This document shows positions 1-64,000 of a stretch of DNA of 64,000 nt, one piece after another. A program made the position numbers and the translations under genes. The DNA comes from Allobosea sp. Leaf344 (GTDB lineage Bacteria > Pseudomonadota > Alphaproteobacteria > Rhizobiales > Beijerinckiaceae): NCBI RefSeq assembly GCF_001426225.1, contig NZ_LMRT01000001.1:338648-402647 (forward strand). The letters run 5' to 3'. The notes under the pieces are model-generated. The model saw only the letters and a list, made by a program, of their open reading frames with translations, was not told the DNA's origin and did not search any database. Each line of letters opens with the position of its first letter. The first letter of the stretch is position 1.

Positions 1-513
1 GCGCAGCAGATGGCGCTTGCCGCTGGCTCGATGAGCCAAGGCGAAGGATGCGTGGCCGAGCGCGAGCGCGAGCAGGGCGAAGCCCAGCCAATAGTGCAGG
101 AGATCGGCGGGTGCCTCGAGCCAGGCGATCCGCTCGGATCGCCCCGGCATGACGCGCAGGCCGAAGACCGAGAAAGGCTTGCCCGAGCCGAACTGGCGCA
201 GCAGGGCGATCGCGGGAATGAAGAGCATCAGCCCGTAGAGCAGGGCGTGGCCGAAGCCCGCGGCGCGGTCCGCCAGCCCGTGGCGTATCGGTCGGCGCTC
301 GCGGTTGATGAGCGCCCAGCCGGCCCGAAGGATCACCAGGACGAACAGCACCGCACCGAGCTCCAGATGCCGGCCGCCGACGAAGCGCGTCACGGCCGTG
401 TCGCCGATGCCGACATAGAGCAGCGCGCCGGCAAATTGCCAGAAGAGCAGCAGCGCCATCAGCCAATGCAGGAAGCGGCTCACCAGGCCGTAGGATTCGG
501 CCGTATCGCGCAA
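1..513 (-). CDS. Cytochrome b561 family protein (3' end outside window)
   Basis: Reading the minus strand from a TTG at 511-513 gives 171 residues that continue to the left edge, so only the C-terminal tip is missing (family members are about 180 residues). It begins RDTAESYGLVSRFLHWLMA, typical of the family, and shows about four hydrophobic helices with histidines near residues 16 and 50 and in the last two helices, expected to ligate b-type haem. These inner-membrane proteins pass electrons from quinol. The TTG start is chosen because a purine-rich GGAGGAGAGGG tract lies about 12 bases upstream and no ATG or GTG fits the conserved N-terminus. It is divergent from the glycosyltransferase cluster. 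Confidence 0.85.
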   Translation of the reverse strand, partial: MRDTAESYGLVSRFLHWLMALLLFWQFAGALLYVGIGDTAVTRFVGGRHLELGAVLFVLVILRAGWALINRERRPIRHGLADRAAGFGHALLYGLMLFIPAIALLRQFGSGKPFSVFGLRVMPGRSERIAWLEAPADLLHYWLGFALLALALGHASFALAHRASGKRHLLR

Positions 514-800
514 TCGTGAAATCGGCCCTCTCCTCCGGTGTTCATCCGGCGCTCTCGCCGCTTTTTCAGGTTGTTCCCGAATATAGCGCGCGATCGGCCC
601 GCGATCAGGTCTTCATGTGCTCCGTCGCGACCAACCCACCAGCTGGAACATCCAGGGGCGGAGGCTGTTGCAATTTCCGTCCGCCATGGCGGGCATTTGT
701 CACCCACTTCGCCAACGCGATGTCGGTCGGGCGGGTCGAGCCGGTGTCGAGCGCGCCGGATCGCCGGTCGCAAGACACGCCTGCACGATCGGAGCGACCG
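514..800. other. Divergent intergenic region before the glycosyltransferase cluster
   Basis: This 287-base spacer separates the divergent cytochrome b561 gene from the glycosyltransferase operon and should hold both promoters. I see a GGAGGAG ribosome-binding tract for the leftward gene and a GGAG at 791-794 for the rightward gene, but no convincing -35/-10 pair and no protein I would call. Confidence 0.4.
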
Positions 801-1880
801 TTGCGTATTGGTATCATCGCTCATCTCAAACATGCCATCCGCGAGCCCTTCGCCGGCGGGCTCGAAATGCACACCGCGCAATTGCAGGCGCTGCTGCGCA
901 GCCGCGGCCATGAGGTCACGCTGTTCGCCTCGCTGCGCTCCGAGCCGGAAGAGCATGTCGAGGCGATCTGCGAGGAGACCTCGCTCGCCGATGTCGGCTG
1001 CGACGAAGCGCCGGACAAGGCCTTCTTCCTCGAGCACCACGCCTATCTCTCGCTGATGAACGGGCTGCGGCACCGCGACTTCGACATCATCCACAATAAC
1101 TCGCTGCATTACCTGCCGGTCGCGATGGCGGACGTCCTGCCGATGCCGATGGTGACGACGCTGCATACCCCGCCCTTCGCCTGGCTCGAAAGCGGGGTGC
1201 GGCTGTGCAAGGCGCCGCATGCGAGCTTCGTGGCGGTCTCGGACTCGATCAGGCGGTCCTGGGGGCGGATCGCACCGATCGAGCATGTCGTGATGAACGG
1301 CATCGATCTCGACCGCTTCGCCTTCGCGGCCGCCCCGGCGCCGGAGCCCTATCTCGTCTGGTACGGGCGCATCGTCCCCGAAAAGGGTCTGCACCATGCG
1401 ATCGCGGCGGCGGCGCTGATCGGGGCGGCGCTGCATATCGCCGGGCCGATCTCCGACAGGGATTATTTCGACCAGATGATCGCGCCGCGGCTGAGCGGCA
1501 GGATCCGCTATCTCGGCCATCTCTCGCATGGCGAGCTCGCCAGGGTCGTCGCCGGAGCGCGCGCCTTCCTGTGCACGCCCTGCTGGGAGGAGCCCTATGG
1601 GCTCGTCGTCGCCGAGGCGCTGGCCTGCGGCGTGCCGGTCGCGGCCTTCGCGCGCGGCGCCATCCCGGAACTGCTGACGGAGCGCTGCGGGGTCCTGGCG
1701 GCACCCGACGATCCGGCCTCGCTCGCCAGCGCGGCACTCGCCGCGCAGGCGCTCGACCGTCGCGATTGCCGGGCGCATGCGGCAAGCTTCTGCGATGCCG
1801 AGCGGATGATCGACGAGTACGAGACGCTCTATGCCGAGATGATCGCGGGGACGAAGCGCCCGGCGGCGCAGGCGGCCTGA
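801..1880 (+). CDS. Glycosyltransferase family 4 (GT-B fold)
   Basis: A 359-residue retaining GT-B transferase. The N-terminus reads RIGIIAHLKH, followed by the acceptor-side GGLEMHT segment near residues 16-22. The C-terminal nucleotide-sugar half has GRIVPEKGLHHAI and the family E-x7-E motif in EEPYGLVVAEALACG near residues 263-271. I chose the TTG at 801 because GGAG sits six bases before it and it puts the conserved strand right at the N-terminus; an in-frame ATG at 720 exists without a ribosome-binding site. It is the first of seven tightly packed genes; the stop lies one base before the next ATG. Donor and acceptor cannot be read from sequence. Confidence 0.85.
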   Translation: MRIGIIAHLKHAIREPFAGGLEMHTAQLQALLRSRGHEVTLFASLRSEPEEHVEAICEETSLADVGCDEAPDKAFFLEHHAYLSLMNGLRHRDFDIIHNNSLHYLPVAMADVLPMPMVTTLHTPPFAWLESGVRLCKAPHASFVAVSDSIRRSWGRIAPIEHVVMNGIDLDRFAFAAAPAPEPYLVWYGRIVPEKGLHHAIAAAALIGAALHIAGPISDRDYFDQMIAPRLSGRIRYLGHLSHGELARVVAGARAFLCTPCWEEPYGLVVAEALACGVPVAAFARGAIPELLTERCGVLAAPDDPASLASAALAAQALDRRDCRAHAASFCDAERMIDEYETLYAEMIAGTKRPAAQAA

Positions 1881-1881
1881 G

Positions 1882-2853
1882 ATGCGCGAGCTGCGCGAGG
1901 ATGGCGGGTCGGCCGCGAGCCGCGTCGCGCGCCGCGCCGTCTGCGTCTGCGTGCCGGCGCGCGACGAGGAGGAGCGGTTGCCGCGCCTGCTCGCGGCGCT
2001 CGCGGCGCAGAGCCTGCCCGGTTCGATCAAGGTCGCGATCTGCCTCAACAATACGAGCGATCGCTCGGCGGAGGTCGTCGAAGAAGCGCAGAGGCGCCAT
2101 CGGGGTCGGCTCGACATGAGATGCGAGATCCGCGCCTTCCCGGCCGCGCTCGCCCATGCGGGATCGGCGCGCGCGGCTGCCATGTCGCTGGGTCTCGAGG
2201 GTCTGGCGCCGAATGCCGTGCTCGTCACGACCGATGCCGATACGCGGCCTCCGCCCGGCTGGCTCGCGGCCAATCTCGCAGCCATCCGCACTGGCGACGA
2301 GATCGTCGGCGGCCGGCTCGTCCTGGACGAGGAGGAAGCGCTTTCGCCCGAGCTGCTCGAGGGGCGACGCCTCTGGGACCGCTATTGGGACGCGGTACGG
2401 CGCATCGAGGACGAGGTCGATCCGGACCCGTCCGACCCCCCTCCCCGCCATGGCGACCATACCGGCGCGAGCCTGGCGATGAGCGTCGATCTTTATCTGA
2501 GGGCCGGCGGGGTACCGCTTCTGCCGACAGGCGAGGACCGCGCGCTGGTCGCTGCGGCGCAGGCCGCCGGCGGGCGGCTGATGCACCCGGCCTCGGTCTG
2601 GACCAGGGTCTCCGCCCGCCGCGATGGCCGCGCCGAAGGCGGCATGGCCGAGATGATGCGGGCGATGGAAGAGACGGCGCGGCGCGGCGAGCGGTTGACC
2701 GCGCCCGCGCTGAGTCATTGGCGCGAGCGCGCCTCCTGGCGGCGGGCGATGCGCGAGCGGCGGCTGAGCGTCGCCGAGCTGATCGCCGCGGAGAACGCGC
2801 TGCCGCCGATGCCGCATGATGCCGATCTCGCGACGATCGGTGCGGCGCCGTGA
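1882..2853 (+). CDS. Glycosyltransferase family 2 (GT-A fold)
   Basis: A 323-residue protein with the GT2 opening VCVPARDEEERLPRLLAAL near residues 14-33 and a DAD metal/nucleotide motif in TTDADTRPPPGW near residue 117. A histidine-rich stretch (PRHGDHTGASLAM) and GEDRALV follow in the acceptor half. There is no transmembrane segment, so it probably works in the cytosol. It starts one base after the previous stop, and its stop overlaps the next start (GTGA), so translation is likely coupled. The sugar is unknown. Confidence 0.82.
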   Translation: MRELREDGGSAASRVARRAVCVCVPARDEEERLPRLLAALAAQSLPGSIKVAICLNNTSDRSAEVVEEAQRRHRGRLDMRCEIRAFPAALAHAGSARAAAMSLGLEGLAPNAVLVTTDADTRPPPGWLAANLAAIRTGDEIVGGRLVLDEEEALSPELLEGRRLWDRYWDAVRRIEDEVDPDPSDPPPRHGDHTGASLAMSVDLYLRAGGVPLLPTGEDRALVAAAQAAGGRLMHPASVWTRVSARRDGRAEGGMAEMMRAMEETARRGERLTAPALSHWRERASWRRAMRERRLSVAELIAAENALPPMPHDADLATIGAAP

Positions 2854-3905
2854 CCGGGCCGATCGGCTATTACGTGCATCATCACGGCGACGGCCACCGG
2901 CAGCGGGCGCTCGCCATCGCCGCGGCGGCGCCGGGCCTCTTCACCCTGATCGGCACCGGGCTGAAGGGCCGCACAGGCAGCGTGTCCTGCCTCGACCTGC
3001 CCGACGACCGGCCGAGCGGCGCATCGGGATTCGACGGCCGCGACGACGCCGAGGACCGGCCGCAGGCGCTGCATTACGCGCCGCTCGGCCATGACGGCGT
3101 GCGGGCGCGGATCGCGGCGCTGACGGGCTGGATCGAAACCACCCGGCCGGCGCTGATGGTCGTCGACGTCTCGGTCGAGATCGCCATGCTCGCGCGGCTG
3201 GCGGCGACGCCGACGGTCTATGTCAGGCTCGCCGGACGCCGCGACGATCCCGCGCATGGCGATGCGTTTCGCGGCGCGCGAGCTTTGCTGGCGCCTTTCC
3301 ATCGCGATCTCGACGATCCCGAAACGGCGGAATGGATCCGCGGCAAGACCCTCTATGCGCCGGGGCTCGCGGCACGGGCCGCAGAGACCTCTCCGAAGCG
3401 GCGCGATCGCGTGCTGTTCGTCCAGGGCCGCGGCGGTGGCGAAGGCAGCGGCGAGCGGCTGGCGGAAGCCGCGAGGGCGACGCCCGCGCTGGATTGGCGC
3501 GCGATCGGCAAGGTCGCGCCGGCGCGCTCCGTTCCGCCGAACCTCACTCTGGTCGGCTGGACCGACGCGCCCGCGGCCGAGATCGCGGCCGCGGGCGTGG
3601 TGGTGGGCGCCGCCGGCGACGGGATGGTCAATGCCGTGCTGGCCGCCGGCAAACCCTTCATCTGCCTGCCCGAGCCGCGGCCATTCGGAGAACAGGAGGC
3701 CAAGGCGGCACGGTTGCAGGCGCTCGGCGCCGCGATCGTAGCCCGAGACTGGCCAGAGCCCGCCGCCTGGCCGGCGCTGATCGCACAGGCCGTCGCTCTC
3801 GACCCCGGCGCGCAGCGTCGGCTGCATTGCCCGGACGGCGCCCGGCGCACCGCCGAGGCGCTGATCACCCTCGCCCGAAAAGGATCCGTCGATGCTTCAC
3901 CCTGA
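2850..3905 (+). CDS. MurG-like glycosyltransferase (GT28 C-terminal fold)
   Basis: A 351-residue GT-B protein starting with GTG at 2850. The N-terminus carries a histidine-rich loop (YYVHHHGDGHRQRALAIA), where MurG-type enzymes bind their acceptor. The C-terminus has GAAGDGMVNAVLAAGKPF near residue 253 followed by a PFGEQEAKAARL segment, the usual nucleotide-diphospho-sugar site of this fold. It overlaps the previous gene by four bases and the next by fourteen. MurG relatives use UDP-GlcNAc; that this one does is only an inference, although it would fit the deacetylase further along the operon. Confidence 0.75.
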   Translation: MTGPIGYYVHHHGDGHRQRALAIAAAAPGLFTLIGTGLKGRTGSVSCLDLPDDRPSGASGFDGRDDAEDRPQALHYAPLGHDGVRARIAALTGWIETTRPALMVVDVSVEIAMLARLAATPTVYVRLAGRRDDPAHGDAFRGARALLAPFHRDLDDPETAEWIRGKTLYAPGLAARAAETSPKRRDRVLFVQGRGGGEGSGERLAEAARATPALDWRAIGKVAPARSVPPNLTLVGWTDAPAAEIAAAGVVVGAAGDGMVNAVLAAGKPFICLPEPRPFGEQEAKAARLQALGAAIVARDWPEPAAWPALIAQAVALDPGAQRRLHCPDGARRTAEALITLARKGSVDASP

Positions 3906-5031
3906 GAGGACGACCCCGCAGGCGAGCGAGGCGGCAGCCGACATCCTCCTGCCGCTGCGGGCCATTTTCGACCGGCTGGTCGAATCCGGGGCGCGCTACG
4001 ACGCGGCGCCGCTCTTCCCGATCGATAGCGTCGAGGCGCTGCGGGCGATCGGCGTCCACCGCCTCTTCGCCCCGCCCGAATCCGGCGGCCGGCACTTCGC
4101 CGATGCGCGCGCCGAGAACGCGGCGCTGCTCGACCTGCTGCGCCTCGTCGGCCGGGCCGATCTCAGCCTTGGGCGGATCGTCGAAGGGCACGTCAACGCG
4201 CTGAAACTCTTCGCCTGGTATGGCAGCGCCGGCCAAAAGGCCGAGCTCGCGGCGCGGCTGCGCGCCGGCGAGTTCTTCGGCGTCTGGGCGACCGAGCCGC
4301 CGCCGGGCGTGGCGCTGCATCGCGATGGCGATGGATGGCGGCTTTCCGGTGGTAAGATCTTCGCGACCGGCGCCGGCGGGTTGGCGCGCGCCATCGTCAC
4401 CGCCCGCGACCAGGATGGCGAGACGCAGCTGGTCGTGGTGCCGGCCGATCTCGCCGGCCGGGTCGACCTGTCGCGCTGGCGGGTGCGCGGAATGCGGGCG
4501 ACCGGCAGCGGCAGCTATGATCTCGACGGCCTGCGGCCGGCAGCGACCGATCTGCTCGGCGCACCGGGCGATTACGGCCGCGAGCCGCGCTTTACCGCCG
4601 GGGCCTGGCGTTTCCTGGCGGTGCAGCTCGGCGGCATCGAGGCGCTGCTGGCCGAAACGCGGGCGGCGATGTCCGAGGCCGCGCGCGGCGATCCGCTGCA
4701 GCGCGCGAAATTCGGGGAGGCGGTCGCCGCCGCCCGCACGGCCTATCTATGGGTGCGCGAGGCGGCGCAGCGGGCGGCGGATGAGGCGCCCGGCGCCGAG
4801 GATTTCGTGCGCATGGCGCGCGGGGTGGTCGAGCGCGCCGGGCTCGACATGATCGAGCTCGCCGCGCGCATCGTCGGCACCCGCAGCGCCTTCGACGGCG
4901 AGCGCATCGACAAGATCAGCCGCGACCTCAGCCTCTACCTGCGACAGGCCGGTCCCGATCATGCCCGCGACCGGGCGGCGGCGGCCTGGCTCGAGACCGA
5001 TCTCTGGGGCAACGGAGACGGGCTATGGTGA
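3892..5031 (+). CDS. Acyl-CoA dehydrogenase homologue with altered active-site loop
   Basis: A 379-residue protein with the overall acyl-CoA dehydrogenase plan: an all-helical N-terminal half, a middle beta domain around FGVWATEPPPGVALHRDGDGWRLSGGKIFATGAG near residues 130-165, and a helical C-terminal half. Where normal members have T-E-x-x-A-G-S-D after the FAD-contacting strand, this one reads ATEPPPGVALH, so substrate and flavin contacts should differ. It overlaps both neighbours in an operon otherwise made of sugar enzymes. It may oxidise an unusual acyl or sugar-linked substrate, or be a non-classical flavoenzyme. Confidence 0.7.
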   Translation: MLHPERTTPQASEAAADILLPLRAIFDRLVESGARYDAAPLFPIDSVEALRAIGVHRLFAPPESGGRHFADARAENAALLDLLRLVGRADLSLGRIVEGHVNALKLFAWYGSAGQKAELAARLRAGEFFGVWATEPPPGVALHRDGDGWRLSGGKIFATGAGGLARAIVTARDQDGETQLVVVPADLAGRVDLSRWRVRGMRATGSGSYDLDGLRPAATDLLGAPGDYGREPRFTAGAWRFLAVQLGGIEALLAETRAAMSEAARGDPLQRAKFGEAVAAARTAYLWVREAAQRAADEAPGAEDFVRMARGVVERAGLDMIELAARIVGTRSAFDGERIDKISRDLSLYLRQAGPDHARDRAAAAWLETDLWGNGDGLW

Positions 5032-5738
5032 TGCGGGCGCTGGCGGCGCGCCGGCTCGACACCAGCGCGATGGCGCAGGCGCGCTGGCTGGTGCTGGCAC
5101 CCCATGCCGATGACGAGACGCTGGGCTGCGGCGCGCTGATCGCCGAGGTGGCGCGCCGCGGCAGGCTGGCCGGCGTCGCGATTCTCACCGACGGTGCCGG
5201 CTCGCATGCGCATGCGGACGCTGTCGCGCGGGCGCGGCTGATCGCGGCGCGGCGGCGCGAGGCCGAGCTGGCTGTCCGGCGGCTGGCCGGCGCCTCCGCC
5301 CCGCCGCCGCTGTTTCTCGGCTGGCCGGATGCGCGCCCCTTCGCGCCGGGCTCGGCCGGCTTCGAAGCCTCGCGGCGTCGGCTCGGCGCGCTTTGCCGCC
5401 GGCTCGGCGTCGATGCGCTGGCGGTCACCGCGCGCCATGAGCCGCATTGCGACCATGAGGCGGCCTATGAGCTGGCGCAGGCGGTGTCGAAGAGCGCGAT
5501 CCGTCCCGTGGCGGTCGTCGAATACATCGTCTGGGCCCAGGACTCGCCGGGCAACGGCTATCGCGCGCTGCGGACCGCGCCGATGCCGCTCGGGGCCCGC
5601 AACCGCGCGCTCGCCGCGCATCGCAGCCAGATCACCCCGCTGTTCGGCGACGGCTTCCGGCTCTCGCCGGAGAAAATGCGGATGCCGGCCTATGATTTGC
5701 TCTTCGAGAGGATCAGCCGCGATGCGCCGCACCGATAG
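5025..5738 (+). CDS. PIG-L family deacetylase
   Basis: A 237-residue zinc-dependent deacetylase of the PIG-L/LmbE family. The metal-binding motif is PHADDETLGCG near residues 26-36 and a second histidine cluster, RHEPHCDHEAA, lies near residue 140, matching the family's HxDD and HxxH ligands. Family members remove acetyl groups from N-acetylglucosamine carried on lipids, inositol or other aglycones. The start overlaps the previous stop by seven bases. In this operon it would expose a free amine on an amino sugar, which the following methyltransferase could modify. Confidence 0.85.
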   Translation: MVMRALAARRLDTSAMAQARWLVLAPHADDETLGCGALIAEVARRGRLAGVAILTDGAGSHAHADAVARARLIAARRREAELAVRRLAGASAPPPLFLGWPDARPFAPGSAGFEASRRRLGALCRRLGVDALAVTARHEPHCDHEAAYELAQAVSKSAIRPVAVVEYIVWAQDSPGNGYRALRTAPMPLGARNRALAAHRSQITPLFGDGFRLSPEKMRMPAYDLLFERISRDAPHR

Positions 5739-6309
5739 CCTGCCGGCCACCTATTTCGAGGAGATGTTCGCCGGCGATCCCGATCCCTGGCGCTTCGAGA
5801 CCAGCGCCTATGAGCAGGCGAAATACGCCCACAACCTGTCGGTCCTCGGCCCATCCTATCGCCGGGGCTTCGAGATCGGCTGCGCCAATGGCGTCCTCAC
5901 CGCGCAGCTCTCCGCGCGCTGCCGAACGCTGCTTTCCATCGACGTCAGCGAGACGGCGCTGGCGCGGGCGCGCGAGCGTTGCGCCGGCGCGGCGGGGGTG
6001 AGCTTCGCCCGGATGAGTTTCCCGCAGCAGGCGCCCGAGACCGGCGGTTTCGATCTCCTCGTGCTGTCGGAGGTCGCCTATTACTGGAGCGATGCCGATC
6101 TCGACAAAGCGGCGGGCAAGATCGCCGAATTGCTGGCGCCTGGGGGCGAGATGATCCTGGTCCATTGGACCGGCGAAACCGATTATCCGCAGAGCGGCGA
6201 CGGGGCGGTTTCGCGGCTGGAACGCGCTTTGGCCGGCATCGTCGCGGTGCGGCGCAGCGAGCGGACGAAGCATTACCGGCTCGACCTCTGGGCGCGGCGG
6301 GCGCCATGA
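5722..6309 (+). CDS. NodS-like SAM-dependent methyltransferase
   Basis: A 195-residue class I methyltransferase. The N-terminal YFEEMFAGDPDPWRFETSAYEQAKYA pattern (residues about 9-34), the SAM loop FEIGCANGVLTAQL (about 49-62) and FDLLVLSEVAYYW match the NodS family, whose characterised members N-methylate deacetylated chitooligosaccharides in Nod factor synthesis. It overlaps the end of the PIG-L gene by 17 bases and the next glycosyltransferase by an ATGA. Immediately following a deacetylase, an N-methyl (amino-sugar) role is plausible but unproven; nodABC are absent. Confidence 0.8.
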   Translation: MRRTDSLPATYFEEMFAGDPDPWRFETSAYEQAKYAHNLSVLGPSYRRGFEIGCANGVLTAQLSARCRTLLSIDVSETALARARERCAGAAGVSFARMSFPQQAPETGGFDLLVLSEVAYYWSDADLDKAAGKIAELLAPGGEMILVHWTGETDYPQSGDGAVSRLERALAGIVAVRRSERTKHYRLDLWARRAP

Positions 6310-7151
6310 TCAGCGTGCTGACGCTGGTCAAGAACCGCGAGACGCATCTGCAGCGCCTCGCCGAGGGCCTAGCCCGGAGCGCGGTGACACCGGCCGAACT
6401 GGTGATCGTCGATATGAGCGACATCCCCGTCGCGGCGCCCGAAGCCGGCTGCCCGGTCAGGCTGGTCCGGCTCGAGACGGCGGAGCTGCCGCTGGCGCGG
6501 GCCCGAAACCTCGCCGCCTCCCATGCGACAGCCGAGCGCCTGCTCTTCCTTGACGTCGACTGCATCCCCTCGCGCGCGCTCGTCGGCGCGATGGACGCGG
6601 CATTGGCGCGCGAGGACCGGCTGATCTGTGCCGAGGTGCTCTATCTCGGGCCGGACGATCTCGCGGAACCCTGGACGGAGGACGGGCTGGTCGCGTGCGG
6701 GCAGCGGCATCCGGTGCGGAATTTCCCCGCGGAGGGTCTGAGGCCCGAGGAGAATGCCGGCCTGTTCTGGTCGCTCGCCTTCGGCATCAGGCGCGCCAGC
6801 TTCACCCGGCTCGGCGGGTTCGACGAGGCCTTCAGCGGCTATGGGGCCGAGGACACCGATCTCGGCTTCGCCGCCCGCGAGTCCGGCATCGGCCTGTCCT
6901 TCCTCGGCGGCTGCCCGGTCTTCCACCAATATCACGGCGTCATCGACCCGCCGCTCAACCATTTCAGCGACATCGTGGAGAATGCGAAGCGGTTCCATCG
7001 CAAATGGCGGCGCTGGCCGATGGAGGGCTGGCTCGCGGCCTTCCGCACCCTCGGCCTCGTGCATTGGTCGGACGAGCAGCTGGACATCATCCGCCGACCG
7101 ACCGCGACCGAGATCGCCAGGGCGCAGCAGCCGTCATCGGTGACGTTTTAG
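6306..7151 (+). CDS. Glycosyltransferase family 2 with galactosyltransferase-type C-terminus
   Basis: A 281-residue GT-A protein starting MISVLTLVKNRETHL. It has a DVDC metal motif near residue 84 and a C-terminal GGFDEAFSGYGAEDTDLGFAAR segment near residue 170-190, the W/Y-G-x-E-D pattern of the galactosyltransferase (GT7C-like) catalytic base region. The ATG overlaps the upstream stop (ATGA). It is the last gene of the seven-gene operon and is followed by a strong GC hairpin. Confidence 0.82.
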   Translation: MISVLTLVKNRETHLQRLAEGLARSAVTPAELVIVDMSDIPVAAPEAGCPVRLVRLETAELPLARARNLAASHATAERLLFLDVDCIPSRALVGAMDAALAREDRLICAEVLYLGPDDLAEPWTEDGLVACGQRHPVRNFPAEGLRPEENAGLFWSLAFGIRRASFTRLGGFDEAFSGYGAEDTDLGFAARESGIGLSFLGGCPVFHQYHGVIDPPLNHFSDIVENAKRFHRKWRRWPMEGWLAAFRTLGLVHWSDEQLDIIRRPTATEIARAQQPSSVTF

Positions 7152-7170
7152 GAGTTTGGGCCGCGTGACG

Positions 7171-7195
7171 GCCGCCCGCCGCCGTGGCGGGCGGC
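7171..7195 (+). terminator. GC hairpin after the glycosyltransferase operon
   Basis: GCCGCCCGCC and GGCGGGCGGC form a perfect 10-bp stem around a five-base loop, 20 bases past the last stop. There is no T-run after it, so it could equally be an mRNA 3' stabilising structure. Confidence 0.5.
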
Positions 7196-7314
7196 AGTTC
7201 GGACAAGCCATCTTTTCGCGTTGGGTCCGAACATCAGCGCGGGCGAAGATGGATGATGCCTGGCACCGATACCGGCGCTATCGGGGCGGTTGCGGATGTC
7301 TTGGAATGCAGGAG

Positions 7315-7390
7315 TGGTGCCGCTTGAGGGATTCGAACCCCCGACCCCCTCATTACGAATGAGGTGCTCTACCAGCTGAGCTAAAGCGGC
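7315..7390 (-). tRNA. tRNA-Thr (anticodon CGT)
   Basis: On the minus strand GCCGCTT...AAGCGGC forms the acceptor stem. The D arm reads GCTCAGCTGGTAGAGC, the anticodon stem CCTCA/TGAGG encloses loop TTCGTAA with anticodon CGT, and the T arm is GGGGG-TTCGAAT-CCCTC. The discriminator base is A and a 3' CCA is encoded (7315-7317). It decodes ACG threonine codons, frequent in this GC-rich genome. No attachment-site duplication or integrase is visible beside it. Confidence 0.95.
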
Positions 7391-7625
7391 GACGCGGGGA
7401 GCCTGTACCAGCCCGGTGGATTCTTGGCAAGGCGCAGCGGTCGCCATACCCCCGCCCGCGGCAGCTGATGATGCAGGACCCGCTGGACGGGGCGCGGCGC
7501 AGGTGCCGACCTGTCCGGCGGGATCGACGGGCTTCGCCACCGATCGCCCTCCCCTCGCCAGCGGGCTCGGCCGCCGACGCGCCAGCAGCTCCGTCGCCGG
7601 CGCATCCCCCGCTCTTCGGCCCGCT

Positions 7626-8576
7626 TCAGTCCTTGCGCAGCTTTTCCGTCTCCGGCTTTTCCTGGCCCAGCGCCACGATGCCCCTGCGGATGGCGCGGGT
7701 GCGGGTGAAGTGCCGGTGCAGCGTCTCGCCATCGCCGAAGCGGATGGCGCGGGTCAAGACGGAGAGATCCTCGCTGAAGCGGCCGAGCATCTCCAGCACC
7801 GCCTCCTTGTTGTGCAGGAAGACGTCGCGCCACATCGTCGGGTCCGAGGCCGCGATGCGGGTGAAGTCGCGAAACCCGCCCGCGGAGAATTTGATCACCT
7901 CCGATTGCGTCACCGCCGCCAGATCCTCGGCCGTGCCGACGATGTTGTAGGCGATGAGATGCGGCAGATGGCTGGTGACCGCCAGCACGAGATCATGATG
8001 CTGCGGCGTCATGATCTCGACCAGCGCGCCCATGCCTTCCCAGAATTGCCGGGTGGCGGCGATGGCGGCCGCAGCCGTGCCCTCCGGCGGGGTCAGAATG
8101 CACCAGCGGTTGAGGAAGAGGCTGGCGAAACCCGCATCGGGGCCGGAGTTCTCGGTGCCGGCGACGGGATGGGCCGGGACGAAGGCGACGCCCGAAGGCA
8201 GATGCGGCTGCACCGCCTCGACCACCGAATTCTTGACCGAGCCGACGTCGGACAGGATGGCGCCCGGCTTCAGGGCACCGGCGATCTCCTCCGCCACCGC
8301 GCCGCAGGCCCCGACCGGCACGCAGAGGATGACGAGATCGGCGTCGGCGGCGGCTTCGCGGGCGGTCGCGACGACGCTGTCGCCGAGGCCGAGCTCGCGG
8401 GCGCGGGCGCAGACATCCGGGTCGCGGTCGGCCAGGACGATCCGGCCGGCGAGGTTCATCTGCCGCGCGGCATGGGCGATCGAGGAGCCGATCAGCCCGA
8501 TGCCGATGATGGCGACGCTGGCGAAGACCGGCTGCTCCCGGCGCGGCGCAAAGCTCTCGACCTGTGCGGGGCTCAT
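7626..8576 (-). CDS. tyrA: Prephenate/arogenate dehydrogenase
   Basis: A 316-residue TyrA. The NAD(P)-binding loop [11 protein letters not shown] lies near residues 24-34, and the substrate domain has the [10 protein letters not shown] motif and [16 protein letters not shown] with the active-site histidines. It oxidatively decarboxylates prephenate (or arogenate) in tyrosine synthesis. The ATG overlaps the stop of the upstream aminotransferase (ATGA), so the two are translationally coupled, consistent with consecutive steps of one pathway. No ACT regulatory domain is visible at the C-terminus. Confidence 0.93.
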
Positions 8577-9682
8577 GCCGCGCCCGCCAGGAATTCGGCG
8601 AGCGCCGCCACCACGAGGCGGTTGGCCTCTTCCGAGCCGATGGTCATTCGCAGCGCGTCGGGCAGGCCATAGGCCGCGACGGACCGCAGGATCAGCCCGC
8701 GGCCGGTGAGGAAGGCGTCGGCCTCCTTGGCCGTGCGGCCCTTCGTCGTCGGGAAGTGGATCAGCACGAAATTGCCGACCGAGGGGGTGACGGTGAGGCC
8801 GAGCTTTTCCAGTTCGGCCGTGGTCCAGGCCAGCCACCGGTCGTTATGCGCGATGGCGGCGGCGACATGCGCCTCGTCGGCGATCGCCACGGCGCCGGCC
8901 TCGATGGCGGCGCCATTGACGTTGAACGGGCCCCGGATGCGGTTCAGCGCATCGACCAGATGGGCCGGGCCGTAGAGCCAGCCGAGGCGGAGATTGGCGA
9001 GCCCGTGGATCTTCGAGAAGGTGCGCGTCATCACCACGTTCTCGCTTTCGGCGACGAGCTCCAGCCCGGCGGCGTAGTCGTTGCGGCGGACATATTCGGC
9101 ATAGGCCGCATCCAGCACCAGCAGCACATGCGGCGGCAGGCCGGCATGCAGGCGCTTGACCTCGTCGAAGGGCAGATAGGTGCCGGTCGGATTATTGGGG
9201 TTGGCGAGGAAGACGATCTTTGTCGCCGGGGTCACGGCGGCCAGAATGGCGTCGACATCGGCGGTGAGATCCCGCTCCTTGACGACGACGGGGGTGCCGG
9301 AGGCGGCCAGGATCGCGATGCGATAGACGAGGAAGCCGTGCTCCGTGAAGATGCCCTCGTCCCCTTGGCCGAGATAGGCCTTGGTCAGCATCTGCAGCAA
9401 TTCGTCGGAGCCGGTGCCGCAGATGATGCGGGCGGGGTCGAGACCATAGCGCGCGGCGATCGCCTCGCGCAGGCGGGTGGCCGAGCCGTCGGGATAGAGT
9501 TCGAGCTTGCCGGCCAGCGCCTGGTAAGCCTCGATCGCCAGCGGGCTCGCGCCGAGCGGGGTCTCGTTGGAGGACAGCTTGTGCAGTTTCACCCCCGCCG
9601 GCGCTGCGGATTTCCCCGGGACATAGGCCTCGATGTCGAGAATGCCGGGGCGGGGCACGGGGCGGGAGGCTGCGCTGGTCAT
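8573..9682 (-). CDS. hisC: Histidinol-phosphate / aromatic aminotransferase
   Basis: A 369-residue class I/II aminotransferase. It contains [12 protein letters not shown] near residue 35, [10 protein letters not shown] and the PLP-lysine motif [15 protein letters not shown] near residue 220, all typical of HisC. I use the ATG at 9682 because homologues begin close to the [14 protein letters not shown] segment; an earlier in-frame start at 9742 would overlap the preceding gene. Sandwiched between chorismate mutase and tyrA, it probably serves aromatic amino-acid transamination as well as, or instead of, histidine synthesis. Confidence 0.9.
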
Positions 9683-9704
9683 GGGAGACGGCTTTCGGGG
9701 AGGA

Positions 9705-10559
9705 TCAGGAGCGGGCTGATTTGACGGAGAAGCGCGCGGCATGGCTGCCGATTTCGGCGAAATCGACCAGGCCCGCCGGCTCCAACGCGGTGCGGATCAC
9801 GTTCTGGTCGACCTCGCCGGAGGCGGCGACCAGGAGCGAGAGATGCGAGCCGTCGGCGGCGCTGGCGGAGACTTCGGCGAGATGGCGGCCGAGCTCGACC
9901 CGCAGCGCCTCCGACCAGCGCTCGACCCGCGCGGCATAGAGCACGATCTCGCGGACGGCCGCATCCGCCAGCGGCTTGGCGATGCAATAGACAGGGGTGC
10001 CGGCGGGATGGTCGGGCCGCTCGATGAAGGGCAGCCGCGCGATGATCTTGGGCTGGTCGGCGCCGATCAGATCGCGCCACCAGATGCCGGCGCTGGCGCC
10101 CTGGTCCATCCGGAAGATGCCGAGATCGCCGGCCGAGCGCGCGACGGCGGCGATCACCGCCCGCGCATCCTCATGAGTGACGAAGGGCACGGTGAACCCG
10201 AAATGGAAGCGGGCGGAATCGCGCATCGCCGGATCGCCGCCGGAGACGTCGGCATGGACGGCGTAATTGGCCTGGACGTAGGTGAAGGTGGCGATGATGA
10301 TCCGCCAGATGCCCTCGATCGTGTCGAGCGGCAGCAGCCCCTTGTGACGCAGCGCGAGGCGCTTCATCATGTCGGCCTCGCGGCCGGGCCTGAAGGCGGA
10401 GCCCGAGACCTGCGTCTTCTTCACCGCTATCAGCGTCTCGATGATGCTGGAGCGCTCCATCAGCAGCGCATGCATCTCGCTGTCGATGCGATCGATCTCG
10501 CTGCGCAGATCGGCGAGCGTCGTCGGTGCGGCCTGGGGCGTCGGGGCGATTTCGGTCAT
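9705..10559 (-). CDS. AroQ-type chorismate mutase with long C-terminal extension
   Basis: A 284-residue protein. Residues about 15-100 form an AroQ helical domain ([20 protein letters not shown], then [19 protein letters not shown]), carrying the expected Arg/Lys chorismate contacts. The remaining 180 residues resemble a worn prephenate dehydratase-like or binding-protein fold, but lack clear catalytic motifs; the true pheA is at 61393-62247. It makes prephenate for tyrA/hisC next door. The ATG at 10559 has GAGG 13 bases upstream; a TTG four codons earlier is also in frame. Confidence 0.8.
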
Positions 10560-10732
10560 GATGCGGCGCAAACCTCGGGGGTCAGCAGGCTCTTAGCGCT
10601 CTCCTCGCCCGCTGGTAAAGCGGCGAAGCGATCTTCGCGTTGACAGCGGCGCTGCGCCGCGCCATCGATCAGGTTCGATCTACAGAACGAGACGACCGGC
10701 AGGACAAAAACGCCCTGTCAAAGCGGACGACG
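10560..10732. other. Divergent promoter region between chorismate mutase and metX
   Basis: This spacer must hold promoters for both the aromatic operon and metX. It contains several GC-rich inverted repeats (for example CAGG...CCTG around 10700-10718) but no match I trust to a SAM riboswitch, although alphaproteobacterial metX genes sometimes have one. Confidence 0.35.
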
Positions 10733-11902
10733 ATGACCCAGGATTCCACGCGCCTCTCGGACCCGCTGAAGGAGGCCAACGAGCCCTCCAGCCAGCTCGA
10801 GCGCTTCGGCCCCGAGGCGCCGCTGATCATGGATTGCGGCGTCGTCCTCGAGCATTGGCAGATCGGCTATCAGAGCTATGGCACGCTCAACCCGGAGAAA
10901 TCCAACGCCGTGCTCGTCTGCCACGCGCTGACGGGCGACCAGCATGTCGCCAGCCGCAACCCGATCACCGGCAAGGGCGGCTGGTGGACGGCGATGATCG
11001 GGCCGGGCAAGCCGATCGATACCGACCGCTTCTTCGTGATCTGCGCCAATGTGCTGGGCGGCTGCTCGGGCACCACGGGGCCGGCCTCGACCAATCCCGC
11101 CACGGGCAAGCCCTGGGGGCTGGATTTCCCGGTCGTCACCATCCGCGACATGGTGCGCGCCCAGGCCGCGCTGATCGACCGGCTCGGCATCGCCACGCTG
11201 TTTTGCGTCGCGGGCGGCTCGATGGGCGGGATGCAGGTGCTGCAATGGGCGGCGAGCTATCCGGAGCGGGTCTTCTCCGCCCTGCCGCTGGCGACCGGCG
11301 CCAAGCATTCCGCGCAGAACATCGCCTTCCACGAGGTCGGCCGGCAGGCGGTGATGGCCGATCCGGACTGGCGGCGCGGCCGCTATCTCGAGGAGGGCAC
11401 GCGGCCGGCCAAGGGCCTGTCCGTCGCGCGGATGGGGGCGCATATCACCTATCTCTCGGAGCCGGCGCTGCACCGCAAATTCGGCCGCAAGCTGCAGGAC
11501 CGCGAGGCGCCGACCTTCTCCTTCGACGCCGATTTCCAGGTGGAGAGCTATCTCCGGCACCAGGGCATCAGCTTCGTCGAGCGGTTCGACGCCAATTCCT
11601 ACCTCTATGTCACGCGCGCGATGGATTATTTCGATCTCGCGGCCGATCATGGTGGAGTTCTGGCCAAGGCCTTCAGCGGCACCAGGACACGGTTCTGCGT
11701 GGCGTCCTTCACCTCGGACTGGCTGTTCCCCACCGCGGATTCGCGCGCCATCGTGCATGCGCTCAACGCGGCCGGCGCCTCGGTCTCCTTCGTCGAGCTG
11801 GAAAGCGACAAGGGGCATGACGCCTTCCTGCTCGAGGAGCCGAACCTCTTCGCCACGACGCGCGGCTTCCTCGGCGCCGCCGCCAGGGCCAGGGGGATCT
11901 GA
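10733..11902 (+). CDS. metX: Homoserine O-acetyltransferase
   Basis: A 389-residue alpha/beta hydrolase. HALTGDQH lies near residue 65, the nucleophile Ser is in AGGSMGGMQ near residue 161, the acid Asp in FTSDWLFP near 328 and the His in [10 protein letters not shown] near 361. It acetylates homoserine from acetyl-CoA in methionine synthesis (some family members use succinyl-CoA). The ATG at 10733 is preferred over an in-frame start at 10640 because conserved sequence starts soon after it. metW follows, a pairing typical of alpha- and betaproteobacteria. Confidence 0.95.
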
Positions 11903-11972
11903 TGGGCGGCGCGCTCTCCTCCTGCCCCCGCGGGCGTCCCGGGCCATCGCGCCGCGACCGGAGGCCGACCGC

Positions 11973-12596
11973 ATGACGCTGCCCGAGCTCTCCACCAACC
12001 GCATCGACCTGCAGCTCGTCGCCGAGATGGTGACGCCAGGCTCGCGCGTGCTGGATGTCGGATGTGGCGACGGATCGCTGCTGGCGCTGCTCTCGGAGAC
12101 GCGCGGCGTCGATGCGCGCGGCATCGAATTGTCGCGCGAAGGGGTGGCGGGCTGCGTGGCACGCGGCCTCTCGGTGATCCAGGGCGACGCCGATACCGAC
12201 CTCAGCGAATATCCCGATGATTCCTTCGACTATGTCATCCTGTCCCAGACGATCCAGGCGACCCGCAATCCAAGGCTGGTGCTGGAGCAGATGCTCCGGA
12301 TCGGCCGGCGCGCCATCGTCTCCTTCCCGAATTTCGGACATTGGCGGATGCGCAGCCAGGTCTTCTTCCTCGGCCGGATGCCGGTGACGGACTCGCTGCC
12401 CTATGCCTGGTGGGACACGCCGAACATCCATTTCTGCACGATCCGGGATTTCGTCGCTTTATGCGATCAGATCGGTGCGGAGAAGGAGCGCGCGGTGGCG
12501 CTCGACGCCGCGGGCGGGCGCGTCGGCGTCAGCGCGCCCTGGTGGTTCTGGAATTTGTTCGGCGCGCAGGCGGTGTTTCTGCTGAAGCGCGGTTGA
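11973..12596 (+). CDS. metW: Methionine biosynthesis protein MetW
   Basis: A 207-residue methyltransferase-fold protein with the signature IDLQLVAEMVTPGSRVLDVG, then CGDGSLL near residue 28, and SFPNFGHWRMR in the middle, characteristic of MetW. It works with MetX in homoserine acylation in proteobacteria. A GGAGG at 11960-11964 fixes the ATG. It lies 70 bases after metX and is almost certainly co-transcribed. Confidence 0.93.
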   Translation: MTLPELSTNRIDLQLVAEMVTPGSRVLDVGCGDGSLLALLSETRGVDARGIELSREGVAGCVARGLSVIQGDADTDLSEYPDDSFDYVILSQTIQATRNPRLVLEQMLRIGRRAIVSFPNFGHWRMRSQVFFLGRMPVTDSLPYAWWDTPNIHFCTIRDFVALCDQIGAEKERAVALDAAGGRVGVSAPWWFWNLFGAQAVFLLKRG

Positions 12597-12624
12597 GCCC
12601 CGGATGAGCGGGAGGGAGGAGCCC

Positions 12625-13455
12625 ATGCAGATCCAGCGCATCGCGGCGTTTTCGGAAGGCGAGGCCGGCGGCAACCCGGCCGGGGTGGTGATCGGCGCCA
12701 CGCTTCCCGATGCCGGGACGATGCAGCGCGTGGCGGCGGAGGTCGGCTTCTCCGAGACCGCCTTCGCGGCGCGCAGCGGTCCGTCCTGGCGGGTGCGCTA
12801 TTTCTCGCCGGGCTCGGAAGTCCCGTTCTGCGGCCATGCCACGATCGCGCTCGGCGCGGCGCTGGCGCGGCAGCATGGCGACGGGGTGTTTCCGCTGACA
12901 CTCAACCAGGCGGAGATCACCGTCGAAGGCCGCAGCGTCGGCGGCCGTTTCCAGGCCGCGCTGCAATCGCCGCCGACCCGCAGCCGGCCGGCGGATCGGG
13001 AGCTGACGGCGGCGGCGCTCGCGCTGTTCGGCTATGACGAGGGCACGCTCGATCCGCGCCTGCCGCCGGCGCTGATCCATGGCGGGGCGGATCATCTCGC
13101 GCTGTTCCTGCGTTCGCGGGAGGCGCTCGCGGCGATGCGCTACGGGCTGGAGGCGGGCCGTGAGCTGATGCTGCGGCACGGGCTCGTCACCATCCTGCTG
13201 GCGCATGCGCAGACGCCGCGCCTGTTCCACAGCCGCAACGCCTTCGCCTCGGGCGGCGTCATGGAGGATCCCGCGACGGGTGCTGCGACCGCGGCGCTGG
13301 GCGGCTATCTCCGGGATACCGGCTGGCCGCATGGCGGCGCTATCGAGGTGATCCAGGGCGAGGATATGGGCATGCGCTCGCGGCTGCTCGCCGAGATCCC
13401 GCCGGATTCGGGCGGATCCATCCGCGTCTCCGGTGAGGCGCGGTTCATGGCCTGA
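12625..13455 (+). CDS. PhzF family isomerase/epimerase
   Basis: A 276-residue PhzF-fold protein. It has FSEGEAGGNPAGVV near residues 9-22, the conserved Glu in VGFSETAF (residue 44), PFCGHATIALG and the late GVMEDPATGAATAAL motif. Members are diaminopimelate-epimerase-like isomerases; the substrate is unknown for most. The ATG at 12625 follows a strong GGAGGGAGGAG tract, which rules out the ATG at 12604. It lies 28 bases after metW and converges with the next gene. Confidence 0.85.
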   Translation: MQIQRIAAFSEGEAGGNPAGVVIGATLPDAGTMQRVAAEVGFSETAFAARSGPSWRVRYFSPGSEVPFCGHATIALGAALARQHGDGVFPLTLNQAEITVEGRSVGGRFQAALQSPPTRSRPADRELTAAALALFGYDEGTLDPRLPPALIHGGADHLALFLRSREALAAMRYGLEAGRELMLRHGLVTILLAHAQTPRLFHSRNAFASGGVMEDPATGAATAALGGYLRDTGWPHGGAIEVIQGEDMGMRSRLLAEIPPDSGGSIRVSGEARFMA

Positions 13456-13457
13456 GC

Positions 13458-14093
13458 TCAGGCCGGCTTGCGGAAGGCGACGTCGTAGAGCCCGGCCGCC
13501 TGGAAGCAGAAGAAGGCCATCGGCCAGCGATGCGCCCTGGCGAAGGCGGTGGCCGCGCGGCCGACCCCATAGGCGCCGAGCCAGGGGTCGATATGGGCAA
13601 AATCATTGAAGGCGATGTAGCCGCCGGGCTTGACCTTGGCGGCGGAGGCCTCCGCATCGGCGAGGCAACCCACATAGGAATGATCGGCGTCGATGTAGAT
13701 CCAGTCGAAATGCGCGTCGGGAAAGCCCGCGATCGTCTTGGCGGTGAAGCCGACATGGCGTGTCACCTCCGCCCCCGTCAGCCCTTCCTCCTGGAAATGC
13801 GAATAGTCGATATCGATCAGATGCAGCTGCCGCGGCTGGTTCAGGCGCAGGATGTGTCGCGCGAAATCGCCGCGATAGGTGCCGAGCTCGGCGACGATGC
13901 CAGATTTCGGCAGGCGTTCCAGCATCGCCAGGCGCGAGGCGCAGAAGCTGCAATCCTGCAGCAGCTCCTCGGGCAGCCCTTCGATGGGAGCGGGTGTGCG
14001 CGCCGCGGCCAGGAGGCGATAGCTCTGCCGCACCCAGTTCGGCAGCCGGGTCCGGATCTGCATCTCGGTCCGCTTGGCAAAATCCTGAAGCAT
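13458..14093 (-). CDS. Class I SAM-dependent methyltransferase (Methyltransf_24 type)
   Basis: A 211-residue protein with the SAM-binding strand VAELGTYRGDFARHIL near residue 69 and a metal/catalytic-type segment FDWIYIDADHSYVGCLADAEA near residue 130, followed by GGYIAFNDFAHIDPW. These match small methyltransferases of the Methyltransf_24 group, often found with glycan or secondary metabolite genes. The substrate is unknown. It converges with the PhzF-like gene; the two stop codons share one palindrome. Confidence 0.8.
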   Translation of the reverse strand: MLQDFAKRTEMQIRTRLPNWVRQSYRLLAAARTPAPIEGLPEELLQDCSFCASRLAMLERLPKSGIVAELGTYRGDFARHILRLNQPRQLHLIDIDYSHFQEEGLTGAEVTRHVGFTAKTIAGFPDAHFDWIYIDADHSYVGCLADAEASAAKVKPGGYIAFNDFAHIDPWLGAYGVGRAATAFARAHRWPMAFFCFQAAGLYDVAFRKPA

Positions 14094-14179
14094 CGCCCAC
14101 CTCGTTCAGCGGGCGATGCTTAGAGCATCGAGCGGCAAAGGGGAACGGCGGGCGAGCCGGCTCGGCCGCGCGCGCCGGC

Positions 14180-14197
14180 GGCGGCGAAGACGCCGCC
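14180..14197 (-). terminator. Hairpin downstream of clpB
   Basis: GGCGGCG and CGCCGCC pair around a four-base loop, 24 bases past the clpB stop on the minus strand. There is no T-tract, so factor-independent termination is uncertain. Confidence 0.35.
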
Positions 14198-14220
14198 ACC
14201 GGGACCCAGCAGCCCGGCGC

Positions 14221-16842
<2,622 letters not shown>

Positions 16843-17016
16843 CTGGTGACTCCCGCCCGCCGGCGCGCCCCGTGGCGACGCGTCCCGGCTGCCTCACTGC
16901 ACGAATGGGCCCCATCGACGGCGACCCTCGCGCCTCAGATAGGTGTGGCATCCACGCAACGGAAGGGGCGGCCGGGAGTCATTGACCTGTCTCAATCGCG
17001 GCGAACAGGATGGCGC

Positions 17017-17346
17017 ATGGCGGGGACGAAACGACAGCAGGCGATTCGCAAGGCGCTGCGCGCGACGGCGCCAGGCATCCCGCTTTCGGATGCGGAGGCG
17101 GTGATGGCGCTGGCCGAGCGCCGGCACATGAAGGCGCTGCCGCCCGCCACCGCGCTCTGGCTGGCGCTGGGCAGCCATATCCGCCATGTCCATACCGATT
17201 ACGACCGGCTCCTGGCGGAGGGCTATGATCGCGACGCGGCACGCTTCTTCGTGGCCGACGACACCGATGCGGTGCTGACCGGCTGGGGCTGCCAGCGCTC
17301 GGTGAGCGAGAGCGGGCCCGAGGCCGAGGGCGAAGCGGAGGCATGA
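17017..17346 (+). CDS. DUF2293 domain protein
   Basis: A 109-residue basic-then-acidic protein. Residues 15-95 carry the DUF2293 pattern, including RRHMKALPPATALWLALGSH, HTDYDRLLAEGYDRDAARFFV and a terminal WGCQR. This domain is common in Hyphomicrobiales; its function is not known. The start ATG at 17017 is selected because the domain begins soon after; a long open frame extends further upstream but only opposite clpB. It is divergent from clpB and lies 81 bases before the MOSC gene. Confidence 0.75.
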   Translation: MAGTKRQQAIRKALRATAPGIPLSDAEAVMALAERRHMKALPPATALWLALGSHIRHVHTDYDRLLAEGYDRDAARFFVADDTDAVLTGWGCQRSVSESGPEAEGEAEA

Positions 17347-17427
17347 CGCGGATGCGCGAGGCCCGGTGGCCTCGCCATGGCTTTGAGGGCATGCTGCCGG
17401 GCCCTACCCCGTCTTGCGGATCCTTCC

Positions 17428-18219
17428 ATGCGCGTCGCCTCGCTCTATCGTTACCCGGTCAAGGGCCTGTCTCCGGAGCCGGTCGGCCGGGCCGAACTGG
17501 TCGAGGGCGGCTATTTCCCCGGCGACCGGCTGTTCGCGATCGAGAACGGGCCCTCGGGCTTCGATCCGTCCCGGCCGGAGCACCAGCCCAAGATCAAATA
17601 TCTGATGCTGATGCGCCATGAACTCCTGGCCAGGCTGCGCACCCGCTATGACGATGCGAGCGGCGAGCTGAGCATCGGCTATGAGGCTGGCACGGCGCTG
17701 CGGGCCGATACGCGCAGCGCGGAGGGGCGCCGCGAGATCGCCGCCTTCTTTGAGGGCTTCATGCCGGAGGCGCTGGCCGGCGAGCCGCGCTGGCTCAGCG
17801 CGCCGGACGGCTATCGCTTCACGGATTCGCCCAGGGGTTTCGTCTCGATCATCAACCTCGCCAGCGTCGCCGATCTGGAGCGGCGCATGGGCCAGCCGGT
17901 CGATCCCTTGCGCTTCCGCGGCAATGTCATGGTGGAGGGGCTGAAGCCCTGGGAAGAATTCGATCTGGTGGGGTCGGAGATCACCGCCCCGTCGGGATTG
18001 CGGCTCAGGGTGACCAAGCGGATCGTCCGCTGCGCGGCCACTAATGTCGATCCCGCGACCGGTCTGCGCGATCTGCAGATCCCGCGCTTCCTGATGCAGA
18101 GCTTCGGCCACGCCGATTGCGGCGTCTATTGCGAGGTGATCGCGAGCGGGACGATCGGCCCGGGCGAGCGCCTCGCGATCCAGAGCGCCGACGCCCCGGC
18201 CGCGCTCGGCATCGCCTGA
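17428..18219 (+). CDS. MOSC domain-containing protein
   Basis: A 263-residue protein with an N-terminal MOSC_N beta-barrel (ASLYRYPVKGLSPEPV) and a C-terminal MOSC domain with RCAATNVDPATGLRDLQIPR near residue 205, which contains the conserved cysteine. MOSC proteins bind sulfur- or molybdenum-cofactor-linked groups, as in molybdenum cofactor sulfurases and the mARC-type reductases. The ATG at 17428 is preferred over one at 17377 since homologues begin MRVASLYRYPVKG. It is followed by a bidirectional terminator. Confidence 0.85.
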   Translation: MRVASLYRYPVKGLSPEPVGRAELVEGGYFPGDRLFAIENGPSGFDPSRPEHQPKIKYLMLMRHELLARLRTRYDDASGELSIGYEAGTALRADTRSAEGRREIAAFFEGFMPEALAGEPRWLSAPDGYRFTDSPRGFVSIINLASVADLERRMGQPVDPLRFRGNVMVEGLKPWEEFDLVGSEITAPSGLRLRVTKRIVRCAATNVDPATGLRDLQIPRFLMQSFGHADCGVYCEVIASGTIGPGERLAIQSADAPAALGIA

Positions 18220-18227
18220 GCCAAAGA

Positions 18228-18252
18228 AAAGGGGCCCAAGCGGGGCCCCTTT
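18228..18252. terminator. Bidirectional rho-independent terminator
   Basis: AAAGGGGCCC and GGGCCCCTTT form a perfect 10-bp stem with a five-base loop between convergent genes. A-rich and T-rich stem ends give a short U-tract on both strands, so it should terminate the MOSC gene and the DUF4167 gene. Confidence 0.85.
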
Positions 18253-18276
18253 CCTCATGGCCTGCGCTGGCGCGGC

Positions 18277-19368
18277 CTATTCCGTGACGTTCTCGACATC
18301 CGAGCCGAGCGCATCCATCACCTCGCGCGGCGAACGGCGGCGACGGGCGCGCTTGGGCGCGTCGCCACCGGCATCGCCGGCTTGCTCCACCACCGGCTCG
18401 ACGGCCGCTGCCTGCGGCTCGACCGGCGCCGGCGGAACCCGGACGGGGGTGGTCAGGAAGGACGGCAGCGACGCAGCGACATCGGGCTGGCCATTGGCCT
18501 CCTCCTCGAATTCGCGGCGCGGGCGACGCTCCGGACGCGGGCCACGCTCGGGGCGGTCCTGCCGTTCGGCACGCTCGGGACGGTCGAAGCGGTTCTGCGC
18601 CTGCGAGTCCGGCTGATCGCCAGCCGGGATTTCGGAACGGGGCGCGTCGGCACGCGGGGCATAGCCGCCCGGCTGGCCTTCCGGCCGGTCGAAACGGCGC
18701 TCGCCGCGATCCTGCCGCTCGCCGCGATCCTGGCGCTCGCCACGCTCGGGCCGGTCGAAGCGGCGGTTCTGGTTGCGATCGCCCTGGGGACGGTCGCCTT
18801 GGGGACGGTCGAAATTCTGGCGCGGCTGACGCTCGTAGCGCTGGCCGTTATGCTCGCCCTCGCCGTCATGACGCCCGCCATCCTGACGATTGCCGTCCTG
18901 ACGCTGGTGATCCTGGCGCTGGTTATCGTGGCGCTGCTGATCCTGGCGCTGCCCGCCCTGACGCTCGCCGCGCATCTCCGGCTGCGGGCCGGTGCCCGGC
19001 TGGAAATCGCCGCCCTCCTCGTCGCCCTCTTCGTCGCCATCGTCGGGATTGTCGCCGAAGGCGCGGTTCGGCGGGAAGCTGTGGCCGAATTGCTGGGCCA
19101 TCTGCTCCTGCGCCGCGAGCAGGATGCGGTAATAGTGCTCGGCATGCTGGAAATAGTTTTCAGCCGCGACCGGATCACCCGAAGACTGGGCATCGCGCGC
19201 CAGCTGCAAGTATTTCTCGGCGACATGCTGGGCGGTGCCGCGGACCTTTACGTCCGGCCCGTTGGATTCGTAGCTCCGCTGCAGGGGATTGGGAGCCTTG
19301 CGGTTTCCACCGCCGCCACCGGGGGCGTTGTTGCGGCCGCGCATACGCCGGTTCTGACCTGGTCTCAT
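18277..19368 (-). CDS. DUF4167 protein with long disordered charged tail
   Basis: A 363-residue protein. The first 95 residues are the DUF4167 domain (RPGQNRRMRGRNN, NPLQRSYESNGPDVKVRGTA, AAENYFQHAEHYYRILLAAQ). It is followed by an acidic patch (DDGDEEGDEEGG) and over 150 residues of low-complexity Arg/Gln/Asp/Gly repeats such as RQDRGERQDRGERRFDRPE, then RRPRREFEEE and a basic end. The composition suggests an RNA- or nucleoid-associated disordered protein; the function is not established. The ATG at 19368 is used because the family consensus starts MRPGQ; an earlier start at 19431 is less likely. Confidence 0.85.
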   Translation of the reverse strand: MRPGQNRRMRGRNNAPGGGGGNRKAPNPLQRSYESNGPDVKVRGTAQHVAEKYLQLARDAQSSGDPVAAENYFQHAEHYYRILLAAQEQMAQQFGHSFPPNRAFGDNPDDGDEEGDEEGGDFQPGTGPQPEMRGERQGGQRQDQQRHDNQRQDHQRQDGNRQDGGRHDGEGEHNGQRYERQPRQNFDRPQGDRPQGDRNQNRRFDRPERGERQDRGERQDRGERRFDRPEGQPGGYAPRADAPRSEIPAGDQPDSQAQNRFDRPERAERQDRPERGPRPERRPRREFEEEANGQPDVAASLPSFLTTPVRVPPAPVEPQAAAVEPVVEQAGDAGGDAPKRARRRRSPREVMDALGSDVENVTE

Positions 19369-19513
19369 TCGCGTCTGTCTCGCGCTCTTTTCGCTCGATG
19401 CAACCGTGTCGTCATGCGCGTTCCGGCGCACAGCGGGCTGCGGCGCTGCACCGGGTTGAGTTGACCTGAAGGGGCTTTGCGCCGTTCCTGGTCTTCACGC
19501 GCTCTTTCCACAA

Positions 19514-19529
19514 GGGGCGTTCTCGCCCC
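19514..19529 (-). other. GC tetraloop hairpin in the DUF4167 leader
   Basis: On the minus strand GGGGCG-AGAA-CGCCCC forms a six-base-pair GC stem closed by an AGAA tetraloop, between the candidate promoter and the DUF4167 start. It could be a regulatory or protein-binding element in the leader RNA. Confidence 0.4.
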
Positions 19530-19559
19530 CAAGGCCGACCGGCGTCACGACGCCTTCGG

Positions 19560-19589
19560 TTATCCAATCTGGCTCGTCAGTTCCGTCAA
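19560..19589 (-). promoter_or_regulatory. Candidate sigma-70 promoter for the DUF4167 gene
   Basis: On the minus strand TTGACG (19584-19589) is followed after 18 bases by GGATAA (19560-19565), a fair -35/-10 pair. It would place the transcript start near 19553. Confidence 0.4.
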
Positions 19590-19732
19590 TTCGCGGACAT
19601 GTCCGGGGCAACATCCAGCCAATGAGGGGGTTGCGCAAGGCCGGGCGCTGACGGCACCAGCTTCGGGCTAGGCGCTGTCATAGCGGGTTTGCTCCGAAGA
19701 TCAAAGCAAAATCGCATTGTTCATCGAGAATT

Positions 19733-20569
19733 TCAGGCCAAGGTAAAGCAAATGGCCCGCGGATGTCCTCCGAGATCGGCGCGCGATCCGCGGTGGACAA
19801 GTCCCTCCCGTGCCAGGATGGCGACGACATCAGCCTCCTGGCCGGCACCGATTTCCAGCACCAGCAGGCCTCCTTCGGCGAGAATCAGCGGGATCTGGGA
19901 TGCGAGGCGCCGATAGGGGTCGAGCCCGTCGGCGCCGCCATCCAGAGCGCGGACCGGATCGTAATCGCGGACGGAAGGGGCGAGACGCGCCAGTTCCCGC
20001 TGCGGAATATAGGGCGGGTTCGAGAGGATCAGGTCGAATTTCGCCGCCAGCGGCCCGGCCCAATCCGCGACCACGAAGCGGCTCCGGTCGGCTACGCCGT
20101 TGCGCAGCGCATTGGCGCGCGCCGTCGCGCAGGCGGCCTCGGAGGCATCGACGCCCAGCCCCTGTGCCAGCGGACATTCGCTCAACAGCGCGATTAGCAG
20201 ACAGCCGGTGCCGGTGCCGAGATCGAGAATCGACAGGGGTGAGCTGCGCCTTGGGCCCAGCCAGGCGAGCGAGGTCTCGATAAGCGTCTCGCTGTCGGGC
20301 CTAGGCTCGAGCGTCGCGGCGGAGAGCGAAAAGGGCAGGCCCCAGAATTCGCGTTCGCCGAGGATGCGCCAGACCGGCTCGCCGGCGAGGCGCCGCCGGA
20401 TGACATGCGCGAGCTCGGCGCGCTGCCGTTCATCCAGAATGCTATCCCGGTCCTGGTCGCGCGCGATGCCTTCGATCAGGAAGCGCGCGTCGAGGTCCGG
20501 GGTTTCGATCCCGGCCGCCCGGAGCCTGCGCGCCGTTTCGCGACGCGCGGCTCCGACCGTGTCCGGAAT
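19733..20569 (-). CDS. prmC: Peptide chain release factor N5-glutamine methyltransferase
   Basis: About 278 residues. The SAM site is ILDLGTGTGCLLIALL and the catalytic signature is LILSNPPYIP, which binds the glutamine of the release factor GGQ loop. The conserved N-terminal domain (TARRLRAAGIETPDLDARFLIEGI) has no ATG, GTG or TTG before it unless the frame is extended far into the upstream gene. The ATT at 20567-20569, nine bases after the previous stop, gives exactly the normal family length, so an ATT start coupled to the upstream gene is my best reading. prfA, encoding its substrate, is 340 bases upstream. Confidence 0.85.
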   Translation of the reverse strand: MPDTVGAARRETARRLRAAGIETPDLDARFLIEGIARDQDRDSILDERQRAELAHVIRRRLAGEPVWRILGEREFWGLPFSLSAATLEPRPDSETLIETSLAWLGPRRSSPLSILDLGTGTGCLLIALLSECPLAQGLGVDASEAACATARANALRNGVADRSRFVVADWAGPLAAKFDLILSNPPYIPQRELARLAPSVRDYDPVRALDGGADGLDPYRRLASQIPLILAEGGLLVLEIGAGQEADVVAILAREGLVHRGSRADLGGHPRAICFTLA

Positions 20570-20577
20570 GGAAGCGC

Positions 20578-20826
20578 TTAGTTGCCTTCCATCTTCTTCT
20601 GCATGCAGATCTGCATCTTCTGGCGGATCGCCGAGCGGCTCTCGCGGGCGCCGCGCATTTCCTGCTGGCACAGCCGACGGGCCTGGCTCTGCGTCATCGC
20701 CTTCTGCAGCGGCGCCGCCTCGCCCTGGGTGATCCGCTTCAGCGCGCGCTCCTGCGCCTGCCCGGGTCCCGCCACCGAGAGGCTCATCAGCCCCACAACC
20801 GCCGCGCTCAAAATCGTCCTGATCAT
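20578..20826 (-). CDS. Small secreted protein between prfA and prmC
   Basis: An 82-residue protein. MIRTILSAAVVGLMSLSVAG with a cleavage site after GQAQ is a clear signal peptide. The mature 57 residues are basic, with SQARRLCQQEMRG and QKMQICMQKKME, two cysteines that may form a disulfide, and a helical character. I do not recognise a family. It lies within the prfA-prmC interval and its stop is eight bases before the proposed prmC start. The upstream in-frame start at 20865 is less likely because it precedes the signal peptide. Confidence 0.65.
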   Translation of the reverse strand: MIRTILSAAVVGLMSLSVAGPGQAQERALKRITQGEAAPLQKAMTQSQARRLCQQEMRGARESRSAIRQKMQICMQKKMEGN

Positions 20827-20909
20827 GATGTCCTCCAGCCGGGCTCCCTGCCCTCGGCTTGACAACGCCGGACTGCGAGCTTGGTTTCACCGGCATCGGC
20901 AGGCTCCCC

Positions 20910-21995
20910 TCACGCCGCGGCCTCGTCCGCCAGCAGCCGCGCCTGGTGCTCCGCCGTGAGCGCGTCGATGATCTCGTCGAGCACCAGACCCTGCATCATC
21001 TCGTCGAGCTTGTAGAGGGTGAGGTTGATGCGGTGGTCGGTCACCCGGCCCTGCGGGAAGTTGTAGGTGCGGATCCGCTCGGACCGGTCGCCCGAGCCGA
21101 TCTGCGAGCGGCGGTCGGCCGCGCGCTCCGCATCGGCGCGGTTGCGCTCCATGTCGTAGAGCCGGGCGCGCAGCAAATCATAGGCGCGGGCCTTGTTCTT
21201 GTGCTGGGAGCGCTCGTCCTGGACGACGATGGCGAGGCCGGTCGGCAGATGGGTCAGGCGCACGGCCGATTCCGTCTTGTTGACGTGCTGGCCGCCCGCC
21301 CCGCCGGCGCGCATCGTGTCGATGCGGATATCGGCGTCGTTCAGCACGATGTCGACATCGCTCGCCAGCGGCAGCATCGCCACCGTCGCGGCCGAGGTGT
21401 GGATGCGCCCGCTCGCCTCGGTATCGGGCACGCGCTGCACGCGATGCACGCCGGATTCGAATTTCAGCCGGGCATAGACGCCGCGGCCCGAGATTTCGGC
21501 GATGACCTCCTTGAAGCCGCCGACCGTGCCCTCGCTCTCGTTGATGATGTCGAGAGACCAGCCCTTCGCCGCGGCGTAACGCTGGTACATACGCAGCAGA
21601 TCCCCGGCGAAGAGCGAGGCCTCGTCCCCGCCGGTCCCGGCCCTGATCTCGAGGATGACGCCGCGTTCGTCGGCGGCGTCCTTGGGCAGCAGGGCGATCA
21701 GGATCTCGCGCGCCCGCGCCTCGATCTCGATCCGCGCGGCGTCGCGCTCCTCATAGGCGAGGTCGCGGAAATCCGGATCGGTTGAGGGGTCGGCGATCAG
21801 CGCCTCCGCCTCGTCCAGCGTCGCCATCGCCTGGCGCCAGGAGGCGATCGCGCCCACCACCGGATCGAGCTCCGACAATTCCTTGGCGAGCTCGACGGTG
21901 CGCGTCGCATCCGTCGCCGTGTTGATCTCGGCGCTGGCGGCGGCGTGGCGCGCCACGATGGCGTCGAGGCGATCCTGGGGAAGCGGAAGCGACAT
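20910..21995 (-). CDS. prfA: Peptide chain release factor 1
   Basis: A 361-residue class I release factor. The peptidyl-hydrolysis motif GGQ is in [16 protein letters not shown] near residue 232, and the stop-codon recognition P-x-T tripeptide is in [19 protein letters not shown] near residue 188, diagnostic of RF1 (UAG/UAA) rather than RF2. It acts on terminating ribosomes and is methylated by PrmC, encoded downstream in the same direction. Confidence 0.97.
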
Positions 21996-22055
21996 GGATG
22001 ATACGGAACCTGAGGACGAGACGGCGATGGCGGCGGCGGCGGCGCGGACGCCTCG

Positions 22056-24323
22056 CTAGACCGGGACCTTCATCTCTGCGGCGAGAGCGGCCAATTGAGG
22101 GCGCAGGCTCGCAACCTCGTCGGGCGCGGCCAGGATGGCGTCGAGCCGGCTGCGCAGCCGGCCCAGATCGAGCGCGCGCAGCATCGCCTTGATCGGGCCG
22201 ATCGAGGCGGCCGACATCGAGAAATTGCGGTAGCCGAGCCCGATCAGCGCCATGGTCTCGAGCGGCTTGCCGCCCATCTCGCCGCAGACGGAGGCGGGGC
22301 AGCCGGCCTTGTCGGCCGCCTCGACGATGGCGCGCAGAGCGCGCAGCGCGCCGATGCTGAGCGGGTCGAAGCGGTCGGCGACGCGCTTGTTCTCGCGGTC
22401 GGCGGCGAAGAGGAACTGCATCAGGTCATTGGTGCCGATCGATAGGAAATCGGCCTCGCGCGCGATCTCCTCCAGCTCGAATAGCAGCGAGGGCACCTCG
22501 ACCATCACGCCGAGCTGGAGCGCGCTCGGCGGGGCGTGGCCCTGCTTGGCGAGCATCGCCTGTTCGCGGCCGAGAATGGTGCGGGCACGGCGGAACTCGT
22601 CCACCGTCGCGATCATCGGCAGCATGATCCGCATGTCGCGGCCCGCCCCGGCCCGCAGCAGAGCGCGCAGCTGCGCGCGCAGCAGGCGCGGCTTGTCCAG
22701 CCCGATGCGGATGGCACGCCAGCCCAGCGCCGGGTTCTCCTCCTCCACGCGCTCCATATAGGGCAGCACCTTGTCGCCGCCGATATCCAGCGTGCGGAAG
22801 GTGACCGGCCGGCCCTGCGCCGCGTCGAGCACGGCGCTGTACAGCGCCTGCTGCTCGCTCGTGGTCGGCATGGTCGGCGCCACCATGAATTGCAGCTCGG
22901 TGCGGAACAGGCCGATGCCGGCAGCCGCCGTCGCCTCGATGTTCGGCAGGTCGACGAGCAGGCCGGCATTGATCTGCAGCGTGATCTCGACCCCGTCCTT
23001 GGTGACCGCGGGCAGGCTCTTGAGCTTGCGATACTGCTCCTGCTTGCGGGCCCGCAGCCGCGCCTTGTCCTTATAGGCGTTCTCGACATCGGGCTGCGGC
23101 CGGATCTGCACTTCGCCGGCCTGGCCGTCGACGATCACCGCATCGCCCGATTGCACCAGCGCCGTGGCGTTGACGACCTCGCCGACGGCGGGAATGCCGA
23201 GCGCGCGGGCGACGATGGCGATGTGGCTGGTCGGCCCGCCCTCCTCCAGCACCAGCCCACGCAGATGCGAGCGATCATAGTCGAGCAGCGCCGCCGGCCC
23301 CATCGAACGGGCGATCAGGATGGCGTTGTCGGGCAGTTCCTCGCGCGCCACGCCATTGGCCTTGCCGACCAGCGTCCGCAGCAGGCGGTTGGCCAGATCG
23401 TCGAGATCATGCAGCCTCTCGCGCAGATAGGGGTCGGTCTGGCGCAGCATCTTGGCGCGCGTGTCGGATTGGACGCGCTCCACCGCGGCCTCGGCCGTGA
23501 GGCCGGTGAGCACCACCTCGCGCATCCGCCGCAGCCAGCCCTGGTCATGGGCGAACATGCGGAAGGTCTCGAGCACGTCGCGATGCTCCCCGGTATGGGC
23601 GACGTCGCCGCGCTCGATCAATTCGTCGATCGAGGCGCGCATCTCGGCAATGGCGGCCTCCAGCCGCTTCACCTCGCCGGCCGGGTTCTCGGCGATCAGA
23701 TTGGTGATCGCGACGCGCGGCTCGTGCAGCACGGCATGGCCGAGCCCGACCCCGTCGGCCAGAGCGACGCCGACGCAATGGATCGGCCGGTCGAGACCGA
23801 TGCTGGCACCCGGCGCAGCGAGGGATTTCAGCCCGCCGGCCGCGATCATCTCCGCCATGATCATGGCGGTGGTCTGCAGGGATTCGATCTCTTCCTCGGA
23901 ATAGAGCCGCGAGGCGCGGTTCTGGATGACCAGCACGCCCATCACGGCGCCGCCGCGCAGGATCGGGACACCGAGGAAGGAGCGGTAGATCTCCTCGCCC
24001 GTTTCCGGGCGATAGGAGAAGGCGGGGTGGGATTGCGCGTCCGAGAGGGCGAGCGGCTCGGCCTCTCGGGCGATCAGCCCGACCAGGCCTTCGCCCGCGC
24101 GCATGGTGGTGAGGTGGACGGCCTCGCGGTTCAGGCCCTCGGTGGCGTAGAGTTCGAGCGAGCCATCCTCGCGCAGCACATAGACGGAGCAGACTTCGGC
24201 GACGAGATTGCCGGCGATGAGCACGACAAGCCGGTCCAGCCGCTCCTGCGGGCTTATCGACGCTGCCATGACCTCGCGGAGTCGGCGCAGCAGAACGCCC
24301 GATCCTCCGAGAGCGCCTCGCAT
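22056..24323 (-). CDS. ptsP: PEP-protein phosphotransferase of the nitrogen PTS (EI-Ntr)
   Basis: A 755-residue EI-Ntr. Residues about 15-160 form a GAF sensory domain (CSVYVLREDGSLELYATEGL). A phosphohistidine domain with GGPTSHIAIVARALG follows near residue 365, its His being the phosphorylated residue, then the PEP-binding barrel with FRTELQFM, FRTLDIGGDK and SIGTNDLMQF. It starts the PEP-EI-NPr-EIIA relay that controls nitrogen and potassium responses; in enteric bacteria the GAF domain senses glutamine. A GGAGGG nine bases before the ATG at 24323 fixes the start. NPr and EIIA are not in this window. Confidence 0.95.
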   Translation of the reverse strand: MRGALGGSGVLLRRLREVMAASISPQERLDRLVVLIAGNLVAEVCSVYVLREDGSLELYATEGLNREAVHLTTMRAGEGLVGLIAREAEPLALSDAQSHPAFSYRPETGEEIYRSFLGVPILRGGAVMGVLVIQNRASRLYSEEEIESLQTTAMIMAEMIAAGGLKSLAAPGASIGLDRPIHCVGVALADGVGLGHAVLHEPRVAITNLIAENPAGEVKRLEAAIAEMRASIDELIERGDVAHTGEHRDVLETFRMFAHDQGWLRRMREVVLTGLTAEAAVERVQSDTRAKMLRQTDPYLRERLHDLDDLANRLLRTLVGKANGVAREELPDNAILIARSMGPAALLDYDRSHLRGLVLEEGGPTSHIAIVARALGIPAVGEVVNATALVQSGDAVIVDGQAGEVQIRPQPDVENAYKDKARLRARKQEQYRKLKSLPAVTKDGVEITLQINAGLLVDLPNIEATAAAGIGLFRTELQFMVAPTMPTTSEQQALYSAVLDAAQGRPVTFRTLDIGGDKVLPYMERVEEENPALGWRAIRIGLDKPRLLRAQLRALLRAGAGRDMRIMLPMIATVDEFRRARTILGREQAMLAKQGHAPPSALQLGVMVEVPSLLFELEEIAREADFLSIGTNDLMQFLFAADRENKRVADRFDPLSIGALRALRAIVEAADKAGCPASVCGEMGGKPLETMALIGLGYRNFSMSAASIGPIKAMLRALDLGRLRSRLDAILAAPDEVASLRPQLAALAAEMKVPV

Positions 24324-24476
24324 CAATCAGAACCCTCCGCCCGCCTCCTCAGCCGACACGGCCGACGCCCCGCTCCGACCTGACACCGATCGGGGCCTGA
24401 GTCGCAAGCGCCTCGCGCCTGCAGCCGCCTTCTAGCGACCCCGGGGGCGAATCGGCAAGGGGCGCGCGGCGTCAGT

Positions 24477-25988
24477 TCAACGCGAGGCTGCAGGAGCGAT
24501 GGCGCGGCTCGTCCTGCGCGTCGTGCCGGGCGGGAGGTCCACGCTCCGCGCCAGCGAGATCGCGCGGCCGGCGCGGCCGCGTTTGACCGGGCGCGGCGGG
24601 GCCTCTTCCTCCACCGTCTCGATGCCGGCCAGCGCATCGAGATAGCGGCTGGTCCACCAGTCGATGTCGGTGGCGTCGATCGTCGCATAGAGCGTCTGGA
24701 AGCGGCGCAGGCGCTCGCTGCGCGGCATCGCCAGCGCGGTCCTGATCGCTTCCGCCACCTCATGCGTGTCGTAGGGATTGACGATCAGCGCCTCGCCCAT
24801 CTGATGCGAGGCGCCGGCGAAGCGGGAGAGGACCAGCACGCCCGGATCCTCCGGATCCTGCGCCGCGATATATTCCTTGGCGACGAGGTTCATGCCGTCG
24901 CGCATCGGCGTGACCAGGCCGACCTGGGCGCGCCGGTAGAAACCCGCCAGCGCATTGCGCGAATAGGCCTTCTTGACCACGCGGATCGGGGTCCAGTCGA
25001 ATTCTCCCAGAGCCGCGTTGAGGCGGCCGGCCGTCTCGTCGGATTGGCGGTCGAGCTCGGCATATTCCGGCACGTCGGAGCGCGAGGGCGGCGCGATCTG
25101 CAGCAGGCCGACGCGGCGGCTATATTCCGGGTGGTTGCGCAGGAAGGTGCCGAAGGCCTCCAGCCGCTGCACGATGCCCTTGGAGTAATCCAGCCGGTCG
25201 ACGCCGATGACCAGCTTGCGTTCGCCGAGCGATTGCTTGGTGGTGCGGATCGGGATCGTCGCGGCCCGGACGGAGGCCGAGGCCAGCCGCCTGAAGGCTT
25301 CGACGTCGATGCCGATCGGAAAGGCGCGCACCAGCGTCCGCCGGCGCCCCATCGAGACCCTGTCGCCATCGACCTGCGCGCCGCAGAGCGTGGCCAGCCC
25401 GTCGCAGAGATTGCGGGCATCGACCTTGGTCTGGACGCCGATCAGGTCATAGGCGCTCATCGTGCTGATCAGCGTCGCGCTGAACGGCAGGGCGCCGAAC
25501 ACCTCCGCCGGCGGCCAGGGGATGTGATGGAAATAGCCGATGCGATTGGTGACGCCCCGCCGGCGCAGCTCGGCGGCCAGCGGGATCAGATGGTAATCAT
25601 GGATCCAGATCAGGTCATCCGGTTTCAGGAGCGGCGCCAGCGCCTTGGCGAAGCGGCGATTGACGCCGAGATAGCCGGCATAATCGGCCCGCGAGAACTC
25701 GGTGAGCCCCAGCCGGTAGTGCATGTTGGGCCAGAGGGCGCGGTTGGAGAAGCCGAGATAATAGGTCTGGCGCTCGGCCTCGGTCAGATCCGTGACGCAA
25801 TAGCTGACCTTGCCGCGCTGCGCGGTCCGCAGCTCGCGCACGGTCTCGCTGATCTCGCCGCTCCAGCCGAACCAGAGCCCGCCCCGGCTTTCGAGAGCCT
25901 CTCGCAACGCCACGGCCAACCCGCCCGCAGCCACTTTTTCCTGACGTTCCGGAATTGTGACGCGATTGGAGACGATGACGAGACGCAT
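24477..25988 (-). CDS. otsA: Alpha,alpha-trehalose-phosphate synthase
   Basis: A 503-residue GT20 enzyme making trehalose-6-phosphate from UDP-glucose and glucose-6-phosphate. It opens [15 protein letters not shown], with [13 protein letters not shown] (donor loop), [35 protein letters not shown] and [18 protein letters not shown], all hallmarks. The last 35 residues are a basic, low-complexity tail. The ATG at 25988 is chosen from the conserved N-terminus. It is divergent from otsB, and an EcfG-like promoter lies 55-80 bases upstream. Confidence 0.96.
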
Positions 25989-26035
25989 GGTGCCGAACCT
26001 CTTCCTTGCCTGGCCGAAAAGTGCTCCCACAGGCA

Positions 26036-26060
26036 GGAACAGAACGCGCCGACGGACGTA
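26036..26060 (+). promoter_or_regulatory. EcfG-like promoter for otsB-GH15, overlapping the otsA promoter
   Basis: On the plus strand GGAAC (26036-26040) is followed by 16 bases and CGTA (26057-26060), one mismatch from GGAAC-N16-CGTT. It lies inside the otsA promoter on the other strand and would give a leader of about 210 bases. Confidence 0.4.
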
Positions 26061-26068
26061 ATGTTTCC
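26043..26068 (-). promoter_or_regulatory. EcfG-like (general stress) promoter for otsA
   Basis: On the minus strand GGAAAC (26063-26068) is followed by 16 bases and CGTT (26043-26046). The alphaproteobacterial EcfG consensus is GGAAC-N16/17-CGTT; trehalose synthesis genes are known members of this regulon in several rhizobia. Confidence 0.55.
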
Positions 26069-26281
26069 GTAACGGGAGCGATGACGGCCCGGGCGGCAGC
26101 TGCGCGCCACCGGCACGAGCATGCTACGAGATCGGCATATCATGGGCTGGATCGGCCGCCATGGCCATCCAGAAAACGCAATCGATCGGCAGAGCCGGCG
26201 TTCCGACGCGGCTCGGCAGGCAACATCTGGACGGGTTCACGGGCCCGGATGGCAGGTATGATACCAGTGAAAGACCCGCTT

Positions 26282-27118
26282 ATGTCTCGGCCCCACCCGG
26301 AGTTTTCCGGCACGGACACGAAGATCGCGCTGTTCCTCGATTTCGACGGCACGCTGGCCGATATCGCTCCGTCTCCGGAATCGGTCGTGGTCGACAATCG
26401 CATACCGCCGGCGCTGGCGCATCTGCGCGAGCATCTCGCGGGTGCCGTCGCGCTGGTCTCGGGACGGCCGATCACCTTCCTCGACAAGCAGTTCGACCCG
26501 CACCGATTCGATGCGGCCGGGCTGCATGGCAGCCAGATCCGCCTGGCGGAGCGGGTCGCCGAACAGGCGCAGGCGCCGGATGCGATAAGGGATGCGACGC
26601 GGGATCTCGTGCGCTTCGCCAACGGCAATGTCGGCATCATCGTCGAGGACAAGCGGCTCTCGGTGGCGCTGCACTGGCGCCTCGCCCCGCATCTCGAGGA
26701 TGAGGCGCGCGCGCTGGTGCGCCATCTCGCCGAGAGGATCGGGCCGGGCGTGCGCCTCCAGGAGGGCAAGGCCGTCGCCGAGCTGGTTCCGGCCGGGGCC
26801 TCGAAAGGCCAGGCGATCGGCTGGCTGATGCAGCACGAGCCGTTCGCCGGCCGGCTGCCGGTGTTCATCGGCGACGACGTGACGGATGAGGACGGGTTCG
26901 AGGTCGTCAACGCGCTGGGCGGCCTGTCGATCCGGATCGGCCCTGGCGACACCTGCGCCGTCAGGCGCATCGCCTCGCCCCTGGTGCTGCGCCAGATCCT
27001 GATCGACGCCGCGGCGCGCGACAGGCTCACGGTCGGGGATTTTCTTCTGCCCGTCGAAACGGGTACAGCGATGGCCGAGCCGCTGGCCGTGCCCGCTGCC
27101 GGCCCCGACCGCGGCTGA
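26282..27118 (+). CDS. otsB: Trehalose-6-phosphate phosphatase
   Basis: A 278-residue HAD phosphatase. The nucleophile motif is LFLDFDGTLADIAP at residues 18-31, with ALVSGRP (motif II), a C2 cap, SKGQAIGWL and the Mg-binding IGDDVTDEDGFEVV. It hydrolyses trehalose-6-phosphate to trehalose. Three in-frame ATGs (26249, 26258, 26282) are possible; I use the last because conserved sequence begins ten residues later, with low certainty. The GH15 gene follows after 36 bases. Confidence 0.93.
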   Translation: MSRPHPEFSGTDTKIALFLDFDGTLADIAPSPESVVVDNRIPPALAHLREHLAGAVALVSGRPITFLDKQFDPHRFDAAGLHGSQIRLAERVAEQAQAPDAIRDATRDLVRFANGNVGIIVEDKRLSVALHWRLAPHLEDEARALVRHLAERIGPGVRLQEGKAVAELVPAGASKGQAIGWLMQHEPFAGRLPVFIGDDVTDEDGFEVVNALGGLSIRIGPGDTCAVRRIASPLVLRQILIDAAARDRLTVGDFLLPVETGTAMAEPLAVPAAGPDRG

Positions 27119-27154
27119 TCTTCCGCGGCCGATCTCCCAATTCCAGGACAAAGC

Positions 27155-28996
27155 ATGACAGTTTCGACGACGCCCGGGGCGCCCCATTCCGCTTCGCTGG
27201 ATCTCGGCGTGATCGGCAATTGCTCGATCGCCGCGCTGATCGATCGAAAGGCGCGCATCGTCTGGGGCTGCTTCCCACGCTTCGATCGCGATCCCGTCTT
27301 CTGCTCGCTGATCGACAACGAGGCGGATGACGGGGATGCGATGCCCCGCAAGGGCGTCTTCGCGATCGAGCTCGTCGGCATGACCCGCTGCGAGCAGAGC
27401 TATCTCGACAATACCGCGATCCTGTCCTCCGTGCTGTCGGATGATTTCGGCAATGCCATCGAGATCCTGGATTTCGCGCCGCGCTTCATGCGCTATGAGC
27501 GCTTCTTCCGCCCGCCGCAGCTGGTGCGCCGCGTAAGGCGGATTTCGGGGCGGCCGCGCATCCGCGTCGTGCTGAAGCCCTGCCTCGGTCTCGGGGCCGA
27601 GCCGGATGCGATCACGCGCGGCTCCAACCATGTCCGCTATGTCGGCGCCGACCAGACCATCCGCCTGACCACCGACGCGCCGGTCGCCTATGTCGTCGAC
27701 GGGACACCCTTCGCCGTCGAACGCCCCTATTCCTTCTTCGTCGGCTCGGACGAGGCGCTGCGGGCGGAGATCGAGGAGACCTCCCGCGAGTTCCTGGACA
27801 AGACCACCGATTACTGGCGCGACTGGGTCCGCTCGCTGTCCCTGCCCTTCGACTGGCAGCGCGAGGTGATCCGCGCGGCGATCACCCTGAAAATGTGCGC
27901 CTTCGAGGAGACGGGCGCGATCGTGGCGGCGCTGACCACCTCGATCCCGGAGGCGCCCGGCACGCAGCGCAACTGGGATTACCGCTTCTGCTGGCTGCGC
28001 GACGCCTATTTCGTCGTGCATGCGCTGAACCGGCTCGGCACCACCAGGACGATGGAGGATTATCTCGGCTTCATCACCAACATCGTCGATTCCTTCTCGG
28101 AAAGCGGCGCCGAGCACCTGCCGCCGCTCTATCCGATCACCCGCGACGGCTCGCTGGCGGAATTCGAGGCGCCCAACCTTTCAGGCTATCGCGGCCACCG
28201 GCCGGTCCGCTTCGGCAATGGCGCGGCGACGCAGATCCAGAATGACGGCTATGGCGCGGTCGTGCTGGCCGCGACGCATTCCTTCTTCGACCAGCGCCTG
28301 ATCCAACCCGGCAAGGACACGCTGTTCGGGCAGCTGGAGCGGATGGGCGATCTCGCCATCGCGGTCTTCGACAAGCCCGATGCCGGCCCCTGGGAGCTGC
28401 GCGAGAAGCAGGTCGTCCACTCATTCTCCAGCGTGATGTGCTGGGCCGCCTGCGACAGGCTGGCCCGCATCGCCGGCACTCTCGGGCGGGCCGACCGCAA
28501 GGAGTACTGGCGGGGCGAGTCGAAGCGGCTGAAGGCCGCGATCATGGACCGGGTCTGGAATCAGGAGAAAGGCCATTTCGTCTCGACCTTCGACGGCAAG
28601 GATCTGGATGCGACCCTGCTGCTCTTCGCCGAACTCGGCTTCGTCAAGGCGGATGATCCGCGTTTCATCGCGACGGTGGAGGCGATCGGCCGCGATCTGA
28701 CGCGCGGCGACCTGCTGCTGCGCTATGCGACGCAGGATGATTTCGGTTTCATGCATACCGGCTTCCTGATCTGCGCCTTCTGGTATGTCGACGCGCTGCA
28801 CGCGATCGGCCGGCGCGAGGAGGCCAAGGAGCTGTTCCGCCGCATCCTGACGCGGCGCAACAGTTTCGGCCTGTTGTCGGAGGATGCCGACCTCACCACC
28901 GGCGAGCTCTGGGGCAATTTCCCGCAGACCTATTCGATGGTCGGGCTGATCAACTCCGCGATGCGGCTCAGCCGCAGCTGGGAAGACGCGTTCTGA
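27155..28996 (+). CDS. Glycoside hydrolase family 15 (glucoamylase/trehalase type)
   Basis: A 613-residue protein with an N-terminal beta-sandwich (residues about 15-230) and an (alpha/alpha)6 catalytic barrel. Diagnostic motifs are NWDYRFCWLRDA near residue 272, ESGAEHLPPLYPI near residue 318 (general acid region) and TGELWGNFPQTYSMVGLINS near residue 590 (general base region). GH15 includes glucoamylases and, in actinobacteria, trehalases. Being in an operon with otsB, 36 bases apart, a trehalose or trehalose-derived substrate is the most sensible guess. There is no signal peptide, so it acts in the cytosol. Confidence 0.85.
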   Translation: MTVSTTPGAPHSASLDLGVIGNCSIAALIDRKARIVWGCFPRFDRDPVFCSLIDNEADDGDAMPRKGVFAIELVGMTRCEQSYLDNTAILSSVLSDDFGNAIEILDFAPRFMRYERFFRPPQLVRRVRRISGRPRIRVVLKPCLGLGAEPDAITRGSNHVRYVGADQTIRLTTDAPVAYVVDGTPFAVERPYSFFVGSDEALRAEIEETSREFLDKTTDYWRDWVRSLSLPFDWQREVIRAAITLKMCAFEETGAIVAALTTSIPEAPGTQRNWDYRFCWLRDAYFVVHALNRLGTTRTMEDYLGFITNIVDSFSESGAEHLPPLYPITRDGSLAEFEAPNLSGYRGHRPVRFGNGAATQIQNDGYGAVVLAATHSFFDQRLIQPGKDTLFGQLERMGDLAIAVFDKPDAGPWELREKQVVHSFSSVMCWAACDRLARIAGTLGRADRKEYWRGESKRLKAAIMDRVWNQEKGHFVSTFDGKDLDATLLLFAELGFVKADDPRFIATVEAIGRDLTRGDLLLRYATQDDFGFMHTGFLICAFWYVDALHAIGRREEAKELFRRILTRRNSFGLLSEDADLTTGELWGNFPQTYSMVGLINSAMRLSRSWEDAF

Positions 28997-29086
28997 GCCG
29001 CAGGCCCGGCGCTCAGACCGGCCGCGCCAGCGGAATGACGGTCATCCCGCGCCGGGTCGGCCTGCTGTGCCGCCGAGCCGCCCCGC

Positions 29087-30295
29087 TCACTCCATCCGGG
29101 CCGCGGCGCGCATCACCGCCAGCGCCAGGGTCTGCGCCGCCGGGACGAGGCTGTCGATCTCCAGGAACTCGTCGGGCGTATGGGCCATGCCGCCGATCGG
29201 CCCGACGCTGCACAGCGTCGGGCAGCCCTGCGCCGCGGTGAAGCCGGAATCGGCGCAGCCGCCGGTGAATTCGGCGCTGACATCGATGCCGAAGGCGCCC
29301 GCCGCCTCGCGATAGGTCTCGAACAGCATGGCGGATTCCGGCGTCCGCTCCAGCGGCACGAACTCGCCCTTGATGGTCAGCAGCGCGCTCGTCCCGGCGA
29401 CGATCGGCGTCTCGACGATCCCGCGGATCCGGTCGACCAGCTCGTCGCGCTGGGCCGCCGTGACATAGCGCAAATCGATCTCGCACCAGGCGCCGGGCGC
29501 GACGGTGTTGACCGTCTGTCCGCCGCCGATCAGCCCGACATTGACGGTGATGCCGCGCTCCAGATCGGTCAGGCCCTGGAGCTGCGGGATCTTGTGGCCG
29601 AGATCGACGATGGCCGAGGCACCCTTCTCGTAATTCGCGCCGGAATGGGCCGGCTTGCCGGTGAATTCCGCGCGCATGAACACGCCGCCCTTGCGGCCGC
29701 TGGTGATCGACTGCCGGCGATCGGCCGCGAAATCCGTCCCGGCGGGCAGCCGGCTCGGTTCGGCGTTGAAGACGCAGCGCGCCTCCCGGGCCGCCGCCTC
29801 GATGATCGGCCGCGAGGAGGGCGAGCCGATCTCCTCATCGCTCGTCGTCAGCATCGTCAGCGGGGCGGTCAGCCCGCCGCAGGCGGCGAAGGCGGCGGCG
29901 ACGAAGGCCTCGATGACGATGCCTCCCTTCATATCCGCGACGCCGGGGCCATAGGCGCGTCTGCCGCTGATCGAGAAGGGCCGCCGCTCCGGCTCGCCGC
30001 GCGGGAAGACCGTGTCGCGATGCCCGAGGAGCAGCACGGGGCGCTGGTCATTCGCCGCCGGGTTGGGCAGCGACGCCTTCACCGCATCGCCATAGCGCGC
30101 ATCCGGAATGATCTCGACCGCGAGCCCGTTGCGTTCGTGGAAGCGGGCGACGACCTGCCCCGCCCGGTCGACGCCGGCCTTGTCATAGGAGCCGGAATCG
30201 GTGTCGACCATCTCGCGCAGCAGCGCCACCATCTCCTCCCTCCGGGCCTCCAGCCAGGCCGTGACCTTGGCCTCTTCGGGATTCAACGCGCTCAT
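29087..30295 (-). CDS. M20 family metallopeptidase (carboxypeptidase G2-like)
   Basis: A 402-residue zinc peptidase. The motifs are LLLGHRDTVFP near residue 84, YGPGVADMKGG near 115, TTSDEEIGSPSS with the catalytic Glu pair near 150, NAEPSRL near 175 and a late GGMAHTPDEFLEI with the last His ligand. The dimerisation domain lies in between. Related enzymes cleave C-terminal glutamate or acyl-amino acids; the substrate is not evident. There is no signal peptide. Two adjacent ATGs (30298 and 30295) follow AGGAG; the second has better spacing. It converges with the GH15 gene. Confidence 0.85.
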   Translation of the reverse strand: MSALNPEEAKVTAWLEARREEMVALLREMVDTDSGSYDKAGVDRAGQVVARFHERNGLAVEIIPDARYGDAVKASLPNPAANDQRPVLLLGHRDTVFPRGEPERRPFSISGRRAYGPGVADMKGGIVIEAFVAAAFAACGGLTAPLTMLTTSDEEIGSPSSRPIIEAAAREARCVFNAEPSRLPAGTDFAADRRQSITSGRKGGVFMRAEFTGKPAHSGANYEKGASAIVDLGHKIPQLQGLTDLERGITVNVGLIGGGQTVNTVAPGAWCEIDLRYVTAAQRDELVDRIRGIVETPIVAGTSALLTIKGEFVPLERTPESAMLFETYREAAGAFGIDVSAEFTGGCADSGFTAAQGCPTLCSVGPIGGMAHTPDEFLEIDSLVPAAQTLALAVMRAAARME

Positions 30296-30450
30296 CATCG
30301 GCTCCTGATCTCGTTCCGAATGGGACTTCCGGAGCTTATCGAGGCGCGGGAGGCGGCGGTAGTGCGGCGATGGGCGCGGCCGGCGCGCCGGCCGCATGAC
30401 ACGGAAGGCTGCGCGCCGCCGCCCGAGCCGGATCGGCCGCCGAACGACGA

Positions 30451-30474
30451 AGGCCGCGGATCGCTCCGCGGCCT
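30451..30474 (-). terminator. Hairpin downstream of katA
   Basis: AGGCCGCGGA and TCCGCGGCCT form a perfect 10-bp stem with a four-base loop, 29 bases past the catalase stop. No T-tract follows on the minus strand, so its role in termination is probable rather than clear. Confidence 0.5.
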
Positions 30475-30502
30475 CGCTCATTGTCCCGATGGTCGGGGCG
30501 CC

Positions 30503-32005
30503 TTATTCAGCCGCCTGCTGGGGCGTGTTCGGCGTCACCGAGATCGCCGGGGATTCCGTGCCCTTCGCCTTGGCCAGCGCCTTGCGGACGCCATTGCCGT
30601 AATCGGGATGGACCTGGTCGAACAAGGCGAGCTGGCGCTCCTCGATCTCGCGCGGAATCCCGCCCATCGCCGCGGCGATATTGGCGAAGAGGCGCTCCTT
30701 CTGGCCGGCATCGAACAGGTTGAACAGGGCGCGCGGCTGGCTGAAATCATCATTGCCGATGCGGTGGTTGTAACGGGCCGCATCGCCGGAGATGCGCAGC
30801 GGCGGCTCCTTGGCCTGGGGCTGCTCGACCGGACCGCCGAAGGAGTTCGGCTCGTAATAGACGTCCGGATTGCCGGTGCGCAGCCCGCCATAGGTATTCA
30901 TCTGCCCATCGCGATGATAATGCGCGACCGGCGATTTCGGCTGGTTGACCGGGATCATCTCGTAATGCGTGCCGAGCCGGTGGCGATGCGCGTCGGCATA
31001 GGAGAAGATGCGGGCCTGCAGCATCTTGTCCGGCGAGAAGCCGATGCCCGGCACGATGTTGGACGGGGAATAGGCGGCGTTCTCGATCTCGGCGAAGTAG
31101 TTGTCGGCGTTGCGGTTGAGCTCGACGATCCCGACATCGATGAGCGGGTAGTCGCCATGCGGCCAGACCTTGGTCAGGTCGAACGGGTTGTAGGGCGTCT
31201 TCTCCGCATCGAGCTCGGGCATGATCTGCACCTGCATCTTCCAGCGCGGATAGTCGCCGTTCTCGATCGCGTTGTAGAGGTCCTCCTGCGTCGTCTCGCG
31301 GCTCCGGCCGACGACGGTGGCCGCCTCCTCATTGGTCCAGTGCCTGTGGCCCTGCATGGTCTTGAAGTGGAACTTCACCCAATAGCGCTCGCCGGCATCG
31401 TTCCACAGCGAGAAAGTGTGCGAACCATAGCCGTTGATATGCCTGACATCGGTCGGCAGACCGCGATCGGACATCAGGATCGTGACCTGATGCAGGCTCT
31501 CCGGGCTGAGCGACCAGAAATCCCACATCGCCGTCGGGGACCGCAGATTGGTGCGGGGATGGCGCTTCTGGGTGTGGATGAAATCCGGGAACTTGATCGG
31601 GTCGCGCACGAAGAAGACCGGCGTATTGTTGCCGACCAGATCCCAATTGCCCTCTTCCGTGTAGAACTTCAGCGAGAAGCCGCGCACGTCGCGCTCGGCA
31701 TCGGCGGCACCGGCCTCGCCCGCCACCGTCGAGAACCGCGCCACCATCGGCGTCACCGTGCCGGGCTGCAGCACCTTGGCCTTGGTGTATTTCGAGATGT
31801 CGCCGGTGATGGTCAGGCGGCCATGCGCGCCCCAGCCCTTGGCGTGGACGGCGCGCTCGGGGATGCGCTCGCGGTTCTGGTGCGCGAGCTTCTCGAGCAG
31901 CTGATAATCCTGCAGCAGGACCGGGCCGCGCTCCCCGGCCGTCAGCGAGTTCTGATTGTCGGGAATCGGCGCGCCGGCCGTCGTGGTCATGATCTTGTGA
32001 GACAT
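30503..32005 (-). CDS. katA: Monofunctional haem catalase
   Basis: A 500-residue clade-type catalase. The catalytic His is residue 54 in [12 protein letters not shown], the active-site Asn is in [13 protein letters not shown] near 127, and the haem-ligand Tyr is in [15 protein letters not shown] near 337. The length fits small-subunit catalases. It dismutates hydrogen peroxide in the cytosol. GAGGGG lies seven bases before the ATG. It is divergent from oxyR, 122 bases away, so OxyR control is very likely. Confidence 0.95.
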
Positions 32006-32107
32006 GGAATTCCCCTCAGCTGCTGCCGCCGCGGCGGCCAGATTTGAATTGGAGGAAGTAACAGCCTGATCCGACGATCATGTCCAATACCGTTTACCCG
32101 CAGCGAC

Positions 32108-32119
32108 GATAAGTTTATC
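32108..32119. promoter_or_regulatory. Dyad GATAAGTTTATC in the katA-oxyR intergenic region
   Basis: GATAA and TTATC form a short perfect dyad eight bases before the oxyR ATG. LysR proteins bind AT-rich dyads of this kind near their own promoter, so it is a candidate OxyR (auto)regulatory half-site. Confidence 0.4.
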
Positions 32120-32127
32120 AAATCGAC

Positions 32128-33075
32128 ATGATCACGCTGAAGCAGCTCCGTTATTTCGCCGCCCTCGCCCGCCACCGGCATTTCGGCCGGGCGGCCGAGG
32201 AATGCCATGTCAGCCAGCCGGCCTTGTCGCTGCAGATCCAGGAGCTCGAGGCGCAGCTCGGCTGCCGGCTGGTCGAGCGGCGGCGAGGGGCCGTGGCGCT
32301 GACCGAGATGGGCGAGGAGGTGGAGACGCGGGCGCGCCGCATCCTGCTGGAGGCGGCCGAGCTGGTCGACCACGCCCGGCATCGGCCGACGCTGCTGAGC
32401 GGCGAGCTCGATCTCGGGGTGATCCCCTCGATCGCGCCCTATCTGCTGCCGGCGACCCTACCCTTGCTGCAGAAGCGCCATCCGGCGCTCGATCTGCGCC
32501 TGCGCGAGACGCAGACGGCGACGCTGCTGGACGAGCTGGCCGGGGGGCTGCTCGACGTCGCGCTGCTGTCGCTCCCCGTGGACCGAGCCGGGCTCGAGAC
32601 CCTGCCACTCCTCGCCGACCCCTTTTTGCTGGTGATGCCCTCCGGCCCGGTGGCGCAGGGCGCGCCGCATTCGCCGGAGGAGGCGCTGGAGGGCAATCTG
32701 CTGCTGCTCGAGGAGGGGCATTGCCTGCGCGACCAGGCGCTGAGCTTCTGCGGTGCGGGCGGCGCCGGCTCGCGCCGGCAATATGGCGCCTCCAGCCTGT
32801 CGACGATCATGCAGATGGTGGCCAATGGCTTCGGCGCGACGCTGATGCCGGCGATGGCGCTGCCCATCGAGTACCGCGCCGACATGCCCGTGACCCTGCA
32901 TCGCTTCGCCGAGCCGCAGCCGAGCCGCGCGATCGGCCTGGCCTGGCGGCGCACCTCGCCGCGCCGCGAGGATTTCGAGGCGCTGGGCGCGATCCTGAGC
33001 GAGGTCGGTGCCTCGCTCGATCCCGCGGCGCATCCCGCGATCCGGATCGAGTCGCGGACGATCCGGCGGGGGTGA
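32128..33075 (+). CDS. oxyR: Hydrogen peroxide-responsive regulator OxyR
   Basis: A 315-residue LysR-type regulator. The helix-turn-helix is at residues about 18-37 (FGRAAEECHVSQPALSLQIQ). The peroxide-sensing cysteines of OxyR are both present at residues 199 (EEGHCLRDQAL) and 208 (SFCG), the same numbers as in the E. coli protein, so disulfide-switch sensing should be intact. It is divergent from katA, its probable main target. It ends just before a convergent YHS gene. Confidence 0.95.
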   Translation: MITLKQLRYFAALARHRHFGRAAEECHVSQPALSLQIQELEAQLGCRLVERRRGAVALTEMGEEVETRARRILLEAAELVDHARHRPTLLSGELDLGVIPSIAPYLLPATLPLLQKRHPALDLRLRETQTATLLDELAGGLLDVALLSLPVDRAGLETLPLLADPFLLVMPSGPVAQGAPHSPEEALEGNLLLLEEGHCLRDQALSFCGAGGAGSRRQYGASSLSTIMQMVANGFGATLMPAMALPIEYRADMPVTLHRFAEPQPSRAIGLAWRRTSPRREDFEALGAILSEVGASLDPAAHPAIRIESRTIRRG

Positions 33076-33088
33076 GGCGAGCCCGCGC

Positions 33089-33562
33089 CTAGCGCACCAC
33101 CTCTGTCTGCCTAGCAACGTCAGGCCATTGGCGATCCGCCTTGGCGATGTAGCCGAGCTGATCCCTGTTCCAGCTGCTGCGGATGCGCGGGCTGTAATTG
33201 AGGTAGAGCTTGCCGTCGACGATCGACCAGGCGGCGGGGTCGATATCGGCCTTGTAGCCGCCGGCCGCGCCATAGGCGCAGAACCCGCCATATTGCGGGA
33301 GGTAGCGCTCGGGCGAGGCCAGGAAGCGAGCGCGATTGGCTTCGCTGGCGAAGCGGAAGCCGACGCCCTTATAGGTCGCGGTGATCTCCGGCGAGCCGGC
33401 CACGGGGCGGGAGGATTCGAAATAGGCGACGGGGTCATGCCCCTTGATGGCGACACCGCCCTGTTCGTTGATCTCGCCGGCACGGGCCAAAGCGGCGGGC
33501 ATGGCCAGCAGGACGGCCAGAGCGAGCAAAACGCGGCGGGTCGGTCTGGCGAGAGCGTGCAT
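33089..33562 (-). CDS. Secreted YHS domain protein
   Basis: A 157-residue protein. A signal peptide with RPTRRVLLALAVLLAMPAALARAG leads into a YHS-like domain with AIKGHDPVAYFESSRPVAGSPEITATYKGVGFRFASEANRARF and PQYGGFCAYGAAGG, where a Cys/His cluster may bind metal. Such small exported YHS proteins are common in Alphaproteobacteria; their role is not defined, though metal or copper handling has been proposed for YHS domains. It is transcribed alone, 15 bases downstream of the TPR gene's stop. Confidence 0.82.
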   Translation of the reverse strand: MHALARPTRRVLLALAVLLAMPAALARAGEINEQGGVAIKGHDPVAYFESSRPVAGSPEITATYKGVGFRFASEANRARFLASPERYLPQYGGFCAYGAAGGYKADIDPAAWSIVDGKLYLNYSPRIRSSWNRDQLGYIAKADRQWPDVARQTEVVR

Positions 33563-33577
33563 CGTCGGATCCGGATG

Positions 33578-34969
33578 TCAGTGATGGGTGGCCGGCTCGC
33601 AGCCGGCGACGAGCAGGGCGCCGAGCCGGGCATTCGCCGCTCGGCCCGCCGCGATCCTGAGGAGACGCTGGCTGGCGAAGCGGTTGCGCCCGTTGCGCCG
33701 GGAGAGCCTGTCCCGCAGCAGCCGCTCGGCCTGCACGGCGTCGCCGGCGCGGACCAGGCTCTCCAGCGCCATCAGCTCGAAAACGTCGCGCTGCGCATGG
33801 GACCCGCCCGCCTGTTGCCGCGCGCCCGCACCGGCCCGCAGCAGGCGCGCCGCGCTGGCGAAATCGCCGCGGTGGAAAGCCATCACCCCCTGTGCCGTCG
33901 CGACCCCCGTGGCATCGGCGACGCGGGCATCGTGGCTGGCGCCGCGGCGGGCGTCGCGGAGCAGATTCGCGGCGATCGTGCCGGCCTGCGCCTCGCGGCC
34001 GGCGCCGAGCAGAGCGAGCATATAGTGCAGATCGGCGAAGACCAGGCGGCGATCCGCGACCCTCGCCTCGGCGATCAGCGCCAGCTCCTCCCAGCGATCC
34101 CCGACGGCGACGCCTTCCAGTTCGAGCCGCTGCAGCAGCGAGGCGGCATTGGCCAGATCGCGGAAATCATCGGTCGGCACGGCACGGATCGCGCTGTCAT
34201 AGAGGCTGAGGACCGCGTCGACGGCGCCGAGCTCGAGCTGGAACAGCGCCATGTGCCAATGCAGATGGAAGCTGAAATTGCTGCAATGGCGCCAGGTCTC
34301 GGCGCTGCCGAGCCAGGATACGCCCTCGCGGGCCCGGCCCGTCATCTCGAAGCAATGCGCCACCGCATGCCGGCCCCAGGCGTCGCGCGGGGCCAGCTCG
34401 ACGGCCTCGCGCCCCATCGCCTCGGCCTCGGAATAGCGGCCGGTTTCCTCCAGCGCGAAGGCGTAGCAGCCGCGGACATAGCCCGAAGCCGTCGAGCCGT
34501 CGCCGAAGCGCGCGACGATGCGGGCGCCGCTGCGGGCCATGCCCTGTGCATCCCCGCAGATGAAGCGGATCGCCTGTGCCAGCTTGAAGGCCAGCACGTC
34601 GCGGGGCGCGTCGCTCAGCGCCTGTTCCAGCAGGGCGGCGGCCTGCAGCGGCTCGCCTGCGAGCCAGGCGGCGAGCGCGGCGAGATAGCGCCGCTCGCGC
34701 GGCAGGGGCGCGCGCTGCGCCGCGCAAAGCTCGGCCGTCTCCAGGCAGTCACGGGCCTGGGCGACGAGTTCGGCCCGCGCCAGCGTGAGCAGCATCAGCC
34801 CGCGTGTCGCATGGCCCTGAGCGAAGAGCGGATCCGCCGCGAGCGTCTGCGCCAGTTCGTCCGGCGCGCTGCGCGCATGGGCGAGCACGGCCTCGACCGT
34901 CGCGTCCCAATGCTCGGCCGCTGCGCCGGCGAGGCTGGTTGAATTACCATAGGCGTCGATGCCGATCAT
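33578..34969 (-). CDS. TTC38-like tetratricopeptide repeat protein
   Basis: A 463-residue, almost wholly helical protein built from repeating helix pairs, with SFHLHWHMALFQLELGAVDAVLSLYD near residue 240 and WGRHAVAHCFEMTGR near residue 210. This pattern matches bacterial relatives of human TTC38; the function is unknown. No signal peptide or membrane segment. A purine-rich AAAGGAAC precedes the ATG at 34969, which is preferred to a start at 35041 lying in the OpgC gene's vicinity. Confidence 0.75.
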   Translation of the reverse strand: MIGIDAYGNSTSLAGAAAEHWDATVEAVLAHARSAPDELAQTLAADPLFAQGHATRGLMLLTLARAELVAQARDCLETAELCAAQRAPLPRERRYLAALAAWLAGEPLQAAALLEQALSDAPRDVLAFKLAQAIRFICGDAQGMARSGARIVARFGDGSTASGYVRGCYAFALEETGRYSEAEAMGREAVELAPRDAWGRHAVAHCFEMTGRAREGVSWLGSAETWRHCSNFSFHLHWHMALFQLELGAVDAVLSLYDSAIRAVPTDDFRDLANAASLLQRLELEGVAVGDRWEELALIAEARVADRRLVFADLHYMLALLGAGREAQAGTIAANLLRDARRGASHDARVADATGVATAQGVMAFHRGDFASAARLLRAGAGARQQAGGSHAQRDVFELMALESLVRAGDAVQAERLLRDRLSRRNGRNRFASQRLLRIAAGRAANARLGALLVAGCEPATHH

Positions 34970-35037
34970 GTTCCTTTTGCCTTTCGCGGCCTCAGGAGAT
35001 CGAACCGACTGTAACAGCGGCCTCAGGCAGATGGTTT

Positions 35038-36279
35038 TCACGTTCGCGGCGCAGGGAATAACGCTTGCGTGACCTTCGCCGGCCGCTCGGATGCTTCGTC
35101 ACGATACTGTGAAATCTGGACCGGCTTCGGTTTCTCTATCCGCGAACTCCAGGGCGCCGATTTGAACCAGGCGACGCAATAGGCCGTCAGCACCACCAGC
35201 GCGAGCCCGGCCAGATTGATGACGAGGGCGATCAGCGGGCCGTCTCCCGCGAGGTGAAAGACCAGCGACGCGATCCGCGCGGCGACGAGGCTGACCAGGA
35301 AGGTCGCCAACGATTGCCGCCCGACCTTGACCACGACCAGCGCCGCCCCTCGCGTCAGCCGCGCCTTATGCGGCTCGACTAGCGACAGGACGAGATAGGC
35401 GAGCGCCAGGAAATGCACATAGCGCAGCCAGTGCAGATCGGTCTTCTCATTGCCGGGCAGGATCGCCGAACGGGCCTCGGCCAGGGCCGGCACCAGCTGG
35501 TGGAAGCCCCAAAAGCTCAAGGGCAGGCTGACCAGCAGGATCGCGCCCGCGACGAGCATCCAGGCGCGGTCGCCGAGCGGCGGCGGCTTCAGCCAGCCCA
35601 TGCCGAAGCCGAAGCCGGTGAAGAAGATCAGCTGCCAGGCGAAGGGGTTGAAGAACCAGCCGAGGCCCGTCCAGGGATTGCCGGTGAGCGTCAGCCCCGG
35701 GCCCCAGGCCAGCGCGTAGAGCCCCAGAGACAGCGCCACGGGCAGCAGCCGGTGCAGCAGCGCCGCCGCCATCATCACCGGGATCAGGGCGAGGATGACG
35801 AGATACATCGGCAGGATGTCGAGATAGCCGGGCAGCCAGCGCAGGGTCAGCAGGGCGCCGATCGCCGTCGCCGGGTCGCGCAGCAGATCGGGCAGCGGAT
35901 CGGTGTTGAGCCCCCGGCCCGGGAACCAGCTCTCGGCTGCGAACATCACGCCGATCACCACCAGGACCACGCCGATCTGCGCCCAATAGACCTGCCAGAG
36001 CCGCAGCAGGATGCGCGCCGCGCCGAGGCCGAAGCCACGCTTGACGAAGACGGAGCCGAAGGCGATGGCGCTGGCCAGGCCGGAGCAGAAGACGAAGAGC
36101 TCGGTGCCGGAGGAGAATCCGAAACGAGCTGGGATCCAGCTGTTCCACGGGTTCACATCGGCATGGGCGATGAAGATGATGAACATCGTCAGCCCCCGGA
36201 AGAAATCCAGCCTGACGTCGCGCTCGCGCTTGCGGGGCAGGGCCTGGGGCGCGGCGACGGCAGCGGGATCGTCGCTCAT
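35038..36279 (-). CDS. OpgC-family membrane protein
   Basis: A 413-residue integral membrane protein with about ten hydrophobic helices. The opening RERDVRLDFFRGLTMFIIFIAH, then NSWIPARFGFSSGTELFVFCSG, matches OpgC, the acyltransferase-3-type protein that succinylates periplasmic glucans. No opgG/H gene is present here, so the acceptor is not certain. It starts two bases after the stop of the upstream thiamine-diphosphate enzyme, an unusual pairing. Confidence 0.85.
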   Translation of the reverse strand: MSDDPAAVAAPQALPRKRERDVRLDFFRGLTMFIIFIAHADVNPWNSWIPARFGFSSGTELFVFCSGLASAIAFGSVFVKRGFGLGAARILLRLWQVYWAQIGVVLVVIGVMFAAESWFPGRGLNTDPLPDLLRDPATAIGALLTLRWLPGYLDILPMYLVILALIPVMMAAALLHRLLPVALSLGLYALAWGPGLTLTGNPWTGLGWFFNPFAWQLIFFTGFGFGMGWLKPPPLGDRAWMLVAGAILLVSLPLSFWGFHQLVPALAEARSAILPGNEKTDLHWLRYVHFLALAYLVLSLVEPHKARLTRGAALVVVKVGRQSLATFLVSLVAARIASLVFHLAGDGPLIALVINLAGLALVVLTAYCVAWFKSAPWSSRIEKPKPVQISQYRDEASERPAKVTQALFPAPRT

Positions 36280-36281
36280 GG

Positions 36282-37940
36282 CTAGATCTTCCCGTCATAG
36301 GCGCGCCGGCCGATGCGGCAGGCGAGCACGGTGAAGCGGTCCCGCCGCAGCGCCGCCGCGATTTCGCGCTGCAGGCCGTCGGCGTCGTCGATCCAGCGCC
36401 CATCCCCGCCCATCGCCTGTGCGACGGCCGGGAAATCGGTGGCGGAGAAATCCACGGCGGCATTGGGGCGCTGGCTGGCGCGTTGCTTCATCTCGATCAG
36501 CGCCAGGCTCTGGTCCACGAGCACCACAATCACCACCGGCAGCCCATGTTCCCGCGCGGTCGCCAATTCGCCGAGACCCATCTCCAGCCCGGCATCGCCG
36601 ACGAACGCGATCACCGGCGCATCGGGGCGGGCGAGCTTGTAGCCGAGCGCGAGCGGCACGGCGCAGCCCATGGTGCACAGGCCGGTGGATTGCAGCACCG
36701 CGCGCGGGCGATCGGTCTTCCAGATCTGCGAGAGCAGGATGCGATGGGCGCCGGAATCGATGGTGATGATCGTCTCGGGCGCAGAAGCGGCGCGCACCGT
36801 CTCGAAGACGCGATCGGGCCCCCAGGCGCCGCCGGAGGCGAAGGCCGCGTCCAGCGCCGCCCGCGTCGCCGCGGGCTCGCCGCCCGGCCAGGGAGCGCTT
36901 TCGCGAGGGCCGGCCAGCGCCGCCAGCCCGGCCGCCATGCCGGCGACGATCAGATGGTCGCGGCGATGCATGCCGTGCTGCATCTCCTCGGCGACGAGGT
37001 CGATCACCACCGTCTCGTCGGCGAAGGGCTCGCGCCAGTTGATCCGCATCTCGATCGGGTCGTAGCCGGCCAGCAGCACCACATCGGCCTGGCGCAGCAA
37101 GGGCAGGAGCAGCCTGTCCGCCTTGGGCGAAAGCCCGGCGCCGCCGAGCGCGAGCGGATCGCTCTCCGGCAGGCAGCCCTTGGCCTTGTAGCTGGTGATG
37201 ACCGGAATGCCGCGAGCCTTGGCGAAATCGGCCAGCGCCTGCCCCGCATCCTGGTTGACGATGTCGAGCCCGGCGAGGATCAGCGGCCGCCGCGCTTTGG
37301 CGAGCGCCAGCCTCGCCGCCTCGAGCCCCGGGCTGGGCGCAGGGCCGGCGGGCAGGGCCGAGACAAGGCCGGGCCGCGCGCGGGAGGGGGCCGGCCCCTC
37401 CGCCACGCCGATCGGGACATCGATATGCACGGGGCCCGGACGGCCGGACAGGGCGATCGCGAGCGCCTTGTCGACCACCGCCTCCGCCGTCTCGGCGGTG
37501 GCCCGGAAACTCGCCTTGACGATCGGCCGCAGCAGGGCCTGATGATCGAAGACCTGATGGGTGTAGCTCTCGGCCTCGGCGGCATCGACACAGCCGGTGA
37601 CGAAGATCAGCGGCACCCGGTCCTGCTGCGCATTGGCCACGACATTGACGGCATTGGCGACGCCCGGGCCGAGCGTCGCATAGAACAGGCCCGCGGCGCC
37701 GGTGGCGTGCCATGCGCCTTCGGCCATGAAGCCGGCGGCGTTCTCGTGCTTCACCAGAACCGGGGCGATCCCGGCCGCCGCGAAGGCCTCGACCAGCGCC
37801 AGCACCTCGCCGCCCGGAATGCCGAAGGCATGGCGGATGCCGCTCGCGGCGAGGCGGCGGGCGATCAGCTCGGCCCCGGTCGTCGGCCGGCCGGCGACCT
37901 CCGAAGCCTCGGGACCGGAACTCTGCGAAGGAGCAGGCAT
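36282..37940 (-). CDS. Thiamine-diphosphate enzyme, acetolactate synthase-like
   Basis: A 552-residue protein with the three ThDP domains. The activating Glu is in VLVKHENAAGFMAEGAWHATG near residue 65, a central domain follows, and the cofactor motif reads FVGDAGLEMGLGELATA...VVLVDQSL, a variant of GDG-x24-27-N in which the second G is A and the metal-binding Asn appears to be Asp. This argues against an ordinary acetolactate synthase; no regulatory subunit gene is near. It is likely a decarboxylase or carboligase for another 2-oxo acid. It precedes the OpgC gene in the same operon. Confidence 0.75.
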   Translation of the reverse strand: MPAPSQSSGPEASEVAGRPTTGAELIARRLAASGIRHAFGIPGGEVLALVEAFAAAGIAPVLVKHENAAGFMAEGAWHATGAAGLFYATLGPGVANAVNVVANAQQDRVPLIFVTGCVDAAEAESYTHQVFDHQALLRPIVKASFRATAETAEAVVDKALAIALSGRPGPVHIDVPIGVAEGPAPSRARPGLVSALPAGPAPSPGLEAARLALAKARRPLILAGLDIVNQDAGQALADFAKARGIPVITSYKAKGCLPESDPLALGGAGLSPKADRLLLPLLRQADVVLLAGYDPIEMRINWREPFADETVVIDLVAEEMQHGMHRRDHLIVAGMAAGLAALAGPRESAPWPGGEPAATRAALDAAFASGGAWGPDRVFETVRAASAPETIITIDSGAHRILLSQIWKTDRPRAVLQSTGLCTMGCAVPLALGYKLARPDAPVIAFVGDAGLEMGLGELATAREHGLPVVIVVLVDQSLALIEMKQRASQRPNAAVDFSATDFPAVAQAMGGDGRWIDDADGLQREIAAALRRDRFTVLACRIGRRAYDGKI

Positions 37941-38018
37941 GGGCGCTGTCCAGCCGCGGCGCGGGGTTGAAGAGCGTCGCCGGGTCCTCCGGCATCGACC
38001 ATCGCGCCATCAATGACA

Positions 38019-38036
38019 CGTCACGTCTGCGTGACG
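38019..38036. other. Short inverted repeat beside dinB
   Basis: CGTCACG and CGTGACG form a 7-bp stem with a TCTG loop between the 3' end of the DinB gene (minus strand) and the next start. It may be a weak terminator or an operator; no T-tract is present. Confidence 0.3.
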
Positions 38037-38049
38037 GCCGGCTGCGCCC

Positions 38050-38556
38050 TCAGGCCTCGGGCTCGATCAGCATCAGATCCGTATCCTCGGGCCGGGCGCC
38101 GGCCGCGGTCAGCATCGCATGGACCTGCCCGCGGTGATGCGTCTGGTGGTTGAAGAGATGGGCCACCAGCAGGGCGGCGGGCTTGCGCATTTCGCGCTGC
38201 GTCGCGCCGGAGAACCAGCTGAGCTCGCCCGCCAGCCATGCCGGCGACAGCTCCCTGGCCCAGTCGATGATGACGCGGTCGAAGGCGCTTCGCTGTTCGC
38301 GCAGATCCCGCCAATCCGCCACCAGAGCGGCGGATTCCGCCAGCCGCCCGGCCGGCCTCGGAGTGCCGGCGAAGCGGTGCAGCCACATCTGGTCGGCCCA
38401 GAGGAGATGGCAGAGGGTGCCGTGGATCGAGCGGAAGAAGGCGCCGCGATCCAGCCTGCGGGCGGCATCGTCGAGGGTCGAGGCGGCGCCGTAGAGGCTC
38501 TCGTTCTGCCAGGCGTTGTAGCGCGCCATGCTGACGGCGTAGGCGGGCTCGATCAT
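38050..38556 (-). CDS. DinB family protein
   Basis: A 168-residue four-helix protein of the DinB/YfiT fold. It opens MARYNAWQNESLYGAA, typical of the family, and shows the metal-binding histidines in IHGTLCHLLWADQMWL near residue 48 and HLFNHQTHHRGQVHAML near residue 135. Members bind a divalent metal and act as thiol-dependent transferases or have unknown roles. It is ten bases downstream of the FAD oxidase gene... on the same strand, possibly in one transcript. Confidence 0.85.
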   Translation of the reverse strand: MIEPAYAVSMARYNAWQNESLYGAASTLDDAARRLDRGAFFRSIHGTLCHLLWADQMWLHRFAGTPRPAGRLAESAALVADWRDLREQRSAFDRVIIDWARELSPAWLAGELSWFSGATQREMRKPAALLVAHLFNHQTHHRGQVHAMLTAAGARPEDTDLMLIEPEA

Positions 38557-38565
38557 GTGTCGCCC

Positions 38566-39786
38566 TCAGATGATGTTGGCTTCCAGCAGCGGGCGCCCCG
38601 CCACGATGCGCTCATGGCCCAGATCCGAGAGATCGAGCGTGGTGTAGCGGCCATGGATGATGTGCTCGGCGATGCCGCGGCCGACCGCCGGGGATTGCTG
38701 CAGCCCATGGCCCGAAAAGCCGTTGGCGAGGTAGAGATTGGGCAGCCCCACCGCGGGGCCGAGGATGGCGTTGGCGTCGAGCGCGTTCATGTCGTAGGGG
38801 CCGGCCCAGGCGCGGCCGGGGCGGATCTGCTCGAAGGCCGGGATCCGATGCGCCAGCGCCGGCCAGACGGTCTCCTCGAAGAAGGACCAGTCGACATCCT
38901 CGACACCGGGGTCGCTCTCGATCCAGTCGCGGTCGCGATCCGCCGGCGGCGAGGCACCGCAGATGAACATCTGCCCCTCCGCGCCGCGCTTGCCTTCGGG
39001 CCGGCAATACACCCCCGTCGTGTCGATCAGCAGCGGGCAATCCGCGACATCCTCCTTGCAGGTGAAGGTGAAGACGTAGCGCGTCTTGGAGCGCACCGGG
39101 ATCGAAATGCCGGCCGTGGCGGCGAGCCTGGCGCCATGCGAGCCCGAGGCGTTGACGGCCGCGCCGCAGGCGATGCGGCTGCCATCCGTGAGCTCGACGC
39201 CGGTCAGCCGCCCTCGCTCTGTCCGATAGCGCGCCACCTCGCCCTGGCGGAACTCGACGCCGAGCGACCGGGCCTTCTTGCGAAAGGCTTGCAACAACGC
39301 CCAGCCGTCGAACCAGCCTTCGCCGCTCACGCCGAAGCTGCCGCAGGCGAGGTCGGAAGTATTTAGCCAGCTGAATTTGCTGCGCAGCATGTCTGCAGCA
39401 TAAAGCGCGATATCGGCGCCTTCCGCCCTCTGCAGCCGCTGGTTGGCGGCGAGGATCGGCGCGCCCTCCGGCCCGGCGAGATAGAGATAGCCGCCCTCGT
39501 GCAGATCGATCTTCGGCGCCTCTCCCTCCACACCGAGATGGCTGCCGATATCGCGCAGGAAGGCGATGCCGAACAGCGAGATCCTGATATTCACCGCCGA
39601 GGAGAATTGCTGGCGGATCGAGGCCGCCGACAGGGCCGAGGCCGAGAGGCGATAGGTCGGATCCTTCTCGATGACGATGACGCGGCCCCGGAAGCCGGGA
39701 TCGGCTGCCAGATTGTAGGCGATGGCGGAGCCGATGGCGGCCCCGCCGCAGATCACCACATCGGCGGTTTCGGAAGGAGAGGTCAT
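38566..39786 (-). CDS. FAD-dependent oxidoreductase (DAO/FOXRED1-like)
   Basis: A 406-residue flavoprotein of the D-amino-acid oxidase/glycine oxidase superfamily. The Rossmann motif is VVICGGAAIGSAIAYNL, where the usual third Gly of GxGxxG is Ala. The ASALSAASIRQQFSSAVNIRISLFG segment resembles FOXRED1-type proteins, and the end GLPNLYLANGFSGHGLQQSP is the usual FAD-contact loop. Substrates of the superfamily are amines and amino acids. Its position by a LysR regulator and ALDH7/glutaryl-CoA genes suggests it oxidises a lysine-derived cyclic amine such as pipecolate; this is inference. Confidence 0.8.
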   Translation of the reverse strand: MTSPSETADVVICGGAAIGSAIAYNLAADPGFRGRVIVIEKDPTYRLSASALSAASIRQQFSSAVNIRISLFGIAFLRDIGSHLGVEGEAPKIDLHEGGYLYLAGPEGAPILAANQRLQRAEGADIALYAADMLRSKFSWLNTSDLACGSFGVSGEGWFDGWALLQAFRKKARSLGVEFRQGEVARYRTERGRLTGVELTDGSRIACGAAVNASGSHGARLAATAGISIPVRSKTRYVFTFTCKEDVADCPLLIDTTGVYCRPEGKRGAEGQMFICGASPPADRDRDWIESDPGVEDVDWSFFEETVWPALAHRIPAFEQIRPGRAWAGPYDMNALDANAILGPAVGLPNLYLANGFSGHGLQQSPAVGRGIAEHIIHGRYTTLDLSDLGHERIVAGRPLLEANII

Positions 39787-39878
39787 GGCGGCCGGATCCG
39801 GGGCGACGCGTTGAGCGGCGCCGTTGATGAATGCAGCGCATGAATGCCGCGCCGGACCCGGCTTGTCGAGAGGCGGCT

Positions 39879-40796
39879 TCAGCCGGTGGGACCGGCGCAT
39901 TCCTCCAGCAGCCAGTCCCGGAACGCGATCACGGCCGGCCATTCCGCCCGCGCCTCGGGATAGACGAGGTAATAGCCGCCGGAGCCGGCGACCGGGCGGT
40001 CGAAAGGGATGACCAGGGAGCCCGCGCGCAGTTCCTCCTCGACCAGGAAGCGCGGCACGATGGCGAGGCCGAGCCCCGCCACGGCGGCCTGGGACACCAT
40101 GGCGAACTGCTCGAAACGCGGCCCCATCAGCGCCCGCTCCGGCGGCAGACCCTGCTGCTCCAGCCAGTTGGCCCAGGCGCGCGGCCTCGTGGATTGCTGC
40201 AGCAGCGGGGCGCGCAGCATGTCGGCCGGGCTGGCGAGGCCGATGCGCGCGATCAGCGCCGGCGCCGCCACCGGCACGACCTCCTCGCCCATCAGCCGGT
40301 GCAGCCTGGCACCCGGCCAGACCGGGTCGCCGAAATGGATCGCGGCGTCGACCTGCTCGCGCGAGAAATCGAAGGGCACCAGCCTGGTCGTGAAATTGAT
40401 GGTGATGCCGGGATGGCGCTCGGTGAAACGCGGCAGGCGCGGGATCAGCCATCTCGTGCCGAAAGTCGGCAGGATGGCGAGGTGGAGCACGCCGGTGGCC
40501 CCGCGAAACGCCATGGCCGAGACGGTGGCGGCGGCCAGACGCGACAGGCCCTCGCGGATTTCGGTGGCGTAGGCCGCCCCGGCCGGGGTGAGGCTGACGC
40601 GCTTGCGCACGCGCTGGAACAGTGCGACGCCGAGCACCAGTTCGAGATGCGCCACCTGCCGGCTGACCGCGCCTTGCGTCAGGTTGAGCTCTTCCGCCGC
40701 CCTGGTGAAACTGCCATGGCGCGCCGCGGCCTCGAAGGCGGCGAGCGCCGAGAGCGAGGGGATCGACAGCCGTCCCGGGGCGAGTTCGAACTCCAA
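39879..40796 (-). CDS. LysR-family transcriptional regulator (GcvA/GcdR-like)
   Basis: A 305-residue LysR protein. The helix-turn-helix is in HGSFTRAAEELNLTQGAVSRQVAHLELVLG near residues 26-55, and the effector domain continues to the end. The start codon is TTG at 40794-40796, with GTGAGG just upstream. The GcvA-like N-terminus and the divergent ALDH7-GcdH genes suggest a GcdR-like activator of lysine/glutarate catabolism. A LysR box overlaps its promoter (40809-40823). Confidence 0.87.
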   Translation of the reverse strand: MEFELAPGRLSIPSLSALAAFEAAARHGSFTRAAEELNLTQGAVSRQVAHLELVLGVALFQRVRKRVSLTPAGAAYATEIREGLSRLAAATVSAMAFRGATGVLHLAILPTFGTRWLIPRLPRFTERHPGITINFTTRLVPFDFSREQVDAAIHFGDPVWPGARLHRLMGEEVVPVAAPALIARIGLASPADMLRAPLLQQSTRPRAWANWLEQQGLPPERALMGPRFEQFAMVSQAAVAGLGLAIVPRFLVEEELRAGSLVIPFDRPVAGSGGYYLVYPEARAEWPAVIAFRDWLLEECAGPTG

Positions 40797-40808
40797 GCCT
40801 CACCATCC

Positions 40809-40823
40809 ATGAGCAAAACTCAT
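40809..40823. promoter_or_regulatory. LysR box (T-N11-A) at the regulator's own start
   Basis: ATGAG-CAAAA-CTCAT is a perfect dyad that contains the T-N11-A LysR consensus. It is extended by outer CTCACC (left) and GGTGAG (right) repeats, giving nested dyads across 40799-40834 between the regulator and the aldehyde dehydrogenase. Confidence 0.55.
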
Positions 40824-41048
40824 CAACTGGTGAGAACATATCGGTTGCCCGGAGGCGATGGAAGGGGGCATGATCGGCGGATTGGACAGGCCCCGCGCCG
40901 TCCGAGCCTCCAGCCGGGAAGCGGGCCAGCGGGTTTCGCCCCATAGCGTGCCGGGCAGCCTCGCCGCCGGAATGCTGTGGGAGACGGAGCCGGCGCGGCG
41001 ACGGTCCCCGGCCTGGCGGCTCTCCGACATCGAATGACAGGCTTACGC

Positions 41049-42569
41049 ATGACTTCTCCCTTGCCTCAGGACGCCCTGACCCTCCTCGAGCGCCTCGGCG
41101 TCACCGAAGCGGCCTTCGCCGCCGGCGGTCTCGCCGCCCGCTCGCCGATCACCGGCGAGACCGTGGCGACGCTGCGCGAGACCGGCGTCGAGGAGGCCAA
41201 GGCGGCGATCGGCCGGGCCCAGGCGGCCTTCCTCGCCTGGCGCAAGGTGCCGGCCCCGCGCCGCGGCGAATTCGTGCGCCTGCTCGGCGAGGAGCTGCGC
41301 GCCGCCAAGGATGATCTCGGCCTGCTGGTCACGCTCGAAGCGGGCAAGGTCACCTCCGAGGGGCTGGGCGAAGTCCAGGAGATGATCGACATCTGCGATT
41401 TTGCCGTCGGGCTGTCGCGCCAGCTCTACGGGCTGACCATCGCGACCGAGCGGCCGCACCACCGGATGATGGAGACCTGGCATCCGATCGGCGTCTGCGG
41501 CGTGATCTCGGCCTTTAATTTCCCGGTCGCGGTCTGGTCGTGGAATGCGGCGCTCGCCTTCGTCTGCGGCGACAGCGTCGTCTGGAAACCCTCCGAGAAG
41601 ACCCCCCTCACGGCGCTGGCCGTGCAGGCGATCGTCGAGAAGACGATGAAGCGCTTCGGGCCGGAGGCTCCGGCCGGGCTGTCCGAGGTGCTGATCGGCG
41701 GGCGCGAGATCGGCGACGTGCTGGTCGGCGACCATCGCGTGCCGGTGGTCTCGGCCACGGGCTCGACGCGGATGGGCAAGGAGGTCGGCCAGAAGCTCGC
41801 CGCCCGCTTTGCCCGCGCGATCCTCGAGCTCGGCGGCAACAACGCCGCCATCGTCGCACCCTCCGCCGATCTCGACATCGCGCTGCGCGGCATCGCCTTC
41901 GCCGCGATGGGCACGGCCGGTCAGCGCTGCACCACGCTGCGCCGGCTGATCGTGCATGAGAGCGTCTATGACGCGCTGATCCCCAAGCTGATCAAGGTCT
42001 ATGGCTCGGTGCGCATCGGCGATCCGCGCGAGGCCGGCGTCCTGGTCGGCCCGCTGGTCGACGAGGCGGCTTTCAAGGGCATGCAGGCGGCGCTGGCGGA
42101 AGCCAGGGCGGCCGGCGGCACGGTGCATGGCGGAGAGCAGGTCACGGTCGGCAGCGGCGGCTTCTATGTCCGCCCGGCGCTCGTCGAAATGCCGTCGCAG
42201 ACCGGGCCGGTGACGCGCGAGACCTTCGCCCCGATCCTCTATGTCATGAAGTACCGCACGCTCGCGGAGGCGATCGCGCTGCAGAACGATGTCGGCGCGG
42301 GGCTGTCCTCCTCGATCTTCACGCTCGACATGCGCGAGGCGGAGAGCTTCATCTCGGCGGAAGGCTCGGATTGCGGCATCGCCAACGTCAATATCGGCCC
42401 GTCCGGCGCCGAGATCGGCGGGGCGTTCGGCGGCGAGAAGGAAACCGGCGGCGGCCGCGAGGCTGGTTCGGACGCCTGGAAAGCCTATATGCGTCGTGCC
42501 ACCAATACGCTGAATTACGGCACCACCCTGCCGCTGGCGCAGGGCGTCAGTTTCGACGTCGATGCGTGA
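41049..42569 (+). CDS. ALDH7-family aldehyde dehydrogenase (aminoadipate semialdehyde type)
   Basis: A 506-residue enzyme of the antiquitin class. General base Glu260 lies in ILELGGNNAAI and nucleophile Cys294 in GTAGQRCTTLRR. The end FGGEKETGGGREAGSDAWKAYMRR is nearly that of human ALDH7A1, which oxidises 2-aminoadipate semialdehyde; bacterial AmaB does the same via piperideine-6-carboxylate. It feeds lysine carbon to 2-aminoadipate. The ATG at 41049 is chosen over 40977 because the latter lies in poorly coding sequence. gcdH follows after a repeat element. Confidence 0.92.
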   Translation: MTSPLPQDALTLLERLGVTEAAFAAGGLAARSPITGETVATLRETGVEEAKAAIGRAQAAFLAWRKVPAPRRGEFVRLLGEELRAAKDDLGLLVTLEAGKVTSEGLGEVQEMIDICDFAVGLSRQLYGLTIATERPHHRMMETWHPIGVCGVISAFNFPVAVWSWNAALAFVCGDSVVWKPSEKTPLTALAVQAIVEKTMKRFGPEAPAGLSEVLIGGREIGDVLVGDHRVPVVSATGSTRMGKEVGQKLAARFARAILELGGNNAAIVAPSADLDIALRGIAFAAMGTAGQRCTTLRRLIVHESVYDALIPKLIKVYGSVRIGDPREAGVLVGPLVDEAAFKGMQAALAEARAAGGTVHGGEQVTVGSGGFYVRPALVEMPSQTGPVTRETFAPILYVMKYRTLAEAIALQNDVGAGLSSSIFTLDMREAESFISAEGSDCGIANVNIGPSGAEIGGAFGGEKETGGGREAGSDAWKAYMRRATNTLNYGTTLPLAQGVSFDVDA

Positions 42570-42591
42570 AGGCCGAGTTGAAGAACCATGC

Positions 42592-42682
42592 CGTCATGGC
42601 GAGCGTGAGCGAAGCGACCCAGGAGCGGCAGCGCTCCACGACCCCCTGGGTTGCTTCGTCGCTACGCGCCTCGCAATGACGG
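42592..42682. repeat. Palindromic intergenic repeat element
   Basis: A 91-base imperfect palindrome. The outer arms CGTCATGGCGAG and CTCGCAATGACG pair, the inner arms GAAGCGACCCAGG and CCTGGGTTGCTTC pair, and a GC-rich central loop lies between. The pattern of cgtcat-gcgag and ccagg/cctgg-gaagc blocks is that of dispersed repeats I know from Bradyrhizobium and Bosea genomes. It sits between the ALDH7 gene and gcdH, so transcripts would carry a strong hairpin. Confidence 0.75.
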
Positions 42683-42707
42683 AGTCCGTGACATAAGGGA
42701 GACGACA

Positions 42708-43925
42708 ATGGCCGAAGCCGCCCGCAGCCACAGCGCCCAGCACAAGCTCGCCGCTTTCACCTGGGACGACGCGTTCTTGCTCGACGAGCAGCTGAGCGAG
42801 GATGAACGCCTGATCCGCGACACGGCCCGCGCCTATGCGCAGGAGAAGCTGCAGCCGCGCGTCTCGGAGGCCTATCTCGACGAGAAGACCGACCGCGTCA
42901 TCTTCAACGAAATGGGCGAGCTCGGCCTGCTCGGCGTCACCGTGCCGGAGGAATATGGCTGCGCCGGCGCCAATTACGTCTCCTACGGGCTCGTCGCGCG
43001 CGAGGTCGAGCGTGTCGATTCCGGCTATCGCTCGATGATGTCGGTGCAGTCCTCGCTGGTGATGTTCCCGATCTACGCCTATGGCGACGAAAGCCAGCGC
43101 AAGAAATACCTGCCCAAGCTCGGCTCCGGCGAATGGGTCGGCTGCTTCGGCCTGACCGAGCCCGATGCCGGCTCCGACCCGGCCGGCATGAAGACCCGCG
43201 CCGAGAAGGTTGCCGACGGCTACCGGCTCACCGGCTCGAAGATGTGGATCTCGAACTCGCCGATCGCGGATGTCTTCGTGGTCTGGGCCAAATCGGCGGC
43301 GCATGACAACCAGATCCGCGGCTTCATCCTGGAGAAGGGGATGAAGGGGCTCTCCGCGCCGAAGATCGGCGGCAAGCTCAGCCTGCGCGCCTCGATCACC
43401 GGCGAGATCGTGATGGATGGCGTGATCGTGCCGGAAGAGAATCTGCTGCCGAACGTCTCCGGGTTGAAGGGCCCGTTCGGCTGCCTCAACCGCGCCCGCT
43501 ACGGCATCTCCTGGGGCGTGATGGGCGCCGCCGAGGATTGCTTCCACCGGGCCCGGCAATACGGGCTCGACCGCAAGCAGTTCAACAAGCCGCTCGCCCA
43601 GACCCAGCTCTACCAGAAGAAGCTGGCGGATATGCTGACCGAGATCACGCTCGGCCTGCAGGGCTCGCTGCGGGTCGGCCGGTTGATGGACGAAGGCAAG
43701 ATGGCGCCGGAGATGATCAGCCTGGTCAAGCGCAACAATTGCGGCAAGGCGCTGGATATCGCCCGCCAGGCCCGCGACATGCACGGCGGCAACGGCATCT
43801 CGATCGAATATCAGGTGATGCGCCACGCCGCGAATCTCGAGACGGTGAACACTTACGAAGGCACGCATGACGTCCATGCCCTGATCCTGGGCCGGGCTGT
43901 GACCGGGCTGCAGGCCTTCTTCTGA
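42708..43925 (+). CDS. gcdH: Glutaryl-CoA dehydrogenase
   Basis: A 405-residue acyl-CoA dehydrogenase. It has the GcdH-specific [20 protein letters not shown] and [15 protein letters not shown] stretch near residues 80-120, [13 protein letters not shown] near 155, and the catalytic base Glu384 in [15 protein letters not shown]. It oxidises and decarboxylates glutaryl-CoA to crotonyl-CoA in lysine and tryptophan degradation. AAGGGAG precedes the ATG at 42708. The CoA-transferase follows after 55 bases. Confidence 0.96.
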
Positions 43926-43980
43926 TACGCTCCCGCCATCCCGCGGCAACGGGGGATGGCGGGGCCCGGGGCTCCTCATC

Positions 43981-45174
43981 ATGTCGCAATCCCCTCCCCT
44001 CGCCGGCCTGCGTGTGCTCGAACTCGCGCGCATTCTCGCCGGGCCCTGGATCGGCCAGTTGCTGGCCGATCTCGGCGCCGACGTCGTCAAGGTCGAGGCG
44101 CCCGAGGGCGACGACACCCGCAAATGGGGCCCGCCCTTCGTCGAAGGCGCGGATGGCGAGCATCTCTCCGCCGCCTATTTCCATTCCGCCAACCGCGGCA
44201 AACGCTCGATCACCGCCGATTTCCGCACCGAGGAGGGGCAGCGCCTGGTGCGCCGGCTGGCGGCGCATGCCGATGTCGTGGTGGAGAATTTCAAGGTCGG
44301 CGGGCTGCAGAAATACGGGCTGGACGCCGCTTCGCTCCGCGCCGCCTATCCCCGCCTGATCTATTGCTCTGTCACAGGCTTCGGCCAGACGGGGCCCTAC
44401 GCCCCCCGCGCCGGCTATGATTTCCTGGTGCAGGGCATGGGCGGACCGATGTCTGTGACCGGCGAGCCGGACGGCGCGCCGATGAAGGCGGGCTATGCCG
44501 TCGCCGACATCTATACCGGGCTCTACGCCTCCGTCGGCATCCTCTCGGCGCTGCGCCGGCGCGATGCGACCGGCGAAGGCGCGACGCTCGACATGGCCCT
44601 GCTCGACAGCCAGGTCGCGGTGCTGGGCAACCAGGCGATGAACTACCTCGTTTCGGGCGCGCCGCCGGCCCGGCTCGGCAACGCCCATCCCAATATCGTG
44701 CCCTATGACGTCTTCCCGGTGGCCGATGGCCACATCATCATCGCGACCGGCAATGACGGGCAGTGGCGCAAGCTCTGCGAGGTTCTGGGCGAGGCGGGCC
44801 TGGCCGACCGGGAGGCCTATCGCGACAATCGCTCGCGCGTCGCCAACCGCGTCGCGCTGACTGCGCATCTGCACGGCCTCACCCGGCGCCACGCCAAGCA
44901 TGAGCTGCTCGCGGCGCTGGAGCGGGTCGGGGTTCCGGCCGGGCCGATCAATGCCGTGGACGAGGTTTTTGCCGATCCGCAGGTCGTCGCCCGCGGCGTG
45001 CGGGTCGATCTCGCCAGCGCCGAGGCCAGCGGCGGCTCGATCCCGACCGTCGCCTCCCCGATCGTGATGGACGGGGTGCGCCAGGTCTCCAGCCGGCCCA
45101 GCCCCCGACTGGGCGAGCATGGGCCGGAGATTCTGGCCGATCCGGCCTGGGGCGGAGGCCCCGAGGCGCAATAG
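43981..45174 (+). CDS. Class III CoA-transferase (CaiB/BaiF), glutarate type likely
   Basis: A 397-residue family III CoA-transferase. It begins LAGLRVLELARILAGPWIGQLLADLGADVVKVE, has GPYAPRAGYDFLVQGMGGPMSVTGE near residue 138 and the conserved ATLDMALLDSQVAVLGN with the catalytic Asp near residue 200. Immediately downstream of gcdH, the best match is GcdG/SUGCT-type succinyl-CoA:glutarate CoA-transferase, which makes glutaryl-CoA from glutarate. Specificity is inferred from context. Confidence 0.85.
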   Translation: MSQSPPLAGLRVLELARILAGPWIGQLLADLGADVVKVEAPEGDDTRKWGPPFVEGADGEHLSAAYFHSANRGKRSITADFRTEEGQRLVRRLAAHADVVVENFKVGGLQKYGLDAASLRAAYPRLIYCSVTGFGQTGPYAPRAGYDFLVQGMGGPMSVTGEPDGAPMKAGYAVADIYTGLYASVGILSALRRRDATGEGATLDMALLDSQVAVLGNQAMNYLVSGAPPARLGNAHPNIVPYDVFPVADGHIIIATGNDGQWRKLCEVLGEAGLADREAYRDNRSRVANRVALTAHLHGLTRRHAKHELLAALERVGVPAGPINAVDEVFADPQVVARGVRVDLASAEASGGSIPTVASPIVMDGVRQVSSRPSPRLGEHGPEILADPAWGGGPEAQ

Positions 45175-45244
45175 CAAATAAAGCCCCGCCATCCGCGGCC
45201 GCATCGCGGCCTCGCGGGACGAGGTATGCGAGAGGAAGTGAGAG

Positions 45245-46915
45245 ATGGCGTCACGCACCGGCGGGCAGATCCTCGTCGACCAACTGATCCTCCACGGCGT
45301 CGGCGACGCCTTCTGCGTCCCGGGCGAGAGCTATCTCGCCGTGCTGGACGCGCTGCACGACGCCGAGCTCAAGGTCACGATCTGCCGCGCCGAGGGCGGT
45401 GCCTGCATGATGGCCGAGGCCGCCGGCAAGCTGACCGGCAAGCCCGGCATCTGCTTCGTCACGCGCGGGCCGGGCGCCACCAATGCCTCCCCCGGCATCC
45501 ATATCGCCGATCAGGATTCGACCCCGCTGATCCTGTTCGTCGGGCAGATCGAGCGCGGCATGCGCGAGCGCGAGGCGTTTCAGGAGCTGGATTACCGCGC
45601 CGTCTTCGGCTCCATGACGAAGTGGACGACCGAGATCGACGACGCGGCGCGGATCCCCGAAATCATCAGCCGCGCCTTTCACGTCGCCACCGCCGGCCGG
45701 CCCGGCCCGGTGGTGATCGCGCTGCCGGAGGATGTGCTGACCGATCTCGCCGATGTGCCGGATGCGCAGCCCTACCAGGTCACCGAGACCCACCCCTCTT
45801 TGCTCCAGACGATCGATCTGCAGAAGCGGCTCTGGGCGGCCAAGTCGCCGGTCGCGATTCTCGGCGGCTCGCGCTGGAATCCGCAGGCGATCGAGCGCTT
45901 CATGCGGTTTTCCGAGCGCTTCGACCTGCCGGTGGCGGTGTCGTTCCGCCGGCAGATGCTGTTCCCCGCCGATCATCCGAATTTCGCCGGCGATCTCGGC
46001 ATCGGCCCCAATCCCAAGCTGCTCCAGCGCATCAAGGAGAGCGACCTCGTCCTGATGGTCGGCGGGCGCCTGTCCGAAATGCCGAGCCAGTCCTACACGC
46101 TGTTCGGGATTCCGGAGCCGGGCCGCCCGCTGGTGCATGTCCATCCCGATCCGGAGGAGCTCGGACGAGTCTATCGGCCCTCCCTCGCCATCAATGCCTC
46201 GCCGACGGCCTTCTGCGCCGCGCTGGAGACCGTGCATCCGCCGCAGGAGATTCCCTGGGCCGGTGCGGGCGCGCAGGCGCATGAGGCCTTCCTCGGCTGG
46301 ACCGAGCAGCCGGCGCCGGTCCAGGGGCCGTTCCACCCGGGCGAGGCGGTGACTTGGCTGCGCCGCCATCTGCCGGCCGATGCCATCCTCTGCAACGGCG
46401 CCGGCAATTACGCGACCTGGGTCCACCGCTTCCACCGCTTCACGCGTTTCGCGACGCAGCTGGCTCCGACCTCGGGTTCGATGGGCTATGGCGTGCCGGC
46501 CGCGATCGGCGCGAAGCGGATGTTTCCGGAGCGCACGGTCGTCGCCTTCGCCGGGGATGGCTGCTTCCTGATGAACGGGCAGGATTTCGCGACGGCCGTC
46601 CAATACGAGCTGGCGGTGGTGATCGTGATCATCGACAACGGCATGTACGGCACGATCCGGATGCATCAGGAGCGGGAATATCCCGGGCGGGTGTCGGCGA
46701 CGACGCTGAAGAACCCGGACTTCGCGGCCTATGCCCGGGCCTTCGGCGGGCATGGCGAGCGCGTCGAGACGACGGCCGAGTTCGGCCCGGCCTTCGAACA
46801 CGCCGTCGCCTCGGGCAAGCCCGCGATCCTGCACTGCCTGCTCGATCCGGAGGTGATCACCCCCGCCAAGACGCTCACCACCATCCGCGAGGAGGCGATC
46901 GCGGCCGGCCGTTGA
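45245..46915 (+). CDS. Thiamine-diphosphate-dependent enzyme
   Basis: A 556-residue ThDP enzyme. The catalytic Glu is in CRAEGGACMMAEAAGKLTG near residue 50, and the cofactor motif GDGCFLMNGQDFATAVQYELAVVIVIIDNGMYG has the normal GDG and N. The N-terminal VGDAFCVPGESYLAVLDAL is characteristic of a group of proteobacterial ThDP proteins of unknown substrate. It is 70 bases downstream of the CoA-transferase. A role as a 2-oxo acid decarboxylase, perhaps 2-oxoadipate, would close the pathway but is only a hypothesis. Confidence 0.8.
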   Translation: MASRTGGQILVDQLILHGVGDAFCVPGESYLAVLDALHDAELKVTICRAEGGACMMAEAAGKLTGKPGICFVTRGPGATNASPGIHIADQDSTPLILFVGQIERGMREREAFQELDYRAVFGSMTKWTTEIDDAARIPEIISRAFHVATAGRPGPVVIALPEDVLTDLADVPDAQPYQVTETHPSLLQTIDLQKRLWAAKSPVAILGGSRWNPQAIERFMRFSERFDLPVAVSFRRQMLFPADHPNFAGDLGIGPNPKLLQRIKESDLVLMVGGRLSEMPSQSYTLFGIPEPGRPLVHVHPDPEELGRVYRPSLAINASPTAFCAALETVHPPQEIPWAGAGAQAHEAFLGWTEQPAPVQGPFHPGEAVTWLRRHLPADAILCNGAGNYATWVHRFHRFTRFATQLAPTSGSMGYGVPAAIGAKRMFPERTVVAFAGDGCFLMNGQDFATAVQYELAVVIVIIDNGMYGTIRMHQEREYPGRVSATTLKNPDFAAYARAFGGHGERVETTAEFGPAFEHAVASGKPAILHCLLDPEVITPAKTLTTIREEAIAAGR

Positions 46916-47039
46916 GCCGGTCGCCAGCTCGCCTTAACCTTACGGGCGGGCGCTTGTGGACAGCTCCGCTTTTGGCGCGGCGCATGTGAACCTTCTGCCC
47001 CGCAAGCAGTTACACAGCCGTCGAAGGAGAATGGCGGCT

Positions 47040-47558
47040 ATGAAACGGTTTGGTGCATTTGTCGGAGGCCTGGCGGCCGTGATGCTGGTGGGGAGCGCGC
47101 AGGAGGCGGGCGCCCGCAACATCTTCGATGATTTCGCCTCGGCCTTCTTCGGCGCCCCGCGTCACGCGGCGCCGGTCTACGAGCCCCTCGAAATGACGGT
47201 GAAGCCGCGGCGCAAGGCGCCGAAGCAGACCGCCAGCTATCCCCAGGTCTCGTCGAAGCCTGCGCCCCCGGCGGTGAAGCTCGACCCGGCAACGGATCCG
47301 AACTGGTTCCTGGCCGACCCGACCTTGCGGCGCGGCGACATCGTCGTCACCCGCCAGGGCGTGCTGGTCTATAACGGCCGCGACAGCGATTCCCTGCGCC
47401 GGAGCGATTTCGCGTCGCTTGGCGGCAAGGCCGGCGGCAAGGCTGGCGGCAAGGCATGGCAACAGCAGCTTCTCGCGGCCGCGGCGAGCGGGCGCTCCTA
47501 TTTCGACGAGAGCGGCAGCCCGGTCGGGGTGCAGCAGGCCACCGCCAAGGCGCCCTGA
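47040..47558 (+). CDS. Secreted proline/alanine-rich protein with GGKA repeats
   Basis: A 172-residue protein. MKRFGAFVGGLAAVMLVGSA with a cleavage site near GARN is a signal peptide. The mature part has ASAFFGAPRH, a basic RRKAP linker, a small domain (DPNWFLADPTLRRGDIVVTRQGVLVYNGRD) and three copies of GGKA near residues 128-139. I do not recognise a family beyond small alphaproteobacterial periplasmic proteins. AAGGAGA at 47024-47030 suits the ATG at 47040 better than the one at 47031. Confidence 0.7.
   Translation: MKRFGAFVGGLAAVMLVGSAQEAGARNIFDDFASAFFGAPRHAAPVYEPLEMTVKPRRKAPKQTASYPQVSSKPAPPAVKLDPATDPNWFLADPTLRRGDIVVTRQGVLVYNGRDSDSLRRSDFASLGGKAGGKAGGKAWQQQLLAAAASGRSYFDESGSPVGVQQATAKAP
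47421..47456 (+). repeat. Three 12-base tandem repeats inside a coding region
   Basis: GGCGGCAAGGCC, GGCGGCAAGGCT and GGCGGCAAGGCA run in tandem and encode GGKA three times in the secreted protein. The unit is a multiple of three, so copy-number change would keep frame. Confidence 0.85.
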
Positions 47559-47577
47559 GCCCGACCCGCGGTCGGCT

Positions 47578-48282
47578 TCAATAGGTCGCGCGTCCGCCCG
47601 AGAGATCGAAGACCGCGCCGGTGGAGAAGCTGCAGGCGGGGCTCGACAGCCAGGCGACCAGCTCGGCCAGCTCCTCGACCCGGCCGAGACGGCCGAGCGG
47701 GCTCTTGGCGATCATGGTCGCCACGGTCTCGCGGCTCATCTGCCGCAGCAGATCGGTCTCGATGGCGGCCGGTGCCACGGCGTTGACGAGCACGCCGGTG
47801 CCGGCCAGTTCCTTGCCCTGCGATTTCGTGAAAGCGATCACACCCGCCTTGGCCGCGCTATAGGCGGCGAGAGTCGGCGTGCCTTCCTTGCCGGCGAGCG
47901 ATGCGATGTTGACGATCCGGCCATAGCCGCTCTCGACCATTCCCGCCGCCACCGCCTTGGAGCAGAGGAAGGTGCCGGTGAGGTTGACCGCCTGGACACG
48001 CTGCCATTGCGATAGCGGCGTCTCCGAGACGGTGGTCGACGGCCCGGTCAGCCCGGCATTGTTGACCAGCACAGCGATCGGCCCGTGGCGCTCCAGCGTC
48101 AGCGCGGTCGCTGCGGCGACGGACGCCTCGTCGGCGACGTCGCAGGCGACAAAGGCGTGGCGTCCGCCAGGCTCCAGATCCCAGACCACCGGGATCAGCC
48201 CGTCCTGCTCCAGCCTTTCGGCGACGGCGCGGCCGATGCCCTTGGCCCCGCCGGTGACGACCGCGACCTTGGCGCGCTCCAT
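47578..48282 (-). CDS. Short-chain dehydrogenase/reductase
   Basis: A 234-residue SDR. The cofactor loop TGGAKGIGRAVAERL is at residues 10-24, NNAG near 87, and the catalytic Ser, Tyr and Lys are in IASLAGKEGTPTLAAYSAAKAG near 127-146. FabG/polyol dehydrogenase-like. It starts two bases after the transaldolase stop and is the last gene of the sugar uptake operon, suggesting oxidation of the imported polyol or sugar. Confidence 0.88.
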   Translation of the reverse strand: MERAKVAVVTGGAKGIGRAVAERLEQDGLIPVVWDLEPGGRHAFVACDVADEASVAAATALTLERHGPIAVLVNNAGLTGPSTTVSETPLSQWQRVQAVNLTGTFLCSKAVAAGMVESGYGRIVNIASLAGKEGTPTLAAYSAAKAGVIAFTKSQGKELAGTGVLVNAVAPAAIETDLLRQMSRETVATMIAKSPLGRLGRVEELAELVAWLSSPACSFSTGAVFDLSGGRATY

Positions 48283-48284
48283 GC

Positions 48285-49259
48285 TCAGACGAGCTTCGCG
48301 GCGACCAGCTTGCGCAGGCTGCGCAGATCCTTGACGAAGCCGCGGATGCCTTCGGCCAGTTTCTCCGTCGCCATCGCATCCTCGTTCATGGCGAAGCGGA
48401 AGGCCTTTTCATCGAGCACCAGCTTCGAGGCCCAGCGGTCGCTCGCGGCGGGCGAGGCCGCCAGCGAGAGCTTGCGCGGCAGATCGCCGGTCGCTGCGGC
48501 CAGCTCGTCCAGCAGCCCTGGGCCGATGGTCAGGCGGTCGCACCCGGCCAGCGCCTCGATCTCCCCGATATTGCGGAAGGAGGCGCCCATCACCACCGTC
48601 CTGATGCCGAACGCCTTGTAATAGGCGTAGATGCTGCGCACCGAGACGACGCCGGGATCGGTCTCGGCGGTGTAGGGGCCGCCGCCCGCCTTGACGTGCC
48701 AGTCGAGAATCCGGCCGACGAAGGGCGAGATCAGGAAGGCGTCGGCATCGGCGCAGGCGACCGCCTGAGGCAGGGAGAAGAGCAGCGTCAGATTGCAGTC
48801 GATGCCTTCCGCCTGAAGGCGCTTGGCCGCCTGAATGCCCTCCCAGGTCGAGGCGATCTTGATCAGGATGCGCTCGCGGCCGATGCCCCGCTCCTCATAG
48901 GCCGCGATGATGGCGCGCGCCTTGGCGATCGTCGCCTCGCTGTCGAAGGAGAGATCGGCATCGACCTCGGTGGAGACGCGGCCCGGCACGATGCCGGCGA
49001 GCTCGGCGCCGAACGTCACCGCGAGCCGGTCGCAGACCGCATGCACCGCCTGTTCTCCGGTGCCGGCGGCTGCGGTTTTGCCCCAGGCGACGGCCTCCTC
49101 GACCAGATGCGCATAGGCCGGGGTCTCCACGGCCTTGAGGATCAGGGTCGGGTTGGTGGTGCAATCCACCGGCTTCAGCCGGCGCACCGCCTCGAGGTCG
49201 CCGGTATCGGCGACGACGGTCGTCATCTCGCGGAGCTGGTCGAGCTTGGAGGCTGTCAT
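48285..49259 (-). CDS. tal: Transaldolase
   Basis: A 324-residue TalB-type transaldolase. It has [16 protein letters not shown] near residue 32, the Schiff-base lysine in [18 protein letters not shown] near residue 137 and [24 protein letters not shown] in the C-terminal part. It exchanges dihydroxyacetone units between sedoheptulose-7-phosphate, glyceraldehyde-3-phosphate and their partners. The ATG at 49259 starts at the family consensus ([20 protein letters not shown]). It lies between permease and SDR genes of one operon. Confidence 0.92.
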
Positions 49260-49363
49260 TCTGCTAATCCTGCTGGCAACGGGCGGTCCCGGATCTGGAC
49301 AGGCCAGGCTCCGGCGCATTGCGGGAGCGGCGGCGCGATCGGCGCCGCACGCAGGCGGCTCAA

Positions 49364-50200
49364 TCAGCTCTTCACCGAGCCCGAGGTCAGGCCGGCGACC
49401 ATGTTCTTGCGGAACCCGTAATAGATGACCGCGGGCGGGATCGCATAGAGCAGGCCGGCCGCCATCAGCAGGTTCCAGGGCGCGTCATCCGCCGAGAGGA
49501 AGAGGCCGAGGCCGACGGCGAGCGGCACCGCCTTTTCGCTGGAGAGCAGCAGGAAGGCGTAGAGATACTCGTTCCAGGCGAGCAGCAGGGCATAGATGCC
49601 GATGACCACCATGGAAGGCTTCATCAGCGGCAGATAGACCAGCCGGAAGAGCTGCAGCGAGGTCGCGCCATCCATCACTGCGGCCTCGTCCAGCTCCTTG
49701 GGCAGCTTGTCGGAGGCCTGCTTCAGCACCCAGATCGCATAGGGCGAGGCCAGCGCGACCATCGCCAGGATCAGCGCCGTCTGCGTGTTGAGCAGCCCAT
49801 AGGTGCCCATCGCCTTGTACATCGGGATCGCCAGGAAGGCGGCCGGGATCAGATAGGTGGCGAGCGCGAGGTTCATGATCGAGCGGCCGCCGCGGACATG
49901 CAGCCGCGCGATGGCGAAGGCGGCGCAGGTGGCGACGAACAGCGTGATCAACCCCGTCGCGAGCGCGATGAAGAAGCTGTTGAACATCTGCAGCCAGAAA
50001 TTCGTGAGGTAATAATGCTGCTGCTTGAAGACGATCTGGAAGTTCTGGAGCGTCGGGTCATCAGGCCAGAGCTTGCCGGCCAGCATCGATTCCTGGTTCG
50101 AGATCGACAGCACGAAGAGATGGTAGATCGGCAGCAGCGTCCAGAGCAGGACGGGGATGGCGATCAGGATGAGCTTGGACTCGTCGATGATCTTTTTCAC
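49364..50200 (-). CDS. Carbohydrate ABC transporter permease (MalG type)
   Basis: A 278-residue inner-membrane protein with six helices. The ATPase-contact EAA loop is [27 protein letters not shown] near residue 175. It pairs with the adjacent permease to import a sugar or polyol. It overlaps the other permease by four bases. Confidence 0.92.
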
Positions 50201-51087
50201 GCGTCAGCTCCCTTCGAGAGGCGCTTCACCATGAAATACACCATCGGCAGGATCAGCGGCATGGCGACGATGATCGAGGCGATGCCGAGGTCGAGCGCAT
50301 TGTTGCGCATGTAGCGGATGCCGAGCGTCGCCAGCACATGGTTGAGGTCGCCGGGACCGCCGCCGGTCAGCAGATAGACGCTGTTGAAGTCGCCCAGCGT
50401 CCAGATCATCGAAAGCATGGTCGAGGTGACGTAGAGCGTCGCCAGCGAGGGCCAGGTGATGAAGCGGAATTGCTGCCAGCGGCTGGCGCCGTCGACGCTC
50501 GCCGCCTCGTAGAGATCCTGCGCGATGGCCAGGCGGCCGGTAACGAGGATCAGCGTCCAGAAGGGCAGCGACTTCCAGATATGCACCATGATCGAGCAGA
50601 GGAAGGCGAGCGTCGGATCGGTGAGCCAGCCCGGGCCCTCGACGATGCCGAACCATTGGAACAGCTGCGAATTCACCATCCCCGTCTCGGGGTTGAGCAT
50701 CACCCGGAAGGACAGGATGGTCGGGATCGACGGCACCGCCCAGGGCAGGATGAAGAGCACCAGGACGAAGCGGACCCAGGCGCGCTGGGCGACGAAGAAG
50801 CCCGACAGCGCCAGGGCGATCAGGAATTTCAAATTCACGGCGACGAAGACGAAGATGATCGTGTTCAGCACCGTGCGCAGGAAGATCGGATCGGCGAAGA
50901 GCCTGCGATAGGCGTTGAGATCGAGGCCGATCCACAGCCCATAGGCCACGGGGTAGACGACCATCACCGCGAAGACGAGGACGTAAGGCGCCAGCATGAC
51001 GGCGCCCCACAGCGCCCTGTCGCGGGTATGGCCGGATGTCGCCGCGCTGGGCGGGGCCAGTGGCGCGGCCATGGTGGTCGCTGTCAT
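50197..51087 (-). CDS. Carbohydrate ABC transporter permease (MalF type)
   Basis: A 296-residue membrane permease with six helices and the EAA loop LYEAASVDGASRWQQFRFITWPSL near residue 200. The first 28 residues are a hydrophilic Ala/Pro-rich leader typical of MalF/UgpA-type subunits. It is 98 bases after the binding-protein gene. Confidence 0.92.
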   Translation of the reverse strand: MTATTMAAPLAPPSAATSGHTRDRALWGAVMLAPYVLVFAVMVVYPVAYGLWIGLDLNAYRRLFADPIFLRTVLNTIIFVFVAVNLKFLIALALSGFFVAQRAWVRFVLVLFILPWAVPSIPTILSFRVMLNPETGMVNSQLFQWFGIVEGPGWLTDPTLAFLCSIMVHIWKSLPFWTLILVTGRLAIAQDLYEAASVDGASRWQQFRFITWPSLATLYVTSTMLSMIWTLGDFNSVYLLTGGGPGDLNHVLATLGIRYMRNNALDLGIASIIVAMPLILPMVYFMVKRLSKGADA

Positions 51088-51185
51088 CGCTCAACTCCCT
51101 GGCGTCGCCGCCACTTTCAGACGGGTCGGCATCCCGCGGCCGCAAGGGCGGCGGGATGCCTCAGTTTCGGCGCGTGATCGCTGGC

Positions 51186-52565
51186 TCAGCCGGCGATCTG
51201 CTTGATGCGGGCGATCATCTCGTCCACCGCGGCCTCGGGCGCGATCTTGTCCTGCACCACCCGGTTGACGGCCTTGGCCCAGACGTTCTCGGCGTTCACG
51301 GCCGTGAACTTGTAGTTGTACACGAACTGGAAGGGGACCGTCCCGTCCGTATACTGCTTCTGGACGATCTTGCGGTGCGGATCGTCACCCGTCCAGAACG
51401 GCGCCTTGGCGGCCTCCACCGTGGTGGGGAACCAGCGGCCGACGGAGCCCTCGACGAAGGGACGCAGATTCTCGTCCTTCATCATGAAGGCCATGAATTC
51501 CTTGCCGCGCTTCTTGTTCTTGCCCTCGGCGAAGACCACCGCGGTCTTCACCGCGGCGAGATTGGTCATCTTGCTGCCGTCCGGCTTGTTCGGGAATTCG
51601 GCGGTACGGATGTTGTCGTAATAGTTCTTCTTGGCCTGATCGCGCTGCTCCTGGGTGAGCGCGGGGTTGTTCATGTCGTCGAGATGCTTGGCCGCGATCG
51701 AGATGGTCGCGTTATGCGTCATCACCGTCGTCTTGTTGTGGAAGGCGACGTTGTTGTCGGGGTCGAGCCAGTTCACCGAGGAGGGCGGCGTGCAGCCGCG
51801 CTGCAGGATGTTGGCGTAGGACTTCACGGCCTCGATCATGGCCGCCTTGTTCTTCGGCTGATCGAGCACGATCTTGCCGTCCTCATCCACCACCTGCGCG
51901 CCATAGGCGTTGGCGAAGGTCAGGAAGGAGTAGAAGGTGTCGGAGGCGGCGACGCCCATGGGATGGCCGACGGCGTAGATCCGCTTGCCCTTGGCGCGCA
52001 GCCCGGCCTGGACCTTGTCGCACCAGAAGTCCCAATAGCCGTTCCAACCCTTGGGAATGTCGCTTTCCTTGAAGCCGGCCTCTTCCAGCATGTCCTTCCA
52101 GTAGGTGATGTGCATCATCTGCTGCTGGACCGGGAAGGCGTAATAGGCCTTCTTCTTGGTCTTGTCGTTCATCAGGAAGGTGGTGGCCAGCGCCTGCGGC
52201 TGGATCTGCGCCTTCAGCGGCTCCAGAACGTCGCTGACGTCCTCGAGCTTGCCCTCGAAGGCCCATTTGCCGGTAGTGCGGAAATCATAGGTGGTGCAGA
52301 AGCCGACATCCGGCGGCGTACCGGCCTCGACCGCGCCGACCGACTTGGTCACGCAATCCTCGGTGGCGTAGAGCGAGAGGTCGACCTTGACGTTGGTCGC
52401 CTTCTGGAACTTGTCGACGACGGCGAGCAGCGCATCGTCCTCGCCCTTGTAGAAGCCCTTGGTGAACCAGACCGTGATCGATTCCTGGGCCATGGCCGGG
52501 GCGACCCAGCCCGTCGTCAGGGCGGCGAGAGCCGCCGTGGTAACCAGGTGACGCAGTGACTTCAT
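51186..52565 (-). CDS. Carbohydrate ABC transporter substrate-binding protein
   Basis: A 459-residue family 1 binding protein. KSLRHLVTTAALAALTTGWVAPAMA is the signal peptide, then ITVWFTKGFYKGEDDALLAVVDKFQKATNVKVDL opens the mature protein, and the C-terminal KQIAG follows a normal closed fold. It binds the sugar or polyol in the periplasm. GGGAGG precedes the ATG at 52565. The gene cluster encodes two permeases but no ATPase, so a shared MsmK/UgpC-type ATPase elsewhere is expected. A LacI-like dyad lies just upstream. Confidence 0.9.
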   Translation of the reverse strand: MKSLRHLVTTAALAALTTGWVAPAMAQESITVWFTKGFYKGEDDALLAVVDKFQKATNVKVDLSLYATEDCVTKSVGAVEAGTPPDVGFCTTYDFRTTGKWAFEGKLEDVSDVLEPLKAQIQPQALATTFLMNDKTKKKAYYAFPVQQQMMHITYWKDMLEEAGFKESDIPKGWNGYWDFWCDKVQAGLRAKGKRIYAVGHPMGVAASDTFYSFLTFANAYGAQVVDEDGKIVLDQPKNKAAMIEAVKSYANILQRGCTPPSSVNWLDPDNNVAFHNKTTVMTHNATISIAAKHLDDMNNPALTQEQRDQAKKNYYDNIRTAEFPNKPDGSKMTNLAAVKTAVVFAEGKNKKRGKEFMAFMMKDENLRPFVEGSVGRWFPTTVEAAKAPFWTGDDPHRKIVQKQYTDGTVPFQFVYNYKFTAVNAENVWAKAVNRVVQDKIAPEAAVDEMIARIKQIAG

Positions 52566-52579
52566 CGAAAACCTCCCAA

Positions 52580-52592
52580 TTAAACCGTTTAA
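52580..52592 (-). promoter_or_regulatory. LacI-like operator before the sugar binding-protein gene
   Basis: TTAAAC-C-GTTTAA is a perfect dyad 15 bases upstream of the binding-protein start, followed by a second, imperfect AAACCGG. LacI/GalR regulators bind similar CG-centred A/T-flanked dyads. No lacI-type gene is present in this window. Confidence 0.45.
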
Positions 52593-52731
52593 AACCGGCA
52601 TTTTAAGAACGCCTTGCTGGGGACACTAGTCGAAGTGGGCAGCAACAAACAAGACGGTCCGCTGCGAGAAAAGCAGGCATGGCGAAAATCATGCGGGCGG
52701 GGTGGACAGCGCGCCGCAGCCTCTCCAAGAC

Positions 52732-52749
52732 AGGTCACCATGCTGTCAT
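52732..52749 (+). promoter_or_regulatory. Possible PhoB box upstream of an ABC binding-protein gene
   Basis: AGGTCAC (52732-52738) and CTGTCAT (52743-52749) carry GTCA exactly 11 bases apart, the spacing of PhoB direct repeats (CTGTCAT-N4-CTGTCAT). The second half matches fully and the first only in GTCA. GCTAAC nine bases downstream could be a -10. Confidence 0.35.
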
Positions 52750-52812
52750 GCAAGCCCGCTAACCGCGGCGCCCAGGGCGCAGGCCCGTGTCAGGCCGTCC
52801 AGGAGAATCCCG

Positions 52813-53793
52813 ATGCGCGTCAACATCGTGTTCGCAGCCTTCGCAGGGGCTTTGCTGATGTTCGGACAGGCCGCGACCGCGGCCGAGGGCAAGCTCGTGC
52901 TCTATACCAGCCAGCCCAATACCGATGCGCAGCAGACGATCGACGCGTTCAGGCAGGCCCATCCCAAGGTCGAGATCAGCTTCGTGCGCGACGGAACGCC
53001 GCGGATCATGGCGAAGCTGCGGGCCGAGTTCGAGGCCGGCTCGCCGCAGCCCGACCTGCTGCTCATCGCCGATTCGATGACGATGGAAGGGCTGAAGACG
53101 GAGGGGCGGCTGCTGGCCCATGAGCAGGCGGATGTCTCGGCCTACCCGGCGGGGCTGCACGACCCGCAGAAGACGTGGTTCGCCACCAAGCTGATCACCA
53201 CCGGCATCGTCTACAACGCCAGGGCGCCGCTGAAGCCGACGAGCTGGAGCGATCTGACGAAGCCGGAGGCCAAAAACCAGCTGGTCATGCCGAGCCCGCT
53301 GAACTCCGGCGCGGCGCTGATCCATGCGATCACCCTGACCGGCACGCTTCCCGCGGGCTGGGGCTATTACGAGGCGCTGCAGCGCAACGGCGCGGTCGCG
53401 GCCGGTGGCAATGGCGACGTGCTGCGCCAGGTCGCGACCGGCGAGAAGCTCTATGGCATGATCGTCGACTTCATGCCGATCCGCGAAAAGGCCAAGGGCG
53501 CGCCGGTGGAGTTCGTCTTCCCGAGCGAGGGCGTGTCGGCGGTGAGCGAACCGGTGGCGATCCTGAAGAGCGCGCGCAATCCGCAGGCCGCCAAGGCCTT
53601 CGTCGATTTCCTGCTGTCCAGGGACGGGCAGGCGCTCGCCTTGCGCCAGGGCTATGTCGCCGCCCATCCGGACGTGGCCCTTCCGGCGGGCTATCCCGGC
53701 CGGAGCGCCATCAGCCTGATGCCGTTCGACGCGGCCAAGGCGCTCGCCGGCGAGACCGCGGCGCGCAAACGCTTCACCGCGATCTTCGAGTGA
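52813..53793 (+). CDS. Iron/aminoethylphosphonate-type ABC binding protein
   Basis: A 326-residue binding protein. RVNIVFAAFAGALLMFGQAATAAEG is the signal peptide. KLVLYTSQPNTDAQQTIDAFRQAHPKV and SEPVAILKSARNPQAAKAFVDFLLS are typical of the ferric iron/phosphonate binding-protein superfamily (FbpA/PhnS). I see no Tyr-Tyr pair aligned with the iron ligands, so phosphonate or another oxyanion is possible. AGGAGA precedes the ATG at 52813. The permease gene follows by seven bases. Confidence 0.82.
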   Translation: MRVNIVFAAFAGALLMFGQAATAAEGKLVLYTSQPNTDAQQTIDAFRQAHPKVEISFVRDGTPRIMAKLRAEFEAGSPQPDLLLIADSMTMEGLKTEGRLLAHEQADVSAYPAGLHDPQKTWFATKLITTGIVYNARAPLKPTSWSDLTKPEAKNQLVMPSPLNSGAALIHAITLTGTLPAGWGYYEALQRNGAVAAGGNGDVLRQVATGEKLYGMIVDFMPIREKAKGAPVEFVFPSEGVSAVSEPVAILKSARNPQAAKAFVDFLLSRDGQALALRQGYVAAHPDVALPAGYPGRSAISLMPFDAAKALAGETAARKRFTAIFE

Positions 53794-53800
53794 TGCCGGC

Positions 53801-55546
53801 GTGACGCTCGCCCTGCGTCCGGCGTGGCGGCCGCAGCCTCGGCGGGTGGGGCTGGCCGCCTGGCGCCCGCCGGCCGGGTCGGGCCTGCCGATCGCGCTGG
53901 TCGCCTGCGCATGCCTGCTCGGCGCCCTGCCCTTCCTGCGCCTGGTCTGGGCCGCGCTCGCCCCGGGCGGCGTCTTCGCGCCGGCGGCGGCGCTGGCGGA
54001 GATCGCAAGCCGCGCGGCCTGGCGCGCGACGCTGCACAGCCTGGAGACGGCGGCGCTCTCGGCCGCGGGGGCGCTGGCGGTCGGCGGCGGCGTCGCGCTG
54101 GTGCTGGCGGTCACCGATCTCCGCGGCAAGGGCGCCATCGCCTTCGCCTTCGTCTTCTCGATGATGATCGCGCCGCAGGTGGCGGCGCTGGCCTTCCTCA
54201 GCCTGGCGGCGCCGCATTCGGCGATCCTGGGCGCAATCGGCCTCGCACCGCCGCCGGGCACGCCGAACCCGCTGCTCGGCCGCGGCGGCATCATCCTGGT
54301 GATGGCGCTGCACCATGCGCCGCTGGTCGCGATCACCCTGTGGAGCGGCCTGCGCAGCGTGCCGCATACGCTGATCGAGGCGGCCGAGATGGAGGGGGCC
54401 GGTCCCGCCACCATCCTGCACCGGATCCTGCTGCCGGTGCTGCGGCCGCAGATCGTGGCCGCCGCTTTGCTCGCCTTCGTCGCCGGGATCGGCAATTTCG
54501 GCATTCCGGCGCTGCTCGGACTGCCGGTCAACTACCTCACCCTGCCGACGCTGATCTACCGGCGGCTGTCGAGCTTCGGCCCGGCTGGCCTCGGCGAGGC
54601 GGCGGCGCTCTCGCTGCTGGTCGCGCTGGTCGCCGGCCTCGGCATTCTCGCCGGGATGATGGCGCTGCGGCGCGAAGGCGGGCGGGTGGAGATCGACCGG
54701 CCGCTGCAGCCATTCTGGCGCCTCGGCAAGGCCAGGCCGCTGGTCGCCGCCCTGCTCTGGCTGCTGCTGGCGCTGAAGCTCGGCCTGCCGCTGCTGGCGC
54801 TGCTCGGCGAGGCGCTGACGCCGGCGCTGGGAGCGGCGCTGACCCTGCAGAGCCTGACCTTCGAGAAATTCGCGGAGGTGCTGTTTCGCCAGGACGTGAC
54901 GATCCGCGCCTTCCGCAACTCCTTCCTCTTCGCCGGCACGGCGGCCATGGTGCTGGCGCTGCTCTCCATCGCCTTCGCTTATGGGCTCGAGCGGCGCATG
55001 GGCCGGTGGCGGCGCATGGTCGAGATCATCATCGAGCTGCCTTACGCGCTGCCCGGCGTGGTGCTGGCCATCGCCTGCATCCTGCTCTTCCTCAAGCCGC
55101 TGCCGCTGCTCGGAATCAGCCTCTACGCCACGCCCTTCATCATCCTCTTCGCCTATGTCGCACGCTTCCTGCCGCTGGCCTTGAAGGCGCCGGTGGCAGC
55201 GATGGCGCAGCTCGAGCAGCATCATGAGGAGGCGGCGCGGCTGGATGGGGCGTCGCTCTGGCAGATGCTTCGCCACGTCATCGCGCCGATCCTGGCGCCG
55301 GCGGCGCTGGTCAGCGGGCTGATGGTGTTCCTCGTCGCCTTCAACGAGCTGACGGTCTCGGCCCTGCTCTGGACATCCGGCACCGAGACGCTGGGCGTCG
55401 TGCTGTTCAGCCTGAAGGAAGCCGGCCTCGCCGGCGAGGCCGCGGCCGTGGCGCTCAGTGCGACGCTGGTGATCCTCGCCGTGATGCTGCTGCTCGACGC
55501 GCTGGCACGGCGCTGGCCGGGGCCGGTGCTGCCCTGGCGGCCGTGA
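53801..55546 (+). CDS. Two-domain ABC permease (FbpB/PhnV-like)
   Basis: A 581-residue membrane protein of two fused permease halves, each with about six helices and an EAA loop (LIEAAEMEGAGPATILHRILLPVL near residue 190, EEAARLDGASLWQMLRHVIAPIL near residue 478). This arrangement is usual for ferric iron and 2-aminoethylphosphonate importers. It starts with GTG at 53801. No ATPase gene follows; the next gene is on the other strand, so the ATPase must be elsewhere. Confidence 0.85.
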   Translation: MTLALRPAWRPQPRRVGLAAWRPPAGSGLPIALVACACLLGALPFLRLVWAALAPGGVFAPAAALAEIASRAAWRATLHSLETAALSAAGALAVGGGVALVLAVTDLRGKGAIAFAFVFSMMIAPQVAALAFLSLAAPHSAILGAIGLAPPPGTPNPLLGRGGIILVMALHHAPLVAITLWSGLRSVPHTLIEAAEMEGAGPATILHRILLPVLRPQIVAAALLAFVAGIGNFGIPALLGLPVNYLTLPTLIYRRLSSFGPAGLGEAAALSLLVALVAGLGILAGMMALRREGGRVEIDRPLQPFWRLGKARPLVAALLWLLLALKLGLPLLALLGEALTPALGAALTLQSLTFEKFAEVLFRQDVTIRAFRNSFLFAGTAAMVLALLSIAFAYGLERRMGRWRRMVEIIIELPYALPGVVLAIACILLFLKPLPLLGISLYATPFIILFAYVARFLPLALKAPVAAMAQLEQHHEEAARLDGASLWQMLRHVIAPILAPAALVSGLMVFLVAFNELTVSALLWTSGTETLGVVLFSLKEAGLAGEAAAVALSATLVILAVMLLLDALARRWPGPVLPWRP

Positions 55547-55622
55547 CGGCCCGCTGCGCCCGGACGCAGCCGGCCGCGCCTCGCGCCGAAGCGCTGAGCC
55601 GAAGTGCTGGGACAGCCCTGCC

Positions 55623-56549
55623 CTATTCCGCCGCGCGCTGCTCCTGCCGCGGCTCGCCCATCAGGCAGGCGCGCGCCGACCTGGCCTCGCGGACGATGAA
55701 ATCGACGATCGCCCGGACACGCGCGACATCCTTCAGATCGGCATGGACCAGCAGCCAGAAGGAACGGGTGATCGAGACCGTCTCCGGCAGGACCGGCACG
55801 AGGCGCGCTTCTCCCTCCGCCATGAAATGATGGATTACGCCGATGCCCGCCCCGGCGACCACCGCATTCATCTGCGCCACCACGCTCGAACTCTGCACCT
55901 GGGCCCGCAGCCCCTTGGCGACCTCGTCGAGATAATCCAGCTCGGGGGTGAAGATGAGGTCGTCGATATAGCCGACGATGCGATGCGCGAAGAGATCCTC
56001 CGGAGCCCGCACCGGCGGCATCGAGGCGAGGTAATCGCGGCTGGCATAGAGGCCGAGGCGATAATCCGCGAGTTTTCGCGCCACCACCTTGCCCTCCTTC
56101 GGCGGGGCGAGCGTGATCGCGACATCGGCCTCGCGCTTGGAGAGCGAGAGCAGGCGTGGCATGGCGATGAGCTGCAATTCGAGCCCGGGATAGGCGCCGG
56201 CGAGGCTCGCCAGCCTGGGCGCGAGGAAGACCGAGCCGAAGCCGTCCGGCGCGCCGATGCGGACCGTGCCGGAGAGCGCCATGTCGGCCCCGCCGATATC
56301 GCTCTGGATGGCGAGCGCCTCGGTCTCCATGCTCTCGGCCTTGGCCAGGAGACGCTCGCCATGTGCCGTCAGGGTGTAGCCCTGCGGGCGGCGCTCGAAC
56401 AGCTTGGCCTTGAGCGAATCCTCCAGCGAGGAGATGCGGCGCGAGACGGTGGCGTGATCGGCGCCGAGCCGGCGGGCCGCCGCCGTCAGCCGGCCGGAGC
56501 GCGCGACGGCCAGGAAGAAGCGCAGATCGTCCCAGTCGAACCGCTCCAC
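55623..56549 (-). CDS. LysR-family transcriptional regulator of the valine catabolic genes
   Basis: A 308-residue LysR protein. It opens FDWDDLRFFLAVARSGRLTAAARRLGADHATVSRRIS, with the helix-turn-helix near residues 16-42, and has a complete effector domain. I use the GTG at 56547-56549 because GGGAGGG lies five bases upstream; a start at 56579 is less likely. It is divergent from mmsA and an inverted repeat lies between them, so it probably controls the mmsA-acd-mmsB operon. Confidence 0.87.
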   Translation of the reverse strand: MERFDWDDLRFFLAVARSGRLTAAARRLGADHATVSRRISSLEDSLKAKLFERRPQGYTLTAHGERLLAKAESMETEALAIQSDIGGADMALSGTVRIGAPDGFGSVFLAPRLASLAGAYPGLELQLIAMPRLLSLSKREADVAITLAPPKEGKVVARKLADYRLGLYASRDYLASMPPVRAPEDLFAHRIVGYIDDLIFTPELDYLDEVAKGLRAQVQSSSVVAQMNAVVAGAGIGVIHHFMAEGEARLVPVLPETVSITRSFWLLVHADLKDVARVRAIVDFIVREARSARACLMGEPRQEQRAAE

Positions 56550-56569
56550 GGCACCCTCCCGATATTTGC

Positions 56570-56616
56570 GTTTGCGCACCGGCCTGCGCCCGCAACCGCT
56601 ATAGCCGTGCGCAAAC
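56570..56616. promoter_or_regulatory. Paired inverted repeats in the LysR-mmsA intergenic region
   Basis: GTTTGCGCAC (56570-56579) and GTGCGCAAAC (56607-56616) are perfect reverse complements with 27 bases between. A second TTTGCG lies directly before the left arm. The left arm sits near the LysR start and the right arm faces mmsA, the usual geometry of a divergent LysR operator. Confidence 0.6.
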
Positions 56617-56669
56617 GAGAATGGTAGGGGTGGAGATCTTCAGTTCAGTCCTCGTCTCGGGAGCGCGCC

Positions 56670-58166
56670 ATGCGTCAGGTCGGACATTTCATCGGCGGCA
56701 AGCATGTGGCCGGCAGATCGGGGCGGACATCCGACATCTACCAGCCGATGGATGGCAGCGTGATCGGCCAGGTGGCGCTCGCCTCCCCGGCCGAATTGCG
56801 TGCGGCCGTCGAGAACGCGGCCGAGGCCCAGCCGAAATGGGCGGCGGTCAATCCGCAGCGCCGCGCCCGCGTGCTGATGAAGTTCCTCGACCTGATCGCC
56901 CAGAACAATGACGAGCTGGCGGAGCTTCTGGCGCGCGAGCACGGCAAGACCATCGCCGACGCCAAGGGCGACATCCAGCGCGGCGTCGAGGTGGTGGAGT
57001 TCTCGCTCGGCATTCCCAATCTGCTGAAGGGCGAGTTCACCGACGGCGCCGGCCCCGGCATCGACATCTATTCGATGCGCCAGCCGCTCGGCGTCTGCGC
57101 CGGCATCACCCCCTTCAACTTCCCGGCGATGATCCCGCTCTGGAAGCTCGGCCCCGCGATCGCCTGCGGCAACGCCTTCATCCTCAAGCCCTCGGAGCGC
57201 GATCCCGGCGTGCCGATGCGGCTGGCGGAGCTGTTCATCGAGGCGGGCGGCCCGCCCGGCATCCTCAACGTCGTCAATGGCGACAAGGAAGCGGTCGACG
57301 CGATCCTGGACGATCCGGACATCAAGGCGGTCGGCTTCGTCGGCTCTACCCCGATCGCGGAATACATCTATGCGCGCGGCTGCGCGGCCGGGAAGCGCGT
57401 GCAATGCTTCGGCGGCGCGAAGAACCACATGGTGATCATGCCCGACGCCGATATGGACCAGGCGGTCGATGCGCTGATCGGCGCGGGCTATGGTTCGGCC
57501 GGCGAGCGCTGCATGGCGATTTCCGTCGCCGTCCCGGTCGGCAAGGCGACCGCGGACGAGCTGGTGAAGCGCTTGATCCCGCGCGTCGAGAGCCTGAAGA
57601 TTGGCCCATCCACCGATAATTCCGCCGATTACGGCCCGGTGGTGACCAAAGCCGCGATGGACAAGATCCGATCCTATGTCGATCTCGGCATCGAGGAGGG
57701 CGCGAGCCTCGTCGTCGACGGGCGCGACTTCAAAATGCAGGGCTATGAGAATGGCTTCTATGTCGGCGGCTGCCTGTTCGACAACGTCACCAAGGACATG
57801 CGCATCTACAAGGAGGAGATCTTCGGACCGGTGCTCTCGGTGGTGCGGGCCGAGACCTATGACGAGGCGCTGGCCCTGACCAACGACCATGAATACGGCA
57901 ATGGCACCGCGATCTTCACGCGGGACGGCGATGCCGCCCGGGATTTCGCCTCGAAGGTGCAGGTCGGCATGGTCGGCATCAACGTGCCGATCCCGGTGCC
58001 GCTGGCCTATTACACCTTCGGCGGCTGGAAGCGCTCCTCCTTCGGCGATCTGAACCAGCACGGGCCGGATTCGATCCGCTTCTACACCAAGACCAAGACG
58101 GTCACGGCGCGCTGGCCGAGCGGCATCAAGGACGGCGCCAGCTTCGTCATCCCGACGATGAACTGA
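56670..58166 (+). CDS. mmsA: Methylmalonate-semialdehyde dehydrogenase (acylating)
   Basis: A 498-residue ALDH6-type enzyme. It has [54 protein letters not shown] and the nucleophile Cys281 in [16 protein letters not shown]. Unlike most ALDHs this family makes acyl-CoA, and the usual general-base Glu region reads FGGAKN here, typical of MmsA. It converts methylmalonate semialdehyde to propionyl-CoA in valine (and thymine) degradation, and may handle malonate semialdehyde. Confidence 0.95.
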
Positions 58167-58182
58167 CGGCGGCGAGGTGGCG

Positions 58183-59331
58183 ATGTTCTCCCTGACCGAC
58201 GATCAGATCGCCATTCGGGACATGGCCACCGCCTTCGCCGCCGAGACCCTGGCGCCGAACGCGACGCGCTGGGACGAGGAGAAGCATTTCCCGGTCGAGG
58301 AGATGCGGGCGGCGGCCGCGCTAGGCATGGGCGGCATCTATGTCAGCGAGGATGTCGGCGGCTCCGGTCTGTCGCGGCTCGACGCGGCCCTGATCTTCGA
58401 GGCGCTGTCGCTGGGTTGCCCGACGGTGGCGGCCTATATCTCGATCCACAACATGTGCGCCTGGATGGTGGATCGCTACGGCTCGGACGAGCAGCGCGCC
58501 GCCTTCCTGCCCAGGCTCTGCTCGATGGAGCATCTGGCGAGCTATTGCCTGACCGAGCCGGGCGCGGGATCGGACGCCGCGGCGCTGAAGACCAGAGCCG
58601 TGCGCGACGGCGATGACTACGTGCTCGACGGGCAGAAGCAGTTCATTTCCGGCGCCGGCGTCTCGGACCTCTATGTGGTGATGGTGCGCACCGGCGAGCC
58701 CGGACCCGGCGGGATCTCCACCCTGCTCGTCGAAAAGGGGACGCCCGGGCTCAGCTTCGGCGCGAATGAGCGGAAAATGGGCTGGAACGCCCAGCCGACG
58801 CGCGCCGTCATCTTCGAGAATTGCCGGGTGCCGGTGGCCAATCGGCTTGGGCCGGAGGGGATCGGCTTCAAGATCGCCATGGCGGGGCTGGATGGCGGGC
58901 GCCTCAACATCGGCGCCTGCTCGCTCGGCGGCGCGCAGGCCGCGCTCGACAAGGCGCTCGCCTATGCCCAGGAGCGCAAGGCCTTCGGCTCGCGGATCGC
59001 CGATTTCCAGGCGCTGCAGTTCAAGCTGGCCGATATGGCGACGGAGCTGGAAGCGGCGCGCAGCCTGCTCTGGCGGGCCGCCGCCGCACTCGACGCCAAG
59101 GCGCCGGACGCGACGCGGCTCTGCGCGATGGCGAAGCGCGTCGCGACCGATACCGGCTTCGCAGCGGCCAATGAGGCGCTGCAGATCCATGGCGGCTATG
59201 GCTACCTCGCCGATTACGGCATCGAGAAGATCGTCCGCGACCTGCGCGTCCACCAGATCCTGGAGGGGACCAACGAGGTGATGCGGATGATCGTGGCGCG
59301 CGGCCTGGTGGGGCGGGCCAAGGGCAATTGA
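58183..59331 (+). CDS. Acyl-CoA dehydrogenase (isobutyryl-CoA type)
   Basis: A 382-residue FAD enzyme with [18 protein letters not shown] near residue 128 (substrate/FAD strand), [36 protein letters not shown] and the C-terminal [16 protein letters not shown] with the catalytic Glu near residue 363. Between mmsA and mmsB it is most likely isobutyryl-CoA dehydrogenase of valine breakdown. GAGG precedes the ATG at 58183; a GTG two codons earlier is in frame too. Confidence 0.88.
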
Positions 59332-59385
59332 GCCGGTGAGCGCCGCGGCCGCGGCGCGTCGCGGGCTGAGCAAGGGGAGAGCATC

Positions 59386-60273
59386 ATGACCGTCATCGCC
59401 TTCATCGGCCTCGGCAATATGGGCGGCCCGATGGCCGGCAATCTGGTCAAGGCCGGGCATGATGTGCGCGCCTTCGACCTGTCGCAGGCCTCGCAGGACG
59501 CCGCGGCCGAACTCGGCGTCGGCATCGCGGGCTCTGCTCGGCAGGCGGTGGACGAGGCCGAGATCGTGGTGACGATGCTGCCGGCGGGCAAGCATGTGCT
59601 CGCGGTCTGGGAGGACATCCTGCCGGCGGTGAAGCCGGGCACGCTGCTGATCGATTCCTCGACGATCGACGTCGCCAGCGCCCGCAGGGTACATGCGCTG
59701 GCGGCCGAGCGCGGCTGCCTGTCGCTCGACGCGCCGGTCTCGGGCGGTGTCGGCGGTGCGAAGGCCGCGAGCCTGACCTTCATGGTCGGCGGCAGCGAGG
59801 AGGCCTTCGCGCTGGGCGAGCCGATCCTGGCCAGGATGGGGCGCCGGATCGTGCATTGCGGCGGCGCCGGCAACGGCCAGGCCGCCAAGATCTGCAACAA
59901 CATGATCCTCGGCATCTCGATGCTGGCGGTGTCGGAGGCTTTCGTTCTCGGCGAGAAGCTCGGCCTGTCGCATCAGGCGCTCTACGACGTTGCCTCGACC
60001 TCCTCCGGCCAGTGCTGGTCCCTGACCACCTATTGCCCGGTGCCCGGGCCGGTGCCGAATTCCCCGGCCAATAACGGCTACAAGGCCGGTTTCGCCTCGG
60101 CGCTGATGCTGAAGGACATGAAGCTGTCGCAGGAGGCGGCGCAGGCGGTCAATGCCAGCACGCCGCTGGGAGCCGCCGCCGCGCAGCTCTACGGGCTGCA
60201 CAACGCGCTGGCCGATGGCGGAGCCGACTTCTCCGACATCATCAACATGCTGCGCGGGCGCAGCGGCGCCTGA
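59386..60273 (+). CDS. mmsB: 3-hydroxyisobutyrate dehydrogenase
   Basis: A 295-residue beta-hydroxyacid dehydrogenase. NAD loop FIGLGNMGGPMAGNLVKAGH at residues 5-24, DAPVSGGVGGAKAASLTFMVGG near 122, and the catalytic Lys in GNGQAAKICNNM near 170. It oxidises 3-hydroxyisobutyrate to methylmalonate semialdehyde, the mmsA substrate. It is 54 bases after the acyl-CoA dehydrogenase. The valine-pathway hydratase and thioesterase are absent here. Confidence 0.94.
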   Translation: MTVIAFIGLGNMGGPMAGNLVKAGHDVRAFDLSQASQDAAAELGVGIAGSARQAVDEAEIVVTMLPAGKHVLAVWEDILPAVKPGTLLIDSSTIDVASARRVHALAAERGCLSLDAPVSGGVGGAKAASLTFMVGGSEEAFALGEPILARMGRRIVHCGGAGNGQAAKICNNMILGISMLAVSEAFVLGEKLGLSHQALYDVASTSSGQCWSLTTYCPVPGPVPNSPANNGYKAGFASALMLKDMKLSQEAAQAVNASTPLGAAAAQLYGLHNALADGGADFSDIINMLRGRSGA

Positions 60274-60329
60274 GCGGCCTTGCGTCCTGATCGCTTGCGC
60301 CGCGGCGCGGCTGATCCTAGGACGGAAGC

Positions 60330-61289
60330 ATGACCGACAGCTCCAGCCGCCGCGAACGCTCGGCCTATACCGGCTTCGCCACCAGCCCTCTCGACCGCCG
60401 CGCCGATCTCCGCGACACGCATGATGCCGTGGCCGCCCTGCGCCACCGCTCGGATACGCGGATCGCGGTGGTCGCCGGAGAGACGCCGATCCTGAAGCGG
60501 CTCGACGGTGAGACGCAAAGTGTCTGGTTCAGCCATGGCGAAAGCGAGCTGCTCGGCCCGGGGCTGGAAGAGGCGTTTCTCGGGATCGACGGGGCCGGCG
60601 CGCCGCGTTTCGCCCGGCTGATCGACCGCTCCCTGGTCGATGAGCTGCGGGAGCGGCCGGAGCTCCTGGTCACGGATCTGCGCTCGGTCGCGCTGAAGCG
60701 GCTGGTGCCGAAGGACGAGCTGGGGCCGCTCGGCGAAGGCAAGGCGCTGCTGGACTGGCATGCCCGCCATCGCTTCTGCGCGCAATGCGGCGGCCCGACG
60801 GAGCCCGGCGCCGCGGGCTGGAAGCGGCAATGCACCGCCTGCGGGGCGCAGCATTTCCCGCGCACCGACCCGGTGGTGATCATGCTGGCGACGCGCGGCG
60901 ACCAATGCCTGCTCGCCCGCCAATCGCGTTTCGCGCCGGGGATGTATTCCTGCATCGCCGGCTTCGTCGAACCCGGCGAGACCTTCGAGGACGCGGTGCG
61001 CCGCGAGACCTGGGAGGAAGCGGGACTACGCACCGGCGCGGTGCGCTATCTCTGCTCCCAGCCCTGGCCCTTCCCGTCGTCGCTGATGATCGGCTGCCTC
61101 GCCGAGGCGCTGAACGACGACATCGTGCTCGACGGCACGGAGCTCGAGGCCGGCCGCTGGTTCAGCCGGCAGGAAGCGCTGCAGATGCTCGAGGGCACGC
61201 ATCCGGACAATCTCTTCTGCCCGCCGCATATGGCGATCGCCAATACGCTGCTGAAGGCCTGGGCGCTGGAAGGCGAGAGGGCGGTGTGA
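60330..61289 (+). CDS. nudC: NADH pyrophosphatase (NudC type)
   Basis: A 319-residue Nudix hydrolase. A zinc ribbon with CAQCGG and CTACG precedes HFPRTDPVVIML, then the Nudix box GFVEPGETFEDAVRRETWEE and the NudC-type SQPWPFPSSLMIGC downstream. It hydrolyses NAD(H) and, in E. coli, removes NAD caps from RNA. It converges with pheA; a 7-bp inverted tandem array fills the gap. Confidence 0.95.
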   Translation: MTDSSSRRERSAYTGFATSPLDRRADLRDTHDAVAALRHRSDTRIAVVAGETPILKRLDGETQSVWFSHGESELLGPGLEEAFLGIDGAGAPRFARLIDRSLVDELRERPELLVTDLRSVALKRLVPKDELGPLGEGKALLDWHARHRFCAQCGGPTEPGAAGWKRQCTACGAQHFPRTDPVVIMLATRGDQCLLARQSRFAPGMYSCIAGFVEPGETFEDAVRRETWEEAGLRTGAVRYLCSQPWPFPSSLMIGCLAEALNDDIVLDGTELEAGRWFSRQEALQMLEGTHPDNLFCPPHMAIANTLLKAWALEGERAV

Positions 61290-61295
61290 GGGGGG

Positions 61296-61370
<75 letters not shown>

Positions 61371-61392
61371 GATCGCCAACTGCCGCCAACCC

Positions 61393-62247
61393 CTACTCCC
61401 CCGCCTCCGCCAGCTTCTCGCGGAACGGATGCGCCGGGTAGACCCCCAGGATCTTCACCTCCTTGGAGAAGAAGGCGAGCTCGTCGAGCGCGCGGCGCAG
61501 CGCCGGATCGTCGGGGTGACCCTCGACATCGGCATAGAACATCGTCGCCGCGAAATGCCCGTCCACCATGTAGCTTTCCAGCTTGGTCATGTTGACGCCG
61601 TTGGTGGCGAAGCCGCCCATCGCCTTGTAGAGCGCGGCCGGGAGGTTGCGGACCTGGAAGATCAGCGTCGTGACGATCTTGCCCGTGCCCTGCCTCGCGA
61701 ATTCCGGATATTTCGAGAGGATCACGAAGCGCGTGGTGTTGTGCTTCTCGTCCTCGATATCCTCCATCAGGATCTCGAGCCCGTAGACCTCGGCCGCGAT
61801 ATGCGGCGCGATCGCAGCGCGCGACGGGTCGTCGGCTTCCGCCACCTGCCGGGCGGAGCCCGCCGTATCGGCCGCGACCTCGGCCTTGAGCCCGAGCTTG
61901 CGGATGATCTTGCGGCATTGGCCGAGCGCGTGGATATGGCTCTGCACGGTCTTCAGCGTCGCCAGCGTCGCGCCCTTCACCGCCATCAGGTGGAAGCGGA
62001 TCGGCAGGAAATGCTCGCCGATGATGTGCAGCCCCGAGCGCGGCAGGAGATGATGGATGTCGGCGACGCGGCCGGCGATCGAATTGTCGATCGGGATCAT
62101 GCCATAGCGGGCCGAGCCGTCGCTGACGGCGGCGAGCGCGTCCTCGAAGGTGGCGCAGGGCAGGAGCTGGCAATCCGGGAAGGCCTGCAGCGCCGCCTGC
62201 GAGGAGAAGGCGCCGGGTTCGCCCTGGTAGGATACGATGACGGACAT
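61393..62247 (-). CDS. pheA: Prephenate dehydratase
   Basis: A 284-residue monofunctional dehydratase. SYQGEPGAFSSQAALQAF near the N-terminus and MIPIDNSIAGRVADIHHLL with TTRFVILSK near residue 175 form the catalytic fold. A C-terminal ACT domain (LIFQVRNLPAALYKAMGGFATNGVNMTKLES) gives phenylalanine feedback. It makes phenylpyruvate; chorismate mutase is elsewhere (9705-10559). It is five bases downstream of kdsB. Confidence 0.95.
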   Translation of the reverse strand: MSVIVSYQGEPGAFSSQAALQAFPDCQLLPCATFEDALAAVSDGSARYGMIPIDNSIAGRVADIHHLLPRSGLHIIGEHFLPIRFHLMAVKGATLATLKTVQSHIHALGQCRKIIRKLGLKAEVAADTAGSARQVAEADDPSRAAIAPHIAAEVYGLEILMEDIEDEKHNTTRFVILSKYPEFARQGTGKIVTTLIFQVRNLPAALYKAMGGFATNGVNMTKLESYMVDGHFAATMFYADVEGHPDDPALRRALDELAFFSKEVKILGVYPAHPFREKLAEAGE

Positions 62248-62252
62248 GGTGT

Positions 62253-62996
62253 TCAGGCTCCGGCGGCGGTTTTGAGGACCGCGCGGGCGCGGTCGAGATC
62301 GGGCGGGGTGTCGACGCCGCGCGGGACATGGTCGATGATCATCGCATCGATGCGCATGCCATCCTCCAGCGCCCGCAGCTGCTCGAGGCTCTCGCGCTTT
62401 TCCAGCGTCGATTGCGGCAGGCCGACGAAACGGTCGAGCGCGCGGCGGCGATAGGCGTAGATGCCGACGTGGTGGTAGAGCGGCCCTTCGCCATAGGGCG
62501 CGGTCGCGCGCGTGAAGTACAGGGCGCGCAGCCGGCCCGGCGCGACGGGGCTGCCGATCAGCTTGACCACGCTCGGCGCCGTCTTCTCCTCCTCCTCCGT
62601 GATCAGCCCGACCAGAGTGGCGATGTCGACCGCGGGGTCCGACAGCGGCAGGATCGAGGCGGCGATGGCCGCGGGTTCGAGCGTCGGGAAATCGCCCTGG
62701 ACATTGACGATGACGTCGTGAAGCCCGTCGGGATCGAGAATGTCGGCGGCTTCCTTGATGCGGTCTGAGCCGGAGGGGTGGGCCTCGCTGGTCATCACCG
62801 CGCGCCCGCCCGCGGCCTCCACGGCCGCGCAGATCTCCGCTGAATCGGTCGCGACCGCGACCGGGCCGATGCCGGCCGCCACCGCCTTGCGCCAGACGCG
62901 GACGATCATCGGCTCGCCGTGAATGTCGGCCAGCGGCTTGCCGGGCAGGCGCGTCGCCTTCATGCGGGCGGGGATCAGGATCAGCGGGTCTGACAT
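62253..62996 (-). CDS. kdsB: 3-deoxy-manno-octulosonate cytidylyltransferase
   Basis: A 247-residue CMP-Kdo synthetase. It opens [27 protein letters not shown], then [32 protein letters not shown] and [15 protein letters not shown], all diagnostic. It activates Kdo for lipopolysaccharide core synthesis in the cytosol. The ATG at 62996 starts at the conserved strand; an in-frame start at 63080 is not needed. It is divergent from the cytochrome gene. Confidence 0.95.
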
Positions 62997-63222
62997 CGGC
63001 AGGGAGCTCGGCGGGGATGGCAGGGGCGACCACCGTCGAAGGCGGCGCGTAAGCGGCGGGGAGGCGTCAATAAGTCTCAAAGCGGATGGTGCTTATACGA
63101 GTTGCAAAGAAGCGCGCAAAGCGGTTAAGCAACGCGCGGGTGTCGGGGCTTTTCAGGCTTCGGCGAAGCCGTTGTCTAGCCTGCCGCGCTGTCGCGCCCG
63201 CAGGCCCGAGGGTTCGGACGCG

Positions 63223-63762
63223 ATGAATATCGAAGCCAACAAGATTGCCGGCGCGGTTCTCTCCACGCTGCTCGTGGTGATGGGTCTCAACATGGTCTCC
63301 GGCATCGTCTTCGCGCCCAAGAAGCCGGCGGTTCCCGGCTTCGACCTGCCCAGCGACGAGCCGACCACCGCGGCTGCCGGCCCGGCCGCCGCGGCCGAGG
63401 AGCCGATCGCGGTGCGCCTCGCCAAGGCCGATCCGGCGCGCGGCGAGAAGGCGATCGGCGCCTGCAAGGCCTGCCACACCTTCGAGAAGGGCGGCGCCAA
63501 CAAGGTCGGCCCGCATCTCTACGACGTCTATGCCCGCCCGAAGGGGTCCGTCGCCGGCTTCGGCTATTCCGCCGCGATGAAGTCCAAATCCGGCGAGGCC
63601 TGGGAGGCCGAGCAGCTCGACGGCTTCATCAAGAACCCCAAGGCCTATCTGCCCGGCACCTCGATGGCCTTCGCCGGCGTCGGCAAGCCCGATGCCCGCG
63701 CCGACATCGTCGCCTATCTCAACACGCTGGCGGATGCGCCGAAGCCGCTGCCGAAGCCCTGA
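63223..63762 (+). CDS. cycM: Membrane-anchored class I cytochrome c
   Basis: A 179-residue protein. Residues about 8-29 form an N-terminal membrane anchor (GAVLSTLLVVMGLNMVSGIVF), followed by an Ala/Pro linker and a cytochrome c domain with the haem motif CKACHTF near residue 81 and the sixth ligand Met in PGTSMAFAGVG near residue 147. This matches CycM-type proteins that carry electrons from bc1 to oxidases on the periplasmic side. It is divergent from kdsB. Confidence 0.88.
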   Translation: MNIEANKIAGAVLSTLLVVMGLNMVSGIVFAPKKPAVPGFDLPSDEPTTAAAGPAAAAEEPIAVRLAKADPARGEKAIGACKACHTFEKGGANKVGPHLYDVYARPKGSVAGFGYSAAMKSKSGEAWEAEQLDGFIKNPKAYLPGTSMAFAGVGKPDARADIVAYLNTLADAPKPLPKP

Positions 63763-63803
63763 TCCCTCGCGGGCGGAAGTCCGGCGGCACGCCGATATGA
63801 CCC

Positions 63804-63829
63804 AGCCGGGCCCCTGCGCCCGGCTTTTT
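63804..63829 (+). terminator. Rho-independent terminator after the cytochrome c gene
   Basis: AGCCGGGC and GCCCGGCT form an 8-bp stem with a six-base loop followed by TTTTT, 42 bases past the stop. Confidence 0.9.
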
Positions 63830-63931
63830 CATGCGCTCGCCTTGCTGCCGCCGCGAGGCCAGCGCACTGCCCATGGTGTCTTGGTCACTTCGCGACATAA
63901 TGAGACGCGAATCGCACGGGAGACGGGACCG

Positions 63932-64000
63932 ATGTTGAAGCGCCCCACACGCCGCGGCGTCCTGCAAAGCGGCGGCCTGCTGGCCGCTGCGGCCGCTTTG
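63932..64000 (+). CDS. Start of a Tat-exported protein (cut by window end)
   Basis: The first 23 codons read MLKRPTRRGVLQSGGLLAAAAAL, a twin-arginine signal with RRGVLQ and a hydrophobic core. GGGAG lies 11 bases before the ATG. The mature protein lies beyond the window; in related genomes a solute-binding protein often sits here, but this cannot be checked. Confidence 0.6.
   Translation, partial: MLKRPTRRGVLQSGGLLAAAAAL

Follow-up and report, generated by a model that had tools for sequence, protein, structure and literature searches.

A compact operon of seven genes (A–G; Table 1), situated in a 64,000-nucleotide window of the Allobosea sp. Leaf344 genome (i.e., the whole stretch of DNA that was analysed), possibly directs the synthesis of a small, soluble glycoside that contains a modified amino sugar and is associated with stress. 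This tentative reading builds on the gene content, gene order and conservation of the operon, on the family relations and clades of its products, and on the stress genes that neighbour it in relatives, from which we infer the substrates, the order of the steps, the solubility of the product and the stress induction. A would, like glucosylsucrose synthase, glycosylate a small soluble acceptor, which B, C and G would then extend or decorate (with one of these three adding an N-acetylamino sugar), after which E would remove the acetyl group and F would methylate the freed amine. Oxygenation of an intermediate or of the product itself would fall to D, and might take place at nitrogen, as in the nitrososynthases related to D. 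As such, one operon would provide a simple genetic handle on an undescribed metabolite of leaf, soil and water bacteria that is linked to catalase and trehalose genes.

Table 1. Features of the seven-gene operon and its borders (positions in the window).
Feature	Position	Strand	Assignment	Domain match or remark
GGAAC-N17-GTT	645-669	+	possible general-stress (EcfG-type) promoter motif	156 bp before A
gene A	801-1880	+	GT4 glycosyltransferase, glucosylsucrose synthase relative	PF00534/PF13439
gene B	1882-2853	+	GT2 glycosyltransferase, belongs to smaller core	PF00535, 7.9e-10
gene C	2850-3905	+	GT28/MurG-like glycosyltransferase	PF04101, 1.2e-6
gene D	3892-5031	+	flavoenzyme with acyl-CoA dehydrogenase fold	closest to group-D monooxygenases
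gene E	5025-5738	+	PIG-L (LmbE-type) deacetylase	PF02585, 1.1e-17
gene F	5722-6309	+	NodS-like SAM methyltransferase	PF05401, 1.3e-18 (on longer frame)
gene G	6306-7151	+	GT2 glycosyltransferase with galactosyltransferase-type C-terminal motif	PF10111, PF00535, PF02709
tRNA-Thr (CGT)	7315-7390	-	boundary, outside the pathway	directly 3′ of operon; ARAGORN

All seven ORFs were confirmed between positions 801 and 7151, on the forward strand. The coupling of these genes through overlapping or abutting junctions, claimed in the preliminary description, proved real at the level of the ORFs and junction bases: B/C, C/D, D/E, E/F and F/G overlap by 4, 14, 7, 17 and 4 bp, respectively, and the only gap is the 1 bp between A and B. 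The TTG start codon of A at position 801 is supported by the aligned starts in relatives (8 TTG and 2 ATG among 10 upstream regions). Pfam and NCBIfam assigned the families as initially claimed, except that the NodS label of F and the acyl-CoA dehydrogenase label of D turned out to be too generous.

Among 80 loci fetched by flavoenzyme D alone, the complete A–G order was present in 53, so that the gene-order search proposed earlier for Hyphomicrobiales not only recovered the arrangement in this order, but also in Sphingomonadales and Caulobacterales. Moreover, all seven genes were found in order in each of the five congeners having a close D (5/5). Together, both counts indicate that the order is not due to chance, and they rule out that it is unique to the source genome. 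D-E-F was kept in 78/80 loci (bearing in mind that these were chosen by D alone), and a smaller core of flavoenzyme, deacetylase and methyltransferase, usually accompanied by a GT2, also occurs in Acetobacteraceae, Rhodobacterales, Deinococcus (with a fusion protein that is presumably GH1-like) and Nostoc. The distribution of the cluster among bacteria is patchy, and a comparison of D with phage records gave no match. As for its history, B-D-E-F would represent the older module, which A, C and G might have joined in one lineage before the seven-gene form spread horizontally. Maintenance of the seven-gene order over at least three alphaproteobacterial orders, and of the core across phyla, points to a useful product. 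The open-licence PMC literature searched yielded no description of the cluster.

In relatives, the operon often lies beside a catalase gene and sometimes beside trehalose genes, suggesting that its product is an undescribed stress protectant. Specifically, a catalase was situated within 9 kb in 38 of the 80 loci, at several different positions, and none was found within this distance in the other 42. The core follows treZ-malQ-treY-glgX in locus L140 (from genus g375, probably Pseudomonas), and the layout of L141 matches. In the source genome, no catalase adjoins the cluster, and the sole member of that family is located 24 kb away. The catalase, the trehalose operon before the core, the ABC exporter-like gene discussed below and the smaller core module were thus visible in relatives only, and not in the window.

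The general-stress motif recognised by EcfG is given as GGAAC-N17-20-GTT in a Sphingomonas EcfG study (PMC6599016). It was found before the first gene in the window and in all six Bosea-lineage loci, and in 7/59 loci overall vs. 9/59 on the opposite strand. Five of these nine opposite-strand sites precede KatE, and the KatE-side sites may serve a divergent regulator gene. In the core-only loci, the motif was found before D in 1 of 21. The stricter GGAAC-N15-18-CGTT did not occur within 350 bp upstream of A in any locus with an A match, and it occurred upstream of a catalase in L049, L068 and L100. No sigma-70-type site was revealed by a scan of positions 500–7600. Given this mixed evidence, a general stress promoter before the operon is only partly upheld as a possible reading of the sequence. 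The main text of the Sphingomonas study contains neither "acyl-CoA" nor "deacetylase", and the EcfG-dependent glycosyltransferase genes that it lists include #3505–3509, which may or may not be this cluster (PMC6599016).

The solubility of the product is suggested by A, whose closest solved relatives are glucosylsucrose synthase (7fg9; E-value of 8.4e-45, over residues 1–351) and tetrahydrobiopterin glucosyltransferase (5.6e-34). Since the acceptors of these best solved relatives are soluble, the first half of the earlier proposal of a "small soluble or lipid-linked glycoside" is favoured, while the lipid-linked half is kept as a weaker rival. Compared with glucosylsucrose synthase (TeGSS; PMC9909042), A displays full-length similarity and keeps Arg179, but has an alanine instead of the sucrose-adjacent Tyr18 (as counted in the alignment). 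Moreover, the TeGSS gene adjoins sucrose-phosphate synthase (PMC9909042), whereas A adjoins tailoring enzymes. For the other glycosyltransferases, B had a weak solved relative (8vxh, 0.0044), and no solved relative was found for C at 0.01 or for G at 0.001.

The lipid-linked rival holds that A acts at the membrane like a PimA-type GT4, with the remaining transferases lengthening a head group that is tailored by E, F and D, yielding a glycolipid or lipid-linked glycan. In line with this, A matches PimA (8e-12) and the N-acetylglucosaminyl phosphatidylglycerol synthase model (59.7 bits, with a cut-off of 480), E falls in the same family as GlcNAc-PI deacetylase, and a gene for an SbmA/BacA-like (exporter-like) ABC transporter is located upstream in most Bosea-lineage loci. 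However, this product seems unlikely because enzymes with soluble acceptors match A far more strongly (8e-45 and 6e-34), because no lipid-carrier or flippase family is present among the seven genes, and because the transporter was not detected in non-Bosea loci, except for a 31% match in L094.

A side-branch locus for surface polysaccharide (i.e., LPS or EPS decoration) would agree with the presence of four glycosyltransferases of several folds, and several of the NCBIfam models matched by the seven proteins are indeed exopolysaccharide enzymes, all below cut-off. Such a role is nevertheless clearly improbable, given that the seven genes gave no match to a polymerase, flippase or export family in the Pfam and NCBIfam scans (which bears out their reported absence), that the immediate flanks in the window are cytochrome b561, KaiC, tRNA-Thr and prephenate dehydrogenase, and that the gene order is stable over several orders.

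Gene D had been introduced as an acyl-CoA dehydrogenase homologue, which is misleading. In profile searches, DszC (1.3e-15) was its best match, followed by TdsC and MsuC, showing D to be more similar to the DszC type than to dehydrogenases (6.3e-8 for the best dehydrogenase, and 2.6e-7 for KijD3), and D reached the Pfam cut-off in only one of the three acyl-CoA dehydrogenase domains, marginally (23.0 vs. 22.4). EGT is a catalytic-site motif near the C terminus of acyl-CoA dehydrogenases, some true members of which place the base elsewhere. This motif was absent in all 17 aligned members of the D family, and present in 10 of the 21 outside homologues aligned, several of the others being cut short. 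Based on the profile matches and the missing EGT, D as an ordinary acyl-CoA dehydrogenase was rejected. When a structure model of D (built with seven sequences; mean pLDDT of 73.5, pTM of 0.77) was submitted to Foldseek, the top matches were monooxygenases with dehydrogenases close behind, which is not decisive by itself, and the predicted fold neighbours included the nitrososynthases 3mxl, KijD3 and DnmZ. D resembles a flavin monooxygenase, fitting the DszC type better than dehydrogenases. Its best profile matches, top fold matches and absent EGT are shared with the group-D flavin monooxygenases (DszC, TdsC, MsuC, and the nitrososynthases ORF36, KijD3 and DnmZ), whereas it differs from them in its low identity (ca. 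20–24%), in an RDL..YLRQ-like stretch peculiar to D, and in the lack of a reductase partner in its operon (i.e., no flavin reductase among the seven genes in the Pfam scan).

Nitrososynthases oxygenate at nitrogen on nucleotide amino sugars. Their presence among the fold neighbours of D, together with the patchy distribution of the cluster, could hint towards a secondary metabolite that contains an oxidised amino sugar, in the manner of nitro-sugar natural products, and that acts as a signal or like an antibiotic. However, KijD3 ranks behind both DszC and the best dehydrogenase by profile, no polyketide, peptide or deoxysugar gene is present among the seven, and the genes found beside the cluster in relatives are those for catalase and trehalose, making this alternative distinctly improbable.

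For the soluble glycoside that we favour, deacetylation by E followed by N-methylation by F is plausible. E passed the PIG-L/LmbE Pfam model (65.2 bits vs. a gathering score of 28.2), and its translation carries PHADDE and HCDH, which we take to be PIG-L motifs. The closest solved relative of F was 4isc (6.5e-20), with NodS itself (3ofj) scoring 2.2e-17. On the NodS model, F attained 80.7 bits vs. a curated cut-off of 300. Among 297 genomes of the order, five genes (from 4 genomes) scored 333–352. Moreover, a midpoint-rooted tree of F relatives separated NodS and fusions of ca. 1000 aa from all 15 seven-gene and 22 core rows (96/88), with the seven-gene F proteins forming one group of 16 rows (98/87). 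F as NodS was therefore rejected, and its designation as NodS-like holds only in the sense of a distant relative.

The Nod-factor logic put forward in the preliminary description likewise survives as a plausible succession of deacetylation and N-methylation, but not as homology to the Nod pathway, since F is not NodS and E is PIG-L rather than NodB-type. Similar to Nod-factor tailoring (NodC, NodB, NodS, NodA), the operon combines a glycosyltransferase, a sugar deacetylase and an N-methyltransferase distantly related to NodS. In contrast, its deacetylase is of the PIG-L family, it has no NodA-type acyltransferase among its seven genes, and it adds a flavoenzyme and three more glycosyltransferases. 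PF02474 (NodA) had no match in the source genome, and likewise none in any control genome. The fusion proteins annotated as "Trifunctional glycosyltransferase/class I SAM-dependent ..." likewise join a NodS-like methyltransferase to a glycosyltransferase and, judging from their full name, presumably to a polysaccharide deacetylase. Frames L159–L162 and L172 (880–1015 aa), taken as this type by length and score, grouped with NodS and not with F. Outside symbiosis, the combination of a NodS-like methyltransferase and a sugar deacetylase is common.

A redox cofactor of low molecular weight, similar to bacillithiol or mycothiol (made by a GT4 and a PIG-L deacetylase, with subsequent tailoring of the amine), would share its first two steps with the operon and suit the catalase context. 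BshB1 is the best NCBIfam model of E (33.9 bits), and A weakly matches BshA and MshA. Such a cofactor is nevertheless highly improbable, as all of these scores fall well short of the respective cut-offs, the seven genes include no cysteine ligase (BshC or MshC), the amine would be methylated instead of acylated, and the operon has extra glycosyltransferases, a methyltransferase and a flavoenzyme.

Extending the favoured stress-associated glycoside beyond this operon, B-D-E-F might constitute a widespread unrecognised module (in Deinococcus, Nostoc, Alphaproteobacteria and probable Pseudomonas) making a new class of stress metabolite. Deacetylation by E, N-methylation by F and flavin-dependent N-oxygenation by D would then yield a sugar-borne N-methyl hydroxylamine or nitrone, serving as a radical scavenger beside catalase and trehalose, which is a speculative and very doubtful proposition.

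Finally, the segment at the tRNA-Thr appears rearranged or acquired, without being a proven island. In each of the eight congeners read, the tRNA-Thr lies next to the gene for prephenate dehydrogenase, its far side being different, and in congener L215 the sequence past the tRNA maps to two other places in the source genome.

The content, order and homologies of the seven-gene cluster (A, GT4; B, GT2; C, GT28/MurG-like; D, flavoenzyme; E, PIG-L deacetylase family; F, NodS-like methyltransferase; G, GT2/7C) were observed directly, and every enzyme family in it is already known; no description of the cluster or of its D-E-F core was found in the open-access literature, which was partially covered. 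When 61 genomes were surveyed (own, 36 of the same genus and 24 of the same order), 5 of the 36 congeners had a close D, and genome G053 a more distant one. All seven genes were present in unchanged order in those five congeners, at 57–79% identity in four and 50–68% in the fifth (G018). D was rare in even samples of the class (5/384 other genomes at E≤1e-30) and of the phylum (16/397 other genomes at E≤1e-25). A scan of named genomes yielded 129 relatives of D, and among the best 80, used as loci, the D-E-F order was kept in 78 and all seven genes were in order on a single strand in 53. Since the loci were chosen by D alone, the company of E and F was not built into the set. Among the remaining 27 loci are truncated contigs, cases in which C or G went undetected, and a group with D-E-F only or plus B, often on the opposite strand; locus L094 has C, B and A inverted.

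Public records annotate D as an acyl-CoA dehydrogenase. Its profile matched the flavin monooxygenases DszC (1.3e-15), TdsC, 8cda and MsuC (7.1e-13), with the best dehydrogenase weaker (6.3e-8) and the nitrososynthase KijD3 (2.6e-7) ranking below that dehydrogenase. Moreover, the EGT catalytic-site motif of acyl-CoA dehydrogenases was absent from all 17 D-family rows aligned, 15 of which shared RDL..YLRQ (L140 and L142 deviated); EGT was seen in 10 of 21 outside homologues, several of the other 11 being incomplete or of different types. Foldseek placed 5gj7 (an entry titled putative acyl-CoA dehydrogenase) on top, followed by TdsC, a nitrososynthase and DszC, with a short-chain dehydrogenase at rank 23, and the fold by itself does not decide between monooxygenase and dehydrogenase.

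The nearest solved relatives of F were 4isc and NodS, and F scored 80.7 bits on the NodS model, on which the NodS genes of the order (found in four of 297 genomes) scored 333–352 bits. In a midpoint-rooted tree of 59 methyltransferase rows, a split (96/88) separated the four rows of NodS and five of fusion proteins from the other 50 rows, including every cluster F protein. The fusion proteins (L159–L162 and L172, assigned to this type by length and score) are 880–1015-aa frames with a NodS-like methyltransferase domain, and form the closest group to true NodS. Fifteen seven-gene F rows clustered together with L175, whose neighbourhood was not read (98/87), and the F of Bosea AAP35 grouped with Brevundimonas, Sphingomonas, Hyphomonas and Porphyrobacter (95/95), apart from other Bosea. 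This grouping and this placement fit a seven-gene form that may have been assembled once and then spread horizontally.

For the glycosyltransferases, solved relatives of B, C and G were weak or not found. The top solved relatives of A were 7fg9 (8.4e-45) and a tetrahydrobiopterin glucosyltransferase (5.6e-34), both acting on soluble acceptors. PMC9909042 gives glucosylsucrose as the product of 7fg9, and Tyr18 and Arg179 as important. Counted by hand in the alignment (first aligned Met of the chain as residue 1), A retains the arginine, whereas alanine replaces the tyrosine.

A catalase lay ≤9 kb from D in 38 of the best 80 loci. KatE was found directly upstream of A (18), between A and B (7), downstream of the core (6), downstream of G (2) or elsewhere (1), and Mn-catalase directly upstream of A (3) or elsewhere (1). 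Given a single KatE-family catalase in the 4.35 Mb of the window genome, we estimate that chance proximity would be expected in about one locus of 80, or fewer; as the loci are related, this estimate does not amount to a formal test. Of the six Bosea-lineage loci, five have KatE inserted between A and B and the remaining one has Mn-catalase upstream; neither was present at the cluster of the window genome. The neighbourhood in Novosphingobium P6W holds a catalase, a Crp/Fnr regulator, Ku and Hsp20. In L140, from a host we take to be Pseudomonas, TreZ, MalQ, TreY and GlgX precede the core; L141 matches this layout, as judged from N termini only, with E not among the genes listed. According to PMC6599016, all four depend on EcfG in Sphingomonas melonis. 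The published stress motif (GGAAC-N17-20-GTT) occurred in the window and in 6/6 Bosea-lineage loci, but overall in 7/59 loci vs. 9/59 on the opposite strand; a stricter site (GGAAC-N15-18-CGTT) lay ~50 bp before one left-flank gene of the window genome.

We favour a soluble glycoside as the cluster product, the amino sugar of which would lose its acetyl group, receive an N-methyl and be oxygenated, and which would be made under stress. The substrate, the sequence in which E, F and D would act, the oxygenation site, the induction and the role of the product are what we infer. Readings as a lipid-linked product, a surface polysaccharide or an antibiotic-like product are given lower weight.

Features of the cluster and related loci (G000, window genome; C, its contigs; L, fetched loci; L006, that of the window genome)
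Feature	Position	Strand	Remark
Window	G000:C1:338648-402647		part of 4.35-Mb assembly
Seven coupled genes	window 801-7151	+	
Published motif	window 645		
Left flank: cytochrome b561, KaiC, PAS/GAF histidine kinase		opposite to cluster	
KaiC-like ATPase and PAS/GAF histidine kinase	L006:6045-10552		window about -4603 to -96
Small genes and putative response regulator	L006:1834-6024		further left than kinase
Right flank: tRNA-Thr, prephenate dehydrogenase gene			
Sole KatE-family catalase of G000	window 30503-32005	-	~500 aa, 24 kb from cluster
Deinococcus D fusions	L134:7543-9882; L135:7696-10044		
Sucrose-phosphate synthase-like protein	L144:3708-5843	-	
Interspersed repeat (example)	C12:305981-307146		

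The prephenate dehydrogenase portion of the right flank was matched in 61/61 genus genomes searched, with tRNA-Thr nearby in many, though not all. On the far side of that site, neither cluster nor left-flank genes were present in the eight congeners read (7.9–14.2 kb), four of which carry the cluster at another place. The KaiC-like ATPase and the histidine kinase adjoin the cluster in three Bosea-lineage genomes (L006, L044 and L049), in differing orientations; the small genes beyond them presumably resemble general-stress proteins, judging from their translations. In five of the six Bosea-lineage loci (L044–L048), A is preceded upstream by a gene for an SbmA/BacA-like ABC transporter; none was seen at the window's cluster.

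D was also matched on 29 plasmid-collection records. Paracoccus carries B-D-E-F, a Nostoc plasmid D-E-F with convergent B, and D. gobiensis D-E-F plus a convergent GT2; in D. radiodurans, D-E is accompanied by a nearby F (GT2 not among the genes listed in the stretch), and Methylobacterium plasmid FF17 has D (E/F not among the nearby genes listed). In two Deinococcus loci, the N terminus of D is extended by a fused domain of ~400 residues that has no Pfam match and, by eye, looks like a GH1-type TIM barrel. In L144, the sucrose-phosphate synthase-like protein is encoded in the vicinity of a B-D-F core, as are relatives of C and G. Finally, a query with L215:1050-9000 (positions 1730–1810) revealed an interspersed repeat of ~80 bp, with dozens of copies across the window genome.
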